The position numbers and the translations under genes were made by a program. The notes below the pieces were generated by a model. The model saw nothing but the letters and a program-made list of their open reading frames with translations. It had not been told where the DNA came from and ran no database searches. Positions 1-39,165 of a stretch of 39,165 bases of DNA are shown piece after piece (within the stretch, counting starts at the first letter, position 1; every line of letters starts with the position of its first letter). The stretch comes from a virus. The stretch spans positions 1 through 39,165 of IMG/VR virus record IMGVR_UViG_3300042397_001415; one strand, written 5' to 3'.

Positions 1-2
1 AC

Positions 3-191
3 CAGTTGATCGGCGGCGAGTTGCAGATCAGGATCAAGATCAAGCAGCCATCCGATGGCGACAAAGCCAATGGCTATAATGATCCGCGCAACGAGATAGC
101 GGGCGTCAAGTCGGCTGGTGGTGCTGCTCCTGCAATGCAGAATAATCTAGCGCCTACTGGTGACCGCCCCAAAGCACCTTGGGAAAAGTAA
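3..191 (+). CDS. C-terminal fragment of a DUF669-like ssDNA-binding/recombination accessory protein (5' end outside window)
   Basis: The open frame enters from the left edge and ends at TAA 189-191, so only about 62 codons are present. The visible end (ELQIRIKIKQPSDGDKANGYNDPRNEIAG, then a low-complexity Ala/Pro-rich tail ending PWEK) resembles the C-terminus of DUF669 phage proteins, where a G-Y-x-D-x-N-E/K motif precedes a flexible acidic or Pro-rich tail. DUF669 proteins usually sit between a Sak4-like ATPase and a PD-(D/E)XK exonuclease. The exonuclease follows directly here, and a Sak4-like ATPase runs off the opposite edge of the window. The family call is an inference from a short tail plus context. 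The TTG at 6-8 is internal and not a likely start. Confidence 0.5.
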   Translation, partial: QLIGGELQIRIKIKQPSDGDKANGYNDPRNEIAGVKSAGGAAPAMQNNLAPTGDRPKAPWEK

Positions 192-198
192 AAAAATA

Positions 199-222
199 CC
201 CCCCAGTTTTTCCGCTGGGGGG
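199..222 (+). terminator. GC-rich hairpin, weak or partial terminator / mRNA structure
   Basis: CCCCCCAG (199-206) and CTGGGGGG (215-222) form a perfect 8-bp stem with loop TTTTTCCG. It lies between the DUF669-like stop and the exonuclease start. No long T run follows (CAGTTTGTCG), so it may attenuate or protect mRNA rather than fully terminate. The next gene has its own ribosome site but no clear separate promoter. Confidence 0.5.
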
Positions 223-251
223 CAGTTTGTCGATCTTAAGGAGAGCGGGTC

Positions 252-1262
252 ATGAACATACCCGAACAGTTCAATACAATTCAGAACAGAATAGATCAAT
301 ACCATTCTGACAGGCAGGGCAAGCCCCGCCCCCATCTTGGTGCCAGTCTTCTCGGCCATCATTGTGACCGTTATCTGTGGCTATCATTCCGCTGGGTGGT
401 GACCGAGAAATTCGAAGGTCGGCTTCTTCGCCTGTTCCGTCGCGGTCACAATGAAGAAGATATGATCATACGCGATCTTCGCGCCATTGGTGTCGATATT
501 CGCTCCAGCCAGCGCCGTGTGGACTTTGGAGCGCATGTGTCTGGTAGTCTGGACGGTGTGATCGAGAAGGGCGTCCCAGAGGCCCCCAAGGCTCGCCATG
601 TGGCTGAGTTCAAGACGCACTCAAAGAAATCTTTCGACGATCTTTGTAAGCACGGTGTCGAAAAGTCTAAGCCGCAGCACTTTATTCAGATGCAAGTTTA
701 TATGCACGGGACCGAGATACCCCGCGCCCTCTATTATGCCGTCTGTAAGGACGATGACCGCATCTACACAGAGCGGGTCAATTACGACAAAGATGTGGCC
801 CTCAAATATATCAATCGTGGTCGCTGGGTTGCGCTGACAGATCGGATGCCAGAGCCTTGCCCTGGTGCCAGCCCTGACTGGTATCAATGCAAATTCTGCC
901 CAGCCCATCAATTCTGCTGGGAAAGCGCACCGACCCAGAACGTCAACTGCCGCACTTGCGCTCATTCAACGGCGCTAGAGAATAGCACATGGCGGTGTGA
1001 ACGCCATGAGGCGGATGACATCCCAGTAGAGTTTCAGCACCAAGGTTGCGACGATCATGTGATCCATCCCGACACGGTGCCTTGGCAAATGCTGACAGCC
1101 AATGAGGACAATCATGCCGTCTGGGTCATAGGTGATAAGGAAATTCTTAATGGCCCCAGTGGGTACAAGAGCCGTGAAATAATCGCGAACCCTGCGGCCT
1201 GTGGTGATCCTGTCGTTGAGGAAGCCAAAAGGCTGTTTCCTGATGCGGAGATAATAAAATAA
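252..1262 (+). CDS. PD-(D/E)XK exonuclease (Cas4/RecB-like, phage recombination nuclease)
   Basis: A 336-aa nuclease of the PD-(D/E)XK superfamily, expected to resect double-stranded DNA ends for phage recombination together with an annealing or Sak4-type partner. Visible motifs: an N-terminal S-x-L-G-x-x-C-D-R signature (residues 32-40), motif I glutamates around 68-70 in RRGHNEED, Asp101 in GSLDG, E-x-K at 119-121 (AEFKTH), and the Q-x-Q-x-Y helix near 146-150. A Cys cluster (C213, C216, C222, then C233, C236, C249) could bind zinc or, as in Cas4/AddB relatives, an iron-sulfur cluster; which of the two cannot be told from sequence. The start is ATG 252 with AAGGAG at 238-243. The stop overlaps the helicase start (TAATG), so the two are translationally coupled. 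Confidence 0.85.
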   Translation: MNIPEQFNTIQNRIDQYHSDRQGKPRPHLGASLLGHHCDRYLWLSFRWVVTEKFEGRLLRLFRRGHNEEDMIIRDLRAIGVDIRSSQRRVDFGAHVSGSLDGVIEKGVPEAPKARHVAEFKTHSKKSFDDLCKHGVEKSKPQHFIQMQVYMHGTEIPRALYYAVCKDDDRIYTERVNYDKDVALKYINRGRWVALTDRMPEPCPGASPDWYQCKFCPAHQFCWESAPTQNVNCRTCAHSTALENSTWRCERHEADDIPVEFQHQGCDDHVIHPDTVPWQMLTANEDNHAVWVIGDKEILNGPSGYKSREIIANPAACGDPVVEEAKRLFPDAEIIK

Positions 1263-2872
1263 TGCTTAGAGATTACCAAAAACGAGCCATAGGCGAACTT
1301 TACGACTGGTTTGGGAAGAACCCCGCAGGCAACCCCTGTGTTGTTCTCCCGACTGGCGCGGGCAAGAGCCATATCGTTGCGGCCCTGTGCAAGGACGCCG
1401 TTTCGAACTGGCCTGACACCCGCATCCTGATGCTCACTCACGTCAAGGAACTGATCGAGCAAAACGCCGCCAAGATGCGTGAGCATTGGCCGAACGCGCC
1501 AATGGGCATTTATTCAGCCAGTATCGGCAAGCGCCAGTTGGGCGAGCCAATTACCTTTGCTGGCATCCAGTCGGTGCGGACCAAGGCAAGGCTTCTGGGC
1601 CATATCGATCTAATTATTATCGATGAATGCCATCTGGTCAATCATAAGGATGAAGGCGGCTATCGGAACCTGATCAACGATCTGAGGGAGATCAATAAAA
1701 ACATTCGAGTTGTCGGCCTGACCGCCACCCCGTTCCGTCTGGGCCACGGCAAGATCACCGAGGGCGATGCGCTCTTCCACGATCTGCTGGAGCCAGTCTC
1801 GATTGAGGAACTGGTTTATAAAGGCTTCCTTTCGAACCTTCGCAGCAAGCTGACGGAAAAGCATTTCGATCTGTCTGGCGTCCATAAGCGCGGCGGCGAA
1901 TATATCGAGGGCGAACTGGCCGCAGCGGTCAACACGCTCGAAAATAACGAGGCCGTCGCGAGGGAAGTGATCAGGCTGGCTGGTGATCGCAAGGCATGGC
2001 TGTTCTTCTGCTCTGGTGTCGCCCACGCGCAGGCTATGGCAGATACGCTGAACGATCACGGCATCCCCGCTGACTTTGTTATCGGATCGACGCCCAAGGC
2101 AGAGAGGGAGCGGATCATTGCCGATTTTAAGTCTGGGAAGCTGCGGGCGCTAACCAACGCCAACGTCCTTACGACCGGCTTTGACTATCCCGACATCGAT
2201 CTGATCGCTATGCTGCGTCCGACGATGAGCGCATCGCTATACGTCCAGATGGCTGGGCGTGGGATGCGGGTCAAAAGCCACACCGATCATTGCCTAGTAC
2301 TCGACTTTGCAGGCGTGGTGGCCCAGCACGGCCCCATCACGGCGATCCAAGCCAAATCACCAAGCCAAAAATCAGATAACTCTGGCGAGGCTCCAGTGAA
2401 GGTTTGCGACAATTGCAATGAACTAGTGGCGATCAGCCAGAGAGAATGCCCGTCCTGCGGCTATAACTTTCCTCCGCCAGAGGAGAAGGTCTATAAGCTG
2501 CACCAAGACGATATTATGGGGCTGGGCGTCCTTGAAATGCCGATTAAAAGCTGGCGCTGGAGGAAGCACACCAGCCGCACCAGTGGCAAGGACATGCTCG
2601 CAGTCTCTTATTACGGTGCCTTGTCCGATCCTGTTGTGACGGAATATTTCCCTATCCTGCACGATGGCTATGCAGGCACGAAAGCCATGAAGGCCATCAC
2701 TGATATAGCAACGGAAAGTGGTGTTTCCTTTTCAGACCTAGAAGGTCTAGAGGATATGGCTAAGGCTCTGTATGATGGTGTTCTACCGAGGCAGATTAAG
2801 TTTAAGGTGGACGGCAAATTCCACCGCGTATTAGAAAGGATTTGGGAACATGAGACCGTCGAAGCCGCCTGA
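1262..2872 (+). CDS. DEAD/DEAH-box superfamily 2 helicase with C-terminal zinc ribbon
   Basis: A 536-aa SF2 DNA/RNA helicase of the type common in phage replication-recombination blocks (UvsW/RadD-like). Motif I is PTGAGKS (30-36), motif II is DECH (121-124), motif III is TATP (154-157) and motif VI is QMAGRGMR (329-336). After the helicase core, a zinc ribbon is formed by C382-x2-C385 and C396-x2-C399, followed by about 130 residues I do not recognise. RadD-type helicases carry a similar zinc finger after motif VI, so a RadD-like role in recombination or fork repair is a reasonable inference. It overlaps the exonuclease by 1 nt, and its 3' end overlaps the next small gene by 23 nt. Confidence 0.88.
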   Translation: MLRDYQKRAIGELYDWFGKNPAGNPCVVLPTGAGKSHIVAALCKDAVSNWPDTRILMLTHVKELIEQNAAKMREHWPNAPMGIYSASIGKRQLGEPITFAGIQSVRTKARLLGHIDLIIIDECHLVNHKDEGGYRNLINDLREINKNIRVVGLTATPFRLGHGKITEGDALFHDLLEPVSIEELVYKGFLSNLRSKLTEKHFDLSGVHKRGGEYIEGELAAAVNTLENNEAVAREVIRLAGDRKAWLFFCSGVAHAQAMADTLNDHGIPADFVIGSTPKAERERIIADFKSGKLRALTNANVLTTGFDYPDIDLIAMLRPTMSASLYVQMAGRGMRVKSHTDHCLVLDFAGVVAQHGPITAIQAKSPSQKSDNSGEAPVKVCDNCNELVAISQRECPSCGYNFPPPEEKVYKLHQDDIMGLGVLEMPIKSWRWRKHTSRTSGKDMLAVSYYGALSDPVVTEYFPILHDGYAGTKAMKAITDIATESGVSFSDLEGLEDMAKALYDGVLPRQIKFKVDGKFHRVLERIWEHETVEAA

Positions 2873-3041
2873 ATTGATCGATTGGGAGCAGTGGGTCCGC
2901 CCTGCTCCGCCTCAATTCTGCCATAATTGCGATCATTATTCTGGCGATGGATATTGCTATGTTTTCCAAATGATCCCGCCAGCCGACTTTGCCAATTCTA
3001 AGGGCGCTTGCCCGAACTGGGAACAGGAGCTACCGTTTTGA
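2850..3041 (+). CDS. Small cysteine-rich protein, putative zinc-binding
   Basis: A 63-aa protein with C-x2-C (FCHNCDHY), then C (GYCYVF) and a last C (GACPNW), a four-Cys pattern suited to one zinc ion. Small phage proteins of this type, with C-x2-C, a short Gly loop, a Cys and a final C-P-x-W, are common but unassigned. It starts inside the helicase 3' end and overlaps the next gene's TTG start (TTGA), so it lies in a tightly coupled unit. The Cys spacing recalls the 65-aa protein encoded at 35206-35403, which may be a distant relative. Confidence 0.7.
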   Translation: MRPSKPPELIDWEQWVRPAPPQFCHNCDHYSGDGYCYVFQMIPPADFANSKGACPNWEQELPF

Positions 3042-3382
3042 CCGACCGCATCCCCACCGAGCATGAAGAACAACGAGAACTGGTCCGCTGGTTCCGCCAG
3101 AAATATAAAGGCATTCGCATCTTTGCGATTCCGAACGGTGGGTATCGGACACGATCCACGGCAGCAAAGTTGAAGGCCGAAGGCGTGATGCGCGGCGTCC
3201 CTGATCTGTTTGTCCCAGCCCATAATCTCTGGATCGAGATGAAGCGGGTCAAGGGCGGGAAGCTATCTCCAGAGCAGCGTGATTGGATTAACTATCTGGA
3301 AATGCTTGGTAATACTGTCTTTGTCTGCCACGGTGCAGACCATGCCAAGGATGCTGTTGACAAGTTTTTTTCTAGTCTATGA
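3038..3382 (+). CDS. VRR-NUC domain nuclease
   Basis: A 114-aa stand-alone VRR-NUC protein, the phage branch of the PD-(D/E)XK superfamily thought to act on branched DNA such as Holliday junctions (the family includes eukaryotic FAN1). Signatures in order: the N-terminal EHEEQRELVRW helix, IPNGGYR, the substrate helix AAKLKAEG, GVPDLF with the metal-binding Asp, IEMK (the E-x-K motif) and a late Q-x-x-W helix. I chose TTG 3038 as start because CAGGAG at 3024-3029 lies 8 nt upstream and the TTGA overlaps the preceding stop. A longer frame reaching TTG 3008 lacks such a site. It is one of two nucleases in this short block. Confidence 0.85.
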   Translation: MTDRIPTEHEEQRELVRWFRQKYKGIRIFAIPNGGYRTRSTAAKLKAEGVMRGVPDLFVPAHNLWIEMKRVKGGKLSPEQRDWINYLEMLGNTVFVCHGADHAKDAVDKFFSSL

Positions 3383-3420
3383 GAATTTTGCTTGACGGAG
3401 GGTATTGGCGGAATTAGGAG

Positions 3421-3429
3421 TTATCCACA
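3421..3429 (+). other. Perfect DnaA-box match in a short intergenic gap
   Basis: TTATCCACA matches the bacterial DnaA box consensus exactly. It lies in the 67-nt gap between the VRR-NUC gene and the next ORF, downstream of a weak -35-like TTGACG (3392-3397). A chance occurrence is possible. It gains some interest because the phage encodes a DnaA domain IV protein and has a second perfect box at 35556-35564. Confidence 0.35.
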
Positions 3430-3449
3430 TAGGAAGTAAGGAGAATGTA

Positions 3450-3650
3450 ATGACCGAAAATGAAATCCTAGCCAAGGCCGCAGCGGTATTCGCTGAACTT
3501 GACGCCATCAACAAGGAAAAGAGGCGCCTCGACGATGAGGTCCGCGGCCTCTGCCGCCAGTTCGATATTGCCGGTAGCGTCTGGGGCTTCCAGCCCCACC
3601 ACCTTCGCCGCGCCTGTGAGGCTCGCGGCATCATGGAGGTGGCAGCATGA
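3450..3650 (+). CDS. Small hypothetical protein, N-terminal coiled coil
   Basis: A 66-aa protein of no family I recognise. The first ~35 residues (MTENEILAKAAAVFAELDAI, then charged Lys/Arg/Asp) should form a helix or short coiled coil, and the rest is a small basic segment with GFQPHHLRR. The ATG at 3450 is preferred over an in-frame start at 3405 because TAAGGAG (3437-3443) is 6 nt upstream. Its stop overlaps the next start (ATGA). Confidence 0.65.
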   Translation: MTENEILAKAAAVFAELDAINKEKRRLDDEVRGLCRQFDIAGSVWGFQPHHLRRACEARGIMEVAA

Positions 3651-3916
3651 TTAAGTTCTACGAATGGGAACCGATGTACGACGGTCACAAGCCGCCATAC
3701 TGGAAAAACGACATGCCTTGGGCGTTGGCTCCTAGCGAGCCTCTGGGCCAGCACAAGGAGCCGTCTTGGATCAAAGGCACTGGCTATTCCGTGCCGGTCG
3801 ATTGCGTAAGAAATAAAGTGGATCTCAATTGGGTGCTGTCCGAGTTGCACCGTTATACGCCGCAGCAGTTGGCGGTTTATGGGATCGTCATTGCTTATGG
3901 GGATAATTATGACTGA
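3647..3916 (+). CDS. Small hypothetical protein
   Basis: An 89-aa acidic to neutral, Trp/Tyr-rich protein (MIKFYEWEPMYDG, PYWKNDMPW, LNWVLSELHRY). I do not recognise a family. No membrane segment or Cys motif is visible. It begins at an ATGA overlap with the previous gene and its end overlaps the next ORF by 8 nt, so it belongs to the same coupled early unit. Confidence 0.6.
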   Translation: MIKFYEWEPMYDGHKPPYWKNDMPWALAPSEPLGQHKEPSWIKGTGYSVPVDCVRNKVDLNWVLSELHRYTPQQLAVYGIVIAYGDNYD

Positions 3917-4169
3917 TGAACTGGTGAAGCGGCTGCGGGATAGCTGCGTCTACAACCAGCAGCACTACGTGCCAGACCCGCTAGTAGAAGAAGCCGCCGA
4001 CCGCATCGAAGCCCTCACCGCCGAGAACGAGTGGCTGAAGGAATTGTTGAGGCGAAATATCGACGACGAACCCTGCCGACTAGACCACCACGGATACTGC
4101 CAAGCGCACTATCTGGAGGAGGATTGCAGTGTGGCGGCAGCCCTTGCAGCACTGGAGAAGCAACCATGA
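3909..4169 (+). CDS. Small hypothetical helical phage protein
   Basis: An 86-aa protein starting MTDELVKRLRD, with VEEAADRIEALTAENEWLKELL forming a clear amphipathic helix or coiled coil. The opening pattern is widespread in small phage early proteins, including ones loosely annotated as Lar-like restriction alleviation proteins, but no specific function follows. C-terminal Cys/His residues (PCRLDHHGYCQAHYLEEDC) may bind a metal. ATG 3909 is favoured over an upstream in-frame start at 3879 because it limits the overlap with the preceding gene to 8 nt. Confidence 0.6.
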   Translation: MTDELVKRLRDSCVYNQQHYVPDPLVEEAADRIEALTAENEWLKELLRRNIDDEPCRLDHHGYCQAHYLEEDCSVAAALAALEKQP

Positions 4170-4438
4170 CCACAGAAACACCACCCGATTGGGTTCTGCT
4201 CGAAGCTGCGAAGCGGGGCGACATGCTACACTGGGGACTAGAACAGCTACAAACCATATACAAAACGGGATGTATCTTCACCGCTCTCTGCGACATGATA
4301 GCAAAACACGAGAAAAGACCCGTAGACCGTAAACTACTTTGCGCCCGTGAGGCTAGAGATAGCACGCGGGCCGAGGCTACCACCGTTGCAATCGCCATCC
4401 GCGCTATCGAGCTTTGGGAAGAAGGCTTTGGGAAATGA
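4166..4438 (+). CDS. Small hypothetical protein
   Basis: A 90-aa protein (MTTETPPDWVLLEAAKR...) rich in helix-forming residues, without a recognised domain. The ATG at 4166 overlaps the previous stop (ATGA) and has GGAGAAG at 4154-4160. The longer frame from 4031 is simply the out-of-frame extension through the neighbouring gene. Its own stop overlaps a 25-codon ORF downstream. Confidence 0.6.
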   Translation: MTTETPPDWVLLEAAKRGDMLHWGLEQLQTIYKTGCIFTALCDMIAKHEKRPVDRKLLCAREARDSTRAEATTVAIAIRAIELWEEGFGK

Positions 4439-4512
4439 ACCTGCGCCAATTCCTCTGGGATAATTTTGGTTTCGACATCTACGAATGGGACGAAGCCGAC
4501 ATAAGATTTTAA
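4435..4512 (+). CDS. Very small ORF, hypothetical (25 aa)
   Basis: The sequence MNLRQFLWDNFGFDIYEWDE plus five residues is encoded from an ATGA overlap with the preceding gene. The overlap style matches the confirmed gene junctions around it, and the peptide has a non-random aromatic/acidic composition. No family is recognised. It could also be a non-functional reading frame. Confidence 0.3.
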   Translation: MNLRQFLWDNFGFDIYEWDEADIRF

Positions 4513-4654
4513 GCCTACCCACCCCCGATCCTTTCATATCTCGACAACCACGGCGGGATTGATGGCTAGGCAGCAGAAGTATCAAACGCTTCGGGGAGAT
4601 GGGGAAACGCAAAGGGCGTGAATGCCTAGCAACGTGGCAATTATAGGAGAAGGT

Positions 4655-4831
4655 ATGACATCAGATTCTGAAGCAGTTTTAATCAAGGCCCGCGAACTGG
4701 CGATTGAGAATATGCGCCCCGGCCTTGTCGTGGAACGTGCGATCCGAAACGGTGCCTATGACAAAGGCACCATGATAACAAAGTGGATTCCAGTGGTTCT
4801 GGCTAATCGCGAGGAAGTGATTGAGGAGTAA
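4655..4831 (+). CDS. Small hypothetical protein
   Basis: A 58-aa acidic helical protein (MTSDSEAVLIKARELAIENM...) not assigned to a family. AGGAG at 4645-4649 supports ATG 4655 over the longer start at 4622. The 142-nt stretch before it (4513-4654) holds no convincing gene or terminator. This is the last + strand gene of the left block; its stop codon abuts the stop of the converging - strand gene with no bases between them. Confidence 0.55.
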   Translation: MTSDSEAVLIKARELAIENMRPGLVVERAIRNGAYDKGTMITKWIPVVLANREEVIEE

Positions 4832-5449
4832 TCAATACCCTCGATCACCTTCGCCCAACGGCTGCCATTTAACCAGTCGTGTCCAATTGGCTTTGACATA
4901 GCGTTCAGCAAAAGGTTGGCGTAACTTTAACCGAGAAACCATGCGTTCGATGCTAGGGTGGTAAGTTCCCATCCTAGCATCTTCGTTTGTGTAGAGATTA
5001 GGGTCAATTGGATCAATGTCGCTCCAATACCCCTTGGCGACATAAGGGCTGTCAGAACGAATCATTGATCGCGCCTGTATCCGATATTCGGACGCCATGT
5101 TTTCGCGTTTGTAAAACAGCTTGATCGCGGCGATCTCGATGGCTTGACCAGTCAATTCCCGATCATCTAGGTTAAATGGAATTAGGCGAAGCGTAACAGC
5201 CATCATGAATGCCACGCCAGCGGACGCCAGAGTGCCACACAGCGCATCATCAAGCCCAAGGGCATGTCCGCCCCATGCAGCAGCCCATAGCGCCACAGGG
5301 ACGCCCCAGAACCAAAAAACATAACGGGTAAACTCGTACCACTCCTGAAGCAGCACGGCAGCAAAGTATCGTGTGCCGGTGTGAATCTTAATTCCACTCG
5401 GCCCGTTCTGGGCAAAGTGCCTATCGTTCTTGATGATCTTTATAAACAT
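4832..5449 (-). CDS. Membrane protein of unknown function at the end of the late operon
   Basis: A 205-aa protein with two adjacent hydrophobic segments (about residues 42-60, FVFWGVPVALWAAAWGG-like, and about 70-92), then a soluble charged C-terminus with DDRELTGQAIEIAAIKLFYKRE. It lies just downstream of the spanins and overlaps the i-spanin end by 29 nt. Position suggests a lysis-associated or host-membrane function, but I recognise no family. It is the last gene in the long - strand transcription unit. Confidence 0.6.
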   Translation of the reverse strand: MFIKIIKNDRHFAQNGPSGIKIHTGTRYFAAVLLQEWYEFTRYVFWFWGVPVALWAAAWGGHALGLDDALCGTLASAGVAFMMAVTLRLIPFNLDDRELTGQAIEIAAIKLFYKRENMASEYRIQARSMIRSDSPYVAKGYWSDIDPIDPNLYTNEDARMGTYHPSIERMVSRLKLRQPFAERYVKANWTRLVKWQPLGEGDRGY

Positions 5450-5951
5450 CTGCCAAGCCTTCCCCGATTAACTTATCGCCCCAAGCCTTAACATCCATCA
5501 ATCGGGCCGTGTTGGCGTTGAGGATGTCGAAGTCGGCGCGGGATAGTATGACGGCGTCTTCACTGGGTCGGTCACCGCCTTCGGAAGGATCACTTTCGGG
5601 GGCGGTGTTGGTTTTGGCTGGACAATGATTTCCCCACCGCATCCGGCGAGCATAAGCGTCAGCAGCGGAAGCAATTTTAAGCCGGTTTGTTTCGTTCTCA
5701 TCTGTCAACCTCGCTATCTGGTCTTGTTTACTCTGGACGGCCTGATTGAGCGCCAATTGCTCTTTACCGGCGTTCTCAGAAGCGATCTTCATTCCGGCTA
5801 TGGTGTCGCGGGCGTCACCAAGTTGCTCGTAAAGCCCATCCCAAAAGAGAAAGCCTTCGATACGGGCGGTTTGGATTAGGGCTAGGCCCAAGAAGAGAAT
5901 GGCCAAAGCGCCATAGACCTTTGATGTGATCGCGCTGAATGGGTTAAACAT
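5421..5951 (-). CDS. Rz: i-spanin (Rz-like inner-membrane spanin)
   Basis: A 176-aa type II membrane protein: short basic N-terminus, one transmembrane segment at about residues 12-30 (GALAILFLGLALIQ), then a long helical periplasmic part with a coiled-coil stretch (roughly 45-100). This is i-spanin architecture: it pairs with an outer-membrane lipoprotein to disrupt the outer membrane after endolysin action. An o-spanin frame is embedded in it (5498-5701), which strongly supports the call. The longer frame (to 6026) runs back through the holin-like gene, so I start at ATG 5951, 6 nt after AGGGGG; ATG 5954 is an alternative. Confidence 0.82.
   Translation of the reverse strand: MFNPFSAITSKVYGALAILFLGLALIQTARIEGFLFWDGLYEQLGDARDTIAGMKIASENAGKEQLALNQAVQSKQDQIARLTDENETNRLKIASAADAYARRMRWGNHCPAKTNTAPESDPSEGGDRPSEDAVILSRADFDILNANTARLMDVKAWGDKLIGEGLADVYKDHQER
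5498..5701 (-). CDS. Rz1: o-spanin (Rz1-like lipoprotein) nested inside the i-spanin gene
   Basis: A 67-aa frame wholly inside the i-spanin gene, in a different frame on the same strand. It has a basic N-terminus, a hydrophobic stretch LLPLLTLM and a lipobox L-A-G-C with Cys21 as the lipidated residue, then a Pro-rich mature region (QPKPTPPPKV, PVKTPSYYPAP). A short Pro-rich outer-membrane lipoprotein nested in Rz is the classical Rz1 arrangement of lambda-like phages. The remaining mature peptide is about 47 residues, in the normal range for o-spanins. Confidence 0.85.
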   Translation of the reverse strand: MRTKQTGLKLLPLLTLMLAGCGGEIIVQPKPTPPPKVILPKAVTDPVKTPSYYPAPTSTSSTPTRPD

Positions 5952-6213
5952 CATTTTCCCCCTGATCACTAATCTCCACGCCATCACGGCCAGCCTTGAT
6001 CGTGCGTTTATAAAGCAACGCCCCAAAGCCAGTCATCCCGACAATGATCTGCACATGAGCCGCCATGGCGAGCCAGAAAGAAAGTCCGCTATCTTTGCGT
6101 ACAATATAGACCCCAATCGCCGCAAACACCGTCATAACGATGCTGCCGCCGAGCAGGGCAAGGAATGCCCAAGCCCTGCGGCCATCTGGCGTTAGGATCG
6201 GCGGCAACTTCAT
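5944..6213 (-). CDS. Holin-like small membrane protein
   Basis: An 89-aa protein with two transmembrane segments (about 14-37 and 45-68) joined by a short charged turn (RKDSG) and a charged C-terminal tail. Size, topology and location directly after the endolysin gene fit a class II type holin. It overlaps the endolysin stop (ATGA) and runs into the i-spanin start. A second small membrane protein upstream (7767-7967) is the other holin candidate, so one may be the holin and the other an antiholin or pinholin; the sequence does not decide. Confidence 0.65.
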   Translation of the reverse strand: MKLPPILTPDGRRAWAFLALLGGSIVMTVFAAIGVYIVRKDSGLSFWLAMAAHVQIIVGMTGFGALLYKRTIKAGRDGVEISDQGENDV

Positions 6214-6719
6214 TCAGCCATGTCCAAAGCATGCCTACGAACTTCGGACACGCGGCGCGTCCAGCCCTTACCAAAGCGCCAGAACGTGTCTAGATTGCGC
6301 AGGAAGCTCACACGGCGGTCGCACAGCGCGTTTATCGTGGTGACAGGTGATTTGATAGCTGAGAGCGTCATTGCCCCTATAACGCCGTCCTGAGCCACGC
6401 CCAGCACCGCCTGCAAATGCTTCGATGCTCTGCTAACACCAGAATTGACCGCATAGTCGAAAACAGCATAGTCCAGACCGCGAGGCAGGAAGTCTCCCTG
6501 CACCCGATCCCAGTACTGGAATTTGTAGATCGCCTTGATCTCATCCTCGGTGATAAATTTCACCGACTGGATCGGACGCGCACGGGTCTTGCGATAGGCG
6601 TCATAGACCGCCTTCGTAACGCCCTTGTTGGTCTCTCCGCCCCTATCGTGCGGATCGTTCACGTATCCGCCTTCGTGAGCCAGAACGAGCTTCAGTGCTT
6701 CATCGAAATTCGTATTCAT
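6210..6719 (-). CDS. Endolysin, GH108-type N-acetylmuramidase
   Basis: A 169-aa lysozyme-like endolysin that would cleave peptidoglycan at the end of infection. The N-terminal signature E16-G-G-Y followed by D-P-x-D-x-G-G-x-T-N-x-G is that of glycoside hydrolase family 108, with Glu16 as the catalytic acid. A C-terminal region (AVNSGVSRASKHLQAVLG, VGAQDG-like turn, DRR..FLR) matches the peptidoglycan-binding extension usual in this family. No signal peptide is seen, so export would depend on a holin. AGGAGG precedes ATG 6719, and TAATG overlaps the preceding phosphoesterase stop. Confidence 0.9.
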   Translation of the reverse strand: MNTNFDEALKLVLAHEGGYVNDPHDRGGETNKGVTKAVYDAYRKTRARPIQSVKFITEDEIKAIYKFQYWDRVQGDFLPRGLDYAVFDYAVNSGVSRASKHLQAVLGVAQDGVIGAMTLSAIKSPVTTINALCDRRVSFLRNLDTFWRFGKGWTRRVSEVRRHALDMAE

Positions 6720-7744
6720 TAATAGCCTCCTTTTTGGCGCAGGAATGTCAAAAAGTCTGCACCAGTTTCTACATCCTTAAACGCATGAACGAGCGGCTTA
6801 TCACCAAAGCGAGGTTCGATCACAGTCACAACGGACTGTCCTCTAAGCTGCTCAGTGAACTGCTTCTTCAATGCATAGTCATCGCTCATCTTATATCCGC
6901 GAGCGCGGATCAAGCAATAATCGCGACCGTTCTCCATCTCACCTTGGGCCACGCCCCAAGTGTGACGGTGGAACGCCGCATAGATGTCAGCCTGCTCATC
7001 CATCATCGAGGCACGTTTGAGGCCGTGCATCTCGTTATACATGGAGTGGCCCTTAAAGTCGTGCCGCGCCCAGACCGTCGCTTCACCAGATGGAGAGACC
7101 AGCTTTAGCTTCGCATCCCAGTCGCGCATCAGAACCTTCTGGGTATTCATGCGCTCGAAGATGCGAGAGCCATAGTTCCAGACATCGTGGTTGCCGAGTA
7201 TCCAAAGCAGCCAGTTGATGCCGAGGTCGTTCATGAACCAATCGACCAGTTCCCATGCCTCAGAGGATGTGGCCGACTGCTCTGCATATAACCGTTCTAG
7301 GCGACCGACCCAGTTATTGATGCTGTCGCCACCATTGCAGCCGTAGAGGGCTTCGGTCTCGCGGCAGATCGCAGCATGTTCCTCGATTAGGTTGAGATCA
7401 CAGAAGGGATCGTCAAGATGGGGATCGCCGAACCAGCAAAGGCCATATGGCCCCTCGACCGGCACCCTGATCGTCTGCCACGCCAGAGCCTTAGCATGTG
7501 CGATCCGAAGCGAGTTACGCTTCTTCATGGTTTCGAGGCGTTCCTCGAATGGCAGATCAGAGGGAGGCAGTTCCTCGGCCTCTGGTTTCGCAGTCATGTT
7601 GGGGACGTAATGATTGAGCCAGTGCTGGAGCGTCGGCCTCGATCTATTCATGACCCTTGCTGTCTGGGTCAGATTGTGCCCGCAGGCCTCATAAGTTCGA
7701 ACGAACTTCAGCAATTCTTCTTCAGATGGGCCGGGAGTTGGCAT
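6719..7744 (-). CDS. Calcineurin-like metallophosphoesterase with N-terminal helix-turn-helix
   Basis: A 341-aa protein. Residues 20-46 (NLTQTARVMNRSRPTLQHWL) look like a helix-turn-helix of the kind found in terminase small subunits and transposases. The rest is a binuclear metallophosphoesterase: GDPHLD (106-111), GGD (138-140), GNHD (184-187), HDFKGHS (228-234) and HRHT (259-262) supply the expected metal ligands. Phage members are poorly characterised; nucleic-acid phosphodiesterase activity is possible. It is encoded between a holin-like gene and the endolysin, an unexpected place for a DNA-directed enzyme. ATG 7744 with GAGGTGA just upstream is preferred over the adjoining TTG. Confidence 0.82.
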   Translation of the reverse strand: MPTPGPSEEELLKFVRTYEACGHNLTQTARVMNRSRPTLQHWLNHYVPNMTAKPEAEELPPSDLPFEERLETMKKRNSLRIAHAKALAWQTIRVPVEGPYGLCWFGDPHLDDPFCDLNLIEEHAAICRETEALYGCNGGDSINNWVGRLERLYAEQSATSSEAWELVDWFMNDLGINWLLWILGNHDVWNYGSRIFERMNTQKVLMRDWDAKLKLVSPSGEATVWARHDFKGHSMYNEMHGLKRASMMDEQADIYAAFHRHTWGVAQGEMENGRDYCLIRARGYKMSDDYALKKQFTEQLRGQSVVTVIEPRFGDKPLVHAFKDVETGADFLTFLRQKGGY

Positions 7745-7766
7745 CAATCACCTCGTATAATTACGG

Positions 7767-7967
7767 CTAATCTTTAGGTAGCCGCTCCCCGTTAAATCTG
7801 GCTTCGAACCAATCGTAAATGCGCAGGCTCATCCAGACTATAGTGAGTAATGAGGCCAATGGTGGCAAGATTTGAGAGAGCGCCCCCGCAGCAACCGCAA
7901 CAGAAAACCAGTCGGCAATATGCTTCACGTTATCCCCCAGTGCGTGAATTGCTTTGTGGACGCTCAT
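7767..7967 (-). CDS. Small membrane protein, holin candidate
   Basis: A 66-aa protein with a soluble N-terminus (MSVHKAIHALGDNVKHIADW), a hydrophobic region broken by Pro-Pro (about 21-50: SVAVAAGALSQILPPLASLL) and the end VWMSLRIYDWFEARF. The pattern of N-terminal helix, two short membrane spans and an R-I-Y motif is typical of small phage proteins annotated as holins. AAGGTG precedes ATG 7967. It opens the lysis block. Confidence 0.6.
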   Translation of the reverse strand: MSVHKAIHALGDNVKHIADWFSVAVAAGALSQILPPLASLLTIVWMSLRIYDWFEARFNGERLPKD

Positions 7968-7976
7968 CTCAGCACC

Positions 7977-8291
7977 TTAAATCCAAGGAAGTTCAGGCCT
8001 GATAACAGGCGGGTTCTTCTGGTCCTCGATTTGTTTCATAATGGATGTTTCGTAATTATCAACACCTTCTTGACCAAGTGCATCTTTCACCCAACCAACG
8101 ACAGTATCTTCGCTCAGAGCATCAAAGGCAATGAACTCAGCTTCAGGATCAAGCGTCAGGCCAGCAGAGCCATAAGCATAGCCGCTGAAGCCATCTTCCT
8201 CGTGGGCGAGCGTCCAGTGCGCGGTGAACACAACATTTTCCTGACCTTCATATTCAGGATAGCATTCAAGGCTTACAATCTTCCAGTCCAT
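7977..8291 (-). CDS. DUF7936-like phage protein following the tail fibre gene
   Basis: A 104-aa acidic protein (MDWKIVSLECYPEYEGQENV... ending PELPWI). The W-x-I start, V-V-F-T-A-H-W strand, F-x-A-F-D-x-L-x-E-x-x-V-x-x-W-V region and C-terminal L-P-W match a small phage protein family usually encoded directly after a tail fibre (DUF7936 type). Function is unknown; a fibre-associated or chaperone-like role is a guess. ATG 8291, just 3 nt beyond the fibre stop, with GAAGGAAA upstream, is preferred over the longer frame to 8318. Confidence 0.65.
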   Translation of the reverse strand: MDWKIVSLECYPEYEGQENVVFTAHWTLAHEEDGFSGYAYGSAGLTLDPEAEFIAFDALSEDTVVGWVKDALGQEGVDNYETSIMKQIEDQKNPPVIRPELPWI

Positions 8292-8292
8292 T

Positions 8293-10410
8293 TTAGTTTC
8301 CTTCGAGTTGAGCCACACGGGCGCGGAGGCTTTGGAGTTCTTTCACCAACATTGGAACCAGCTTTGAATAATCGACGCCCATCATTTCTTCTGGGTCAGC
8401 AGGCTGGCTGACTGCCTCTGGTGCTACCTCAAGCAATTCTTGGGCGATGAAGCCGTAACGCTGATGCTCGCCGTTAGCCTTCCAGTCAAATTTGCGAACT
8501 TGGATCGCATCAATAAGGCTTGATGCACCATCAGCGTCTGCGACATTTTCCTTTAGCCGTGCGTCTGAAGAGGTATAGTAGGTAGTGCTTGTGGTGGTGA
8601 GGCCAATAGACCCAACGGAAGAGCCAGACCGGAAAAACTGGATCGCGGTTGCATCAGCTTGAGTCGAAACGGCCATGGCCGTCCCGTTGCCGCCGTTTGT
8701 AAAATAGGCTGTCGAGCCTCCGCCAGAGGCATTCTTGTAAAGAATAGCGCCGTCAGTCGTGACTTCGTTTGATAAGGAAGTTTTGCCCCACAACAAATTC
8801 CCGCTGGAGTCGATGCGGGCGCGTTCTGTGTTGCTTGTAAAGAACGCAATCGGCGCGGCATTTTCGGTAATAAGCTTATACAGTCCGGTGCCGGTGTTTA
8901 TTAAGCTAAAGTCTCCATTTGTGCCGGGTGCGCGGAAAATACGGGTCTCATAATCCGTACCCGCCGCCGCATGCATGTCGATATAGCAGTTGCCGTTGCC
9001 TAAACGCTGACCACCTACCTCGATAGCGGTGTCTTGGGTGGTAACGCCAGCCCCAGTCACAATGGTTGTTCCACAGATCAACTGATCTGTAAAATATCCA
9101 TCTCCTGCGACGTGAAGTTTGTAGGCTGGCGAAATCGTATTAATCCCGACGTTGCCTGCGCTGGTGATGGTCATTTTTTCTGTGAAGCTAATTACGTTAC
9201 CCGCTGTGCCTGCAGGGGCGTTGTAAAACCCGATGGTGCCATTTGAGGCCATGTATATTTGGGACGCACCGAAGTCGGATTTGTAACGCCAATTCGCACC
9301 GCTATCGAGGTAGGCATTATTCGCAATGCCCGAAATAGCAAGGCTACCAAAAAGCGCACCGCCGCCAGTGGTTATATCAATAGCGCGCCACGAGGATGCC
9401 CACGGGCTTGGGGCGCAATTAATCCCGACGTTGCCAGCGTTGTTGAGGCGCATACGCTCTAAGCCGTTGGTGCCAAAATATACAGGCTGTGAAATACCGG
9501 CATCGGTTCCGACAAACATTGGCGCATCGCCTGTTTGGACAACTGCAGAGCCGTTAGTGCCGACAGAACCTATACTACCCCCAGCATAAGAAGGTCCGTA
9601 TGTCAGTAGTGCGACACCTGCAGTTCCCCCAGAATTGTACGTCCGTATTCCACCTCCGCCGCCAGCATCCGTGCCCTTAAAAATTGCTTGGAAAAGTGCT
9701 GACGACTCAACTTGCAGTTTTTCGGTCGGCGAAGTCGTACCAATCCCGACGTTGCCAACAGCGTCAATCCGCATGTTTTCGGCCATGCTACCAGCTTGGC
9801 CGGTCCAAAAGCCAAGTTGGCCATTGACGTTGTTGGCGGCGGTATCAATGCCGGTAATTCTAGCTCGTTCAGTGCCTGCGTAACCAAAAAACCTAACCGA
9901 CTGGTAAATCGGGGACGCATTGCTGCCAGCAGCGCCATCTGGTGTCCGTATGCCTATCTGGGAGTTGCTTGAACCTACGACATCAAACTTGTAGGTAGGC
10001 ACTCTACCCAAACCAAGATTACCTGATGCGTCGAGGCGCATCCGCTCTGTTATCCCACCTGATTGGAAAATCAGGTTGCCGTTGGTCATGTTTACACCGC
10101 CCGACCAACCTTGATCAGACATAGAAAACTGAACACCAGTACCAGTGCTATTATACAGGTTTAATAGGTCTGTTCCCGTTTGGCTAAGATACATGCGCCA
10201 AGTAACAGGGTTATTGGTCCCAATACCCACATTACCACTAAAATATCCCTGACCACCCTTGGTAACACTAAAATGCTCAGTGCCATTGGTCTGAAGCGTC
10301 ACCAGCTTCGAGGCAGCAGCCGACGCGCTATCGGTGACATTCATCTTGATGGCGTTGAACGTAGTCCCGCCAGCGTTCCAAGTATCGGTTAGGTCGTAGA
10401 TATAGGCCAT
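8293..10410 (-). CDS. Tail fibre/side fibre with C-terminal S74 intramolecular chaperone
   Basis: A 705-aa fibre. The body carries repeats of the G-N-V/L-G-I/L-G motif (for example GNVGIGTNNP, GNLGLGRVP, GNVGIGTTSP, GNVGINTISP), each preceded by R-M-R/T-x-x-x-x-G, as in trimeric beta fibres. The last ~90 residues are a peptidase S74 / intramolecular chaperone domain: S615-D-A-R-L-K620-E-N, later F-D-W-K, Y-G-F-I-A-Q-E-L and V-D-Y-S-K-L-V-P-M-L, ending in a helix. By analogy with endosialidase chaperones, Ser615 and Lys620 would form the self-cleavage dyad that releases the chaperone after trimer folding. AGGAG precedes ATG 10410. A receptor-binding role is likely. Confidence 0.88.
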   Translation of the reverse strand: MAYIYDLTDTWNAGGTTFNAIKMNVTDSASAAASKLVTLQTNGTEHFSVTKGGQGYFSGNVGIGTNNPVTWRMYLSQTGTDLLNLYNSTGTGVQFSMSDQGWSGGVNMTNGNLIFQSGGITERMRLDASGNLGLGRVPTYKFDVVGSSNSQIGIRTPDGAAGSNASPIYQSVRFFGYAGTERARITGIDTAANNVNGQLGFWTGQAGSMAENMRIDAVGNVGIGTTSPTEKLQVESSALFQAIFKGTDAGGGGGIRTYNSGGTAGVALLTYGPSYAGGSIGSVGTNGSAVVQTGDAPMFVGTDAGISQPVYFGTNGLERMRLNNAGNVGINCAPSPWASSWRAIDITTGGGALFGSLAISGIANNAYLDSGANWRYKSDFGASQIYMASNGTIGFYNAPAGTAGNVISFTEKMTITSAGNVGINTISPAYKLHVAGDGYFTDQLICGTTIVTGAGVTTQDTAIEVGGQRLGNGNCYIDMHAAAGTDYETRIFRAPGTNGDFSLINTGTGLYKLITENAAPIAFFTSNTERARIDSSGNLLWGKTSLSNEVTTDGAILYKNASGGGSTAYFTNGGNGTAMAVSTQADATAIQFFRSGSSVGSIGLTTTSTTYYTSSDARLKENVADADGASSLIDAIQVRKFDWKANGEHQRYGFIAQELLEVAPEAVSQPADPEEMMGVDYSKLVPMLVKELQSLRARVAQLEGN

Positions 10411-10455
10411 TTCGAACTCCTATCATTTCTGGCGGCGAAAAGCAATTTTCTTTCG

Positions 10456-13400
10456 TCACGCCCTTAGCCAGCTTCTGTTTGCATCCTCTGCATGAGTGCC
10501 GCTTCCGGTTTTTGTGAGCAATGCCTGAATTTCGTATCTTTGGGGACCACCACTGCTATTGGTGTAAGTCGCGCTGACAGTCAATGCGCCGCCTTCGCTA
10601 ACGGGGTAAGTGTCGCTGTCCGATGTTCCGAAGTTGCTGTATGTGCCGCCAACTGGCCTGACTTGCAACTGAAGCGTAAAGGTCGAGGACGCTACAGAAC
10701 CCACGTTTATTGTTGATACGGCATTAACATCAATTGATTCGCTGTTAGCCAGAGAGACAACAAAAGACCCGCTGCGAAGAACGTCAAAGCGAACGCCAAC
10801 CGGTGTGATTGCCTCAACTTGAACTGGCGTTGACCAGCTTCCAACTAGCGTGGATGCACCGCTAATTTCTCCACGACTTTCCCACATTGGTTCGCCATTC
10901 GCAGCCGGTCTGCTTTGCGACCAGCCAGCCGGTGTCAGGTTTCCTGTAGGTGTTGCAGGTTGTGTCGCTGACCGGATGTAAATCGGAACAAACTTGTTGC
11001 CGTTAACGCCGTCAGTTCCATCTGTTCCGTCAGTACCAGTCCGAGACTTCGACAGGCTCAGAACCTTTTGGATGGTAACGCCGCTGTAGACCGCTTGGAA
11101 AGTGGCCGAGGCTGTATCAGCAGACATGGCGCTGACTGAATAGATGCCGGTGCTGCCACCAATGGACACCGTGCAGTTGCTCGACGATGCCACGGTGAAT
11201 GCCGAACTGGTGGTAACGTCCGTCGTACCCTGAAAGACCTTGAACGTGCCATTCGCAGGCGTGAAGCTTGCCACCACACCAGAACTGTCTGCGGAAAGCG
11301 TGACGGCCTCATTGGTGAGTAGGCCAGTTATGGCATCTGTACCGTCAGCACCGTCCGTACCATCAGTCCCATCCGCACCCGGCAAGCCCTGCACAGCCGC
11401 CTGAAGGATCGCCACCTTTTCGTGGGCATCGTCAAAGCGAGTGTTGGCGGTTGCGCCGGTCCACGGTGTATCTTGGGTAGTGTCGGTCCAAGACGGCGTC
11501 AGTCCCGAAAGGAAGCTGTTGAGAGAATTGATGGCGCTGGTTGCGTTGGTGCGCTCTGTGGAGGCCACACCAAGAGCAGCAGCCTTTGCGTCAAGTGCTG
11601 TGTAATTCGAGATCAGCGCATCATAGACAACTTTAAGGGTTGGCTTCTCTGCGGCAGAGAGCCAGTTGTCGGAGGAGATAATATCGATCTCTGCTTGAGC
11701 CGCTGCGACATCTGCCAAGGCCTGAGCAATGCCCAAGTCACGCACCAATACCCAAGCCGAACCAGACCAGCGATAAAGCTTATTGTTATCGTCTGTGTCG
11801 ATCCAAAGATCGCCAACGGCCTCTGCGGTCGGTGCTGTAGTCCCGACAAAGGTGGTTACCTTGCCATCAGCCGTAGCTTGAGCATCAGAAGCGGCAGCGA
11901 TAGCCGTCGAGATCGCGTCATCCTGAACCTCGATAAAGGTCGTGCCATTGTGGCGATACAACTTGTTCCCGTCATCAGTGTCGATCCACAGGTCGCCCGA
12001 TGAAGCGCCAGAAGGCATTGACGATTGATAAAAGCTTTCAATTTTACCGTCAGCGGACGCCTGAGCATTCGCCGCATCAGTCAGTGCCTGAGCGATTCCA
12101 GCGTCACGCGCTAAAACCCATGCGCTGCCCGACCATCTATACAGCTTATTGCTGTCATCAGTGTCGAACCAAAGGTCTCCAACGCCCTCTGCTGTCGGCG
12201 CGGAAGTCGTGTAGAATGTAGTGACCTTACCGTCAGCGGTGGCTTGCGCCCCAGCGGCATCAGATATTGCTATCCCGATCCCAGCGTCCTGTACAACGAC
12301 CCAAGCGGAACCGCTCCAACGATATTGCTTGTTACCATCATCCGTATCGAACCATAGGTCGCCAATACCTTCTGCTGTTGGCGCAGAGGCTTGATAGAAT
12401 GTCTGCACTTTTCCGTCAGCAGTGGCCTGTGCGTCATTTGCCAACGCAGCAGCAGCAGCTATGCCAGCGTCACGTACCGAAACCCAAGCCGAGCCACTCC
12501 AGCGATACAGCTTATTGCTGTCATCAGTATCTACCCAGAGATCACCAACGCCCTCTGCGGTAGGGGCAGAAGTCGAAGCAAATGTCGTAACCTTGCCGTC
12601 GGCAGTGGCTTGCGCACCGGCAGCGGCAGTTATAGCTGTTCCGATAGCGGTATCCTGCACGACAACAAAAGTTGTGCCATTGTGCCGATATTGTTTGTTA
12701 CCATCGTCAGTGTCAAACCAAAGGTCGCCAATAGTGCCGGTTGGCATACTGGCTTGATAATAGCTATCAATCTTGCCATCCGCAGTCGCCTGAGCATTAG
12801 CCGCATCATTAAGGGCGGTTGAAATGGAACTGATTTGAGCAGCCGTTGCGCCAATGTTAGCCACATCAACCCACGCCGAACCATTCCATCGTGTCAGGTA
12901 TCCGGTTGATGGCTTGTACCAAAGGTCACCAATCGCCTCTGCTGTAGGTGTGGATTCGACGTAGAATGTGGTCACCTTGCCATCCGCAGTAGCCTGCGCA
13001 TCTGAGGCAGCAACAAGGGCCGCATTAATGCCATCGTCCTGAATCTCTATAAAAGTGATTCCGTTGTGGCGATAAAGTTTATTGCCATCGTCCGTATCGA
13101 TCCACAGATCGCCCTCTGTGCCGGTGGTCGGCATAGTGGCCTGATAGAAGCTCTCTATCTTGCCATCAGCCGTGGCCTGAGCCGAAAGGGCCGCATCAAG
13201 CGCCTGATCAATACCCAGAATAAACGGAGCATTGAGCGGATCGTAAATCGTCGGGGCAGTCGGCGTGACCGGAGCAGAGTCCTCACGATCCCAAGCGTAG
13301 ATTGCAGCATTCTCTTCGACCAATGCCAAAGGCACTTGACCGTCGAAGCGGATTTCCTGACTGATCACGCGGAACGGTTTATTCGACCAGCCAAGAGCCT

Positions 13401-14751
13401 CAATGCTGAGACGCACAACGTCGCCAACCTGACAGCCAAGCGCCTTTGCGTTGAAGGTGGCGCTGAACATGCCGCGATACTGGTTGCGCTGAAGAATTTG
13501 CTTGGCGATCCGCTGCGCTCTCCGACCATCCTCAACATAAGCCAGATCAATAGTGGTGGCGCGTTCAATGCCGTCCGAAGAGGTGAAGCCAACTTCAGGA
13601 TAGTCCACCATCTGATAAAGGCTGGTGTAAGACGGATCGACATAGCGACCACGGGCCACATTATAGTTTTCTGTCAGGCCGCGAGTTTGCTGCCAATCGA
13701 ACTCGCCAAGCATGTCGGCTTCGTCAAGATCAAGCACATATTCGCCAAGATCATTCTTCATGACCGTCAGCGTCAACTTGCCCGAATTGTCGCGAAGCGT
13801 ACCGTTCATGGACATGAGGAAGGTATTGATAATGTCCATGCGGCTGTCGGCGTCTGAAGCCGTGCCCGAAGTGCGATAACGCTTTTGCGTCCCGCCAGTA
13901 GCAAGGATCACACTTTCGTCGCAGATATTGGCCGCAGTGATGAATGAAGCCATGTCGAGTCGGTTGGCTGGTACGCCGCAACCAACAGACAGCTTGCCAT
14001 TAATCTTCCATCCCAGAAGCCACCAGAGAAGCTGGAGAGCCGGATTGTCGCAATCGTCTGCGTCGGTGTAGACGCCCCAAGTGGTCTGATCGTTAGAGCG
14101 ATGGCTTCCAGAGCCGCCAGCAACTGTGCTGTCCTTGCGGGGGTCATAGAGGAGCGCACCATTGCCAATGATCGTCACGCGGCTAGGCAGGCCGTTTACA
14201 AGCGGGCTTTCAGCCTTCTTGGTGTTGCCAGTACGCTTGATCCGAATATGCAAATAAGCGCAGCCGGTGAGCCGACGTGACGAACCCCATTTCGCGCCAC
14301 CATTAATGGCGATAGTATTGCCAGCGGTCCCTTCGGTGCGGGTCGTTACAGTCAGATAGCCGGTATAGGTTGCGGTCACGCCACCAGTGGCAGTCCAAGC
14401 CTGCTTTTCTTCAAACCAAATCTCATCAATCGACGCAACTTTATGAGCCGCGACGGCAATAATATAATCAATAAATTCCTGATCGGTGCCGCTGCTTTCG
14501 TGGTAGCGAAGGTCCAAGTTCATGGCAGTCGTGCCGAAGACTGACTTGCGCGGCGTAATAGGATCAAGGCTGACGTTTAGGCGGGAGAGCTGCGTCTTAG
14601 GCGCTCTTGGCCCGAAGAACTGCTGTGCAACACCAGACAGGACAGTGGTTGCCGCCATAGCGAGCATTGCTGCACCAGCAGCGGTTACGCTAACAAAGCT
14701 ACCCGCAGTGAATGTCGGAACAAGCGAAACGCCGCCAGTTACAATTGCCAA
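10456..14751 (-). CDS. Tail tip / host-specificity protein (gpJ-like) with eight internal repeats
   Basis: A protein of at least 1431 aa. The N-terminal ~510 residues form the tail-hub part (SVFGTTAMNLDLRYHESSGT, TFNAKALGCQVGDVVRLS), expected to cap the tail and contact the distal tail proteins. Residues ~515-1015 are eight copies of a ~61-residue module with A-Q-A-T-A-D-G-K and G-D-L-W-x-D-T-D-D motifs. Then come a helical segment (SAAEKPTLKVVYDAL), two collagen-like Gly-x-Asp tracts (PGADGTDGTDG and GTDGTDGTDGVNG), and Ig-like beta domains to the end. The only ordinary start is TTG 14751, which has no ribosome site. The frame continues upstream to 14799, where AUC-GGU-AAG (I/M-G-K-I-V-K) follows GGGAGG by 5 nt. 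See the findings on HNH insertion. Confidence 0.85.
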   Translation of the reverse strand: MAIVTGGVSLVPTFTAGSFVSVTAAGAAMLAMAATTVLSGVAQQFFGPRAPKTQLSRLNVSLDPITPRKSVFGTTAMNLDLRYHESSGTDQEFIDYIIAVAAHKVASIDEIWFEEKQAWTATGGVTATYTGYLTVTTRTEGTAGNTIAINGGAKWGSSRRLTGCAYLHIRIKRTGNTKKAESPLVNGLPSRVTIIGNGALLYDPRKDSTVAGGSGSHRSNDQTTWGVYTDADDCDNPALQLLWWLLGWKINGKLSVGCGVPANRLDMASFITAANICDESVILATGGTQKRYRTSGTASDADSRMDIINTFLMSMNGTLRDNSGKLTLTVMKNDLGEYVLDLDEADMLGEFDWQQTRGLTENYNVARGRYVDPSYTSLYQMVDYPEVGFTSSDGIERATTIDLAYVEDGRRAQRIAKQILQRNQYRGMFSATFNAKALGCQVGDVVRLSIEALGWSNKPFRVISQEIRFDGQVPLALVEENAAIYAWDREDSAPVTPTAPTIYDPLNAPFILGIDQALDAALSAQATADGKIESFYQATMPTTGTEGDLWIDTDDGNKLYRHNGITFIEIQDDGINAALVAASDAQATADGKVTTFYVESTPTAEAIGDLWYKPSTGYLTRWNGSAWVDVANIGATAAQISSISTALNDAANAQATADGKIDSYYQASMPTGTIGDLWFDTDDGNKQYRHNGTTFVVVQDTAIGTAITAAAGAQATADGKVTTFASTSAPTAEGVGDLWVDTDDSNKLYRWSGSAWVSVRDAGIAAAAALANDAQATADGKVQTFYQASAPTAEGIGDLWFDTDDGNKQYRWSGSAWVVVQDAGIGIAISDAAGAQATADGKVTTFYTTSAPTAEGVGDLWFDTDDSNKLYRWSGSAWVLARDAGIAQALTDAANAQASADGKIESFYQSSMPSGASSGDLWIDTDDGNKLYRHNGTTFIEVQDDAISTAIAAASDAQATADGKVTTFVGTTAPTAEAVGDLWIDTDDNNKLYRWSGSAWVLVRDLGIAQALADVAAAQAEIDIISSDNWLSAAEKPTLKVVYDALISNYTALDAKAAALGVASTERTNATSAINSLNSFLSGLTPSWTDTTQDTPWTGATANTRFDDAHEKVAILQAAVQGLPGADGTDGTDGADGTDAITGLLTNEAVTLSADSSGVVASFTPANGTFKVFQGTTDVTTSSAFTVASSSNCTVSIGGSTGIYSVSAMSADTASATFQAVYSGVTIQKVLSLSKSRTGTDGTDGTDGVNGNKFVPIYIRSATQPATPTGNLTPAGWSQSRPAANGEPMWESRGEISGASTLVGSWSTPVQVEAITPVGVRFDVLRSGSFVVSLANSESIDVNAVSTINVGSVASSTFTLQLQVRPVGGTYSNFGTSDSDTYPVSEGGALTVSATYTNSSGGPQRYEIQALLTKTGSGTHAEDANRSWLRA
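11700..13210 (-). repeat. Eight tandem ~183-bp coding repeats in the tail tip gene
   Basis: On the - strand the region encodes eight successive modules, each starting near A-Q-A-T/S-A-D-G-K-I/V, then P-T-A-E-x-x-G-D-L-W-x-D-T-D-D-x-N-K-x-Y-R, then a W-S-G-S-A-W or H-N-G-T-T-F turn and a V-x-D-x-x-I helix. Two subtypes alternate: the H-N-G type (copies 1, 3, 7) and the W-S-G/W-N-G type (copies 2, 4, 5, 6, 8). The repeats are well conserved as protein but differ at many third positions. Confidence 0.85.
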
Positions 14752-14791
14752 GCCGACAAGGGCTGCGGCAATGGCAACGCTCTTTACAATC

Positions 14792-15352
14792 TTACCGATG
14801 ACAGCCTCCCATAAATTCTTCCGCCGTCTTGCGTCCCTTTTTCATATTACACGAAGGGCAGGCTATAGCCAAATTTTGCTTGTCGTTTCCGCCACCGCGA
14901 GAAAGCGGAACAACATGGTCAACGTGATATTCTTTTACCGGAATTTGGCAATAAGCGCATCTAAAATTTTGTTCCCTGAGAATTTCCTGAATTTCTTCGG
15001 CTGTATGGGTTCCGCTGCAACCATTTATTTTTGCCCTGCGATTTGCTTGATGTAATACATGCCTTTCAGGATGCCTGATCCTCCATTTTTTTTTAGCTTC
15101 CCTTGCCTTTTCTCTGTTTGCTTCTCTCCATTTTGCCGAAAGCAAATTGTGCTTTTTTCTATATTCTTCATCTTTCATTTTTTCGTAATGTAAAATTGAG
15201 GCTCTCTCAGAAAGCCTCTTTTTATTATTTTGATAATATTCTTTGTGGTATGCCTTTTTGCACGGCTTACATGAACTTGAACCTCTGCCAGCCTTCATTT
15301 CAATAGGCAAAACAGATTCACAACGCGGGCATATGAAATTATCATTACCCAC
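14792..15352 (-). CDS. Free-standing HNH endonuclease inserted between tail genes
   Basis: A 186-aa protein with an N-terminal zinc finger (C-P-R-C ... C-K-P-C), a long Lys/Arg/Glu-rich helical linker, and a C-terminal HNH nuclease: C-A-Y-C, D-H-V-V-P-L-S-R-G-G, N-L-A-I-A-C-P-S-C-N with a late N and K-x-G. It is a homing-type endonuclease. I place the start at GTG 15352 because GGAG lies 8 nt upstream; longer frames lie inside the preceding gene. It overlaps the preceding stop by 8 nt. The gene is visibly richer in A+T than both flanks, which suggests recent acquisition. It is bounded by GGTAA at each end and appears to have taken the tail tip gene's original start. Confidence 0.85.
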   Translation of the reverse strand: MGNDNFICPRCESVLPIEMKAGRGSSSCKPCKKAYHKEYYQNNKKRLSERASILHYEKMKDEEYRKKHNLLSAKWREANREKAREAKKKWRIRHPERHVLHQANRRAKINGCSGTHTAEEIQEILREQNFRCAYCQIPVKEYHVDHVVPLSRGGGNDKQNLAIACPSCNMKKGRKTAEEFMGGCHR

Positions 15353-15743
15353 GCTCAACGCTCCAGCACTTATCCCACATTTCGCGGGGAACGCGCTCCA
15401 GCCCATCGTCAGAGACGAAATATGCGAAGCCACCCATTACTACACCAACACTCTGATCGAAGAAAGCAAGATCGCCTCTTTGCGCATGGCCAATAGGTAT
15501 TTCGTCAAACTTGCTGTCGAGGGTAGTTTCAAGATCGCCCTCACCGATCTCCTTCAATGCCTTAATGCTGCCCCGTAGATCGCTGTAGGAGCCTTTGAAC
15601 TCCTGCATGGGGTCAACACCCGTCATGACCTCAACAGCCCCCGCAGCGAACATGCAGCAGTCATTGACGCCATATTGAAAAGGCTCATCGCGCTTGCTGG
15701 CGATATAGTCAGACAAAGCTTCTTCCCAGATCGTTACCCGCAT
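15345..15743 (-). CDS. Tail assembly protein, NlpC/P60-like (DUF6950 type)
   Basis: A 132-aa protein in the place of lambda gpK-type tail peptidases, between the minor tail gene and the tail tip gene. It has F-Q-Y-G-V-N-D-C-C (residues 22-30; the D-C is the usual position of the catalytic Cys), F-A-A-G-A, G-V-D-P, and G-H-A-Q-R-G-D-L-A-F-F with the candidate His. The pattern matches DUF6950, a group of papain-like NlpC/P60 relatives found next to tail tip genes. Peptidase activity is not assured. It overlaps the upstream gene by TAATG. Confidence 0.75.
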   Translation of the reverse strand: MRVTIWEEALSDYIASKRDEPFQYGVNDCCMFAAGAVEVMTGVDPMQEFKGSYSDLRGSIKALKEIGEGDLETTLDSKFDEIPIGHAQRGDLAFFDQSVGVVMGGFAYFVSDDGLERVPREMWDKCWSVERG

Positions 15744-16459
15744 TATTTATGATCCTGCATGAGCATATCCATACCACCGCCATAAGCACCGCCACGCCAG
15801 CCGAAGGATGCGTCTGACAGACCGCTGCCTTGCACCCCGTTGGCTGCGGAGATGGCCGCTTCACCACTGAGATCGCCGGGGTCAAAGATATTCTGCATGA
15901 GAAGCGTCTTGTTCTGAGCGCCAGTCAAGCTGATGAGATAGTTCTCAATCGTAAGCGTAACGACCTGACTATCAGGCGCACCAGAGATGCCAACCTCGTT
16001 CATATAGCCGGTGTAATAAGGAATGATTGAACCGACTTGGTTCTCGTTCTCATCAACGCAATAGAACCAGAGGCGGGCTGCTCGACCCTGCCACCGTGTC
16101 TTATCGCCGATCATGTTGAGGAAGTCAGAAGACCGCATCCGAATTAAATCGCCTTCGCGGTCAGTTACAAAATCGCCATCTCGTTCTTGTAAAAAGTCGA
16201 GGTTGACAATCAGCCCGCCAAGTGAAATCGAAACCGTATCAGAGCCAGTTTCATTATGCTGAACAGAGGAAACCTGAATGAGATCGTGGTCGTAGCTTTC
16301 GTATGTCCCGTCCAACTCCGAATCGCCAGAACCAGAAACTACTTTATCATAAATCCCGCTGGTGCCGCGAAAAACGTCACCGTCGAAATCAGCATATAGA
16401 AGAACTCGCCAATGAACAATCGGCGCTTCCAAAGCAGCCTGAGTTGTAGCATCGACCAT
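15743..16459 (-). CDS. Minor/distal tail protein (gpL-like position)
   Basis: A 238-aa beta-rich protein (HWRVLLYADFDGDVFRGTSG, DTVSISLGGLIVNLDFL, RAARLWFYCVD, PYYTGYMNEV, VVTLTIENYL) lying between the distal tail protein and the NlpC-like gene, where lambda has gpL and other phages have DUF2163-like hub proteins. The strand pattern and G-Y-M-N-E-V region fit a baseplate-hub-like fold. The exact family is not certain. A Gly/Met-rich C-terminus ends MDMLMQDHK. TAATG overlaps join it to both neighbours. Confidence 0.6.
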   Translation of the reverse strand: MVDATTQAALEAPIVHWRVLLYADFDGDVFRGTSGIYDKVVSGSGDSELDGTYESYDHDLIQVSSVQHNETGSDTVSISLGGLIVNLDFLQERDGDFVTDREGDLIRMRSSDFLNMIGDKTRWQGRAARLWFYCVDENENQVGSIIPYYTGYMNEVGISGAPDSQVVTLTIENYLISLTGAQNKTLLMQNIFDPGDLSGEAAISAANGVQGSGLSDASFGWRGGAYGGGMDMLMQDHK

Positions 16460-17049
16460 TAGAAGGACTCCCGTAGATTCAGCGAGAGGCTATACACATA
16501 GCCTGCCTCGACCGAAAGTGTCGGTTCCTCCACCATATACATCAAGCAAAACGGATTGCGAAACTCAATTACAGCATTGTCACTGGGCGCAACCCTAACA
16601 GGCGGCTCGAAGCTAATCGTTGCCTGCCCAGAGCCATTAGATGTGACATTGGCCGTAAGTTGCAGCAACTGATTATTGATCGTGACAAACTGCCCAGCCT
16701 GAAGCACCGTGGTCGATGCAGGCCAGCCGTCCGTTGAAAGGCTCCGACCAGTCTGTCCAGCGCCGTTGACAAGTGCAGTCGCACCGGAAGCTGACTGCGC
16801 CGTAGGATCGACCGGAATTTGAAAATCATTGGTCCGGCCACGCGCCTGCGCAATGAATGAGCGCCAAGGATTGATAAGGCTGGTGCCAACAATGGGCGGG
16901 AGCGTGATCTGGCATTCCCACCAGCCACGGCCAGAGGCGATGGTTTGACGCTTGCCCGTCCAGCTAGACACGTTGGTCTGGCTTGGCATAACAAAGCGCC
17001 AAGACATGCTTTGCGGCTTAGGCGTTGAAGGCAAAGTTATAGTAGCCAT
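16459..17049 (-). CDS. Distal/minor tail protein (gpM-like position)
   Basis: A 196-aa beta-rich protein directly downstream of the tape measure gene, the position of distal tail proteins such as lambda gpM. It contains S-W-R-F-V-M-P-S-Q, W-W-E-C-Q-I-T-L-P, W-R-S-F-I-A-Q-A-R-G-R, and ends with YVYSLSLNLRESF. I do not identify the family with certainty. It overlaps the tape measure stop by one base (TAATG) and its own stop overlaps the next start in the same manner. Confidence 0.6.
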   Translation of the reverse strand: MATITLPSTPKPQSMSWRFVMPSQTNVSSWTGKRQTIASGRGWWECQITLPPIVGTSLINPWRSFIAQARGRTNDFQIPVDPTAQSASGATALVNGAGQTGRSLSTDGWPASTTVLQAGQFVTINNQLLQLTANVTSNGSGQATISFEPPVRVAPSDNAVIEFRNPFCLMYMVEEPTLSVEAGYVYSLSLNLRESF

Positions 17050-18992
17050 TATTGCATAACCCCAGCAAGGCGCGGACGGCGCAGGCCTCTAGTTGTACGG
17101 GCCTCTGCCGCAGCGATGATTGCAGGCGCAGCCTCAAGGATGCCCTGCTGCACCTGTGCGCGAACAGCCGCAGGATCAGAGGAACCGCGAGCGTCTACAG
17201 TGATATTGATGCCGCCTCCAATACCACCTTTCATCTTGTGGTTGGGGATGACCTGACTGCCTTTAGGAAGATTAACCAACTCAGGACCACGTTCACCGAC
17301 AAGCGCCAAGCCGCCGGGTGCGTTCATGGTTCCGTTTGCGAATTTGGGTAATTTAATTCCAATCGCGGGCATGACTGTATCGGTAAAGAAGCCAACAATC
17401 TGCTTGACCACGTATAGCTTCCACAGTTCGTCAATGACGCTATTAATGATGCTTTTCATCCCGTCCTTGAAGGATGCTGCACCGGTTAGCATTCCCTTAA
17501 AGGCGTCCGAGACGGCGTTGCCGATGGATTCGAAGGATGATTTTATCTCGGCATTCTTTTTAGTAACCTCGGCCTTATCCATTTCCTCGCGAATACGCTT
17601 GTAAAGCATAGCAATATATTCAAGGTTTACGCCAGCCGCGCTACCCTCTTCCGAGAGTATATTCATAATATGAGCAAGCGCCGCCATATCCTCTTGGACA
17701 GGGGAAAGGCCAGCATTCATTTTCTCATATTTTTCAAGCATAGCTTCAAGCGGACCAGCGGCTGTCGCCGTGGCCATTTGCCCAAGATCGCTCATTCTTT
17801 TCGTCGTTTCGCGATTGTTATCCGCCAAAAATTTATATTCAGCGTTTATCGAGCGAAGTGCAATCAGCCAATCTGGCAAGGATTTATTTGCAAGATTAAC
17901 CGCCGCGTCATCAAACTTTTTAGCTGCCTGATCTGCTTCCTTAAATTTGCTAAGAAACTCTTCAGCAGGATTTCTGGCTTCTTTATATGCGTCAGTTACA
18001 GCGGTTAGCTGAGTTTCAAACTCGGCATAAGTCAGCTTTCCGGCCTCAAATTCTGCGATAATTTTTTCTTGTGCTTGACGCACTTTATCGATTTCTGAAG
18101 TCTTTGGCTCTTTTCGCGGCTTCTCTTTGTCTCCCGCTAAAAACTTAGCCAAATTGGCGCGAGCCTCATAAACGGACGCAGTGGTTTCCTTCAAGACGGT
18201 GGTTAATTCATCAGCGTCTTTAGTTGCCTTTTTTACGTCTCCAAAGCCAAACAAATCAGCTATCTTTGCGCCCAAAGAAAAGCCGGGGCTTACCCCCCTC
18301 AAATTTTCAATCGAGCTTCTTTCGAGCAATGCGGCTTTAACACGAATTTGAGACGCCTTAACGTCGGTAGCCGCCGCTTCCAGATTTGCTAAGGCAGAGT
18401 CAACCGCTGCCCTTTTAGCCATTTCAGCATTTTTAGTATTACGACCCAAGGCTTCGTCAAGCTGGGCCTTCGCCTCTAACAGGTTTACTGTAGCCGCTCT
18501 ATCTGCCTTAAGAGCGTCGGTTAATTTCTTTGAGGCCTCACCAGTTTCAAAAAAACTCATGATAAGGGGCGTTAAGGCCATTGTCCCCAAGGTGATAAGA
18601 GCGCCCCAAGGCCCAGCCAAAAATGCGCCAAATGCCCCAGCTTTGCCGCCCATCTCCGACAAAGCAAAACCGATTTGGCCAAGTTGCTGGTTAAATGCTT
18701 GGATCGGACTAGCGCCAGTCGAGATCGATGTGGCCAAGTCGTTAAACTGCATCCCAAGCTGTTGAGTGCCCTGACGTTGACGGCGCAACTCTTTAGCTTG
18801 CGCATCCGCCAAAGTATTATAACGCTTACCATTACGAATTACGGTCTCGGTAGAAGCGGCAAGCCCACCGTTTGCAGTTTTAAGTGCCTCGACCTCTTGG
18901 CGTAATTTATCGACGGAGGCAACGAGTTGCTGCATCTCTCGCTGGCCCTGAACCTGAGCAGCAAATAGATACTCAATTCTTTCTTGTGCCAC
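17049..18992 (-). CDS. Tail tape measure protein
   Basis: A 647-aa tape measure protein that sets tail length and enters the cell with DNA. It has an N-terminal coiled coil (about 15-45), one long hydrophobic segment (about 120-148: FLAGPWGALITLGTMALTPL), long charged coiled-coil stretches, and a C-terminal G-E-R-G-P-E-L-V-N-L-P-K-G-S motif (about 560-580) typical of lambda-type tape measure proteins. It is preceded by the frameshifted chaperone gene. The start is GTG 18992 with AGGAAAGG upstream; the -1 frame of the chaperone ends 20 nt inside it. At about 1.5 angstrom per residue the tail would be near 95-100 nm. Confidence 0.88.
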   Translation of the reverse strand: MAQERIEYLFAAQVQGQREMQQLVASVDKLRQEVEALKTANGGLAASTETVIRNGKRYNTLADAQAKELRRQRQGTQQLGMQFNDLATSISTGASPIQAFNQQLGQIGFALSEMGGKAGAFGAFLAGPWGALITLGTMALTPLIMSFFETGEASKKLTDALKADRAATVNLLEAKAQLDEALGRNTKNAEMAKRAAVDSALANLEAAATDVKASQIRVKAALLERSSIENLRGVSPGFSLGAKIADLFGFGDVKKATKDADELTTVLKETTASVYEARANLAKFLAGDKEKPRKEPKTSEIDKVRQAQEKIIAEFEAGKLTYAEFETQLTAVTDAYKEARNPAEEFLSKFKEADQAAKKFDDAAVNLANKSLPDWLIALRSINAEYKFLADNNRETTKRMSDLGQMATATAAGPLEAMLEKYEKMNAGLSPVQEDMAALAHIMNILSEEGSAAGVNLEYIAMLYKRIREEMDKAEVTKKNAEIKSSFESIGNAVSDAFKGMLTGAASFKDGMKSIINSVIDELWKLYVVKQIVGFFTDTVMPAIGIKLPKFANGTMNAPGGLALVGERGPELVNLPKGSQVIPNHKMKGGIGGGINITVDARGSSDPAAVRAQVQQGILEAAPAIIAAAEARTTRGLRRPRLAGVMQ

Positions 18993-19469
18993 GCTTTTGC
19001 CTTTCCTCGTTCAGCTTAAAATAAGCGAGCCACTCGTTATACTCGTCTATGGAGATTTGTTCAATCTCCGCAATGGTTTTGCCAAGTCGATCCGCCAAGG
19101 TGATGAGGTTGTACCTTAGCGGATCGTCTATTAGTTTTTTTCAGCTTCCTCCGCCGAAGTGCCGCTCATCAGAGCAGCCGCCACGGTCGAGATCACCGCT
19201 ACCTCTTCGCGCATAAGGACTGCCTTGTCCTCAAGCGTGAACAACTTCTCACCTTGTCCGTTTTCTGCTTTCAGAACGATCAGATCGACCATCGCCTCGA
19301 ATGAGGCTGAACTCAGAAAATTGGGGTGCTTGCGCTGAATGCGATTAAGTTCGCCAGCAAGAAGCGGACCATAATAGACCTTTTCAGGCGAACCCGCCTC
19401 ACCCCACTCAGGAACCTCGACATGACGTTTATGCGAGGTACGCTCTGAAATACGCTTTGCAATGCTCAT
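18973..19469 (-). CDS. Tail assembly chaperone GT fusion made by -1 ribosomal frameshift
   Basis: The 112-aa G product ends A-E-K-N-stop. The codons GAA-AAA-AAC hold the slippery heptamer A-AAA-AAC at 19140-19134 directly before the stop. Slipping -1 opens a frame of 53 more residues (starting LIDDPLRYNLITLADRLGKT) that ends at 18975-18973, inside the tape measure start. The extension has the L-A-x-R-L-G-K-x-x-x-E-I pattern and an E-x-x-W-L-A-Y-F segment seen in the T part of tail chaperones. The fusion would be about 165 aa. It is expected to hold the tape measure during tail assembly and not to remain in the virion. Confidence 0.82.
19131..19469 (-). CDS. Tail assembly chaperone, G (unshifted) product
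   Basis: A 112-aa helical acidic protein (MSIAKRISERTSHKRHVEVPEWGE ... SGTSAEEAEKN) between the tail tube and tape measure genes, the fixed position of lambda gpG homologues. AAGGAAATAT precedes ATG 19469. Most ribosomes should stop at 19131-19133 and a few should shift into the T frame. Confidence 0.82.
   Translation of the reverse strand: MSIAKRISERTSHKRHVEVPEWGEAGSPEKVYYGPLLAGELNRIQRKHPNFLSSASFEAMVDLIVLKAENGQGEKLFTLEDKAVLMREEVAVISTVAAALMSGTSAEEAEKN
19134..19140 (-). promoter_or_regulatory. Programmed -1 frameshift site A-AAA-AAC
   Basis: Reading on the - strand, a run of seven A then C gives the heptamer A AAA AAC in the correct phase of the G frame, directly followed by TAA. This is a classical -1 slippery sequence. 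Downstream GC-rich sequence could fold as a stimulator, but I did not compute a structure. Confidence 0.85.
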
Positions 19470-19487
19470 ATATTTCCTTTCTTAAAA

Positions 19488-19880
19488 TTAGACAGTAGCA
19501 GAGGTCAGCGCACCAGTCCCTTGAATAGTGATCGTTGATTCCACCATGCCGTCGAAGCTGGCAGTGACAGTCTTGCCGGTAACAATGGCGTTGCCAGTCA
19601 GATAGACATCGCCAGTGGTCGTACCTTCAGGCATGAAGCGCACAGCAACCTCAGAGCCAACCACAAGAGCGCCCTGACCAGTCGTGTCGGCTTCGTCCCA
19701 GAATACGTCTACCGAACCGCTCCAAGCCTTCAGCGTGGTCTTGAAGGTGCGATAGGCGTCACCCATCGAGGTATCTTCTGCGGTGTCAGAGGTTTCCTCA
19801 ACCGAGTAAGAACGAATTTCAAGAATACTGTTGGACGCGCCAACGCGGACAGTGCCTTCTGAACCAGTGTGAGTAGCCAT
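19488..19880 (-). CDS. Major tail tube protein, copy 2
   Basis: A 130-aa tail tube protein by position (after the terminator-like genes, before the tail chaperone) and composition: beta-rich, with E-I-R-S-Y-S-V-E-E-T-S-D-T-A-E-D-T-S, W-S-G-S-V-D-V-F-W-D-E and A-I-V-T-G-K-T-V-T-A-S-F-D-G. It is highly similar by eye to the gene directly upstream (19892-20290). The two differ mostly at the Q-G-A-L..G-S-E-V and P-E-G...G loop regions. GAGGATATAGGG precedes ATG 19880. It probably forms part of the tube, perhaps with the other copy. Confidence 0.8.
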   Translation of the reverse strand: MATHTGSEGTVRVGASNSILEIRSYSVEETSDTAEDTSMGDAYRTFKTTLKAWSGSVDVFWDEADTTGQGALVVGSEVAVRFMPEGTTTGDVYLTGNAIVTGKTVTASFDGMVESTITIQGTGALTSATV

Positions 19881-19891
19881 TCCCTATATCC

Positions 19892-20290
19892 TCAAGCCAA
19901 GGTTGCGAACGTCAAGGCACCGTTGCCCTGAAGCGTGATTGTGGACTCCACCATGCCATCAAAGCTGGCGGTAACGGTTTTACCCGTAACGATTGCTGTT
20001 CCGGTGTAGTAACGCTCCGAGACGCCAGCAGAGGCACCTTCAGGATAGAAGTTAACCGTGACCTCTGAGCCGGGGGCGAGGGCGATCTGACCGTTGGTGT
20101 CGGTCTCATCCCAGAACACATCAACGCTGCCAGACCATGCCTTCAGGGTCGTTTTGAACGTGCGATAAGAATCGCCCATCGAAGTATCTTCGGCAGTGTC
20201 CGAAGTCTCTTCAACAGAATAAGAGCGGATTTCCGCGATAGCATTGGCACCAACCCGAACGGTGCCTTCCGAACCAGTATGGGTCGCCAT
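19892..20290 (-). CDS. Major tail tube protein, copy 1
   Basis: A 132-aa tube-like protein, paralogous to the next gene downstream. Shared blocks include MATHTGSEGTVRVGA, the E-E-T-S-D-T-A-E-D-T-S-M-G-D stretch, Y-R-T-F-K-T-T-L-K-A-W-S-G-S and F-D-G-M-V-E-S-T-I-T. The variable loop has two to three more residues here (P-E-G-A-S-A-G-V-S-E-R-Y-Y). Codon usage at synonymous sites has diverged while protein blocks are kept, which indicates an old duplication under selection for both copies. TAATG overlap links it to the 47-aa ORF upstream. Confidence 0.8.
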   Translation of the reverse strand: MATHTGSEGTVRVGANAIAEIRSYSVEETSDTAEDTSMGDSYRTFKTTLKAWSGSVDVFWDETDTNGQIALAPGSEVTVNFYPEGASAGVSERYYTGTAIVTGKTVTASFDGMVESTITLQGNGALTFATLA

Positions 20291-20433
20291 TATTCAGACT
20301 CCTCTTTCGCCTTAGCCTTTGCCTTGGGTTTCTCTTCGTGCGGCTTCCAGCCGATGCTGGCATAATAATCCAGATCGACATGGCAAGCCAGAATTTCGTC
20401 GCCGTTGGCGTTATAAACCTTGACCATCTTCAT
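20290..20433 (-). CDS. Small tail-module protein (47 aa)
   Basis: A 47-aa frame, MKMVKVYNANGDEILACHVD followed by LDYYASIGWKP and a Lys/Glu/Ala-rich tail (KAKAKAKEESE). It starts at an ATGA overlap with the terminator-like gene and ends in TAATG with the tube gene, so it fills the space between two confirmed genes. Small proteins with V-K-V-Y-N and a G-W motif are common near head-tail joining genes in phages. Function is unknown. Confidence 0.65.
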   Translation of the reverse strand: MKMVKVYNANGDEILACHVDLDYYASIGWKPHEEKPKAKAKAKEESE

Positions 20434-20873
20434 CGCGGCGTCTCCAAATCAGAAATGACACTAACATATTCGACGGCATAAGACAATCGCGCAGACGCAA
20501 CTGGGTTTTCACCTTCAACGCTTATGTCAACATTGCTTTCGCGCAAGATACAGCTTTTCGCCAAGCCGCCAAGAGTGAAGTCGCTCCCAAGAGCGTCCTC
20601 GATCAAAACGCAGGCATCGTCGATGGCGTTTACGATTGTGCTGCTTGATGACTTGATATGGATTTCAATAACCACACCAAGCGAACCCAGAAGCGTCTTG
20701 AACCCGATTGTGGCAAGGCTGGTGTCAAGGCGATTGGTGTAAACAACAGCTGCTGGCAATTTACCATCGTCCAGAGCGTAGGATCGCATCTTATACACCC
20801 TGCCAGAGAAGAACGGCAGAGCGCCAATGACTGTGGCAATATGGTCGCGGATTTGGTTATTGATATGAGACAT
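20430..20873 (-). CDS. Tail terminator-like protein, copy 2
   Basis: A 147-aa protein beginning MSHINNQIRDHIATVIGALP and containing Y-K-M-R-S-Y-A-L-D-D, V-Y-T-N-R-L-D-T, L-A-T-I-G-F-K-T-L and L-G-G-L-A-K-S-C-I-L. It is clearly paralogous to the next gene upstream (20873-21382) with matching blocks in the same order. Position before the tube genes and the overall length fit the tail terminator/tail completion (lambda gpU-like) role, which stops tube growth and joins the tail to the head. Which of the two copies does this is unknown. Confidence 0.65.
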   Translation of the reverse strand: MSHINNQIRDHIATVIGALPFFSGRVYKMRSYALDDGKLPAAVVYTNRLDTSLATIGFKTLLGSLGVVIEIHIKSSSSTIVNAIDDACVLIEDALGSDFTLGGLAKSCILRESNVDISVEGENPVASARLSYAVEYVSVISDLETPR

Positions 20874-21382
20874 TATACAGAAACCTGACTATTGCCTATG
20901 GCGGTCATGTAGCGGACATCAAATATCAGCTTGCCTGTGCCTACTGCTTTCTCGCCAGTGGTCTGAACGGCAAAATCTGAACTGGTCAGAACGCAGCTTT
21001 TGGCAAGCCCGCCAAAGTCATAGTCTTCGCCAACCACCTGAGCCAGATCGGCTGCGAACTGCTCGATGTTCTCAAATATGTTGAGGCTTGAGCCTTTGTT
21101 AATAATGTCAACCCGCAACTCAAGGCTATGCTCTAGTTTACGCTCGCCGATGGTCGCCAGATTGGTAATGTCTGATGTCGTGTAAACGCACAGCGCCGGT
21201 AGCTGGCTTTCGTCAAGGGAGTAACGCCGGAACTTGTAAATTGTGCCGGTGCCGAGAATGCTGTCCCCGTCCGTCAATTGATTGCCCGCACGGTCGCGCA
21301 AAACAATCCCGAATCTATCATAGATAAATCCGGTTAGAAGTGTGGCAACATAGTCCCTGATTTGCTGCCGCACATGGGCCAT
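20873..21382 (-). CDS. Tail terminator-like protein, copy 1
   Basis: A 169-aa paralogue of the downstream gene: MAHVRQQIRDYVATLLTGFI, an inserted segment YDRFGIVLRDRAGNQLTDGD, then Y-K-F-R-R-Y-S-L-D-E, L-P-A-L-C-V-Y-T-T, L-A-T-I-G-E-R-K-L and F-G-G-L-A-K-S-C-V-L. The longer loop near residues 20-45 is the main difference. Expected role: tail completion or head-tail joining. It lies directly after the gpFII-like gene. The gene ends at a 1-nt junction with copy 2. Confidence 0.65.
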   Translation of the reverse strand: MAHVRQQIRDYVATLLTGFIYDRFGIVLRDRAGNQLTDGDSILGTGTIYKFRRYSLDESQLPALCVYTTSDITNLATIGERKLEHSLELRVDIINKGSSLNIFENIEQFAADLAQVVGEDYDFGGLAKSCVLTSSDFAVQTTGEKAVGTGKLIFDVRYMTAIGNSQVSV

Positions 21383-21383
21383 G

Positions 21384-21695
21384 TCATACCTTTTCGAGCA
21401 ATAGCGTAGAAACGCCGGTCCCGTCTGTTAGCACGACACGCACCTTATAAGCAACGGTGCGGATCACAATGTCATCGCCGTCAGCCGCATTTGGAACATC
21501 CACCGTGCGGCAAACAAACTGCGGCGCAGGGATCGTGATGTCCATTAGGTCGGTAGCGTTGCGGCTCGCCTGTGGAGCATCAAAAATGCCCTGAACAGTA
21601 GAGGCGCTACCACCAGCAGGAGTGTAGGTGGCAGCCTCTGCAAAATCATCTAACTCGAAAAAATCGAGTATGTCAGCGGGTGACTCAACCGGCAC
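21384..21695 (-). CDS. Head-tail joining protein (gpFII-like)
   Basis: A 103-aa protein with D-I-L-D-F-F-E-L-D-D-F-A-E-A-A-T-Y, G-I-F-D-A-P and a C-terminal beta region (V-R-V-V-L-T-D-G). The D-F-F..D-F-A-x-x-A-T-Y start and G-I-F-D motif match small tail attachment proteins of the lambda gpFII family. These sit at the head-tail interface. The start is GTG 21695, overlapping the preceding stop by 11 nt. Confidence 0.7.
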   Translation of the reverse strand: MPVESPADILDFFELDDFAEAATYTPAGGSASTVQGIFDAPQASRNATDLMDITIPAPQFVCRTVDVPNAADGDDIVIRTVAYKVRVVLTDGTGVSTLLLEKV

Positions 21696-21900
21696 GGGGC
21701 GGGCGACCGCGCTTGGGCATTACGGGATCACGGTGTTCAACCACCGGAGCCTCTGCAACGCGAACGGCTTCTTCAGTTACGATTGCCAGCTTGCCAGCAG
21801 CAACTAGCACAACAGCTTCGTTGGCAGGAAGGCTTACAAGATCACCAGCCTGCAACGGACCCTGAGACGTAACAACGCCGCGAATACATTTATACTGCAT
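21685..21900 (-). CDS. Small head-completion-type protein
   Basis: A 71-aa protein (MQYKCIRGVVTSQGPLQAGD, then a small beta domain) with a basic tail K-R-G-R-P-P-R. The pattern Y-K-x-x-R-x-x-V, G-D-x-V-x-L, E-A-x-x-L-x-A-x-G is seen in small proteins encoded just after major capsid genes. The function is not established. ATG 21900 is chosen because GGGGAATATT precedes it; 21912 is an in-frame ATG just upstream. Confidence 0.55.
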   Translation of the reverse strand: MQYKCIRGVVTSQGPLQAGDLVSLPANEAVVLVAAGKLAIVTEEAVRVAEAPVVEHRDPVMPKRGRPPRAG

Positions 21901-21961
21901 AATATTCCCCATAGAAGTCGGGGACCGAGATGACTTCCAAATCCCAGTCCCCAACATTCAA

Positions 21962-23197
21962 TTACACGCCATCGTTGTTGTAGGCGAAGCTGACCGCATG
22001 GCGGACGGCAACGTCAACAGTCTGGAGTGCGACGATACGGACGGTGCCGGTCGTTGATGCGGTGTACGGATCGACCGTGAGATCGAGGCCACCCCACATG
22101 CCGATGAGGCAGTCGGAGAAGTTACCGAAGTAGACGTTACCAGCAGTTGCCTGCTGCGAACGAATTACGCGGTAGCCGTTGGCCTGACCGTTTTCGATCA
22201 CGAACATGCCCGAACCAGCATCCTTCGTCTTGGTCTTGAGACCACCGAAGGTAGCTGCGTCGGTAATGTACGCGAGGTTGCCCATGAGAGCATTGTCTTC
22301 GGCAACAGCCGATTCCAGTGCGACCATTTCAGCAAAGGTCGGAACCGCAGCAGCAAAGCTGGTCGGCTTGTTGACGCCAACGGTGTTCAGGATGCCGGTC
22401 GGCTGACCCGACAGGCCCGTACCTTCCAGAGCGCCCTTGTCAATGGCCAGAGCCAGAGCCTGCGTCAGGTCATCACGAACCAAGGCTTCAATCGCCGGAG
22501 TTGACTGGAGGATCAACTGACGGGTCATGTCAGTGAATGCACCGATGTTCTTCGGAGCGAGGCTGACGGTGCCGAAGGTCGGTTCCGACTCAGAAGCCGC
22601 ACCACCTTCAGTGCTGATCCAAGCGCCGGTCGAAGCAGCGGTCTTCTTCGGGATCGCCACGTTGCCAACCAGACCGGGAAGCATACGAGCGCCAGCCTGC
22701 ATGACCGAAGCCTGATTGCGCAGAACGTCGATGAACTCGTTAGCAAGCAGATTGGTTGCAACGATTTCGTTATCGTCCGAGGTGTTCAGGTCACGCTGTT
22801 TCCACACGCCAAGAACGTCGGTCGGAACCATGACACCCTGAGCCGAGCGGCCATAACGCTGTGCAGCAGCTTCCGAGGCTTCAAACTCGAATGCAGCAGC
22901 TTCGCGCAGGCGGCGGTCACCGGGGTTGGCAAGTGCGGCAATCGCACGAACGACCGAGAACTGGCGGACTTCCTTCTTGGAAAGACCGATGTTGTCGTTT
23001 TCAAGCGGCTTGTCGTTGCCAATTACGTCGAGCAGTTCGCCACGGAACTGTTCAATGCTCTTGCCAGCCTTGATGGCGGCATCGCCCAGATCGCGCTTGT
23101 TATGGCGAGCAGCGAGCGACAGGATTTCAGATACGTTGCGGGCAGCGTCAGCAGCAGCTTCGGCCCGAACCGCATCCAGATTAACTTCGTCAGTCAT
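21962..23197 (-). CDS. Possible separate major capsid precursor from an internal start
   Basis: In the fused frame, ATG 23197 (MTDEVNLDAVRAEAAAD) is preceded by AAGGAAG at 7 nt. This is a stronger ribosome site than that of the fused gene's own start. Use of it would give a ~411-aa scaffold-plus-capsid precursor without the protease. Lambda and several other phages use nested starts in the protease/scaffold region. The sequence supports it, but no product is proved. Confidence 0.5.
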   Translation of the reverse strand: MTDEVNLDAVRAEAAADAARNVSEILSLAARHNKRDLGDAAIKAGKSIEQFRGELLDVIGNDKPLENDNIGLSKKEVRQFSVVRAIAALANPGDRRLREAAAFEFEASEAAAQRYGRSAQGVMVPTDVLGVWKQRDLNTSDDNEIVATNLLANEFIDVLRNQASVMQAGARMLPGLVGNVAIPKKTAASTGAWISTEGGAASESEPTFGTVSLAPKNIGAFTDMTRQLILQSTPAIEALVRDDLTQALALAIDKGALEGTGLSGQPTGILNTVGVNKPTSFAAAVPTFAEMVALESAVAEDNALMGNLAYITDAATFGGLKTKTKDAGSGMFVIENGQANGYRVIRSQQATAGNVYFGNFSDCLIGMWGGLDLTVDPYTASTTGTVRIVALQTVDVAVRHAVSFAYNNDGV

Positions 23198-23785
23198 TTT
23201 GACTTCCTTTTTGATGGATGGTTCAACTTTAGGTTGGGGTTCGAGAGCAGCCGCGCTGCGGCCCACGCCAACTGACGGGTCGGCAGGGATCGAAACGACG
23301 GATACCTCAAGGGGCGACCACGAACGAACAAGATATTCATCTTTGCCCGAAGCAGAACGCTCCATTTTGTTGACGCGGTAACCGACCGAGACGTTCGCCC
23401 GAATACCATCGACAACATCCTGATAAACTTCCTCCGCGAGTGCCGAACGCCCGAACCGGACTCTGGCCCGTAGCTTTCGATCAGCAGAAAGTTCAACAGA
23501 TTCGATTACGCCAATTTGCTTCTCCATATCGTGATCGAGAAGAAGTGGCGCACGGCCAGAGGCAAGAAACGCCATATCAATGGCATTGCCCTCATGAACC
23601 AGAATTTCCTTGCCGAAGCTGCGCTCAACCGGCAATTCCGAGGAAACGGCAATGTCAACGGTGCGCTTTTTATCGTCGCGGCCTCGGACATCCATGTCAA
23701 CAGCAGCGCGATGAACGGTAACGGGGTCTGCCCGCTCCTCAATCACCGCCTCTACGTCGATGCTTTCGTTTGTATCTTCAGGCAC
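21962..23785 (-). CDS. Fused prohead protease / HK97-fold major capsid protein
   Basis: One 607-aa frame. Residues ~1-190 resemble the HK97-type prohead protease (S78/U35): candidate catalytic His in L-L-D-H-D (residue 85) and Ser in R-A-N-V-S-V-G-Y (residue 133). Next comes a helical scaffold or delta-domain-like stretch (E-A-A-A-D-A-A-R-N-V-S), then an HK97-fold capsid part (V-M-V-P-T-D-V-L, V-A-I-P-K-K-T-A-A-S-T-G-A-W, G-T-G-L-S-G-Q-P-T-G-I-L-N-T, T-V-D-P-Y-T). The protease domain would normally cleave the scaffold off the capsid protein during maturation. I start at GTG 23785, preceded by GGGGGT. An internal start at 23197 may make the capsid part alone. Confidence 0.85.
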   Translation of the reverse strand: MPEDTNESIDVEAVIEERADPVTVHRAAVDMDVRGRDDKKRTVDIAVSSELPVERSFGKEILVHEGNAIDMAFLASGRAPLLLDHDMEKQIGVIESVELSADRKLRARVRFGRSALAEEVYQDVVDGIRANVSVGYRVNKMERSASGKDEYLVRSWSPLEVSVVSIPADPSVGVGRSAAALEPQPKVEPSIKKEVKMTDEVNLDAVRAEAAADAARNVSEILSLAARHNKRDLGDAAIKAGKSIEQFRGELLDVIGNDKPLENDNIGLSKKEVRQFSVVRAIAALANPGDRRLREAAAFEFEASEAAAQRYGRSAQGVMVPTDVLGVWKQRDLNTSDDNEIVATNLLANEFIDVLRNQASVMQAGARMLPGLVGNVAIPKKTAASTGAWISTEGGAASESEPTFGTVSLAPKNIGAFTDMTRQLILQSTPAIEALVRDDLTQALALAIDKGALEGTGLSGQPTGILNTVGVNKPTSFAAAVPTFAEMVALESAVAEDNALMGNLAYITDAATFGGLKTKTKDAGSGMFVIENGQANGYRVIRSQQATAGNVYFGNFSDCLIGMWGGLDLTVDPYTASTTGTVRIVALQTVDVAVRHAVSFAYNNDGV

Positions 23786-23843
23786 GTTTACCCCCAAAAT
23801 TTTAAAATAAAATAACACGGCAGCCCATAGGGGTCAACCGAAA

Positions 23844-24839
23844 CTAAAAGGCCATAGAAATGAGGGCGATTAGCTCCCCATCAGTCGGATCATTCCAGCT
23901 TGATTTAGCCTCTACACTTCTGACCCAGCCGCTTGCTTCGGCGGATGTCGCACGAATTTCCGCATTGACTTCGCCAATTGCAAATACCCTGCCAACGCCA
24001 CTGGTCGAGATGGCGGCAGGAGCATAGGCTTCGCCATCAATCGCGACTTCCTGCTTTTCTTCCTCATCAAAATCCCAGAGGATCGCTGGTCTGAATGGGC
24101 GGCGGCGTGGACCAATAACTGAACCAGCCGTGATCGGCGCTGGCGGCGCAACGCCGCCATTCGTGACCGCTGGAGCAAAGAAGCTATTGTTATTGCCGAA
24201 AAGGATCGGGGTTACCGTCTGCCCCGCGCCAGTCGCTGTGACAGTCGGTGGGAATATAAACTCGCTATCCGCAAACATTGGCGGAGCAATAATATTAAGA
24301 TTGCTAGCGGTTGGGCCATAGAAGGTCTGGCCGTTAGTGACCAATCCAGCCGCAAGGTTTCTGGTGGCCGATATACTGGCCGCATAGAAAGTCTGGCTAT
24401 TGCTGACCAGAGCCGGGGCAAGAGTATTGGATCGGGTCGCACTAGGCGAATAAAAGGTCTGGCCGTTGCTATAAAGGCTCGCCGAAAGGCTGTTTAACCG
24501 CGTTACAGTCGGCGCATAAAAAGTCTGGCCGTTGGTAAATAAGCCCGCACTTAGCGCCCGCGTAGCCGTTACAGTGGCCGCGAAGAACGTTTGGGTATTG
24601 GTGTACAGGCTTGGAGTGAGGCTATTCAGCCTCCCAACCGTCGTGCCATAGAAGGTCTGGCCGTTGGTAAATAAACTCGCGGTCAGGCTTTGCGTACCGC
24701 CAGTTCCGGTGACGGTAGCGGAGTAAAATGTCTGACTGTTGGTAAATAGACTTGGCGTCAGCGTGACGTTCGTCGGGCCTTGAGGAGCCGCGAACTCACC
24801 CCCAATTGGGAATTGAGAAAGAGCGCCAAAACCAAGCAT
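23844..24839 (-). CDS. Virion-like protein made of QTFY repeats
   Basis: A 331-aa protein. After MLGFGALSQFPIGGEF, about nine tandem ~21-residue repeats follow (residues ~20-225): consensus L-x-x-x-L-F/Y-T-N-x-Q-T-F-Y-x-x-T-V-T with a short linker. The copies become more diverged toward the end (F-A-D-S-E-F-I-F; F-G-N-N-N-S-F-F). A Pro-rich linker (PRRRPFRPAILWDFDEEEK) and a C-terminal beta domain (GEVNAEIRATSAEASGWVRS) complete it. The repeats suggest a beta-solenoid or fibrous structure. It lies between the capsid gene and three other virion-like genes. I do not recognise a named family. Confidence 0.65.
   Translation of the reverse strand: MLGFGALSQFPIGGEFAAPQGPTNVTLTPSLFTNSQTFYSATVTGTGGTQSLTASLFTNGQTFYGTTVGRLNSLTPSLYTNTQTFFAATVTATRALSAGLFTNGQTFYAPTVTRLNSLSASLYSNGQTFYSPSATRSNTLAPALVSNSQTFYAASISATRNLAAGLVTNGQTFYGPTASNLNIIAPPMFADSEFIFPPTVTATGAGQTVTPILFGNNNSFFAPAVTNGGVAPPAPITAGSVIGPRRRPFRPAILWDFDEEEKQEVAIDGEAYAPAAISTSGVGRVFAIGEVNAEIRATSAEASGWVRSVEAKSSWNDPTDGELIALISMAF
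24220..24790 (-). repeat. About nine tandem ~63-bp coding repeats (QTFY units)
   Basis: Read on the - strand, the units encode T-N-G-Q-T-F-Y or close variants. On the + strand the same repeats are visible as repeated AAAGGTCTGGCCGTT-type blocks, for example near 24320-24340, 24515-24530 and 24650-24665. Unit length is about 21 codons with small indels. Confidence 0.75.
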
Positions 24840-26005
24840 TAATAATCCGTTTCGATGTAGACCTTAGCAATCTCAATATTGGCCGCAGCCGAAACCGCGC
24901 CGTTATTGCATTCTGCCTTAAAGGCCATGCCGGTGTTCACAGCCGGAAGATCGGTATTATAGCTGGTTTCCAAAACGGTTGCGCCAGAGTGCAAGTTAAT
25001 GATCCGCACAAATATTTCCGTTGCCGCGCCGGGCGGACAAAACATAATCAGGTCATAGCCATGAGTAGTGTTGCGGGCCGCGTTGGTTGCACCAAGATCG
25101 ACCTTTGTGGCCGTTCCAGTGCCGTCATTCCTATAAAACTGCCAGTTGCCCGAACTAGCGTCAGTAGTGTCATACCCGACGCCAATCATATTGACCAATG
25201 CAGAAACGGCACCAGCGCCTGTGCCTAACGCGCCTGTAGAGGCACAAAGACCCACGAAATACTGCGCGCCGTTGAGATTGATATTCTGACCGAACTGGGC
25301 GCGGAAAAAGAACCCTCCAAAGCCTGCTGCGTTGGCTCGGAACCATTGCGTATAGGCTGTTCTACAGCCTGTAACCGTGCCAGAGCTTGTGCTGGTCTGG
25401 AAACGTTTACGCCATGTTGCCTGCCAAGGGTTAGCCGAAGCGATGGTCTGCTGCACAGACATGGTTGCGGCGGTGGTTAGCGACCCACCCCACACCAACG
25501 GTGCGGTAGTTCCGCTCTGTGGCGCAAGCATAAAAACAGAATTGCCAGACAAGCCAACTTGTAGGATTGTATCAATCCCAGCAGGCCCCATGATTTTGGG
25601 AAGCAATCGACCGGCAACGCTGCGCGAATAAAAAAGCATATTGCCCGCAGCAGGAGCCGAAGGTTCTGCCGCGACAACTGGCATGTTTATTGAATTGTTT
25701 GGCTCAAACTCAACCACACCTCTTGCAGGCGCAGTGAGGAAAACATTCTTCGAACCCGCGCTAAAGTTAACTAGAGAGCCTGCGTTGCTCGATGCGTAAA
25801 CAGTTGTGCGTGTCAGCGTGGTGTTAAACGTACCAAGGCCTACCTCCCACTCGGAGCCGCCTGAAATCGTGTAATAGCACGTATCACTCGCCGCCATGAC
25901 GCTGGCGAAAGTGCGGAAGCCCGTTCCAGCACCAGCAAGAGTGATAGCGCCGGTTCCGGTGGTCGTGGTTGTCTCCTGAACGCGGTCGGCGCTAATATGA
26001 GCCAT
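24839..26005 (-). CDS. Virion/fibre-like protein with conserved N-terminal module
   Basis: A 388-aa protein. The first ~95 residues (MAHISADRVQETTTTTGTGA, G-F-R-T-F-A-S-V, E-W-E-V-G-L-G-T-F-N, V-N-F-S-A-G-S-K-N-V-F) form a module widespread in phage structural and fibre proteins. The rest is beta-rich with an unassigned C-terminal domain (F-R-N-D-G-T-G-T-A, A-T-E-I-F-V-R-I-I-N-L) of lectin- or jelly-roll-like composition. AAGGTGATAT precedes ATG 26005. It is probably virion-associated; head fibre or decoration is a guess from its place between portal and capsid. Confidence 0.6.
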   Translation of the reverse strand: MAHISADRVQETTTTTGTGAITLAGAGTGFRTFASVMAASDTCYYTISGGSEWEVGLGTFNTTLTRTTVYASSNAGSLVNFSAGSKNVFLTAPARGVVEFEPNNSINMPVVAAEPSAPAAGNMLFYSRSVAGRLLPKIMGPAGIDTILQVGLSGNSVFMLAPQSGTTAPLVWGGSLTTAATMSVQQTIASANPWQATWRKRFQTSTSSGTVTGCRTAYTQWFRANAAGFGGFFFRAQFGQNINLNGAQYFVGLCASTGALGTGAGAVSALVNMIGVGYDTTDASSGNWQFYRNDGTGTATKVDLGATNAARNTTHGYDLIMFCPPGAATEIFVRIINLHSGATVLETSYNTDLPAVNTGMAFKAECNNGAVSAAANIEIAKVYIETDY

Positions 26006-26013
26006 ATATCACC

Positions 26014-26415
26014 TTAAAGTTGGAAGATACCAGATACGTTCCAAGTGATTGTAATGTCACCACCATTCGGTGTGACTGGCAGGCCGGTAACGCCGGTATC
26101 AATGAACGCAACAAGACGCGAAGTAGCAGCCACCGTGGTGTCAATATAGATAACCAAAGCTTCAGCAGAATTTCCTGTAACGCCGCTATAAGTCACGTTA
26201 TCGCCGTCAAACAAGCCGTTGGCGACGGTTGTGTTGGCGATGGTCTGCGCCGTTCCCACAACGCCGGTAAGCGAAGTCAGAAATTCATGCGCGCCCGAAT
26301 AAGTGTAAGTACCGGTATCGACCAAGGCCACCTTGACGGTCAAATCATTAATATCGGTGTTCGCAGCACCATCAAGCAGGGCTTGCTTGTAAAGCGGATA
26401 AATTGCGTTGGCCAT
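26014..26415 (-). CDS. Phage virion-associated protein (conserved small family)
   Basis: A 133-aa beta-rich protein beginning MANAIYPLYKQALLDGAANT and containing V-K-V-A-L-V-D-T-G-T-Y-T-Y, V-T-G-L-P-V-T-P-N-G-G-D-I. The same motifs recur in many phage structural proteins of unknown role, often encoded near fibres or the neck. It begins at TAATG after the previous gene, with AAGGATCAGG as a likely ribosome site. Confidence 0.65.
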   Translation of the reverse strand: MANAIYPLYKQALLDGAANTDINDLTVKVALVDTGTYTYSGAHEFLTSLTGVVGTAQTIANTTVANGLFDGDNVTYSGVTGNSAEALVIYIDTTVAATSRLVAFIDTGVTGLPVTPNGGDITITWNVSGIFQL

Positions 26416-26825
26416 TACCTGATCCTTATAAGTCCATTGCCGTCACTCGGCATGTTTACAGCAAAGCGTCCATTTCTGCAAACGACATTGCCACCAAAGC
26501 TTAGGGCCGCAACGGCCCTATTGTCCTTGCTGGCGTTATAAACCAGCGCACCAGCCGCTTCGAAGGTGGCTTGTCGCCATTCTGGCTGGTCAAAGTTGAT
26601 GATCGCCGCATTGCCAGAAAAGCCAGAGGCAATGCCAGTCAGGACAATGCCGCCAGCCTCATAACCGCGCCCCTCGACTTCACCATCAGCCGTATAGGCT
26701 TTGGTTTCCCCATCGAGGACGGCAGCTTCGGTATAAAGCGCCATGCGATACTCATCAGACAGGCTATGAACCCCGTCCATCACCTCGGCCTTGTACGACC
26801 GGCAAAGCGCAGTCTCAATTGCCAT
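26415..26825 (-). CDS. Phage virion-associated protein (conserved small family)
   Basis: A 136-aa protein: MAIETALCRSYKAEVMDGVH, A-L-Y-T-E-A-A, T-K-A-Y-T-A-D-G-E-V-E-G-R-G-Y-E-A-G-G, A-L-V-Y-N-A-S-K-D-N-R-A-V-A. The L-Y..T-A-Y-T..G-E-V..G-Y-x-x-G-G pattern is a common phage structural family of unknown function. ATG 26825 overlaps the portal stop by 11 nt. Together with its three downstream neighbours it forms an accessory virion cassette. Confidence 0.65.
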   Translation of the reverse strand: MAIETALCRSYKAEVMDGVHSLSDEYRMALYTEAAVLDGETKAYTADGEVEGRGYEAGGIVLTGIASGFSGNAAIINFDQPEWRQATFEAAGALVYNASKDNRAVAALSFGGNVVCRNGRFAVNMPSDGNGLIRIR

Positions 26826-28476
26826 CTTCGTTCTCCGCAATCTCAGCGCCGATCACAACGCCTTCTGCATCCCGAACCAGCTTGATTGACCGCTTGGCCG
26901 GTGCCAATTCAGTGTGCTTGACCTGAACCTCAACCGGAGGTGCCTGAATAAAGGTCGGAGCCATCGAACGAACAGGTGCATCATCCTCATCCTGATCGTC
27001 GCCGCTATCGCTATCCTCGACATCCATACCCTTGGCAGCCTTGTTGCCGCCGAATGGGAAGAAGGCCAATTCAAGACCAAACTGGTCAGCCAATTCCTTG
27101 TCGCGTTGCCACTGGCTCAGAGTTTCCTCAATGTCGCGGCCATACTGGGTCGAAACGTCCTGCATTGACATGATGCCGTTATGCATCGCCTCAACAGCGG
27201 CGTTGACTTCCTTCTGGGGATCAACCCACTGCCAACCGCGTCCACGGAAATGGCTTGCAGTGAAGAATTTGGGGAAGCGTGACGCTGGGATCGGAATATA
27301 GCCGAACTCCATAACGTGCATGAGCCACACCCCATAGGCTTGCAGCACGAAGTGATCCAGCATGAACTGCTGCATCATCTTGTAAGCGTCACGCTCCTCC
27401 AGCGCCCCCTGTCGGATCGAACTGTAAGAGGTTCCCTCAAGATCGTTAGATAACGAGGCATAAGAAACGCCCAAGCCCGAAGAAATACCGCGCAAAATGC
27501 CCTTCTGGAAATCCGAAAAGGCAGTCGCCGGATGGCTAGGATCGAACGGTTTGAAATCAACACCAGCCGGAAGCTGATGGAATGTACCCGGCTCCGCATC
27601 AATGATCGGGACGTTGTTCTCATAATCGTCCGCAGGGGCATCCTCGCCGCTCTCAGACGTAAAGAAGCCCATCTTCGATGCAGCCATGCGGCTTGCGACC
27701 AACTCTGCCTCGCGGTGTGCGTTCAGCATCTTAAGCTGGCTGATTGCCGAGTGCATCCAAGGCTCGCCACGGGTCTGACCAGCGCGGATCGGATCGTAAA
27801 CATGAATGATGTTCTTAGCTTCGATCCGCGTCGATTCGTTAATGGTAACCGTAGAAAAGTCATAATCGCCGGGGTGGCGCTTCTTGACCCAGTAAGCGAC
27901 AGGCCGCTGATATTGGTCAACCTCGATGCCCATACGAATTTCGCCGCCGTTTTTCAGGCGCTGGTTCTTCTGCTCATCGATCAGATCGGCTTCAATCGGA
28001 TGGAACGCAACGCCATGAATAAATGCACGATTGCGGACCACCTGAACAAACGCCTCGCCGTCACGCGCCGTAGCCTCGATGACGTACTTCTGTAGATCGA
28101 CCCAGCTAAGGCGTCCATCTGCGGTACAATTGCCCTTCAGGCCAAACTGCGTCCAAGCATCCTCGATAATCTGGTTGCCGATGGTGTCCATCGTGTTGTT
28201 GGTATTACGGGCTTTCACCTGTAGCACCATGCCCTTGTCGCCAACCACGTTGGTTTTAAGCAGTGTCAAATAGCGTTTGACATAGACATCGTCCCGCGCC
28301 AGCGCCCGCGAACGGTTGCGCATGGTGACAAGATCGGACTTAATTTCGCTGTCAGGGCTGCGGCTGGATGCCAAAAAGTCAGCAAAAAGCCGACCAGTGT
28401 TCGCCGCGTGGTAAGAACGCTTTGAAACCTTGCCGCTTTTTTCAGGCAAACCCAGTATATCGCGCCACAGACTCAT
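26815..28476 (-). CDS. Portal protein (lambda gpB-like)
   Basis: A 553-aa lambda-family portal. Signatures: R-N-R-S-R-A-L-A-R-D-D near residue 50, the middle A-T-A-R-D-G-E-A-F-V, G-I-E-V-D-Q-Y-Q-R-P-V-A-Y-W, V-Y-D-P-I-R-A-G-Q-T-R-G-E-P-W-M, Y-A-S-L-S-N-D-L-E-G-T-S-Y-S-S-I-R, and R-G-R-G-W-Q-W-V-D-P-Q-K-E. It forms the dodecameric ring for DNA packaging and the tail joint. The C-terminal tail is acidic, then hydrophobic (D-S-D-S-G-D-D-Q-D-E-D-D). It starts at an ATGA overlap with the connector-type gene. Confidence 0.9.
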   Translation of the reverse strand: MSLWRDILGLPEKSGKVSKRSYHAANTGRLFADFLASSRSPDSEIKSDLVTMRNRSRALARDDVYVKRYLTLLKTNVVGDKGMVLQVKARNTNNTMDTIGNQIIEDAWTQFGLKGNCTADGRLSWVDLQKYVIEATARDGEAFVQVVRNRAFIHGVAFHPIEADLIDEQKNQRLKNGGEIRMGIEVDQYQRPVAYWVKKRHPGDYDFSTVTINESTRIEAKNIIHVYDPIRAGQTRGEPWMHSAISQLKMLNAHREAELVASRMAASKMGFFTSESGEDAPADDYENNVPIIDAEPGTFHQLPAGVDFKPFDPSHPATAFSDFQKGILRGISSGLGVSYASLSNDLEGTSYSSIRQGALEERDAYKMMQQFMLDHFVLQAYGVWLMHVMEFGYIPIPASRFPKFFTASHFRGRGWQWVDPQKEVNAAVEAMHNGIMSMQDVSTQYGRDIEETLSQWQRDKELADQFGLELAFFPFGGNKAAKGMDVEDSDSGDDQDEDDAPVRSMAPTFIQAPPVEVQVKHTELAPAKRSIKLVRDAEGVVIGAEIAENEDGN

Positions 28477-29060
28477 AGGAACCTAACCTTCATCGTGGTT
28501 TTAGTGGTCTTGCCAAGAGCAATATCGTTTTCTCTACGCTCACGGTTGACTTCTTTGCGATAATAATCGCGCCACTGGAGCAAATCGGCAATCGTCATTT
28601 TGGAGATCGAGCGACCTTGGATGCTGTAGGACGAAACATCCTTGTCAGCACGACCAATCAGAAGCCCCTCGATCTTGTCAAGCATGATCTCTGCATGAGT
28701 GCGCGGGTCGGCACCGTTGTTGTCGAGATCGGCAATGGCTTCGAACTCGCCGCGCTCGACAACGATCCGATTCCCCGATGCAGTCTCAGTAATCTCAAGC
28801 TGCCAATGGTAATAGCCAGTTCCAAAAGCAGCCGTTGTGGCGCTCGATGCCTGAAAGAGATAATATGCCGGTCGCTCAATAGCCGCTATCTTAATTTCGC
28901 CGCTCTGGCCCGACGCAATCCGCGCCACATACTCAGCACTATGGGTCGCAGGCGGGTAGTTTTCCGCCAACGAAGTTTTCTTCCACTGGATAAAATCGCC
29001 TACGACGATTTTTATCGGCTCGCCTTCGGGAGCATTGCTTTCATCAAAAAGATTTGCCAT
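28473..29060 (-). CDS. Protein between terminase and portal, probable head-tail joining / head protein
   Basis: A 195-aa protein in the place of lambda gpW, but much longer. It has an N-terminal beta-rich part (K-I-V-V-G-D-F-I-Q-W-K-K, Y-Y-H-W-Q-L-E-I) and a C-terminal helical part (S-Y-S-I-Q-G-R-S-I-S-K-M-T-I-A-D-L-L-Q-W-R-D-Y-Y, then charged residues), the latter reminiscent of gpW-like or head-joining motifs. It may fuse a small beta domain with a gpW-like helical region. The function is inferred from position. Confidence 0.55.
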   Translation of the reverse strand: MANLFDESNAPEGEPIKIVVGDFIQWKKTSLAENYPPATHSAEYVARIASGQSGEIKIAAIERPAYYLFQASSATTAAFGTGYYHWQLEITETASGNRIVVERGEFEAIADLDNNGADPRTHAEIMLDKIEGLLIGRADKDVSSYSIQGRSISKMTIADLLQWRDYYRKEVNRERRENDIALGKTTKTTMKVRFL

Positions 29061-29066
29061 TACCCC

Positions 29067-30968
29067 TCAACGCCAGTTATTAGCAAAGCCACCACGCTTT
29101 GGTCCCCTTTTCGGCACCAATGGATGCGGCCTAGCATCCTCAACCTTGGCCGGAGTGTCCGACCTTCGTTCGATATTAGCATAGAACCGCTTCACAATGC
29201 TATCTATATTAATATTGAGGATATGAAAAGCCGCAATGGCGTAAACACGAACGTCAAGCGCCTCGTTTCGGGTCCGGTTTTTGACCCAAGTCCGCACTGG
29301 ATAGCCCTTATGATAGCGGATCACCTGTTTCTCCGCAGTCAACTGCTTAAAATATTCGTCATCCCGCTTGGCTTGGAAGTGACAGTAGCCACCGCCAGCC
29401 TCATCTATCCTTAGACGCGCATAATGCAACTCTTTGGCCGTGTCGACGCCAATGGGATACAGCGGAACCTTGCCAATATTGTTTCGAGACGGGCGGCCAA
29501 CGATAGGCTTGCCCTCGCCGCCGACACCCTTGATGGCGTAGACCCTATGGCCTGCCCTAGTCTTGGCATAATTGTAAACTGCCCGCGTATGGTGACCACC
29601 AGAGTCGATGCAAGTTGCGCGGATCAGCATAGGCTCGCCGGACGGATGCTCATAGGTCGCCAGAATTATCTCATCAAGCTTGGCCCAGAGGCTTGGGGTG
29701 GACGGATCGCCGTAGAGGACATGATATTCTATCTGCCAGCTTTCCTCACCGGCTCCCCAGCCGACAATCTCGACCTCCAGACGGTCATCCTGAACGTCAA
29801 CGCCGCAAGTGAGAACCACAACCTCATCAGGAATGCCTTCATAGTCTTCCTTTCTCTGGGCAACGGCATAATCGTCCACGCCCTCGCCCTGATCCTCCCA
29901 CGTCTCGCCGAAAAAGGTGTTGACGAAGGTTTTGAGCCGCATTGGGTCTTTGCGAGCAGCCAGAAAATCCTCGACCGCGTCCGATAGCACCGTCCAAGGA
30001 GAGTAAAGTGAGTTGAGATGGAACCCAGCCACGCCGTTAAAGGGACAATGGGCTACCCATTTCCCCTTCGAAACAGCCTTGTGCCGGTCTGAATCACTCC
30101 AGATCGAGCCACATTCGGCGCAGCTATAATAAGCCGTGTGCGGATTTTCGTCCGTCCACTGCACATTGGCCCACCTCAGTTCCTGTTCGTGGCCGCAATC
30201 CTTGCAAGGCACCAAGAACTTGCGCTGATCGCTTTCCTGATAGGCTGACTCGATCCGGCTGGCGTTCCGGTTGGTCGGCGTCGAGACTAGGATTACCTTC
30301 CTGTTCCAGAAGGTAGCCGCTCGCTTTTTAGCCAGAGATATTGGATCGCCCTCCTCACCAGCCGAAGGGGGATATCGATCAACTTCGTCACACAGAACGA
30401 CACGGATCGGGCGAGAAGCAAGGGAAGATGGACTGTTAGCGCCAACAAGAGACAGAGCGCCCCCAGCAAATACTTTGTGCAGAGTTGTATTGTTCGCATC
30501 TTTGGCCTTCGAATCCTTTACCTTTTCCCTCAGACAGGGAGTTGAGCGAAGCAGGCCCGCAGTGATACGGTCCTTCGAGAACGCCTGCGCCATATCGACG
30601 GTAGGCTGCATCATCAGGATCGGCGCAGGATCGTGCGCCATGTGATAGCCAATCGTGTTGAGCAGCATCTCGGACTTGCCAAGCTGCGCTCCGCACATGA
30701 CAACCACCTCTTTAATCAGCGGATCGGAGCAGGCATCCATGATGCCGCGCTGATACTCGGCGCGAGCAGTTACCCAGCGCCCCGGCTCTGCGCTACTTTG
30801 AGAGTCTAGCCGCCGCTCTTGATCGGCCCACTCGGCCACCGACATTCTTGGCGGGGGAGTCAGGCGCTTCATCGCCCGCAATAGGTTCGACAGCAGCGGA
30901 CCCCGTGTTGACTGGATCAATTGCTGGTTGATAATTGGAGAGTTCAAGCAATGCCTCCCTGATAGCAT
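29067..30968 (-). CDS. terL: Terminase large subunit (lambda gpA-like)
   Basis: A 633-aa packaging ATPase-nuclease of the gpA group. The Walker A-like motif is G-A-Q-L-G-K-S (93-99), Walker B is V-L-C-D-E-V-D (191-197), a C-x2-C ... C-x2-C zinc ribbon lies at residues 255-286, and the nuclease region has C-G-V-D-V-Q-D-D-R-L-E and later C-I-D-S-G-G-H-H-T. gpA-type terminases cut at cos or related sites. The start is uncertain: the listed ATG 30968 gives 176 nt of overlap with terS; TTG codons at 30947 and 30920 and ATG 30872 (M33) also fit, since the conserved part begins near LLRAMKRLTPPP. Confidence 0.9.
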   Translation of the reverse strand: MLSGRHCLNSPIINQQLIQSTRGPLLSNLLRAMKRLTPPPRMSVAEWADQERRLDSQSSAEPGRWVTARAEYQRGIMDACSDPLIKEVVVMCGAQLGKSEMLLNTIGYHMAHDPAPILMMQPTVDMAQAFSKDRITAGLLRSTPCLREKVKDSKAKDANNTTLHKVFAGGALSLVGANSPSSLASRPIRVVLCDEVDRYPPSAGEEGDPISLAKKRAATFWNRKVILVSTPTNRNASRIESAYQESDQRKFLVPCKDCGHEQELRWANVQWTDENPHTAYYSCAECGSIWSDSDRHKAVSKGKWVAHCPFNGVAGFHLNSLYSPWTVLSDAVEDFLAARKDPMRLKTFVNTFFGETWEDQGEGVDDYAVAQRKEDYEGIPDEVVVLTCGVDVQDDRLEVEIVGWGAGEESWQIEYHVLYGDPSTPSLWAKLDEIILATYEHPSGEPMLIRATCIDSGGHHTRAVYNYAKTRAGHRVYAIKGVGGEGKPIVGRPSRNNIGKVPLYPIGVDTAKELHYARLRIDEAGGGYCHFQAKRDDEYFKQLTAEKQVIRYHKGYPVRTWVKNRTRNEALDVRVYAIAAFHILNINIDSIVKRFYANIERRSDTPAKVEDARPHPLVPKRGPKRGGFANNWR

Positions 30969-31254
30969 TTTCCATGTGGTCTTTTACCACAGCGACATCG
31001 CTCTCGTTCGCCACAACTGGGGCGACCTTGGTGGGGAGCGACAAAAACTTAGCCTTGCAGGCGTGAAGAACTGTCTCCCATGCCTTCACCACATCGTCGG
31101 TCAGGCATAGGGTGCCGCGTATCTTCGCCAGTTCCAGTTCAGCGATCTCGGCCTCGGCTGAAATTTTGCGGGTGCGGGCTTCTTCATATGTTTGGGCGCT
31201 CACCTCTGGCCTTAGCATGGATTCTTCGCCAGCCCTTTTTCTGGTGTTACTCAT
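30793..31254 (-). CDS. terS: Terminase small subunit (Nu1-like)
   Basis: A 153-aa protein with Y-E-E-A-R-T-R-K-I-S-A-E-A-E-I-A-E-L-E-L, then L-C-L-T-D-D-V-V, C-K-A-K-F-L-S-L-P-T-K-V-A-P. This is the pattern of the phage DNA-packaging Nu1 family that recognises the packaging site and loads the large subunit. The last ~45 residues are Ala/Pro-rich and overlap terL. ATG 31254 is preferred to the adjoining TTG; the HNH stop overlaps it. No strong ribosome site is visible. Confidence 0.78.
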   Translation of the reverse strand: MSNTRKRAGEESMLRPEVSAQTYEEARTRKISAEAEIAELELAKIRGTLCLTDDVVKAWETVLHACKAKFLSLPTKVAPVVANESDVAVVKDHMENAIREALLELSNYQPAIDPVNTGSAAVEPIAGDEAPDSPAKNVGGRVGRSRAAARLSK

Positions 31255-32140
31255 CAAAATTTAATCCCATCTTCGCATAAGCTGACCGCATTCTGTCAGC
31301 AGCCTCATCCCTTAGCATCCTAAGCCATTTTGACGGATGATGCGCCGCCTTGCCTGCATTGCAAGACCAACATAACACCATAACATTATCCGCGCTATGT
31401 GTCCCGCCAAGTTTTAATGGTATGATGTGGTCGAGAACCTTATCGTCCCGCTCCATCAATCCATCACAACATGGGCAGACTTTTTCCGCAAATATGCTTT
31501 TCATAAAATCAGTGGTAATCGAGCCATCGGTTCTTTCGTCAATTAATTTCTGCCTTCTAGTGTTTCCGTTCCATTCACCAGAATGAACCTTTGCGGATCG
31601 GCAAGGTCGGCAAGTTTTCTGCCTTCCGTCCTTTGAGACATTATTTGGAGAAAAATCGCTAAACGGCTTGCGCAGATCGCAAGATGAACAAACCTTGCTC
31701 TGAGCCTTAATGTCGCTTTGTACCTCCGCGTGTGATCGTGCCCTGATTGAGCAACAATATTTCAAAATCTTGTTGGAATTATTTTCCTTGGGCCACTCGG
31801 ATCGAGGCTTTGTTTCACCGCATTTCTCACATTTGATTAACTCTGATTGACGCGCTGCCATTCTCTCCACCTTTCTCCTTGCCGCTTCAGCAGCTAGAAT
31901 TGGTCTTCTGACTGCCGCACACTCTTTATTAATATGGCCTAGACACTCCCGACAATTGCTGAGTGGGATTCCATTCTTATGGGGGAAAGAGTTAACTTCC
32001 TTATTTTGCTTGCATCTAGTGCAAAGCCATAAAGCGCCGTCAAATCTGCGTTCAATCGCGTTTTTGCGCAATTTTTCACCGTTGAACTGGCGGTTATCGA
32101 TTGTGCCGTCTTTTTTCAAAAGCATGGCTTTTTCTAACAT
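31247..32140 (-). CDS. HNH endonuclease with three N-terminal zinc fingers, next to terS
   Basis: A 297-aa protein. Three Cys-rich fingers occur in order (C-T-R-C ... C-R-E-C; C-E-K-C ... C-C; C-S-S-C ... C-R-P-C), then a C-terminal HNH (C-P-C-C, L-D-H-I-I-P-L-K-L-G-G-T, N-V-M-V-L-C-W-S-C-N-A-G-K). It may be a free-standing homing nuclease, or an HNH that helps the terminase cut DNA as in some cos phages; the zinc fingers and A+T-rich codons favour a mobile origin. ATG 32140 has no clear ribosome site; ATG 32125 (M6) is an alternative. The stop overlaps terS. Confidence 0.8.
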   Translation of the reverse strand: MLEKAMLLKKDGTIDNRQFNGEKLRKNAIERRFDGALWLCTRCKQNKEVNSFPHKNGIPLSNCRECLGHINKECAAVRRPILAAEAARRKVERMAARQSELIKCEKCGETKPRSEWPKENNSNKILKYCCSIRARSHAEVQSDIKAQSKVCSSCDLRKPFSDFSPNNVSKDGRQKTCRPCRSAKVHSGEWNGNTRRQKLIDERTDGSITTDFMKSIFAEKVCPCCDGLMERDDKVLDHIIPLKLGGTHSADNVMVLCWSCNAGKAAHHPSKWLRMLRDEAADRMRSAYAKMGLNFDE

Positions 32141-32159
32141 TAGTGGGGTTCTTAGTCAA
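32131..32159 (-). promoter_or_regulatory. Candidate late promoter at the HNH start
   Basis: TTGACT (32159-32154), 17 nt spacer, then TAGAAA (32136-32131) on the - strand. The -35 is good, the -10 is 4/6. It overlaps the first HNH start codon, so transcripts would begin near ATG 32125 (possibly leaderless). No better sigma-70 site is apparent after the terminator at 32412-32433, yet terS to lysis must be transcribed from somewhere in this region. Confidence 0.3.
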
Positions 32160-32411
32160 CAGTTCAGGCCCGACACTGTTTTTTAATAGCACCATGAATT
32201 ACCCCCTAGCCGGGGGCGGCCAGAAGAACCTAGTCGATAGGGCCAGAACCGGCCCTAGGGCCGCGCCACAAGCCCGCACAGAGACGAAACAAGCTCGCCC
32301 CTAGCCCTATCCCATTTGCTTTGCCCCTATGCTTAAATCGCTTCTATGGGGCTTGCGCGAAAAAGCCCGCAAGGCATAGGCCAAGCGGGCAAGCGATAGG
32401 GCGCGGGCAAT
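32141..32411. other. Gene-free, dyad-rich region upstream of terminase (candidate packaging/cos-like region)
   Basis: About 270 nt without a convincing gene. Dyads: C5-TAG-CCG5-type hairpin at 32202-32216, GGGCC-N6-GGCCC at 32240-32255, a perfect palindrome GGCCCTAGGGCC at 32251-32262, CTTGCG/CGCAAG and GCCCGC/GCGGGC stems at 32352-32390, and repeated CTATC/GATAGGG words. Lambda-type packaging sites lie upstream of terS. Here an HNH gene stands between. Assignment is by position only. Confidence 0.35.
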
Positions 32412-32433
32412 AAAAAAGGGGCCTTGCGGCCCC
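32412..32433 (-). terminator. Rho-independent terminator
   Basis: On the - strand: GGGGCC-GCAA-GGCCCC followed at once by TTTTTT. A six-base-pair GC stem with a stable GCAA tetraloop and a U tract is a strong intrinsic terminator. It closes the small early gene run (33894 to 32460), separating it from the terminase/structural operon. Confidence 0.85.
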
Positions 32434-32459
32434 TTCCCTTTATTCGATTGTTCGTAACG

Positions 32460-32609
32460 TCAAAGCAATTGCATTAAAAGCATTGTCCTATCCGTTAGCG
32501 GGCAATGGCCCGCTTCCAGTTTCTGATAGTGTCTATAGCTAAGCCCTAGGGCTTGTGCGGCACGTTCTTGCGTCAAGCCCTTAGCAAGCCGCCATTTTTT
32601 CATGTTCAT
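32460..32609 (-). CDS. Small Xre/Cro-type HTH DNA-binding protein (49 aa)
   Basis: [20 protein letters not shown] then L-G-L-S-Y-R-H-Y-Q-K-L-E-A-G, a clear HTH_3 helix-turn-helix (Q-E-R-A-A-Q-A-L-G-L-S-x-x-x-x-x-K-L-E). It is shorter than typical Cro but contains the complete HTH. It starts at an ATGA overlap with the previous gene and is the last gene before the terminator. It may regulate the operon or late genes. No RNA-polymerase or sigma motif is visible. Confidence 0.75.
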   Translation of the reverse strand: MNMKKWRLAKGLTQERAAQALGLSYRHYQKLEAGHCPLTDRTMLLMQLL

Positions 32610-32851
32610 GCCTGACCCCAATCCCTGAGCTTCAAATATGCATCCTGCGCAGCGACATAGGCGTCCCGTGCATCCCGATAGGCTTGATGCAATGCGGAAA
32701 GCTTAGGCGTGGCCACTCCGTCAATGAGATAACGCTTATCGCCTGCTTTATCGCCATACTTTAGCTCTAACTCCGCCTGCCATGCCTTATCCGTGGCAAG
32801 CATTGCGTGGAAAGCGTTGTCGCGTTCAATTGTTCTTTGTTCTAATGTCAT
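32606..32851 (-). CDS. Small hypothetical helical protein
   Basis: An 81-aa, mostly helical protein ([43 protein letters not shown]). Not assigned to a family. Leader AGAGGGATTAGGGAA directly precedes ATG 32851 and is nearly the same as that before the gene at 33187. Confidence 0.6.
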
Positions 32852-32994
32852 TTCCCTAATCCCTCTTTAATTAATTGTTTCATGCTTGCCAGTGTATCGG
32901 CGGCACCATAACCTAAGGCACTCCACCTTAGGCCATAGCCTATCTTCTGATTGCGCCATATGTTGACGCCCATGTATGTTACAACGTTTCGCAT
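32848..32994 (-). CDS. Small hypothetical protein (48 aa)
   Basis: A 48-aa basic protein ([30 protein letters not shown]). Its start has GAGAGG about 8 nt upstream. Its stop overlaps the next start (ATGA). I do not recognise it. Its tight packing between two real frames supports it as a gene. Confidence 0.55.
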
Positions 32995-32995
32995 A

Positions 32996-33187
32996 TTAAT
33001 TGCCTCTCATTTCATTATAAACAATGTGCGCCCATTGTGCCGCCATTCTGTAGTCATCCATATAATCGACGGGTTCGGCAACATAGCAACGCTTGCTAGG
33101 GCTATGCTCAACTATAACTCGCCAACCTTTGCCAGTGTCTTTCATGCTAAGGCGATAGCCGTTAGGCTTTTCGATATGTTTCCACAT
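32996..33187 (-). CDS. Small hypothetical protein (63 aa)
   Basis: A 63-aa protein ([40 protein letters not shown]). Small beta/alpha composition, no known motif. AGAGGGAATTAGGGA lies directly before ATG 33187. The following gene starts two bases after its stop. Confidence 0.55.
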
Positions 33188-33203
33188 TCCCTAATTCCCT
33201 CTA

Positions 33204-33374
33204 TTAAAACCTAGCGAACCTTGCCCGAACCCTGTTGGGGTCAATCCCTTGCCTAGTGGCTAGAAACTTATCTTTGGCCTGTTCGCAGCTTTCAGATTGT
33301 TCTGTGGTGCAACTGTAATGCCAGAAGCCGGAAAGACATTTTGTTTCGATATCGATTTTACGGAAAAGTTTCAT
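33204..33374 (-). CDS. Small hypothetical protein (56 aa)
   Basis: A 56-aa basic protein (MKLFRKIDIETKCLSGFWHY, then C-T-T-E-Q-S-E-S-C-E-Q and Q-G-I-D-P-N-R-V-R-A-R-F-A-R-F) with three Cys. Not recognised. ATG 33374 overlaps the preceding stop (ATGA). The longer frame to 33422 is inside the upstream gene. Confidence 0.55.
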   Translation of the reverse strand: MKLFRKIDIETKCLSGFWHYSCTTEQSESCEQAKDKFLATRQGIDPNRVRARFARF

Positions 33375-33724
33375 GCTGCAACCTCCAGCTCTTCTAATTG
33401 GCCCATAATATCGCCCGCCCATAGTTCGACGGCTGTTGAGAGATAGAAGCAGGCCATGCCAGTCCAGCTTTCGTTTTTATCAGGGGCGGGAATGTCGCCC
33501 AGATAGTCAAGGATATAATCAAGAACTTCGTTACCATGTTGCGACATTGTTTGCAACGCCTGCCAATATGTAACCGCAGGCATATAAGAGCCGCTGGCGC
33601 AACCGCCATTGCAGATTGATGCAATTGTCATTGCGCAGATGTCCTGCTCAATCCATTCAGGAACCTGAATGTTAAGCAGCTCAGCGACAGGGGTTTCACA
33701 ATTCCAGATTTCGTTAGTGTTCAT
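33371..33724 (-). CDS. Conserved small phage protein (DUF7222-like), unknown function
   Basis: A 117-aa acidic protein: T-P-V-A-E-L-L-N-I-Q-V-P-E-W-I-E-Q-D-I, G-G-C-A-S-G-S-Y-M-P-A-V-T-Y-W, W-T-G-M-A-C-F-Y-L-S-T-A-V-E-L-W-A. These motifs recur in early genes of several phages. No enzyme motif is visible. The GGCASG and GMACF Cys are conserved-looking. AAAGG precedes ATG 33724. Confidence 0.65.
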   Translation of the reverse strand: MNTNEIWNCETPVAELLNIQVPEWIEQDICAMTIASICNGGCASGSYMPAVTYWQALQTMSQHGNEVLDYILDYLGDIPAPDKNESWTGMACFYLSTAVELWAGDIMGQLEELEVAA

Positions 33725-33728
33725 GTTA

Positions 33729-33803
33729 TTAACCTTTCAATTCATCAATAATAATAGGAAGCATAGGCAAAAACAAAATTGCCAGCCAGATGAGTGATTG
33801 CAT
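33729..33803 (-). CDS. Tiny membrane peptide (24 aa)
   Basis: MQSLIWLAILFLPMLPIIID then E-L-K-G. Nearly the whole peptide is one hydrophobic segment. It follows the next tiny ORF closely (TAA-AATG) and precedes the DUF7222-like gene. Could be a small membrane effector or a spurious frame. Confidence 0.35.
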   Translation of the reverse strand: MQSLIWLAILFLPMLPIIIDELKG

Positions 33804-33804
33804 T

Positions 33805-33894
33805 TTATACGCTCCATTCAATGCGAGCGATACGGCGCGCAATAAGAGCGCCCGCGATTGACCAAAAAAGCACCGGAAAAACGATTGTAAGCAT
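33805..33894 (-). CDS. Tiny membrane peptide (29 aa)
   Basis: MLTIVFPVLFWSIAGALIAR then a basic end (R-I-A-R-I-E-W-S-V). One hydrophobic segment with a positively charged C-terminus. GGAGT precedes ATG 33894, and it is the first ORF after the promoter at 33923-33950, which argues that it is translated. Confidence 0.45.
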   Translation of the reverse strand: MLTIVFPVLFWSIAGALIARRIARIEWSV

Positions 33895-33922
33895 TTTTTA
33901 CTCCATCACTGTTAATGCACCC

Positions 33923-33950
33923 CTTTTATCACGGCATTATGCCGCGTCAA
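33923..33950 (-). promoter_or_regulatory. Promoter with palindromic operator in the spacer
   Basis: On the - strand: TTGACG (33950-33945), a 16-nt spacer, TAAAAG (33928-33923). The spacer contains CGGCAT-A-ATGCCG (33944-33932), a perfect 13-nt dyad. It stands 28 nt upstream of the first ORF of the small early gene run (33894). The dyad in the spacer is a natural repressor or activator site. Confidence 0.6.
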
Positions 33951-34181
33951 TCGCAAAAACGCAAAAGCGCAAAATTATTTTCATGCCGCGTTTTTATAAC
34001 GTGGGCGGGCCGCAAGCCCGATTGCATGTTGTCGCCATTGCTAGCGGGCCACCTCGGCGAAACATCGAAAAAATCGAAAAATTGGCCGCTCGCACGAATG
34101 TTGCCGAAACCTGCCAGATTTTGTAATTTTATTGCGGATCGAGTATGATTTCAGCAATATTGTTGCAAAAGCGGGGTCTGA
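33951..34181. other. Gene-free stretch
   Basis: No convincing gene on either strand. It contains A/T-rich runs such as two ATCGAAAAA(A) copies near 34074-34090 and a second ATGCCGCGT word (33992-34000) like that beside the promoter at 33939-33947. Longer + strand frames through here lack ribosome sites and protein-like composition. Confidence 0.4.
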
Positions 34182-34197
34182 GTGACAAATTTGTCAC
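34182..34197. promoter_or_regulatory. Perfect 16-bp palindrome, operator-like
   Basis: GTGACAAATTTGTCAC is its own reverse complement. It lies beside three 31-bp direct repeats and downstream of the 66-aa gene on the - strand. Such a site is typical for a dimeric DNA-binding protein; two HTH proteins are encoded by this phage. Confidence 0.55.
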
Positions 34198-34198
34198 A

Positions 34199-34291
34199 CC
34201 CCCATACGATTCACGACGAAAAATTTTGCCCCCCATACGATTTATGGAGCAAAATTTTAGCCCCTATACGATTTATGGGCCAATTTTCTGC
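34199..34291. repeat. Three 31-bp direct repeats
   Basis: The word ATACGATT occurs at 34204, 34235 and 34266, exactly 31 nt apart. Each is preceded by a C-run (CCCC/CCCCT) and followed by TATGGrsCAAAATTTT-type sequence (the first copy is more diverged). The third copy overlaps the stop codon of the 66-aa gene. Iteron-like; no spacers, so not CRISPR. Confidence 0.75.
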
Positions 34292-34473
34292 ACGTTCAGC
34301 GCCTTCGCGCATTCGCCAGCCCAAAAGCCAAAATCATAGATCGGCTCGCCACTCTCATCATATCGATCAACGCCCTGCTTCGCAGCGTTGCCCAGCAGCA
34401 CCATCAGATCGTTAAGCAGATTGGTCGCAAACAGGTGTTGGGGACCTTCCCAGATCACAAGATTATCGTTCAT
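34273..34473 (-). CDS. Small hypothetical protein (66 aa)
   Basis: A 66-aa acidic protein (MNDNLVIWEGPQHLFATNLL, N-D-L-M-V-L-L-G-N-A-A-K-Q-G, Y-D-F-G-F-W-A-G-E-C-A-K-A-L). No known domain. It follows the gpZ-like gene directly (AGGATG before ATG 34473). Its 3' end runs into the 31-bp repeats. Confidence 0.55.
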   Translation of the reverse strand: MNDNLVIWEGPQHLFATNLLNDLMVLLGNAAKQGVDRYDESGEPIYDFGFWAGECAKALNVQKIGP

Positions 34474-34474
34474 T

Positions 34475-35206
34475 TTACATCCTACTCATATACCTGTTGA
34501 ATATACGGCTGAAATGCTTTGGCAAGGAGTATTTTAGCTGAGAGTTCCCAACGCCATGAAAATTATAGCGCACCTGATAGTTGGGCGTCTTATTGGTAAA
34601 GATCAGGACTGGCCGAATATCGTCTCCGACACGCTCAGCAATATACTCCTGACCATCCTCACGCTTCATTAGGAAAAACTGCGCTGGCTTGCCTTCACGC
34701 TTCTTTGACGCCCTAGCCGTAGGGATCGTACCAAGGTCCGCCAGCATACGTGAATAAACTGAACCGGGGATGTTGCCGTAGGCATTTTTTGGATAATCAG
34801 ACGCCATCAGAGTGTAGCCACCTTGCAGCCAAGGCCCAAGACGCTTCTCTGAGCGTTTCTTGCGCCGAGGACCACCAAGCACATGCGGCCTGATCACATC
34901 ATTGGGCGAGCCACTCTGCGGGAACTCTTCGAAGTATGTTCCAGAGTTAGCCAGCGTCTGTCCAAGGCGCTTGCCTCCAAACTGCCCGCGATCTTTTCCA
35001 TAGGGCAGCGACTTCACCAGCCCCTTTTGAAGCCAAGGCGTAGGATTGTCGAACGACAGCTTCATTTCCTGTATCTGCGCCGCATGAATATCATGCACCG
35101 TTTCGGTCATGGCAGCAACGACAGCCTTCTCAATAAGTTGAGGAGCCTCCAGCATACGCTGGAAGGCCCTGTCAATTTCTGTCGTATCAATCTTCAGCGC
35201 AAGCAT
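34475..35206 (-). CDS. Tail-completion-like protein (gpZ/HK97 gp10-like) outside the structural block
   Basis: A 243-aa protein with an N-terminal helix (I-D-R-A-F-Q-R-M-L-E-A-P-Q-L-I-E-K-A-V-V-A-A-M-T-E-T), basic central part (G-P-R-R-K-K-R-S-E-K-R-L-G-P-W) and a C-terminal R-P-V-L-I-F-T-N-K-T-P-N-Y-Q-V-R-Y-N-F-H-G. The helix-plus-basic pattern and the final beta region resemble lambda gpZ / minor tail Z proteins, but the match is by eye. The location among replication-region genes, 5 kb from the structural operon, is unusual. Confidence 0.5.
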   Translation of the reverse strand: MLALKIDTTEIDRAFQRMLEAPQLIEKAVVAAMTETVHDIHAAQIQEMKLSFDNPTPWLQKGLVKSLPYGKDRGQFGGKRLGQTLANSGTYFEEFPQSGSPNDVIRPHVLGGPRRKKRSEKRLGPWLQGGYTLMASDYPKNAYGNIPGSVYSRMLADLGTIPTARASKKREGKPAQFFLMKREDGQEYIAERVGDDIRPVLIFTNKTPNYQVRYNFHGVGNSQLKYSLPKHFSRIFNRYMSRM

Positions 35207-35403
35207 CAGTCATCCACCGGCTCAAACTCGCCACACCAGTTCCAAGGGGAAACCACAGGCGAATAAAATTTAGGCCGACCAGCCTCATCAGTCGCGGTGA
35301 AGGTCGGGGGATAGCGACGGCAATAGCCATGCTGCCCAGAGGGAGCAGCCTTCCAAAAAATACACTCTTCACAGCACTCAGGAATTTCTACTTCTTCAAC
35401 CAT
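35206..35403 (-). CDS. Small cysteine-rich protein, putative zinc-binding
   Basis: A 65-aa protein: E-C-C-E-E-C-I-F-W, G-Y-C-R-R-Y-P-P, W-C-G-E-F. The C-x2-C-x-F/W, C-R-R-x-P-P and W-C-G-E-F motifs recur in small phage proteins likely to bind zinc. GGAAGGAAG precedes ATG 35403. Its stop overlaps the gpZ-like start (ATGA). Compare the protein encoded at 2850-3041. Confidence 0.65.
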   Translation of the reverse strand: MVEEVEIPECCEECIFWKAAPSGQHGYCRRYPPTFTATDEAGRPKFYSPVVSPWNWCGEFEPVDD

Positions 35404-35419
35404 TTTTCACTTCCTTCCG

Positions 35420-35440
35420 TTGGACGCATTTTACGTCCAA
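35420..35440. other. Perfect hairpin upstream of small Cys-rich gene
   Basis: TTGGACG-CATTTTA-CGTCCAA, a perfect 7-bp inverted repeat with a 7-nt loop. It lies between the repeat array and ATG 35403 and could be an operator or transcript structure; no U tract follows on the - strand. Confidence 0.4.
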
Positions 35441-35457
35441 ACCCCTTCAATCGTCAA

Positions 35458-35608
35458 TCACCTAAAAAGGCCCTTGGTGTGGATCACCTACTTTCACCTA
35501 CCCTATAGGGTTTAGGTGAAAATAGGTGATGACTTTCCACACCTTTACCACGCTATGTGGATAACTTTCACCTAATCACCTTAGGTGAAATTAGGTGAAA
35601 ATAGGTGA
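35458..35608. repeat. TAGGTGA iteron-like array with a perfect DnaA box; candidate replication origin
   Basis: Ten copies of AGGTGA/TCACCT occur at 35458, 35484, 35494, 35514, 35524, 35568, 35576, 35583, 35593 and 35603, several exactly 10 bp apart. Dyads include TCACCT-T-AGGTGA (35576-35588) and a ~30-bp symmetric block centred on CCCTATAGGG (35501-35510). TGTGGATAA at 35556-35564 is a perfect reverse DnaA box; TGTGGATCA at 35478-35486 is one mismatch off. Three further copies lie in the adjoining gene (35753-35778). The primase-helicase and DnaA domain IV genes lie immediately upstream. Confidence 0.7.
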
Positions 35609-35841
35609 TGAACCGAAATCCATGTATTATCAACGACTTGATAGCAAATATCACGTTTCCCATGGGCATAGACATCAATTTGCTCAACATCCGGTGCAAA
35701 AGCCTTGGTAAAATCGATTGTGCCTCGCATATCAGGCGCATTTTGCTCTGCTAGGTGATAGGTGATGTGTTTAGGTGATGTGATTTTGATACAAATCACA
35801 TGGCAACCCATGCTTTCAATCCATGTCCCGTCATCAATCAT
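35581..35841 (-). CDS. Small hypothetical protein, 3' end in the repeat array
   Basis: An 86-aa acidic protein (MIDDGTWIESMGCHVICIKI, then K-H-I-T-Y-H-L-A-E-Q-N-A-P-D, I-C-Y-Q-V-V-D-N-T-W-I). No family recognised. GGAGGAGG precedes ATG 35841 at a good distance and the start overlaps the primase-helicase stop. Its last codons (H-H-L-F-S-P-N-F-T) are read from the TCACCTA repeats, and an inverted repeat GTGATTT/AAATCAC (35780-35799) lies within it. Confidence 0.6.
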   Translation of the reverse strand: MIDDGTWIESMGCHVICIKITSPKHITYHLAEQNAPDMRGTIDFTKAFAPDVEQIDVYAHGKRDICYQVVDNTWISVHHLFSPNFT

Positions 35842-37891
35842 ATTTGCCTCCTCCTTCATTTTTAACCATCATCCAAATACCGCTATAAGGCTCTCCGATG
35901 ATCCTCCAGCCATGTTCGAACGGCTCGATAATATTAGCGGTCAGCATAGGCAGGATCAGCCCGTCCTTTCTGGATGAGTCCAGCTTGTTACGGATGGTGG
36001 TTTCTTTCCAGTCAGCATTGCCCGCGAGAAAGTCTTTGAAGCCCGATCTGGATAGATAGGGATGCCCATCGCGCACCTCCTGTCCAGTCATGTCCCAAGC
36101 CCTTCGCATTAGCCTGAGGTTCTCATCATGTTTACTAGGCTTCTTTCTAGGCTGTTCTGCGGCAGCCTCCTTATCCTCGACGGCAACGCATGTCGTGGCT
36201 GGTTTACCAAACTTGGTCTGGCCCATCTCGACCGTTTCCAGCTTGAAATAAATTATGTCGCCCTTGGAAGGCAATTCTCTCTGCTTTGTGACCTCGGCAG
36301 ACCTTATGCCTCCTTTTTCCGAAATCTCGATTTCAGTATCAATATGCGCCCTGATCCCAGACCAGCCGCGAGCGCCCTTGGCAGCATCTTTACCATTGTG
36401 GTGAATAATGATCATTGTAGCGCCTGTAGCGAGGCTTACATGCTCAAACCTAGCCATGACAGGCCCCATGTCCTCGCCGCTATTCTCATTGGCCCCAGCG
36501 GACATTCTGGCGAGGGTATCGCCTATGACGGCCCCGCACTTTTTGCCCCGCTCTCGCTCGATCTCCTTGATAGCCTCAATTACGTCGAACGAGTCGCCCT
36601 CATTGGAGTAGAAGTTTAACGGTACTGGCACGACGGCCACATTTTCGAGAACAACGCCATAATATGCCTTGATGGCTTGCAGGCGCGTCTTGATGCTGCC
36701 GGGGGCCTCACAAGCCAGATAAACCACAAGACCTTCCTCGACCTGTCTGCCGCAGAATGGCTGGCCCGTGGCAATTGATGCCGCCAATGACAATGCCCAG
36801 AAGGTTTTGCCTGAGTTGGAGTCACCATAGATCACTGCTGTCGATCCAGCCACAAGCAGGCCCTCTACCAATTCATCTGGTGGCTCATAATCTTGCCCAA
36901 GTTCGTTACCGAAGACGATCTTTAGCTTCTTGACGATCTCTTGGCCGCTAGGTGGCTCAAGCAAGATTTTGAGATTACCACCCTCTGCCAGATAGTCATT
37001 GGCATCGCCTAGGGACGGCGGCATCACCACCCTTGCACCATATTTGGCCGAAGCCTGATCGGCATATTTCTGGCCGGTCCCAGAGGCATCATTATCAGCC
37101 ACAATGACAATGTCCTGCGAAGCACCATATTTCTCTCGGATCGTGCCGGTGACTGGGACAAGGTTCGAAGCCGAGTAGGCCACGATACATGGCCGGTTGG
37201 TCACCTCATTGATCGTCGCGGCAGTGGCGAAACCCTCGGCCACAAAGATCGTGCCAGCCTCATCGAGCGTCCCGACCATCCAAAAGCATCCGCCGGTCTG
37301 TCCGCCGGAATGATAAAGCTTGCCCCCTTCAGCATCAATATACTGAAGCGAGGCCAGTTTACCGTCCGGTGTGTAAAGAGGGAGCATCAAGCGACCGTCG
37401 CCGGTCATTCTGGCACCGTGGAGGCCGATACCCTTGCGAGCCAGATAGGGATGCTCCGGCGTTGCCAACATGCCATCTGACCATATCTTTTCGACGGTGT
37501 CCGAAGCCATGTCACGGGTGCGCTTGAGATCGGCGTCCCTGATGGTCCGTGCCTCGGCCAATCGACGGGCATTCACCATCTTTTCGCTGTCGGTCAGGGT
37601 CCGCCCTATGTCGGCACAGAAGGTAACTTCGACCCCAGCCCGCCAGCAGCCAAATCGACCAGACGGGATGCCGTCCGAGAAAACCACATACCAACCCGGC
37701 TTATCGTGACCGGCCTTACCTTTCGTGCCGGAATTAAAGCGATGCAGCTTCCCATCGAACAAAATTTCGTTTGGCGGTGACAGACCAGCCGACAGCATTG
37801 CATCCCTTAGCTGGGTCTCTGGCGAATCGGGTTTAATCTCTTTGGGAGGCGACCACGGCCCCCCGAAGATATTTGATAGGTTTCCGCTCAT
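35834..37891 (-). CDS. Primase-helicase (Toprim + RepA-like AAA ATPase)
   Basis: A 685-aa replication protein. The N-terminal part (residues ~1-135) resembles the zinc-less primase region of phage/plasmid primases; a Toprim domain follows with E219 in V-F-V-A-E-G and A-D-N-D (265-268). The second half is a RecA-like hexameric helicase of the RepA/AAA_25 type: Walker A G-D-S-N-S-G-K-T (356-363), Walker B V-I-G-D (455-458), H497-H498 in I-I-I-H-H-N-G. The C-terminal ~100 residues look like a winged-helix domain. It should prime and unwind at the phage origin. It starts at an ATGA overlap with the DnaA-like gene. Confidence 0.85.
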   Translation of the reverse strand: MSGNLSNIFGGPWSPPKEIKPDSPETQLRDAMLSAGLSPPNEILFDGKLHRFNSGTKGKAGHDKPGWYVVFSDGIPSGRFGCWRAGVEVTFCADIGRTLTDSEKMVNARRLAEARTIRDADLKRTRDMASDTVEKIWSDGMLATPEHPYLARKGIGLHGARMTGDGRLMLPLYTPDGKLASLQYIDAEGGKLYHSGGQTGGCFWMVGTLDEAGTIFVAEGFATAATINEVTNRPCIVAYSASNLVPVTGTIREKYGASQDIVIVADNDASGTGQKYADQASAKYGARVVMPPSLGDANDYLAEGGNLKILLEPPSGQEIVKKLKIVFGNELGQDYEPPDELVEGLLVAGSTAVIYGDSNSGKTFWALSLAASIATGQPFCGRQVEEGLVVYLACEAPGSIKTRLQAIKAYYGVVLENVAVVPVPLNFYSNEGDSFDVIEAIKEIERERGKKCGAVIGDTLARMSAGANENSGEDMGPVMARFEHVSLATGATMIIIHHNGKDAAKGARGWSGIRAHIDTEIEISEKGGIRSAEVTKQRELPSKGDIIYFKLETVEMGQTKFGKPATTCVAVEDKEAAAEQPRKKPSKHDENLRLMRRAWDMTGQEVRDGHPYLSRSGFKDFLAGNADWKETTIRNKLDSSRKDGLILPMLTANIIEPFEHGWRIIGEPYSGIWMMVKNEGGGKYD

Positions 37892-38232
37892 CTACTTGCT
37901 CTCTCTATGATTTTAGAAATTGCATCAATTTGCCCGACTAACTTTTTGTCTTTTCTAAGCAAATCATCGATAACTGCACAGCCGTGCATAACTGTCGTAT
38001 GATCGGTGCGTTCCAAGCTGTAAGCAATCCGCTGATACGACAGGTGCTGGCAGTGCCGACGCATCATATAGTAAGCCGTGTGTCTTGCTATACAAAGTTT
38101 TTTAGCACGGCTGGGAGATTTCAAATCCTCCACCGATACTGCCATGATTTTGCTCACGGCGTTAATTACCAATGGCGCAGACGCACGTTTTGGTTTCCGC
38201 TTTTGCGGAGGCTCATACCATGTTGGGAACAT
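37888..38232 (-). CDS. DnaA domain IV (DNA-binding domain) protein
   Basis: A 114-aa protein equal to the C-terminal DNA-binding domain of DnaA: I-N-A-V-S-K-I-M-A-V-S-V-E-D-L-K-S-P-S-R, then A-R-H-T-A-Y-Y-M-M-R, L-S-Y-Q-R-I-A-Y-S-L, and the signature D-H-T-T-V-M-H-G (residues 77-84), close to D-H-T-T-V-L-H-A of DnaA. No AAA+ domain is present. It should bind DnaA boxes, either to mark the phage origin or to compete with host DnaA. It lies upstream of, and coupled to, the primase-helicase. Also annotated in phages as DnaA-like or chromosomal replication initiator domain protein. Confidence 0.85.
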   Translation of the reverse strand: MFPTWYEPPQKRKPKRASAPLVINAVSKIMAVSVEDLKSPSRAKKLCIARHTAYYMMRRHCQHLSYQRIAYSLERTDHTTVMHGCAVIDDLLRKDKKLVGQIDAISKIIERASR

Positions 38233-38405
38233 TAGCGGTCCCCAGCCAGATAGTCGGACAAGGATTTAATAACCTTGATGGTCGGGTTGACATTCTCGCC
38301 ACGCCGGATGCGCGAGATGGTCGAGCGCGATACACCCGTCGCCTTCGCCACCACATCCAATCGGCGATCCGCCAGACCCTCTGCAATCTTTTCTAAACTA
38401 AGCAT
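38232..38405 (-). CDS. Cro/CI-type HTH regulator (57 aa)
   Basis: MLSLEKIAEGLADRRLDVVA then K-A-T-G-V-S-R-S-T-I-S-R-I-R-R-G-E-N-V-N-P-T-I-K-V-I-K-S-L-S-D-Y-L, a complete HTH_3 domain of lambda repressor/Cro type with the recognition helix S-R-S-T-I-S-R-I-R-R-G. AGGAAGGAATAAAA precedes ATG 38405. It is first in the - strand replication operon, next to the divergent control region, the normal place of an autoregulator. TAATG overlaps the DnaA-like start. Confidence 0.82.
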   Translation of the reverse strand: MLSLEKIAEGLADRRLDVVAKATGVSRSTISRIRRGENVNPTIKVIKSLSDYLAGDR

Positions 38406-38521
38406 TTTTATTCCTTCCTGCTAAAATTCGCTTTTGTGCTTTACAATGGGTATTTTAATCCGTAAAGCAGTTTTTACACACCGACCGGATAGTCCAACTG
38501 GTGTGATGCAGGAGAGCCATT
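38406..38521. promoter_or_regulatory. Divergent control region
   Basis: A 116-nt space between two divergent operons. It contains GCTTTAC (38438-38444) and GTAAAGC (38462-38468) as a perfect 7-bp inverted repeat separated by 17 nt, with TTTACA as a -35-like element within each arm reading in both directions, and an A/T-rich centre (TATTTTAATC). The ribosome sites AGGAAGGAA (-) and AGGAGAG (+) lie at the edges. It probably holds two promoters and the operator of the neighbouring HTH protein. Confidence 0.6.
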
Positions 38522-39165
38522 ATGGCAATTAATCTAAAGAGAACCGGCGGGTTATCCGCCAACGGCGTAAAGCTGCTTGTCTACGGTCAAGCTGGTGCCG
38601 GTAAGACATCGTTGATCCGCACTCTACCAAAGCCAGTCGTGCTTTCAGCCGAAGGCGGTCTGCTTTCGATCCAAGATGCAGATATCCCGTTCATCGAGAT
38701 CACCTCGATGGAGGAGTTACAAGAGGCATATATGTGGTGCCGCGACAGCGAAGAGGCGAAGGACTTTGAGACCATTGCGCTCGACTCGATTTCGGAAGTG
38801 GCCGAAGTGGTGCTGAACCATGAACTGAAGACCAACAAAGATGGTCGCGCAGCATATGGCGAGTTGAACACGCAGATGACTGGTTTGATTCGCGCTTTCC
38901 GTGATTTGCCATCAAAGCATGTTTACTTCAGCGCAAAGCTGGAAAAGTCGCAGGATGAGATGGGCAAGCTTCTCTACAACCCTTCGATGCCGGGTAAGTC
39001 ATTGACGCAGAGCCTGCCCTATTTCTTCGATGAGGTTCTGGCCCTGCGCGTCGAGCGCGACAGCGAAGGCGTCAACCAACGCGCCATCATGTGCGACACT
39101 GACGGCCTGTGGCTGGCTAAGGATCGCTCTGGCAAATTGGAGCCTTGGGAAGCACCTGATTTGGG
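38522..39165 (+). CDS. Sak4-like AAA ATPase (recombinase-type), 3' end outside window
   Basis: About 214 codons are present, open at the right edge. MAINLKRTGGLSANGVKLLV then Y-G-Q-A-G-A-G-K-T-S (Walker A, 22-29), E-G-G-L-L-S at 44-49, Walker B-like F-E-T-I-A-L-D-S-I (82-90) and later F-S-A-K-L-E-K. This is the AAA_24 family of phage RecA-fold ATPases (Sak4 type), thought to assist single-strand annealing or recombination. AGGAGAG precedes ATG 38522. In related phages it is followed by DUF669 and an exonuclease, as would be the case if the window ends join. Confidence 0.8.
   Translation, partial: MAINLKRTGGLSANGVKLLVYGQAGAGKTSLIRTLPKPVVLSAEGGLLSIQDADIPFIEITSMEELQEAYMWCRDSEEAKDFETIALDSISEVAEVVLNHELKTNKDGRAAYGELNTQMTGLIRAFRDLPSKHVYFSAKLEKSQDEMGKLLYNPSMPGKSLTQSLPYFFDEVLALRVERDSEGVNQRAIMCDTDGLWLAKDRSGKLEPWEAPDL

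What the first reader, a model, noticed from the sequence alone, without database searches (positions are those of the whole stretch)
14792..15352. HNH gene inserted exactly at the tail tip start, flanked by a GGTAA repeat; excision on paper rebuilds the tail tip start codon
On the - strand the preceding gene ends GGAG-CGTTGAGC-GTG-GGTAA (GGTAA at 15349-15345) and the HNH gene ends with ATC-GGTAA-G (GGTAA at 14796-14792). Removing one GGTAA and the sequence between gives GTG GGT AAG ATT GTA AAG, that is M-G-K-I-V-K, in frame with the tail tip protein and 8 nt after GGAG. As found, the tail tip gene has only AUC at that place, after GGGAGG, or an internal TTG without a ribosome site. So the HNH gene seems to have taken the original start and ribosome site, takes its own stop from the repeat, and carries a replacement ribosome site in its last codons. 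This would be a very economical mobile ORF. The element has no room for a group I intron.
Basis: partly seen in the sequence, partly recalled or inferred. Interest (0 to 1): 0.85.

Follow-up and report, generated by a model that had tools for sequence, protein, structure and literature searches.

The report
HNH gene hijacking a start codon
In a group of uncultured phages, a small DNA-cutting (HNH endonuclease) gene has inserted exactly at the start codon of a tail gene, taken that start codon for itself, and apparently left the tail gene to begin translation at a rare AUC codon carried in the last codons of the endonuclease gene.

Summary
In 74 distinct relatives of the upstream gene (DUF6950), about 70 have no insertion, and the tail tip gene starts at GTG/ATG/TTG directly before Gly-Lys; 52 read exactly GTGGGTAA. 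The near-identical phages L004/L020 have GTG|GGTAAG. The window and L086 carry homologous HNH genes (58% identical) at this exact point. In both, the HNH gene uses the displaced start codon, ends in the tail gene's GGTAA, and carries (G/A)GGAGG-5 nt-AUC in its last codons.

A third phage (L084, about 97% identical to the window) lacks the HNH body but keeps a 31-bp scar holding AGGAGGCTGTC-AUC. In L086 and the scar an in-frame TAG lies just upstream, so no standard start is available at the junction. The insert is A+T-rich (40% GC versus 53-55%). Its presence goes with a replaced ~170-bp downstream flank, as expected for homing or its reversal.

Best reading: a free-standing HNH homing-type endonuclease gene that has captured the downstream gene's translation start, preserving stop/start overlaps at both ends and forcing AUC initiation of a tail protein. 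AUC use and endonuclease activity are inferred, not shown. T4 segG, with its embedded promoters, is the closest precedent.

The parts
15345..15743 (-). Upstream gene A, DUF6950/phrog_2134 tail-associated protein; its 3' end carries GGAG (15361-15364) and the ancestral GTG start of the tail tip gene, overlapping its own stop (GTGGGTAA)
   Evidence: Pfam PF22262 E 3.9e-40; phrog_2134
15350..15352 (-). GTG: start codon of the tail tip gene in empty-site relatives, start codon of the HNH gene here
   Evidence: junction alignments
15345..15349 (-). GGTAA, upstream copy; holds the stop of gene A
14792..15352 (-). Inserted HNH endonuclease gene, 186 aa, N-terminal CxxC pairs and C-terminal HNH domain; 40% GC, GC3 35%
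   Evidence: PF01844 E 5.4e-14; phrog_1035 E 5.2e-32; composition
14805..14810 (-). GGGAGG, replacement Shine-Dalgarno sequence inside the last HNH codons, 5 nt before ATC
   Evidence: conserved in L086 and L084
14797..14799 (-). ATC, proposed start codon of the tail tip gene in this phage (inferred)
14792..14796 (-). GGTAA, downstream copy; first bases of the tail tip gene and stop codon of the HNH gene
10456..14799 (-). Tail tip / central tail fibre (J-like) gene, 1447 codons plus stop from ATC
   Evidence: PF13550 E 1.9e-7; phrog_5616 E 1.1e-78, phrog_31
14626..14796 (-). About 170-bp flank just downstream of the insert that differs from the otherwise near-identical empty-site phage L004; possible co-conversion tract
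14749..14751 (-). Internal TTG, the only nearby standard start codon; no ribosome site, absent from L086 at that codon

Best explanation
A free-standing, homing-type HNH endonuclease gene inserted between the start codon (GTG) and the second codon (GGT) of the tail tip gene of a siphovirus-like phage. The HNH gene is translated from the tail gene's former start codon and from the ribosome site in the end of gene A. It ends in the TAA of the tail gene's own GGTAAG. Its last codons supply a new Shine-Dalgarno sequence and an AUC from which the tail tip protein starts, probably helped by ribosomes terminating at the overlapping TAA (ATCGGTAA). So GTGGGTAA (gene A to tail tip) became GTGGGTAA (gene A to HNH) plus ATCGGTAA (HNH to tail tip). 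Mobility would come from cleavage of empty-site phages and repair copying. Shown: the insertion, the empty site, the conserved new ribosome site plus AUC, the scar, the foreign composition and the linked downstream flank. Inferred: initiation at AUC, translational coupling, cleavage and homing.
For: Empty site in about 70 of 74 distinct gene-A sequences, 52 exactly GTGGGTAA, including L004/L020 with gene A 99% identical. A second occupied locus, L086, has an HNH 58% identical at the same point. The scar locus L084 keeps AGGAGGCTGTC-ATC-GGTAAG without the HNH body. An in-frame TAG shortly upstream of ATC in L086 and L084 leaves no standard start at the junction. Conserved residues of the last 10 HNH codons keep 7/7 identical codons, against 56/95 elsewhere. 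The tail N-terminus GKxxK is kept in all. HNH GC is 40% against 53-55%. Window, L086, L084 and L082/L020 form one clade, support 0.964, so gain or loss happened within it. Upstream identity to L004 is high up to the junction, then a ~170-bp block differs, then 95% identity resumes in L020.
Against: AUC is normally a very weak start in bacteria (general knowledge). No protein data. Only two occupied loci and one scar. The 5-bp duplication is not seen in L086. Cleavage activity is untested. L004/L020 being empty could be secondary loss rather than the primitive state, so the direction of the recent event is open. The codon-conservation test rests on 7 codons.
Confidence: 0.78

Rival explanations
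1. The tail tip protein of the occupied phages starts at the internal TTG (14751), so the insertion simply removed the first 15 codons and AUC is not used.
For: TTG is a standard bacterial start and the first one in the frame.
Against: No ribosome site precedes it. In L086 the same codon is CTT and the first TTG is at codon 26 (sequence). The N-terminal GKxxK segment stays in frame and conserved in occupied and scarred phages. A strong Shine-Dalgarno sequence sits at the correct spacing from AUC in all three.
Confidence: 0.1
2. The tail protein is made by +1 frameshifting from the HNH frame near CAT-CGG-TAA, helped by the internal Shine-Dalgarno sequence as in prfB, giving an HNH-tail fusion.
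For: The tail frame is +1 to the HNH frame and an internal GGAGG precedes the stop. The scar keeps a 12-codon ORF in the HNH frame that ends at the same TAA (sequence).
Against: The spacing from the Shine-Dalgarno sequence to the stop is longer than at the prfB site, and CGG to GGT re-pairing is poor (general knowledge). In the scar the product would be a 12-residue leader with no clear use. Five-nt spacing to ATC fits initiation better.
Confidence: 0.07
3. The HNH gene is a fixed, non-mobile passenger gene (for example a packaging HNH or an immobile relic) that happens to sit at this gene boundary.
For: Only two occupied loci were found in the collections searched. HNH proteins can have packaging roles in phages (general knowledge).
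Against: Presence/absence varies within a clade whose members are 97-99% identical in gene A. Foreign composition. Exact insertion between start and second codon. Deletion scar. Swapped downstream flank.
Confidence: 0.12
4. The AUC scar state came first (a small 31-bp insertion as in L084) and the HNH gene later entered it.
For: L084 and the window share the last bases and the flank exactly.
Against: L086, outside the window/L084 group in the tree, already has an HNH gene whose coding sequence runs through the same 3' end. Deletion of an HNH body is the simpler path.
Confidence: 0.07

Closest known systems
Free-standing homing endonucleases of T4-like phages (segG, segA, segE, mobB, mobC), reviewed in PMC2988022
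   Same: Endonuclease genes inserted between conserved phage genes without intron or intein; they use upstream expression signals, and signals for the downstream gene lie inside the endonuclease coding region, which the review says favours retention
   Different: There the embedded signals are promoters. Here the embedded signals are the ribosome site and a non-standard start codon, after the original start codon was taken over. Cleavage has been shown for several T4 enzymes, not here
mobE in nrdA of Aeromonas phage Aeh1 and mobA in T4 gene 60 (PMC2988022)
   Same: HNH endonuclease gene inserted into a host coding sequence without splicing
   Different: Those split a protein into two polypeptides. 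Here only the first codon is cut off and replaced
ShiLan-domain hidden HNH insertion in mycobacteriophage methylases (PMC11855218)
   Same: Splicing-free mobile HNH insert inside a phage gene; GTG start and TAA stop at the insert's end
   Different: ShiLan is read through in the host-gene frame as an extra loop. Here the insert is a separate cistron and the host gene restarts at AUC
AUU start of infC (bacterial IF3 gene)
   Same: Non-AUG/GUG/UUG start codon (general knowledge)
   Different: infC uses it for autoregulation. Here it is a by-product of a mobile gene insertion in a phage tail gene

Membership tests
Free-standing HNH homing endonuclease gene | Intact HNH catalytic domain (DH...N..L...C..CN motif) | tested here: met
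   PF01844 52.5 bits over cut-off 21.4, positions 1-46 of 47; motif conserved in L086
Free-standing HNH homing endonuclease gene | Presence/absence at the same site among close relatives | tested here: met
   occupied: window, L086; empty: L004/L020 and about 70 distinct others; scar: L084
Free-standing HNH homing endonuclease gene | Not inside an intron or intein | tested here: met
   no Rfam match; the 553-bp insert is coding throughout; the ORF ends at the junction
Free-standing HNH homing endonuclease gene | Exchange of flanking sequence together with the insert (co-conversion) | tested here: inconclusive
   ~170-bp downstream block differs between window/L084 and L004/L020 from the junction on, but the direction of the exchange is not resolved
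Free-standing HNH homing endonuclease gene | Protein cleaves the empty allele and drives super-Mendelian transfer | not testable with these tools
   needs purified protein and mixed infections
Group I intron with HNH ORF | Group I catalytic core | tested here: not met
   no Rfam family in the window at gathering score
Anti-phage defence HNH (PtuB of Septu) | PtuA ATPase partner | tested here: not met
   PtuB hits are weak and limited to the HNH core (E 8e-8 at best); the neighbours are tail genes
Transposon insertion | Consistent target-site duplication | tested here: inconclusive
   GGTAA repeated in the window but not at the 5' junction of L086

The most novel reading that the evidence does not exclude
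The HNH gene is a start-codon-capturing selfish cassette: it displaces the initiation codon of a virion gene, hides that gene's only ribosome site and an AUC start inside its own last codons, and so makes clean loss difficult. When the body is deleted, a scar carrying Shine-Dalgarno plus AUC must remain. The phage tail tip protein is then naturally initiated at AUC.
Probability: 0.65. Interest if true: 0.75.

Novelty: new variant of a known kind. Interest (0 to 1): 0.66.

Why it matters
It gives a case, with before, after and scar states all seen in nature, of how a mobile endonuclease gene can enter a tightly packed operon without killing the phage: it rebuilds a stop/start overlap at each end and makes the host gene depend on it for translation. 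It also points to a naturally used AUC start codon in a tail gene, which standard gene callers miss (they would start the tail tip 16 codons late, or call the HNH gene from an upstream GTG). Both claims can be tested with one reporter and one mass-spectrometry experiment.

Tried and rejected
Group I intron or other structured RNA: no Rfam match; the local RNA fold around AUC is no stronger than shuffles. Other copies of this HNH element: scans with the window protein, the two-row alignment and the L086 protein gave no further copy at this site and only distant HNH genes elsewhere; a DNA pattern for the 3' junction found only L086, L084 and two unrelated sequences. The 340-bp spacer at the same boundary in MT835603 (L139) is not an HNH gene. 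Spacer sequences in distant relatives are short and not HNH. The second scar (L038/L126, TTG start with its own GGAGG) could not be tied to an intact element. Defence function (PtuB): only HNH-core similarity. Better matches in phages and plasmids cover mainly the HNH domain and lie elsewhere in genomes. No literature precedent for an HNH gene supplying a replacement start codon turned up in the papers searched; subscription journals are largely not held.

Full report
WHAT WAS CLAIMED AND WHAT IS THERE. The window is an IMG/VR virus record of 39,165 bases. On the minus strand a tail module runs: tape measure, distal tail protein, tail protein, DUF6950 protein (gene A), HNH gene, tail tip/J-like protein. 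Gene A ends TGGAG-CGTTGAGC-GTG-GGTAA. The HNH gene reads from that GTG (15352) to TAA at 14792, and its end reads GGGAGG-CTGTC-ATC-GGTAAG, which continues in frame as the tail tip protein G-K-I-V-K. In the tail-tip frame there is no ATG/GTG/TTG between an upstream TGA and the ATC. The first standard start is TTG 14751.

THE EMPTY SITE EXISTS. Searches with the tail tip and with gene A returned 80 and 53 loci. In nearly all, gene A overlaps the tail tip start directly (gap -4), with no insert. L004 and L020, whose gene A is 99% identical to the window's, read CGTG|GGTAAGATTGCAAAG, the sequence predicted on paper apart from one base in codon 5. Over 168 loci with 74 distinct gene-A sequences, the codon before Gly-Lys is GTG in 58, ATG in 9 and TTG in 2; two further ones (L174, L076) have ATG and GTG on inspection; 52 are exactly GTGGGTAA. 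The only exceptions are the occupied and scarred loci below. A Sphingomonas montana genome contig (L148) also has ATG-GGTAAAG, which suggests sphingomonad hosts.

A SECOND OCCUPIED SITE. L086 (also fetched as L136 and L141, contig 3300035670_000589) has an HNH gene 58% identical between gene A (78% identical) and the tail tip (81%). It starts at ATG in GTCTAATG, where other relatives have their tail tip ATG or GTG, and ends ATAGGAGG-CTACC-ATC-GGTAAG. Its 5' junction lacks GGTAA, so the repeat in the window is not a proven target-site duplication. Among residues conserved between the two HNH proteins, 7 of 7 codons are identical in the last ten positions against 56 of 95 elsewhere, which suggests selection on the DNA there beyond the amino acids. 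The same metagenome as L086 also holds empty-site phages (contigs with the 3300035670 prefix).

A NATURAL DELETION SCAR. L084 (same contig as L002 and L138, gene A 98% identical) reads GTGGGTAGCCAAAAAATAATAGGAGGCTGTCATCGGTAAG. The HNH body is gone, but the replacement ribosome site, the AUC and the junction are kept base for base. In L084 and L086 the tail frame hits TAG shortly before the ATC (TAG GAG GCT GTC/ACC ATC GGT), so no ATG, GTG or TTG can start the protein at its normal place. Keeping this 3' end after the gene is lost is what is expected if the tail tip protein starts at AUC. The internal TTG is not a good alternative: it has no ribosome site, L086 has CTT at that codon (sequence), and the N-terminal segment stays in frame and conserved.

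ORIGIN AND MOVEMENT. The HNH genes have 40-41% GC and GC3 of 35-39%, against 53-55% GC and about 59% GC3 in the window's flanking genes. In a protein tree of gene A plus the tail tip core, the window, L082/L020 (empty), L084 (scar) and L086 (occupied) form one clade (support 0.964) with L086 outermost. The simplest history is an HNH gene in their ancestor, one partial deletion (L084), and either a clean replacement in L004/L020/L082 or a recent regain in the window. The window and L004 are nearly identical upstream right up to the junction (3 mismatches in the last 400 bp), then differ over about 170 bp, then resume 95% identity over the next 1.2 kb in L020. Presence of the insert therefore goes together with a swapped downstream flank, as in co-conversion during homing or its reversal by recombination with an empty phage. 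The direction is not settled.

MECHANISM PROPOSED. Ancestral: GTGGGTAA, where gene A's stop overlaps the tail tip start. After insertion: GTGGGTAA joins gene A to HNH, and ATCGGTAA joins HNH to the tail tip. The HNH gene thus takes over the tail gene's start signals at one end and, at the other, copies the role of gene A's end: a ribosome site plus a start that overlaps its own stop. Terminating ribosomes could re-initiate at AUC, which would help a weak start; a tail tip protein is needed in few copies per virion (general knowledge). The RNA fold is unremarkable, so no special structure is invoked. Steps shown: insertion, empty site, scar, conserved site, composition. Steps inferred: AUC initiation, coupling, cleavage, homing.

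KNOWN RELATIVES. The protein is an HNH endonuclease (PF01844; phrog_1035) with N-terminal CxxC pairs. Matches in solved structures are to HNH domains of Cas9/IscB-like proteins and a small HNH endonuclease (4h9d), in the HNH core only. The closest published logic is in T4, where free-standing endonuclease genes use upstream signals and contain promoters for the downstream gene, as segG does for gene 32, which disfavours their loss (PMC2988022). mobE in Aeh1 nrdA and mobA in gene 60 and the ShiLan insertion (PMC11855218) are splicing-free HNH inserts in coding sequence, but none is described as replacing a start codon. I found no precedent in the papers searched. This is a new variant of a known kind.

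LIMITS. Two occupied loci and one scar, all from metagenome assemblies; no protein or cleavage data; AUC initiation efficiency in the host is unknown; the viral collection returns at most 80 loci per scan, so occupied sites may be under-counted (one search reported 566 relatives, of which 80 were kept).

Noticed in passing
L038 / L126 / L235 (contig 3300047548_000023), gene A - tail tip junction: A different small insertion at the same boundary: GTGGGTAACGCTGTGGGCATATTCGCAAGCTGGAGGTTAAATTGGGC, giving a new GGAGG and a TTG start. It may be the scar of another element at the same hot spot.
   Followed up: partly
window 31247-32140, minus strand: A second HNH / endonuclease VII-like gene (phrog_1035, 297 aa) upstream of the terminase large subunit; only 28% identical to the tail-tip HNH over the core.
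   Followed up: partly
window 14626-14796 versus L004: The N-terminal hydrophobic segment of the tail tip protein comes in very different versions among close relatives (modular exchange of roughly residues 12-60).
   Followed up: partly
L139 (MT835603.1, reverse complement) 2908-3250: A spacer of about 340 bp between the gene A and tail tip homologues of a human faecal phage, with a possible 92-aa reverse-strand ORF; not HNH.
   Followed up: partly
window 10456-13100, minus strand: The tail tip protein holds about seven imperfect repeats of a module with GDLW(I/F/V)DTDD(G/S/N)NK(L/Q)YR followed by AQATADGK.
   Followed up: no
window 37888-38232, minus strand: A 114-aa protein with a bacterial DnaA C-terminal DNA-binding domain (PF08299) next to a primase/helicase gene; possibly a phage origin-binding protein.
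   Followed up: no
window 34199-34278: Tandem array of 2.6 copies of a 31-bp unit (CCCCCATACGATTTATGGAGAAAAATTTTAC), possibly regulatory or origin-like.
   Followed up: no
L085 junction: A close relative (gene A 85% identical) with no insert starts its tail tip gene with TTG (TTTGGGTAAAG), so the start codon at this junction varies in nature.
   Followed up: no

Follow-up and report, generated by a model that had tools for sequence, protein, structure and literature searches.

The window (the whole stretch of DNA that was analysed) is a phage contig of 39,165 bases with genes for terminase, portal, tape measure, tail, exonuclease, helicase and a Sak4-like annealing protein. Read along the minus strand, an HTH protein is followed by a protein with DnaA domain IV, a Toprim/AAA_25 primase-helicase, a small gene, a repeat array and a further gene. 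A domain search found Toprim_3 plus AAA_25, Bac_DnaA_C and HTH_3, in agreement with a preliminary description that had placed replication genes beside the array. The AAA_25 match of the primase-helicase has an E-value of 1.3e-32, and in the PDB its helicase half is matched best by RSF1010 RepA (1g8y, E 1.9e-13). The features referred to below are the following:

35458 to 35463, minus strand: lone half-site past cluster H2, found in the repeat scan
35476 to 35543, minus strand: cluster H2, half-sites 35484 and 35494 against 35514 and 35524, with a 2-nt bulge and a TATA loop (35504-35507)
35476 to 35483 and 35536 to 35543: outer stem of H2, GGTGTGGA and TCCACACC
35556 to 35564, minus strand: perfect DnaA box TTATCCACA, between H1 and H2
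35564 to 35612, minus strand: cluster H1, half-sites 35603, 35593 and 35583 facing 35576 and 35568; hairpin-capable, with the 3+2 arrangement also found in relatives
35581 to 35859, minus strand: small gene between primase-helicase and array, its 3' end entering H1
35753 to 35778, plus strand: three extra AGGTGA copies (starts 35753, 35760 and 35773) in the small gene
35834 to 37891, minus strand: primase-helicase, with Toprim_3 (residues 215-305), RecA-like AAA_25/RepA helicase (331-503) and a C-terminal domain
35837 to 36133, minus strand: the primase-helicase's C-terminal domain (roughly residues 587-685), which is proposed to read the repeats
35969 to 36007, minus strand: candidate reading segment KETTIRNKLDSSR, residues 629-641 of the C-terminal domain
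37888 to 38232, minus strand: DnaA domain IV protein (Bac_DnaA_C, E 3.2e-18), which keeps the DHTTV motif
38232 to 38405, minus strand: HTH protein (HTH_3), not regarded as reader of the repeats

The array at 35458-35608 holds ten copies of AGGTGA in 151 bp, in both orientations: minus at 35458, 35484, 35494, 35568 and 35576, plus at 35514, 35524, 35583, 35593 and 35603. Nine of the ten extend to TAGGTGA, and exact 10-bp steps separate 35484/35494, 35514/35524 and 35583/35593/35603. The commonest hexamer per 151-bp stretch reaches at most 6 copies in 30 dinucleotide shuffles, against 10 in the window. The dyads are nested: ACCCTATAGGGT (35500-35511) lies within AGGTGA pairs, and these lie within the GGTGTGGA/TCCACACC stem. 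Our recount thus recovered what the preliminary description had reported here, including the 10-bp steps, the nested dyads, the perfect DnaA box and the three further copies in the adjoining small gene. This small gene is real, as shown by a homologue at the same place in the relative L006 (40% identity, E 7e-21); L086 and most other relatives are without it, and at the matching place the L006 homologue has no counterpart of the three extra copies.

Other features of the neighbourhood were noted in passing. Three CATAAATCGTATGGGGG-like copies at 31-bp steps occupy 34200-34280 (minus strand), directly before a TGACAAATTTGTCA palindrome; copies of this motif also occur at the same place in L086 (around 4860-4960), and they are perhaps a regulatory array. 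In the divergent promoter between the HTH and Sak4 genes (38406-38521) lies an imperfect palindrome, TGCTTTAC...GTAAAGCA, a possible operator of the HTH protein. The GC-skew minimum falls at the divergent promoter, 2-3 kb from the array, in the window as well as in the phages PB15 and CGphi29; as evidence for an origin GC skew was dropped, being confounded by gene direction.

A search with the primase-helicase yielded 80 loci, which three further searches and cultured phages brought to 213 distinct loci. An array was scored where some hexamer occurs 6 or more times in the 220 bp just 3' of the gene; this is the case for 191 of the 213 distinct relatives and for 8 of 511 control stretches. Because members of one class descend from a common ancestor, the loci do not count as independent events. 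About 22 of the 213 have no evident array directly 3' (e.g. L175, L179, L189 and L227-L231), and a search for displaced arrays in four array-less relatives found none. The layout is shared: H1, with three half-sites against two, is followed by a short spacer and then by H2 with its outer stem, in which a dyad centred on a CTATAG-type sequence has two or three half-sites before it and two after it. The repeat itself varies by lineage (AGGTGA, AGGGGC, GGGTCA, GGTAAC, GGGACA and others) and is uniform inside each array. Nearly all of the first 80 loci have an array of the same plan with AGGGGC replacing AGGTGA, the latter being common only to close relatives and L007/L008. The same layout is seen in the cultured phages CGphi29 (a Salicola phage, TGTCCC), PB15 (an Alteromonas phage, TGAACC), 1N2-2 (TGTACC) and XX1924 (an Alteromonas phage, TGAACC), and with still other repeats in Burkholderiales and sphingomonad genomes. 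On this comparison the array of the window is the local version of a family-wide element.

The DnaA box is a less regular part of it. Two perfect boxes were found in the whole window, where about one is expected by chance and 26 of 100 shuffles reach two; therefore only the position of the box and its conservation in relatives count. A same-strand box near the array occurs in 36 of 80 distinct loci, so that more than half have none; it lies 130-134 nt past the gene in 34 distinct loci and 272 nt past it in L004/L005. DnaA boxes are 21 times as dense near the array as in the remainder of the loci. We regard the box as an accessory and not a defining part of the element, at variance with iteron origins of the P1/F/pSC101 type, which have it as a regular part. 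The gene for the DnaA-like protein was detected only in the closest relatives of the window. This protein is possibly an accessory that binds the box; elsewhere the partner, if any, would therefore be host DnaA. L086 keeps the DnaA-like protein and has no perfect DnaA box. The second perfect box of the window (3421-3429) is away from every repeat array examined.

Both clusters have marked folding potential. As single-stranded DNA, H2 of the window reaches -25.1 kcal/mol (z -7.0 on the minus strand, z -8.4 on the plus strand) and H1 -11.7 kcal/mol (z -5.8); over 76 loci the fold z has a median of -3.2 (control mean -0.4), and some of the low scores arise because the array is displaced outside the stretch tested. 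To count compensatory changes, 40 elements of the AGGGGC class were aligned. In H1/H2, both partners of a pair have changed in 93 cells, whereas shuffles give 33 such cells and slid controls 7-21. Pairing in the outer stem reaches 99.5%, and three of its pairs have 12, 9 and 17 compensated cells; two loop-adjacent pairs have 20 and 16. By two other measures of this alignment, how many pairs have any double change and how many further pair types occur, the elements do not exceed the shuffles. The sequence of the outer stem varies: GGTGTGGA/TCCACACC in the window, GGGTGA/TCACCC in L006 and GAGACAC/GTGTCTC in CGphi29. The folding potential and the compensatory changes show that the H2 arms are able to fold as hairpins, which may have a function of their own.

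It might be argued that the repeats of an origin act here as duplex DNA, the palindromes being kept perfect by template-switch correction and the hairpins having no function of their own. This is a variant of the reading that we prefer (the array as a replication origin, see below) and disputes its hairpin step only. One-step correction would be expected to leave nearly no G-T intermediates in H2, as is indeed observed (829 Watson-Crick pairs, 3 G-T, 0 A-C), and to produce uniformity across the array. It is less easily reconciled with the outer stem, which is not made of repeats, or with the 5'-side bulges and the loop, all kept across lineages, and pRN1 required an intact stem (PMC4234260). 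We consider a role as duplex DNA alone less likely than not, though it is the most serious of the alternatives. Two strong hairpins with compensatory changes could also point to a structured RNA (a terminator, attenuator or regulatory RNA) in the primase transcript. But H2 is almost wholly Watson-Crick, and the mismatch pairs of H1 (71 G-T, 56 A-C) are without clear G-T bias, which argues for DNA and not RNA; the pair types of both clusters show no RNA-like strand preference, and an Rfam search gave no match of note. An RNA would moreover leave unexplained that the repeats are uniform per array and matched to a protein segment, and it seems very improbable.

As reader of the repeats the preliminary description had proposed the HTH protein or the DnaA-like protein, and this proposal did not hold. 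L086 keeps both (the HTH protein near-identical, the DnaA-like protein 89%) beside a different array, with GTAA/TTAC 13 times and AGGTGA not at all. The genes upstream of AGGGGC-class primases vary, encoding HTH proteins of at least five types, a GIY-YIG-like protein or other proteins; the HTH protein, of which at least five types or none thus precede primases that all use AGGGGC, was rejected as reader and is probably a regulator. The DnaA-like protein was rejected as determinant of the repeat, and it might still bind the box. The same observations bear on the idea that the array is not an origin and serves as operator or attenuator for the HTH protein, controlling the replication or late operon. 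The HTH gene does head the operon in most relatives, and repeats at helical steps fit cooperative binding of a repressor; against this stand the position of the array at the 3' end of a gene, the diversity of HTH types before AGGGGC arrays and the near-identical HTH protein of L086, and we give such an operator little chance.

A better candidate for the reader is the C-terminal domain of the primase-helicase. Nucleotide identity between L086 and the window is 84-99% over HTH, DnaA-like and Toprim sequences, 23-59% over the helicase half and array, and 99% in the next gene. At the protein level Sak4, HTH, DnaA-like protein and residues 1-300 of the primase-helicase are near-identical, and from about residue 306 identity is 12-40%. 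L086 is a natural recombinant, the result of a cassette exchange; the joints, within L086 1-5793, are sharp and lie at the Toprim/helicase boundary and just before the next gene. A second pair, L083 and L079, is mostly more than 90% identical in nucleotides up to about residue 580 (helicase 99% in amino acids), whereas the C-terminal domains share 34% of amino acids and the AGGGGC array is absent in L083. In both exchanges the C-terminal domain and the DNA that follows it moved as one. Downstream of 2093, L083 has no repeat array that could be clearly defined; C-terminal domains of the L083 type (also in L234 and L235) are followed by AT-rich DNA with TACACTA/TAGTGTA motifs and a ATTAACGTAAGTTAAT dyad. 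It has also been considered that the array is a packaging (pac/cos) recognition site, since cos sites carry repeat arrays too and the small terminase gene is about 4 kb away, but the array goes with the C-terminal domain in the two swaps and stays beside the primase-helicase gene while its distance to the terminase varies, which makes a packaging site scarcely credible.

Within the C-terminal domain, residues 629-641 go with the repeat: NKLDSSR with AGGTGA, NKTEASR with AGGGGC, NMVNPSY with GGGTCA, QYxKPSx with GGTAAC, QHLKPSE with GGTAC, KACAPND with GGGACA, VYIKPSA with GGAAC, NYTKVSY with GGTTCA and NYMKASY with GGTACA. The segment, nearly fixed in the AGGGGC class, was picked by eye from the alignment before the later loci (from the three further searches) were fetched. 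Similarity of repeats follows similarity of segments given the rest of the domain (partial Mantel r 0.35, 0 of 2000 permutations, 63 distinct segments, with phylogeny only partly controlled); the reverse test on these segments gives 0.12 (4 of 2000 permutations). One relative, L164, has no array although its segment predicts GGGTCA. In Pfam the domain obtains weak, sub-threshold winged-helix matches, and these only in the distant relatives L096/L099; its profile has no match in the PDB. A plasmid search with helicase plus C-terminal domain as query found helicase homologues only, none covering 80% of the query.

Several known systems follow a comparable plan. In PICIs the ori lies directly 3' of rep, and a rep-ori segment drives a plasmid (PMC6092414). 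The pri-rep-ori order of SaPI/PICI is like that found here: the ori is directly 3' of the initiator gene, where 191 of 213 relatives have the array against 8 of 511 controls, and has two element-specific sets of short repeats. In PICIs these flank an AT-rich region; the spacer between the two sets of the window is 56% AT. The primase is sometimes fused, recalling the fused primase of the window (PMC6092414). Unlike these satellites, the window is a full tailed phage (with terminase, portal, tape measure and tail genes), with a RecA-like helicase of RepA type and hairpin-forming clusters. For SCCmec Cch2 the isolated C-terminal domain binds direct repeats 3' of its own gene, and inverted repeats are not needed for binding (PMC7581432); Cch2 differs in being a 3'-5' helicase, Cch/SaPI Rep-like, with a separate polymerase-primase. 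In pRN1 a stem-loop of about 100 nt 3' of the primase-helicase gene is required for replication, with compensatory rescue, and the stem-loops of pRN1 and phage BIP-1/BPP-1 are conserved in structure and not in sequence (PMC4234260). The stem-loop 3' of the primase-helicase gene likewise keeps its structure here while the sequence changes between lineages. On the other hand, pRN1 has an archaeal-type (archaeo-eukaryotic) primase and an SF3 helicase, against Toprim_3 and RecA-like AAA_25 in the window, and no repeats, and specific protein binding was not detected there.

RSF1010 (IncQ) shares the RepA helicase family (1g8y) and, as summarised in PMC4234260, has repeats and priming hairpins. It uses three proteins, of which RepC reads the repeats, whereas one polypeptide is proposed here for all three jobs: the repeat goes with the domain at the C-terminus of the helicase protein itself, and the L086 and L083 swaps exclude the neighbours. 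Phage P4 alpha, in the account given in PMC4234260, is a single protein with a Toprim-type primase, a helicase and, at its C-terminus, a winged helix for origin binding. Compared with P4 ori/crr, the array of the window is directly downstream and hairpin-forming. The helicase of P4 alpha is presumably of another type than that of the window. No description of this class of phage origin was found in the open-licence papers searched. Our best reading is a known plan (that of SaPI/PICI, SCCmec Cch2 and pRN1) that would here be built on a helicase of RSF1010-RepA type fused to a Toprim primase.

In view of the precedents of Cch2, PICI and pRN1, we consider it probable that the array is a phage replication origin and that the primase-helicase, whose gene lies just upstream, binds it with its C-terminal domain. 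Four lines of sequence comparison point this way: the conserved place and layout, the lineage-specific uniform repeat, the joint transfer of array and C-terminal domain in two recombinants, and the association with 13 residues. The candidate origin of the preliminary description gains support from its place and layout, kept in 191 of 213 relatives, and from the precedents, which are close and experimental; origin activity is what we infer from these. Several primase-helicase molecules would bind the AGGTGA half-sites of both clusters through their C-terminal domains, and binding would assemble the hexameric helicase of RepA type on the DNA, in some lineages perhaps with help from DnaA or the phage DnaA-like protein at the DnaA box. 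The DNA would then open at the dyads, with possible participation of the hairpins into which the H2 arms can fold, after which the fused Toprim domain would lay primers, as its family suggests.

To our knowledge, the origins of most phages are unmapped. If our reading is true, visual inspection would suffice to locate the origin in hundreds of uncultured phages, and about 13 residues of the initiator would be enough to predict the specificity of that origin. An initiator helicase that reads repeats behind its own gene, a principle known from satellites and plasmids, would then also operate in ordinary tailed phages whose helicase is of RepA type. The natural domain-swap pairs make origin recognition directly testable. 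We tentatively suggest that a large group of phages may carry a swappable initiation cassette, consisting of a C-terminal reader and a matching hairpin-repeat origin, whose specificity would diversify by a readable residue-to-base code, probably against cross-use by co-infecting phages or satellites.
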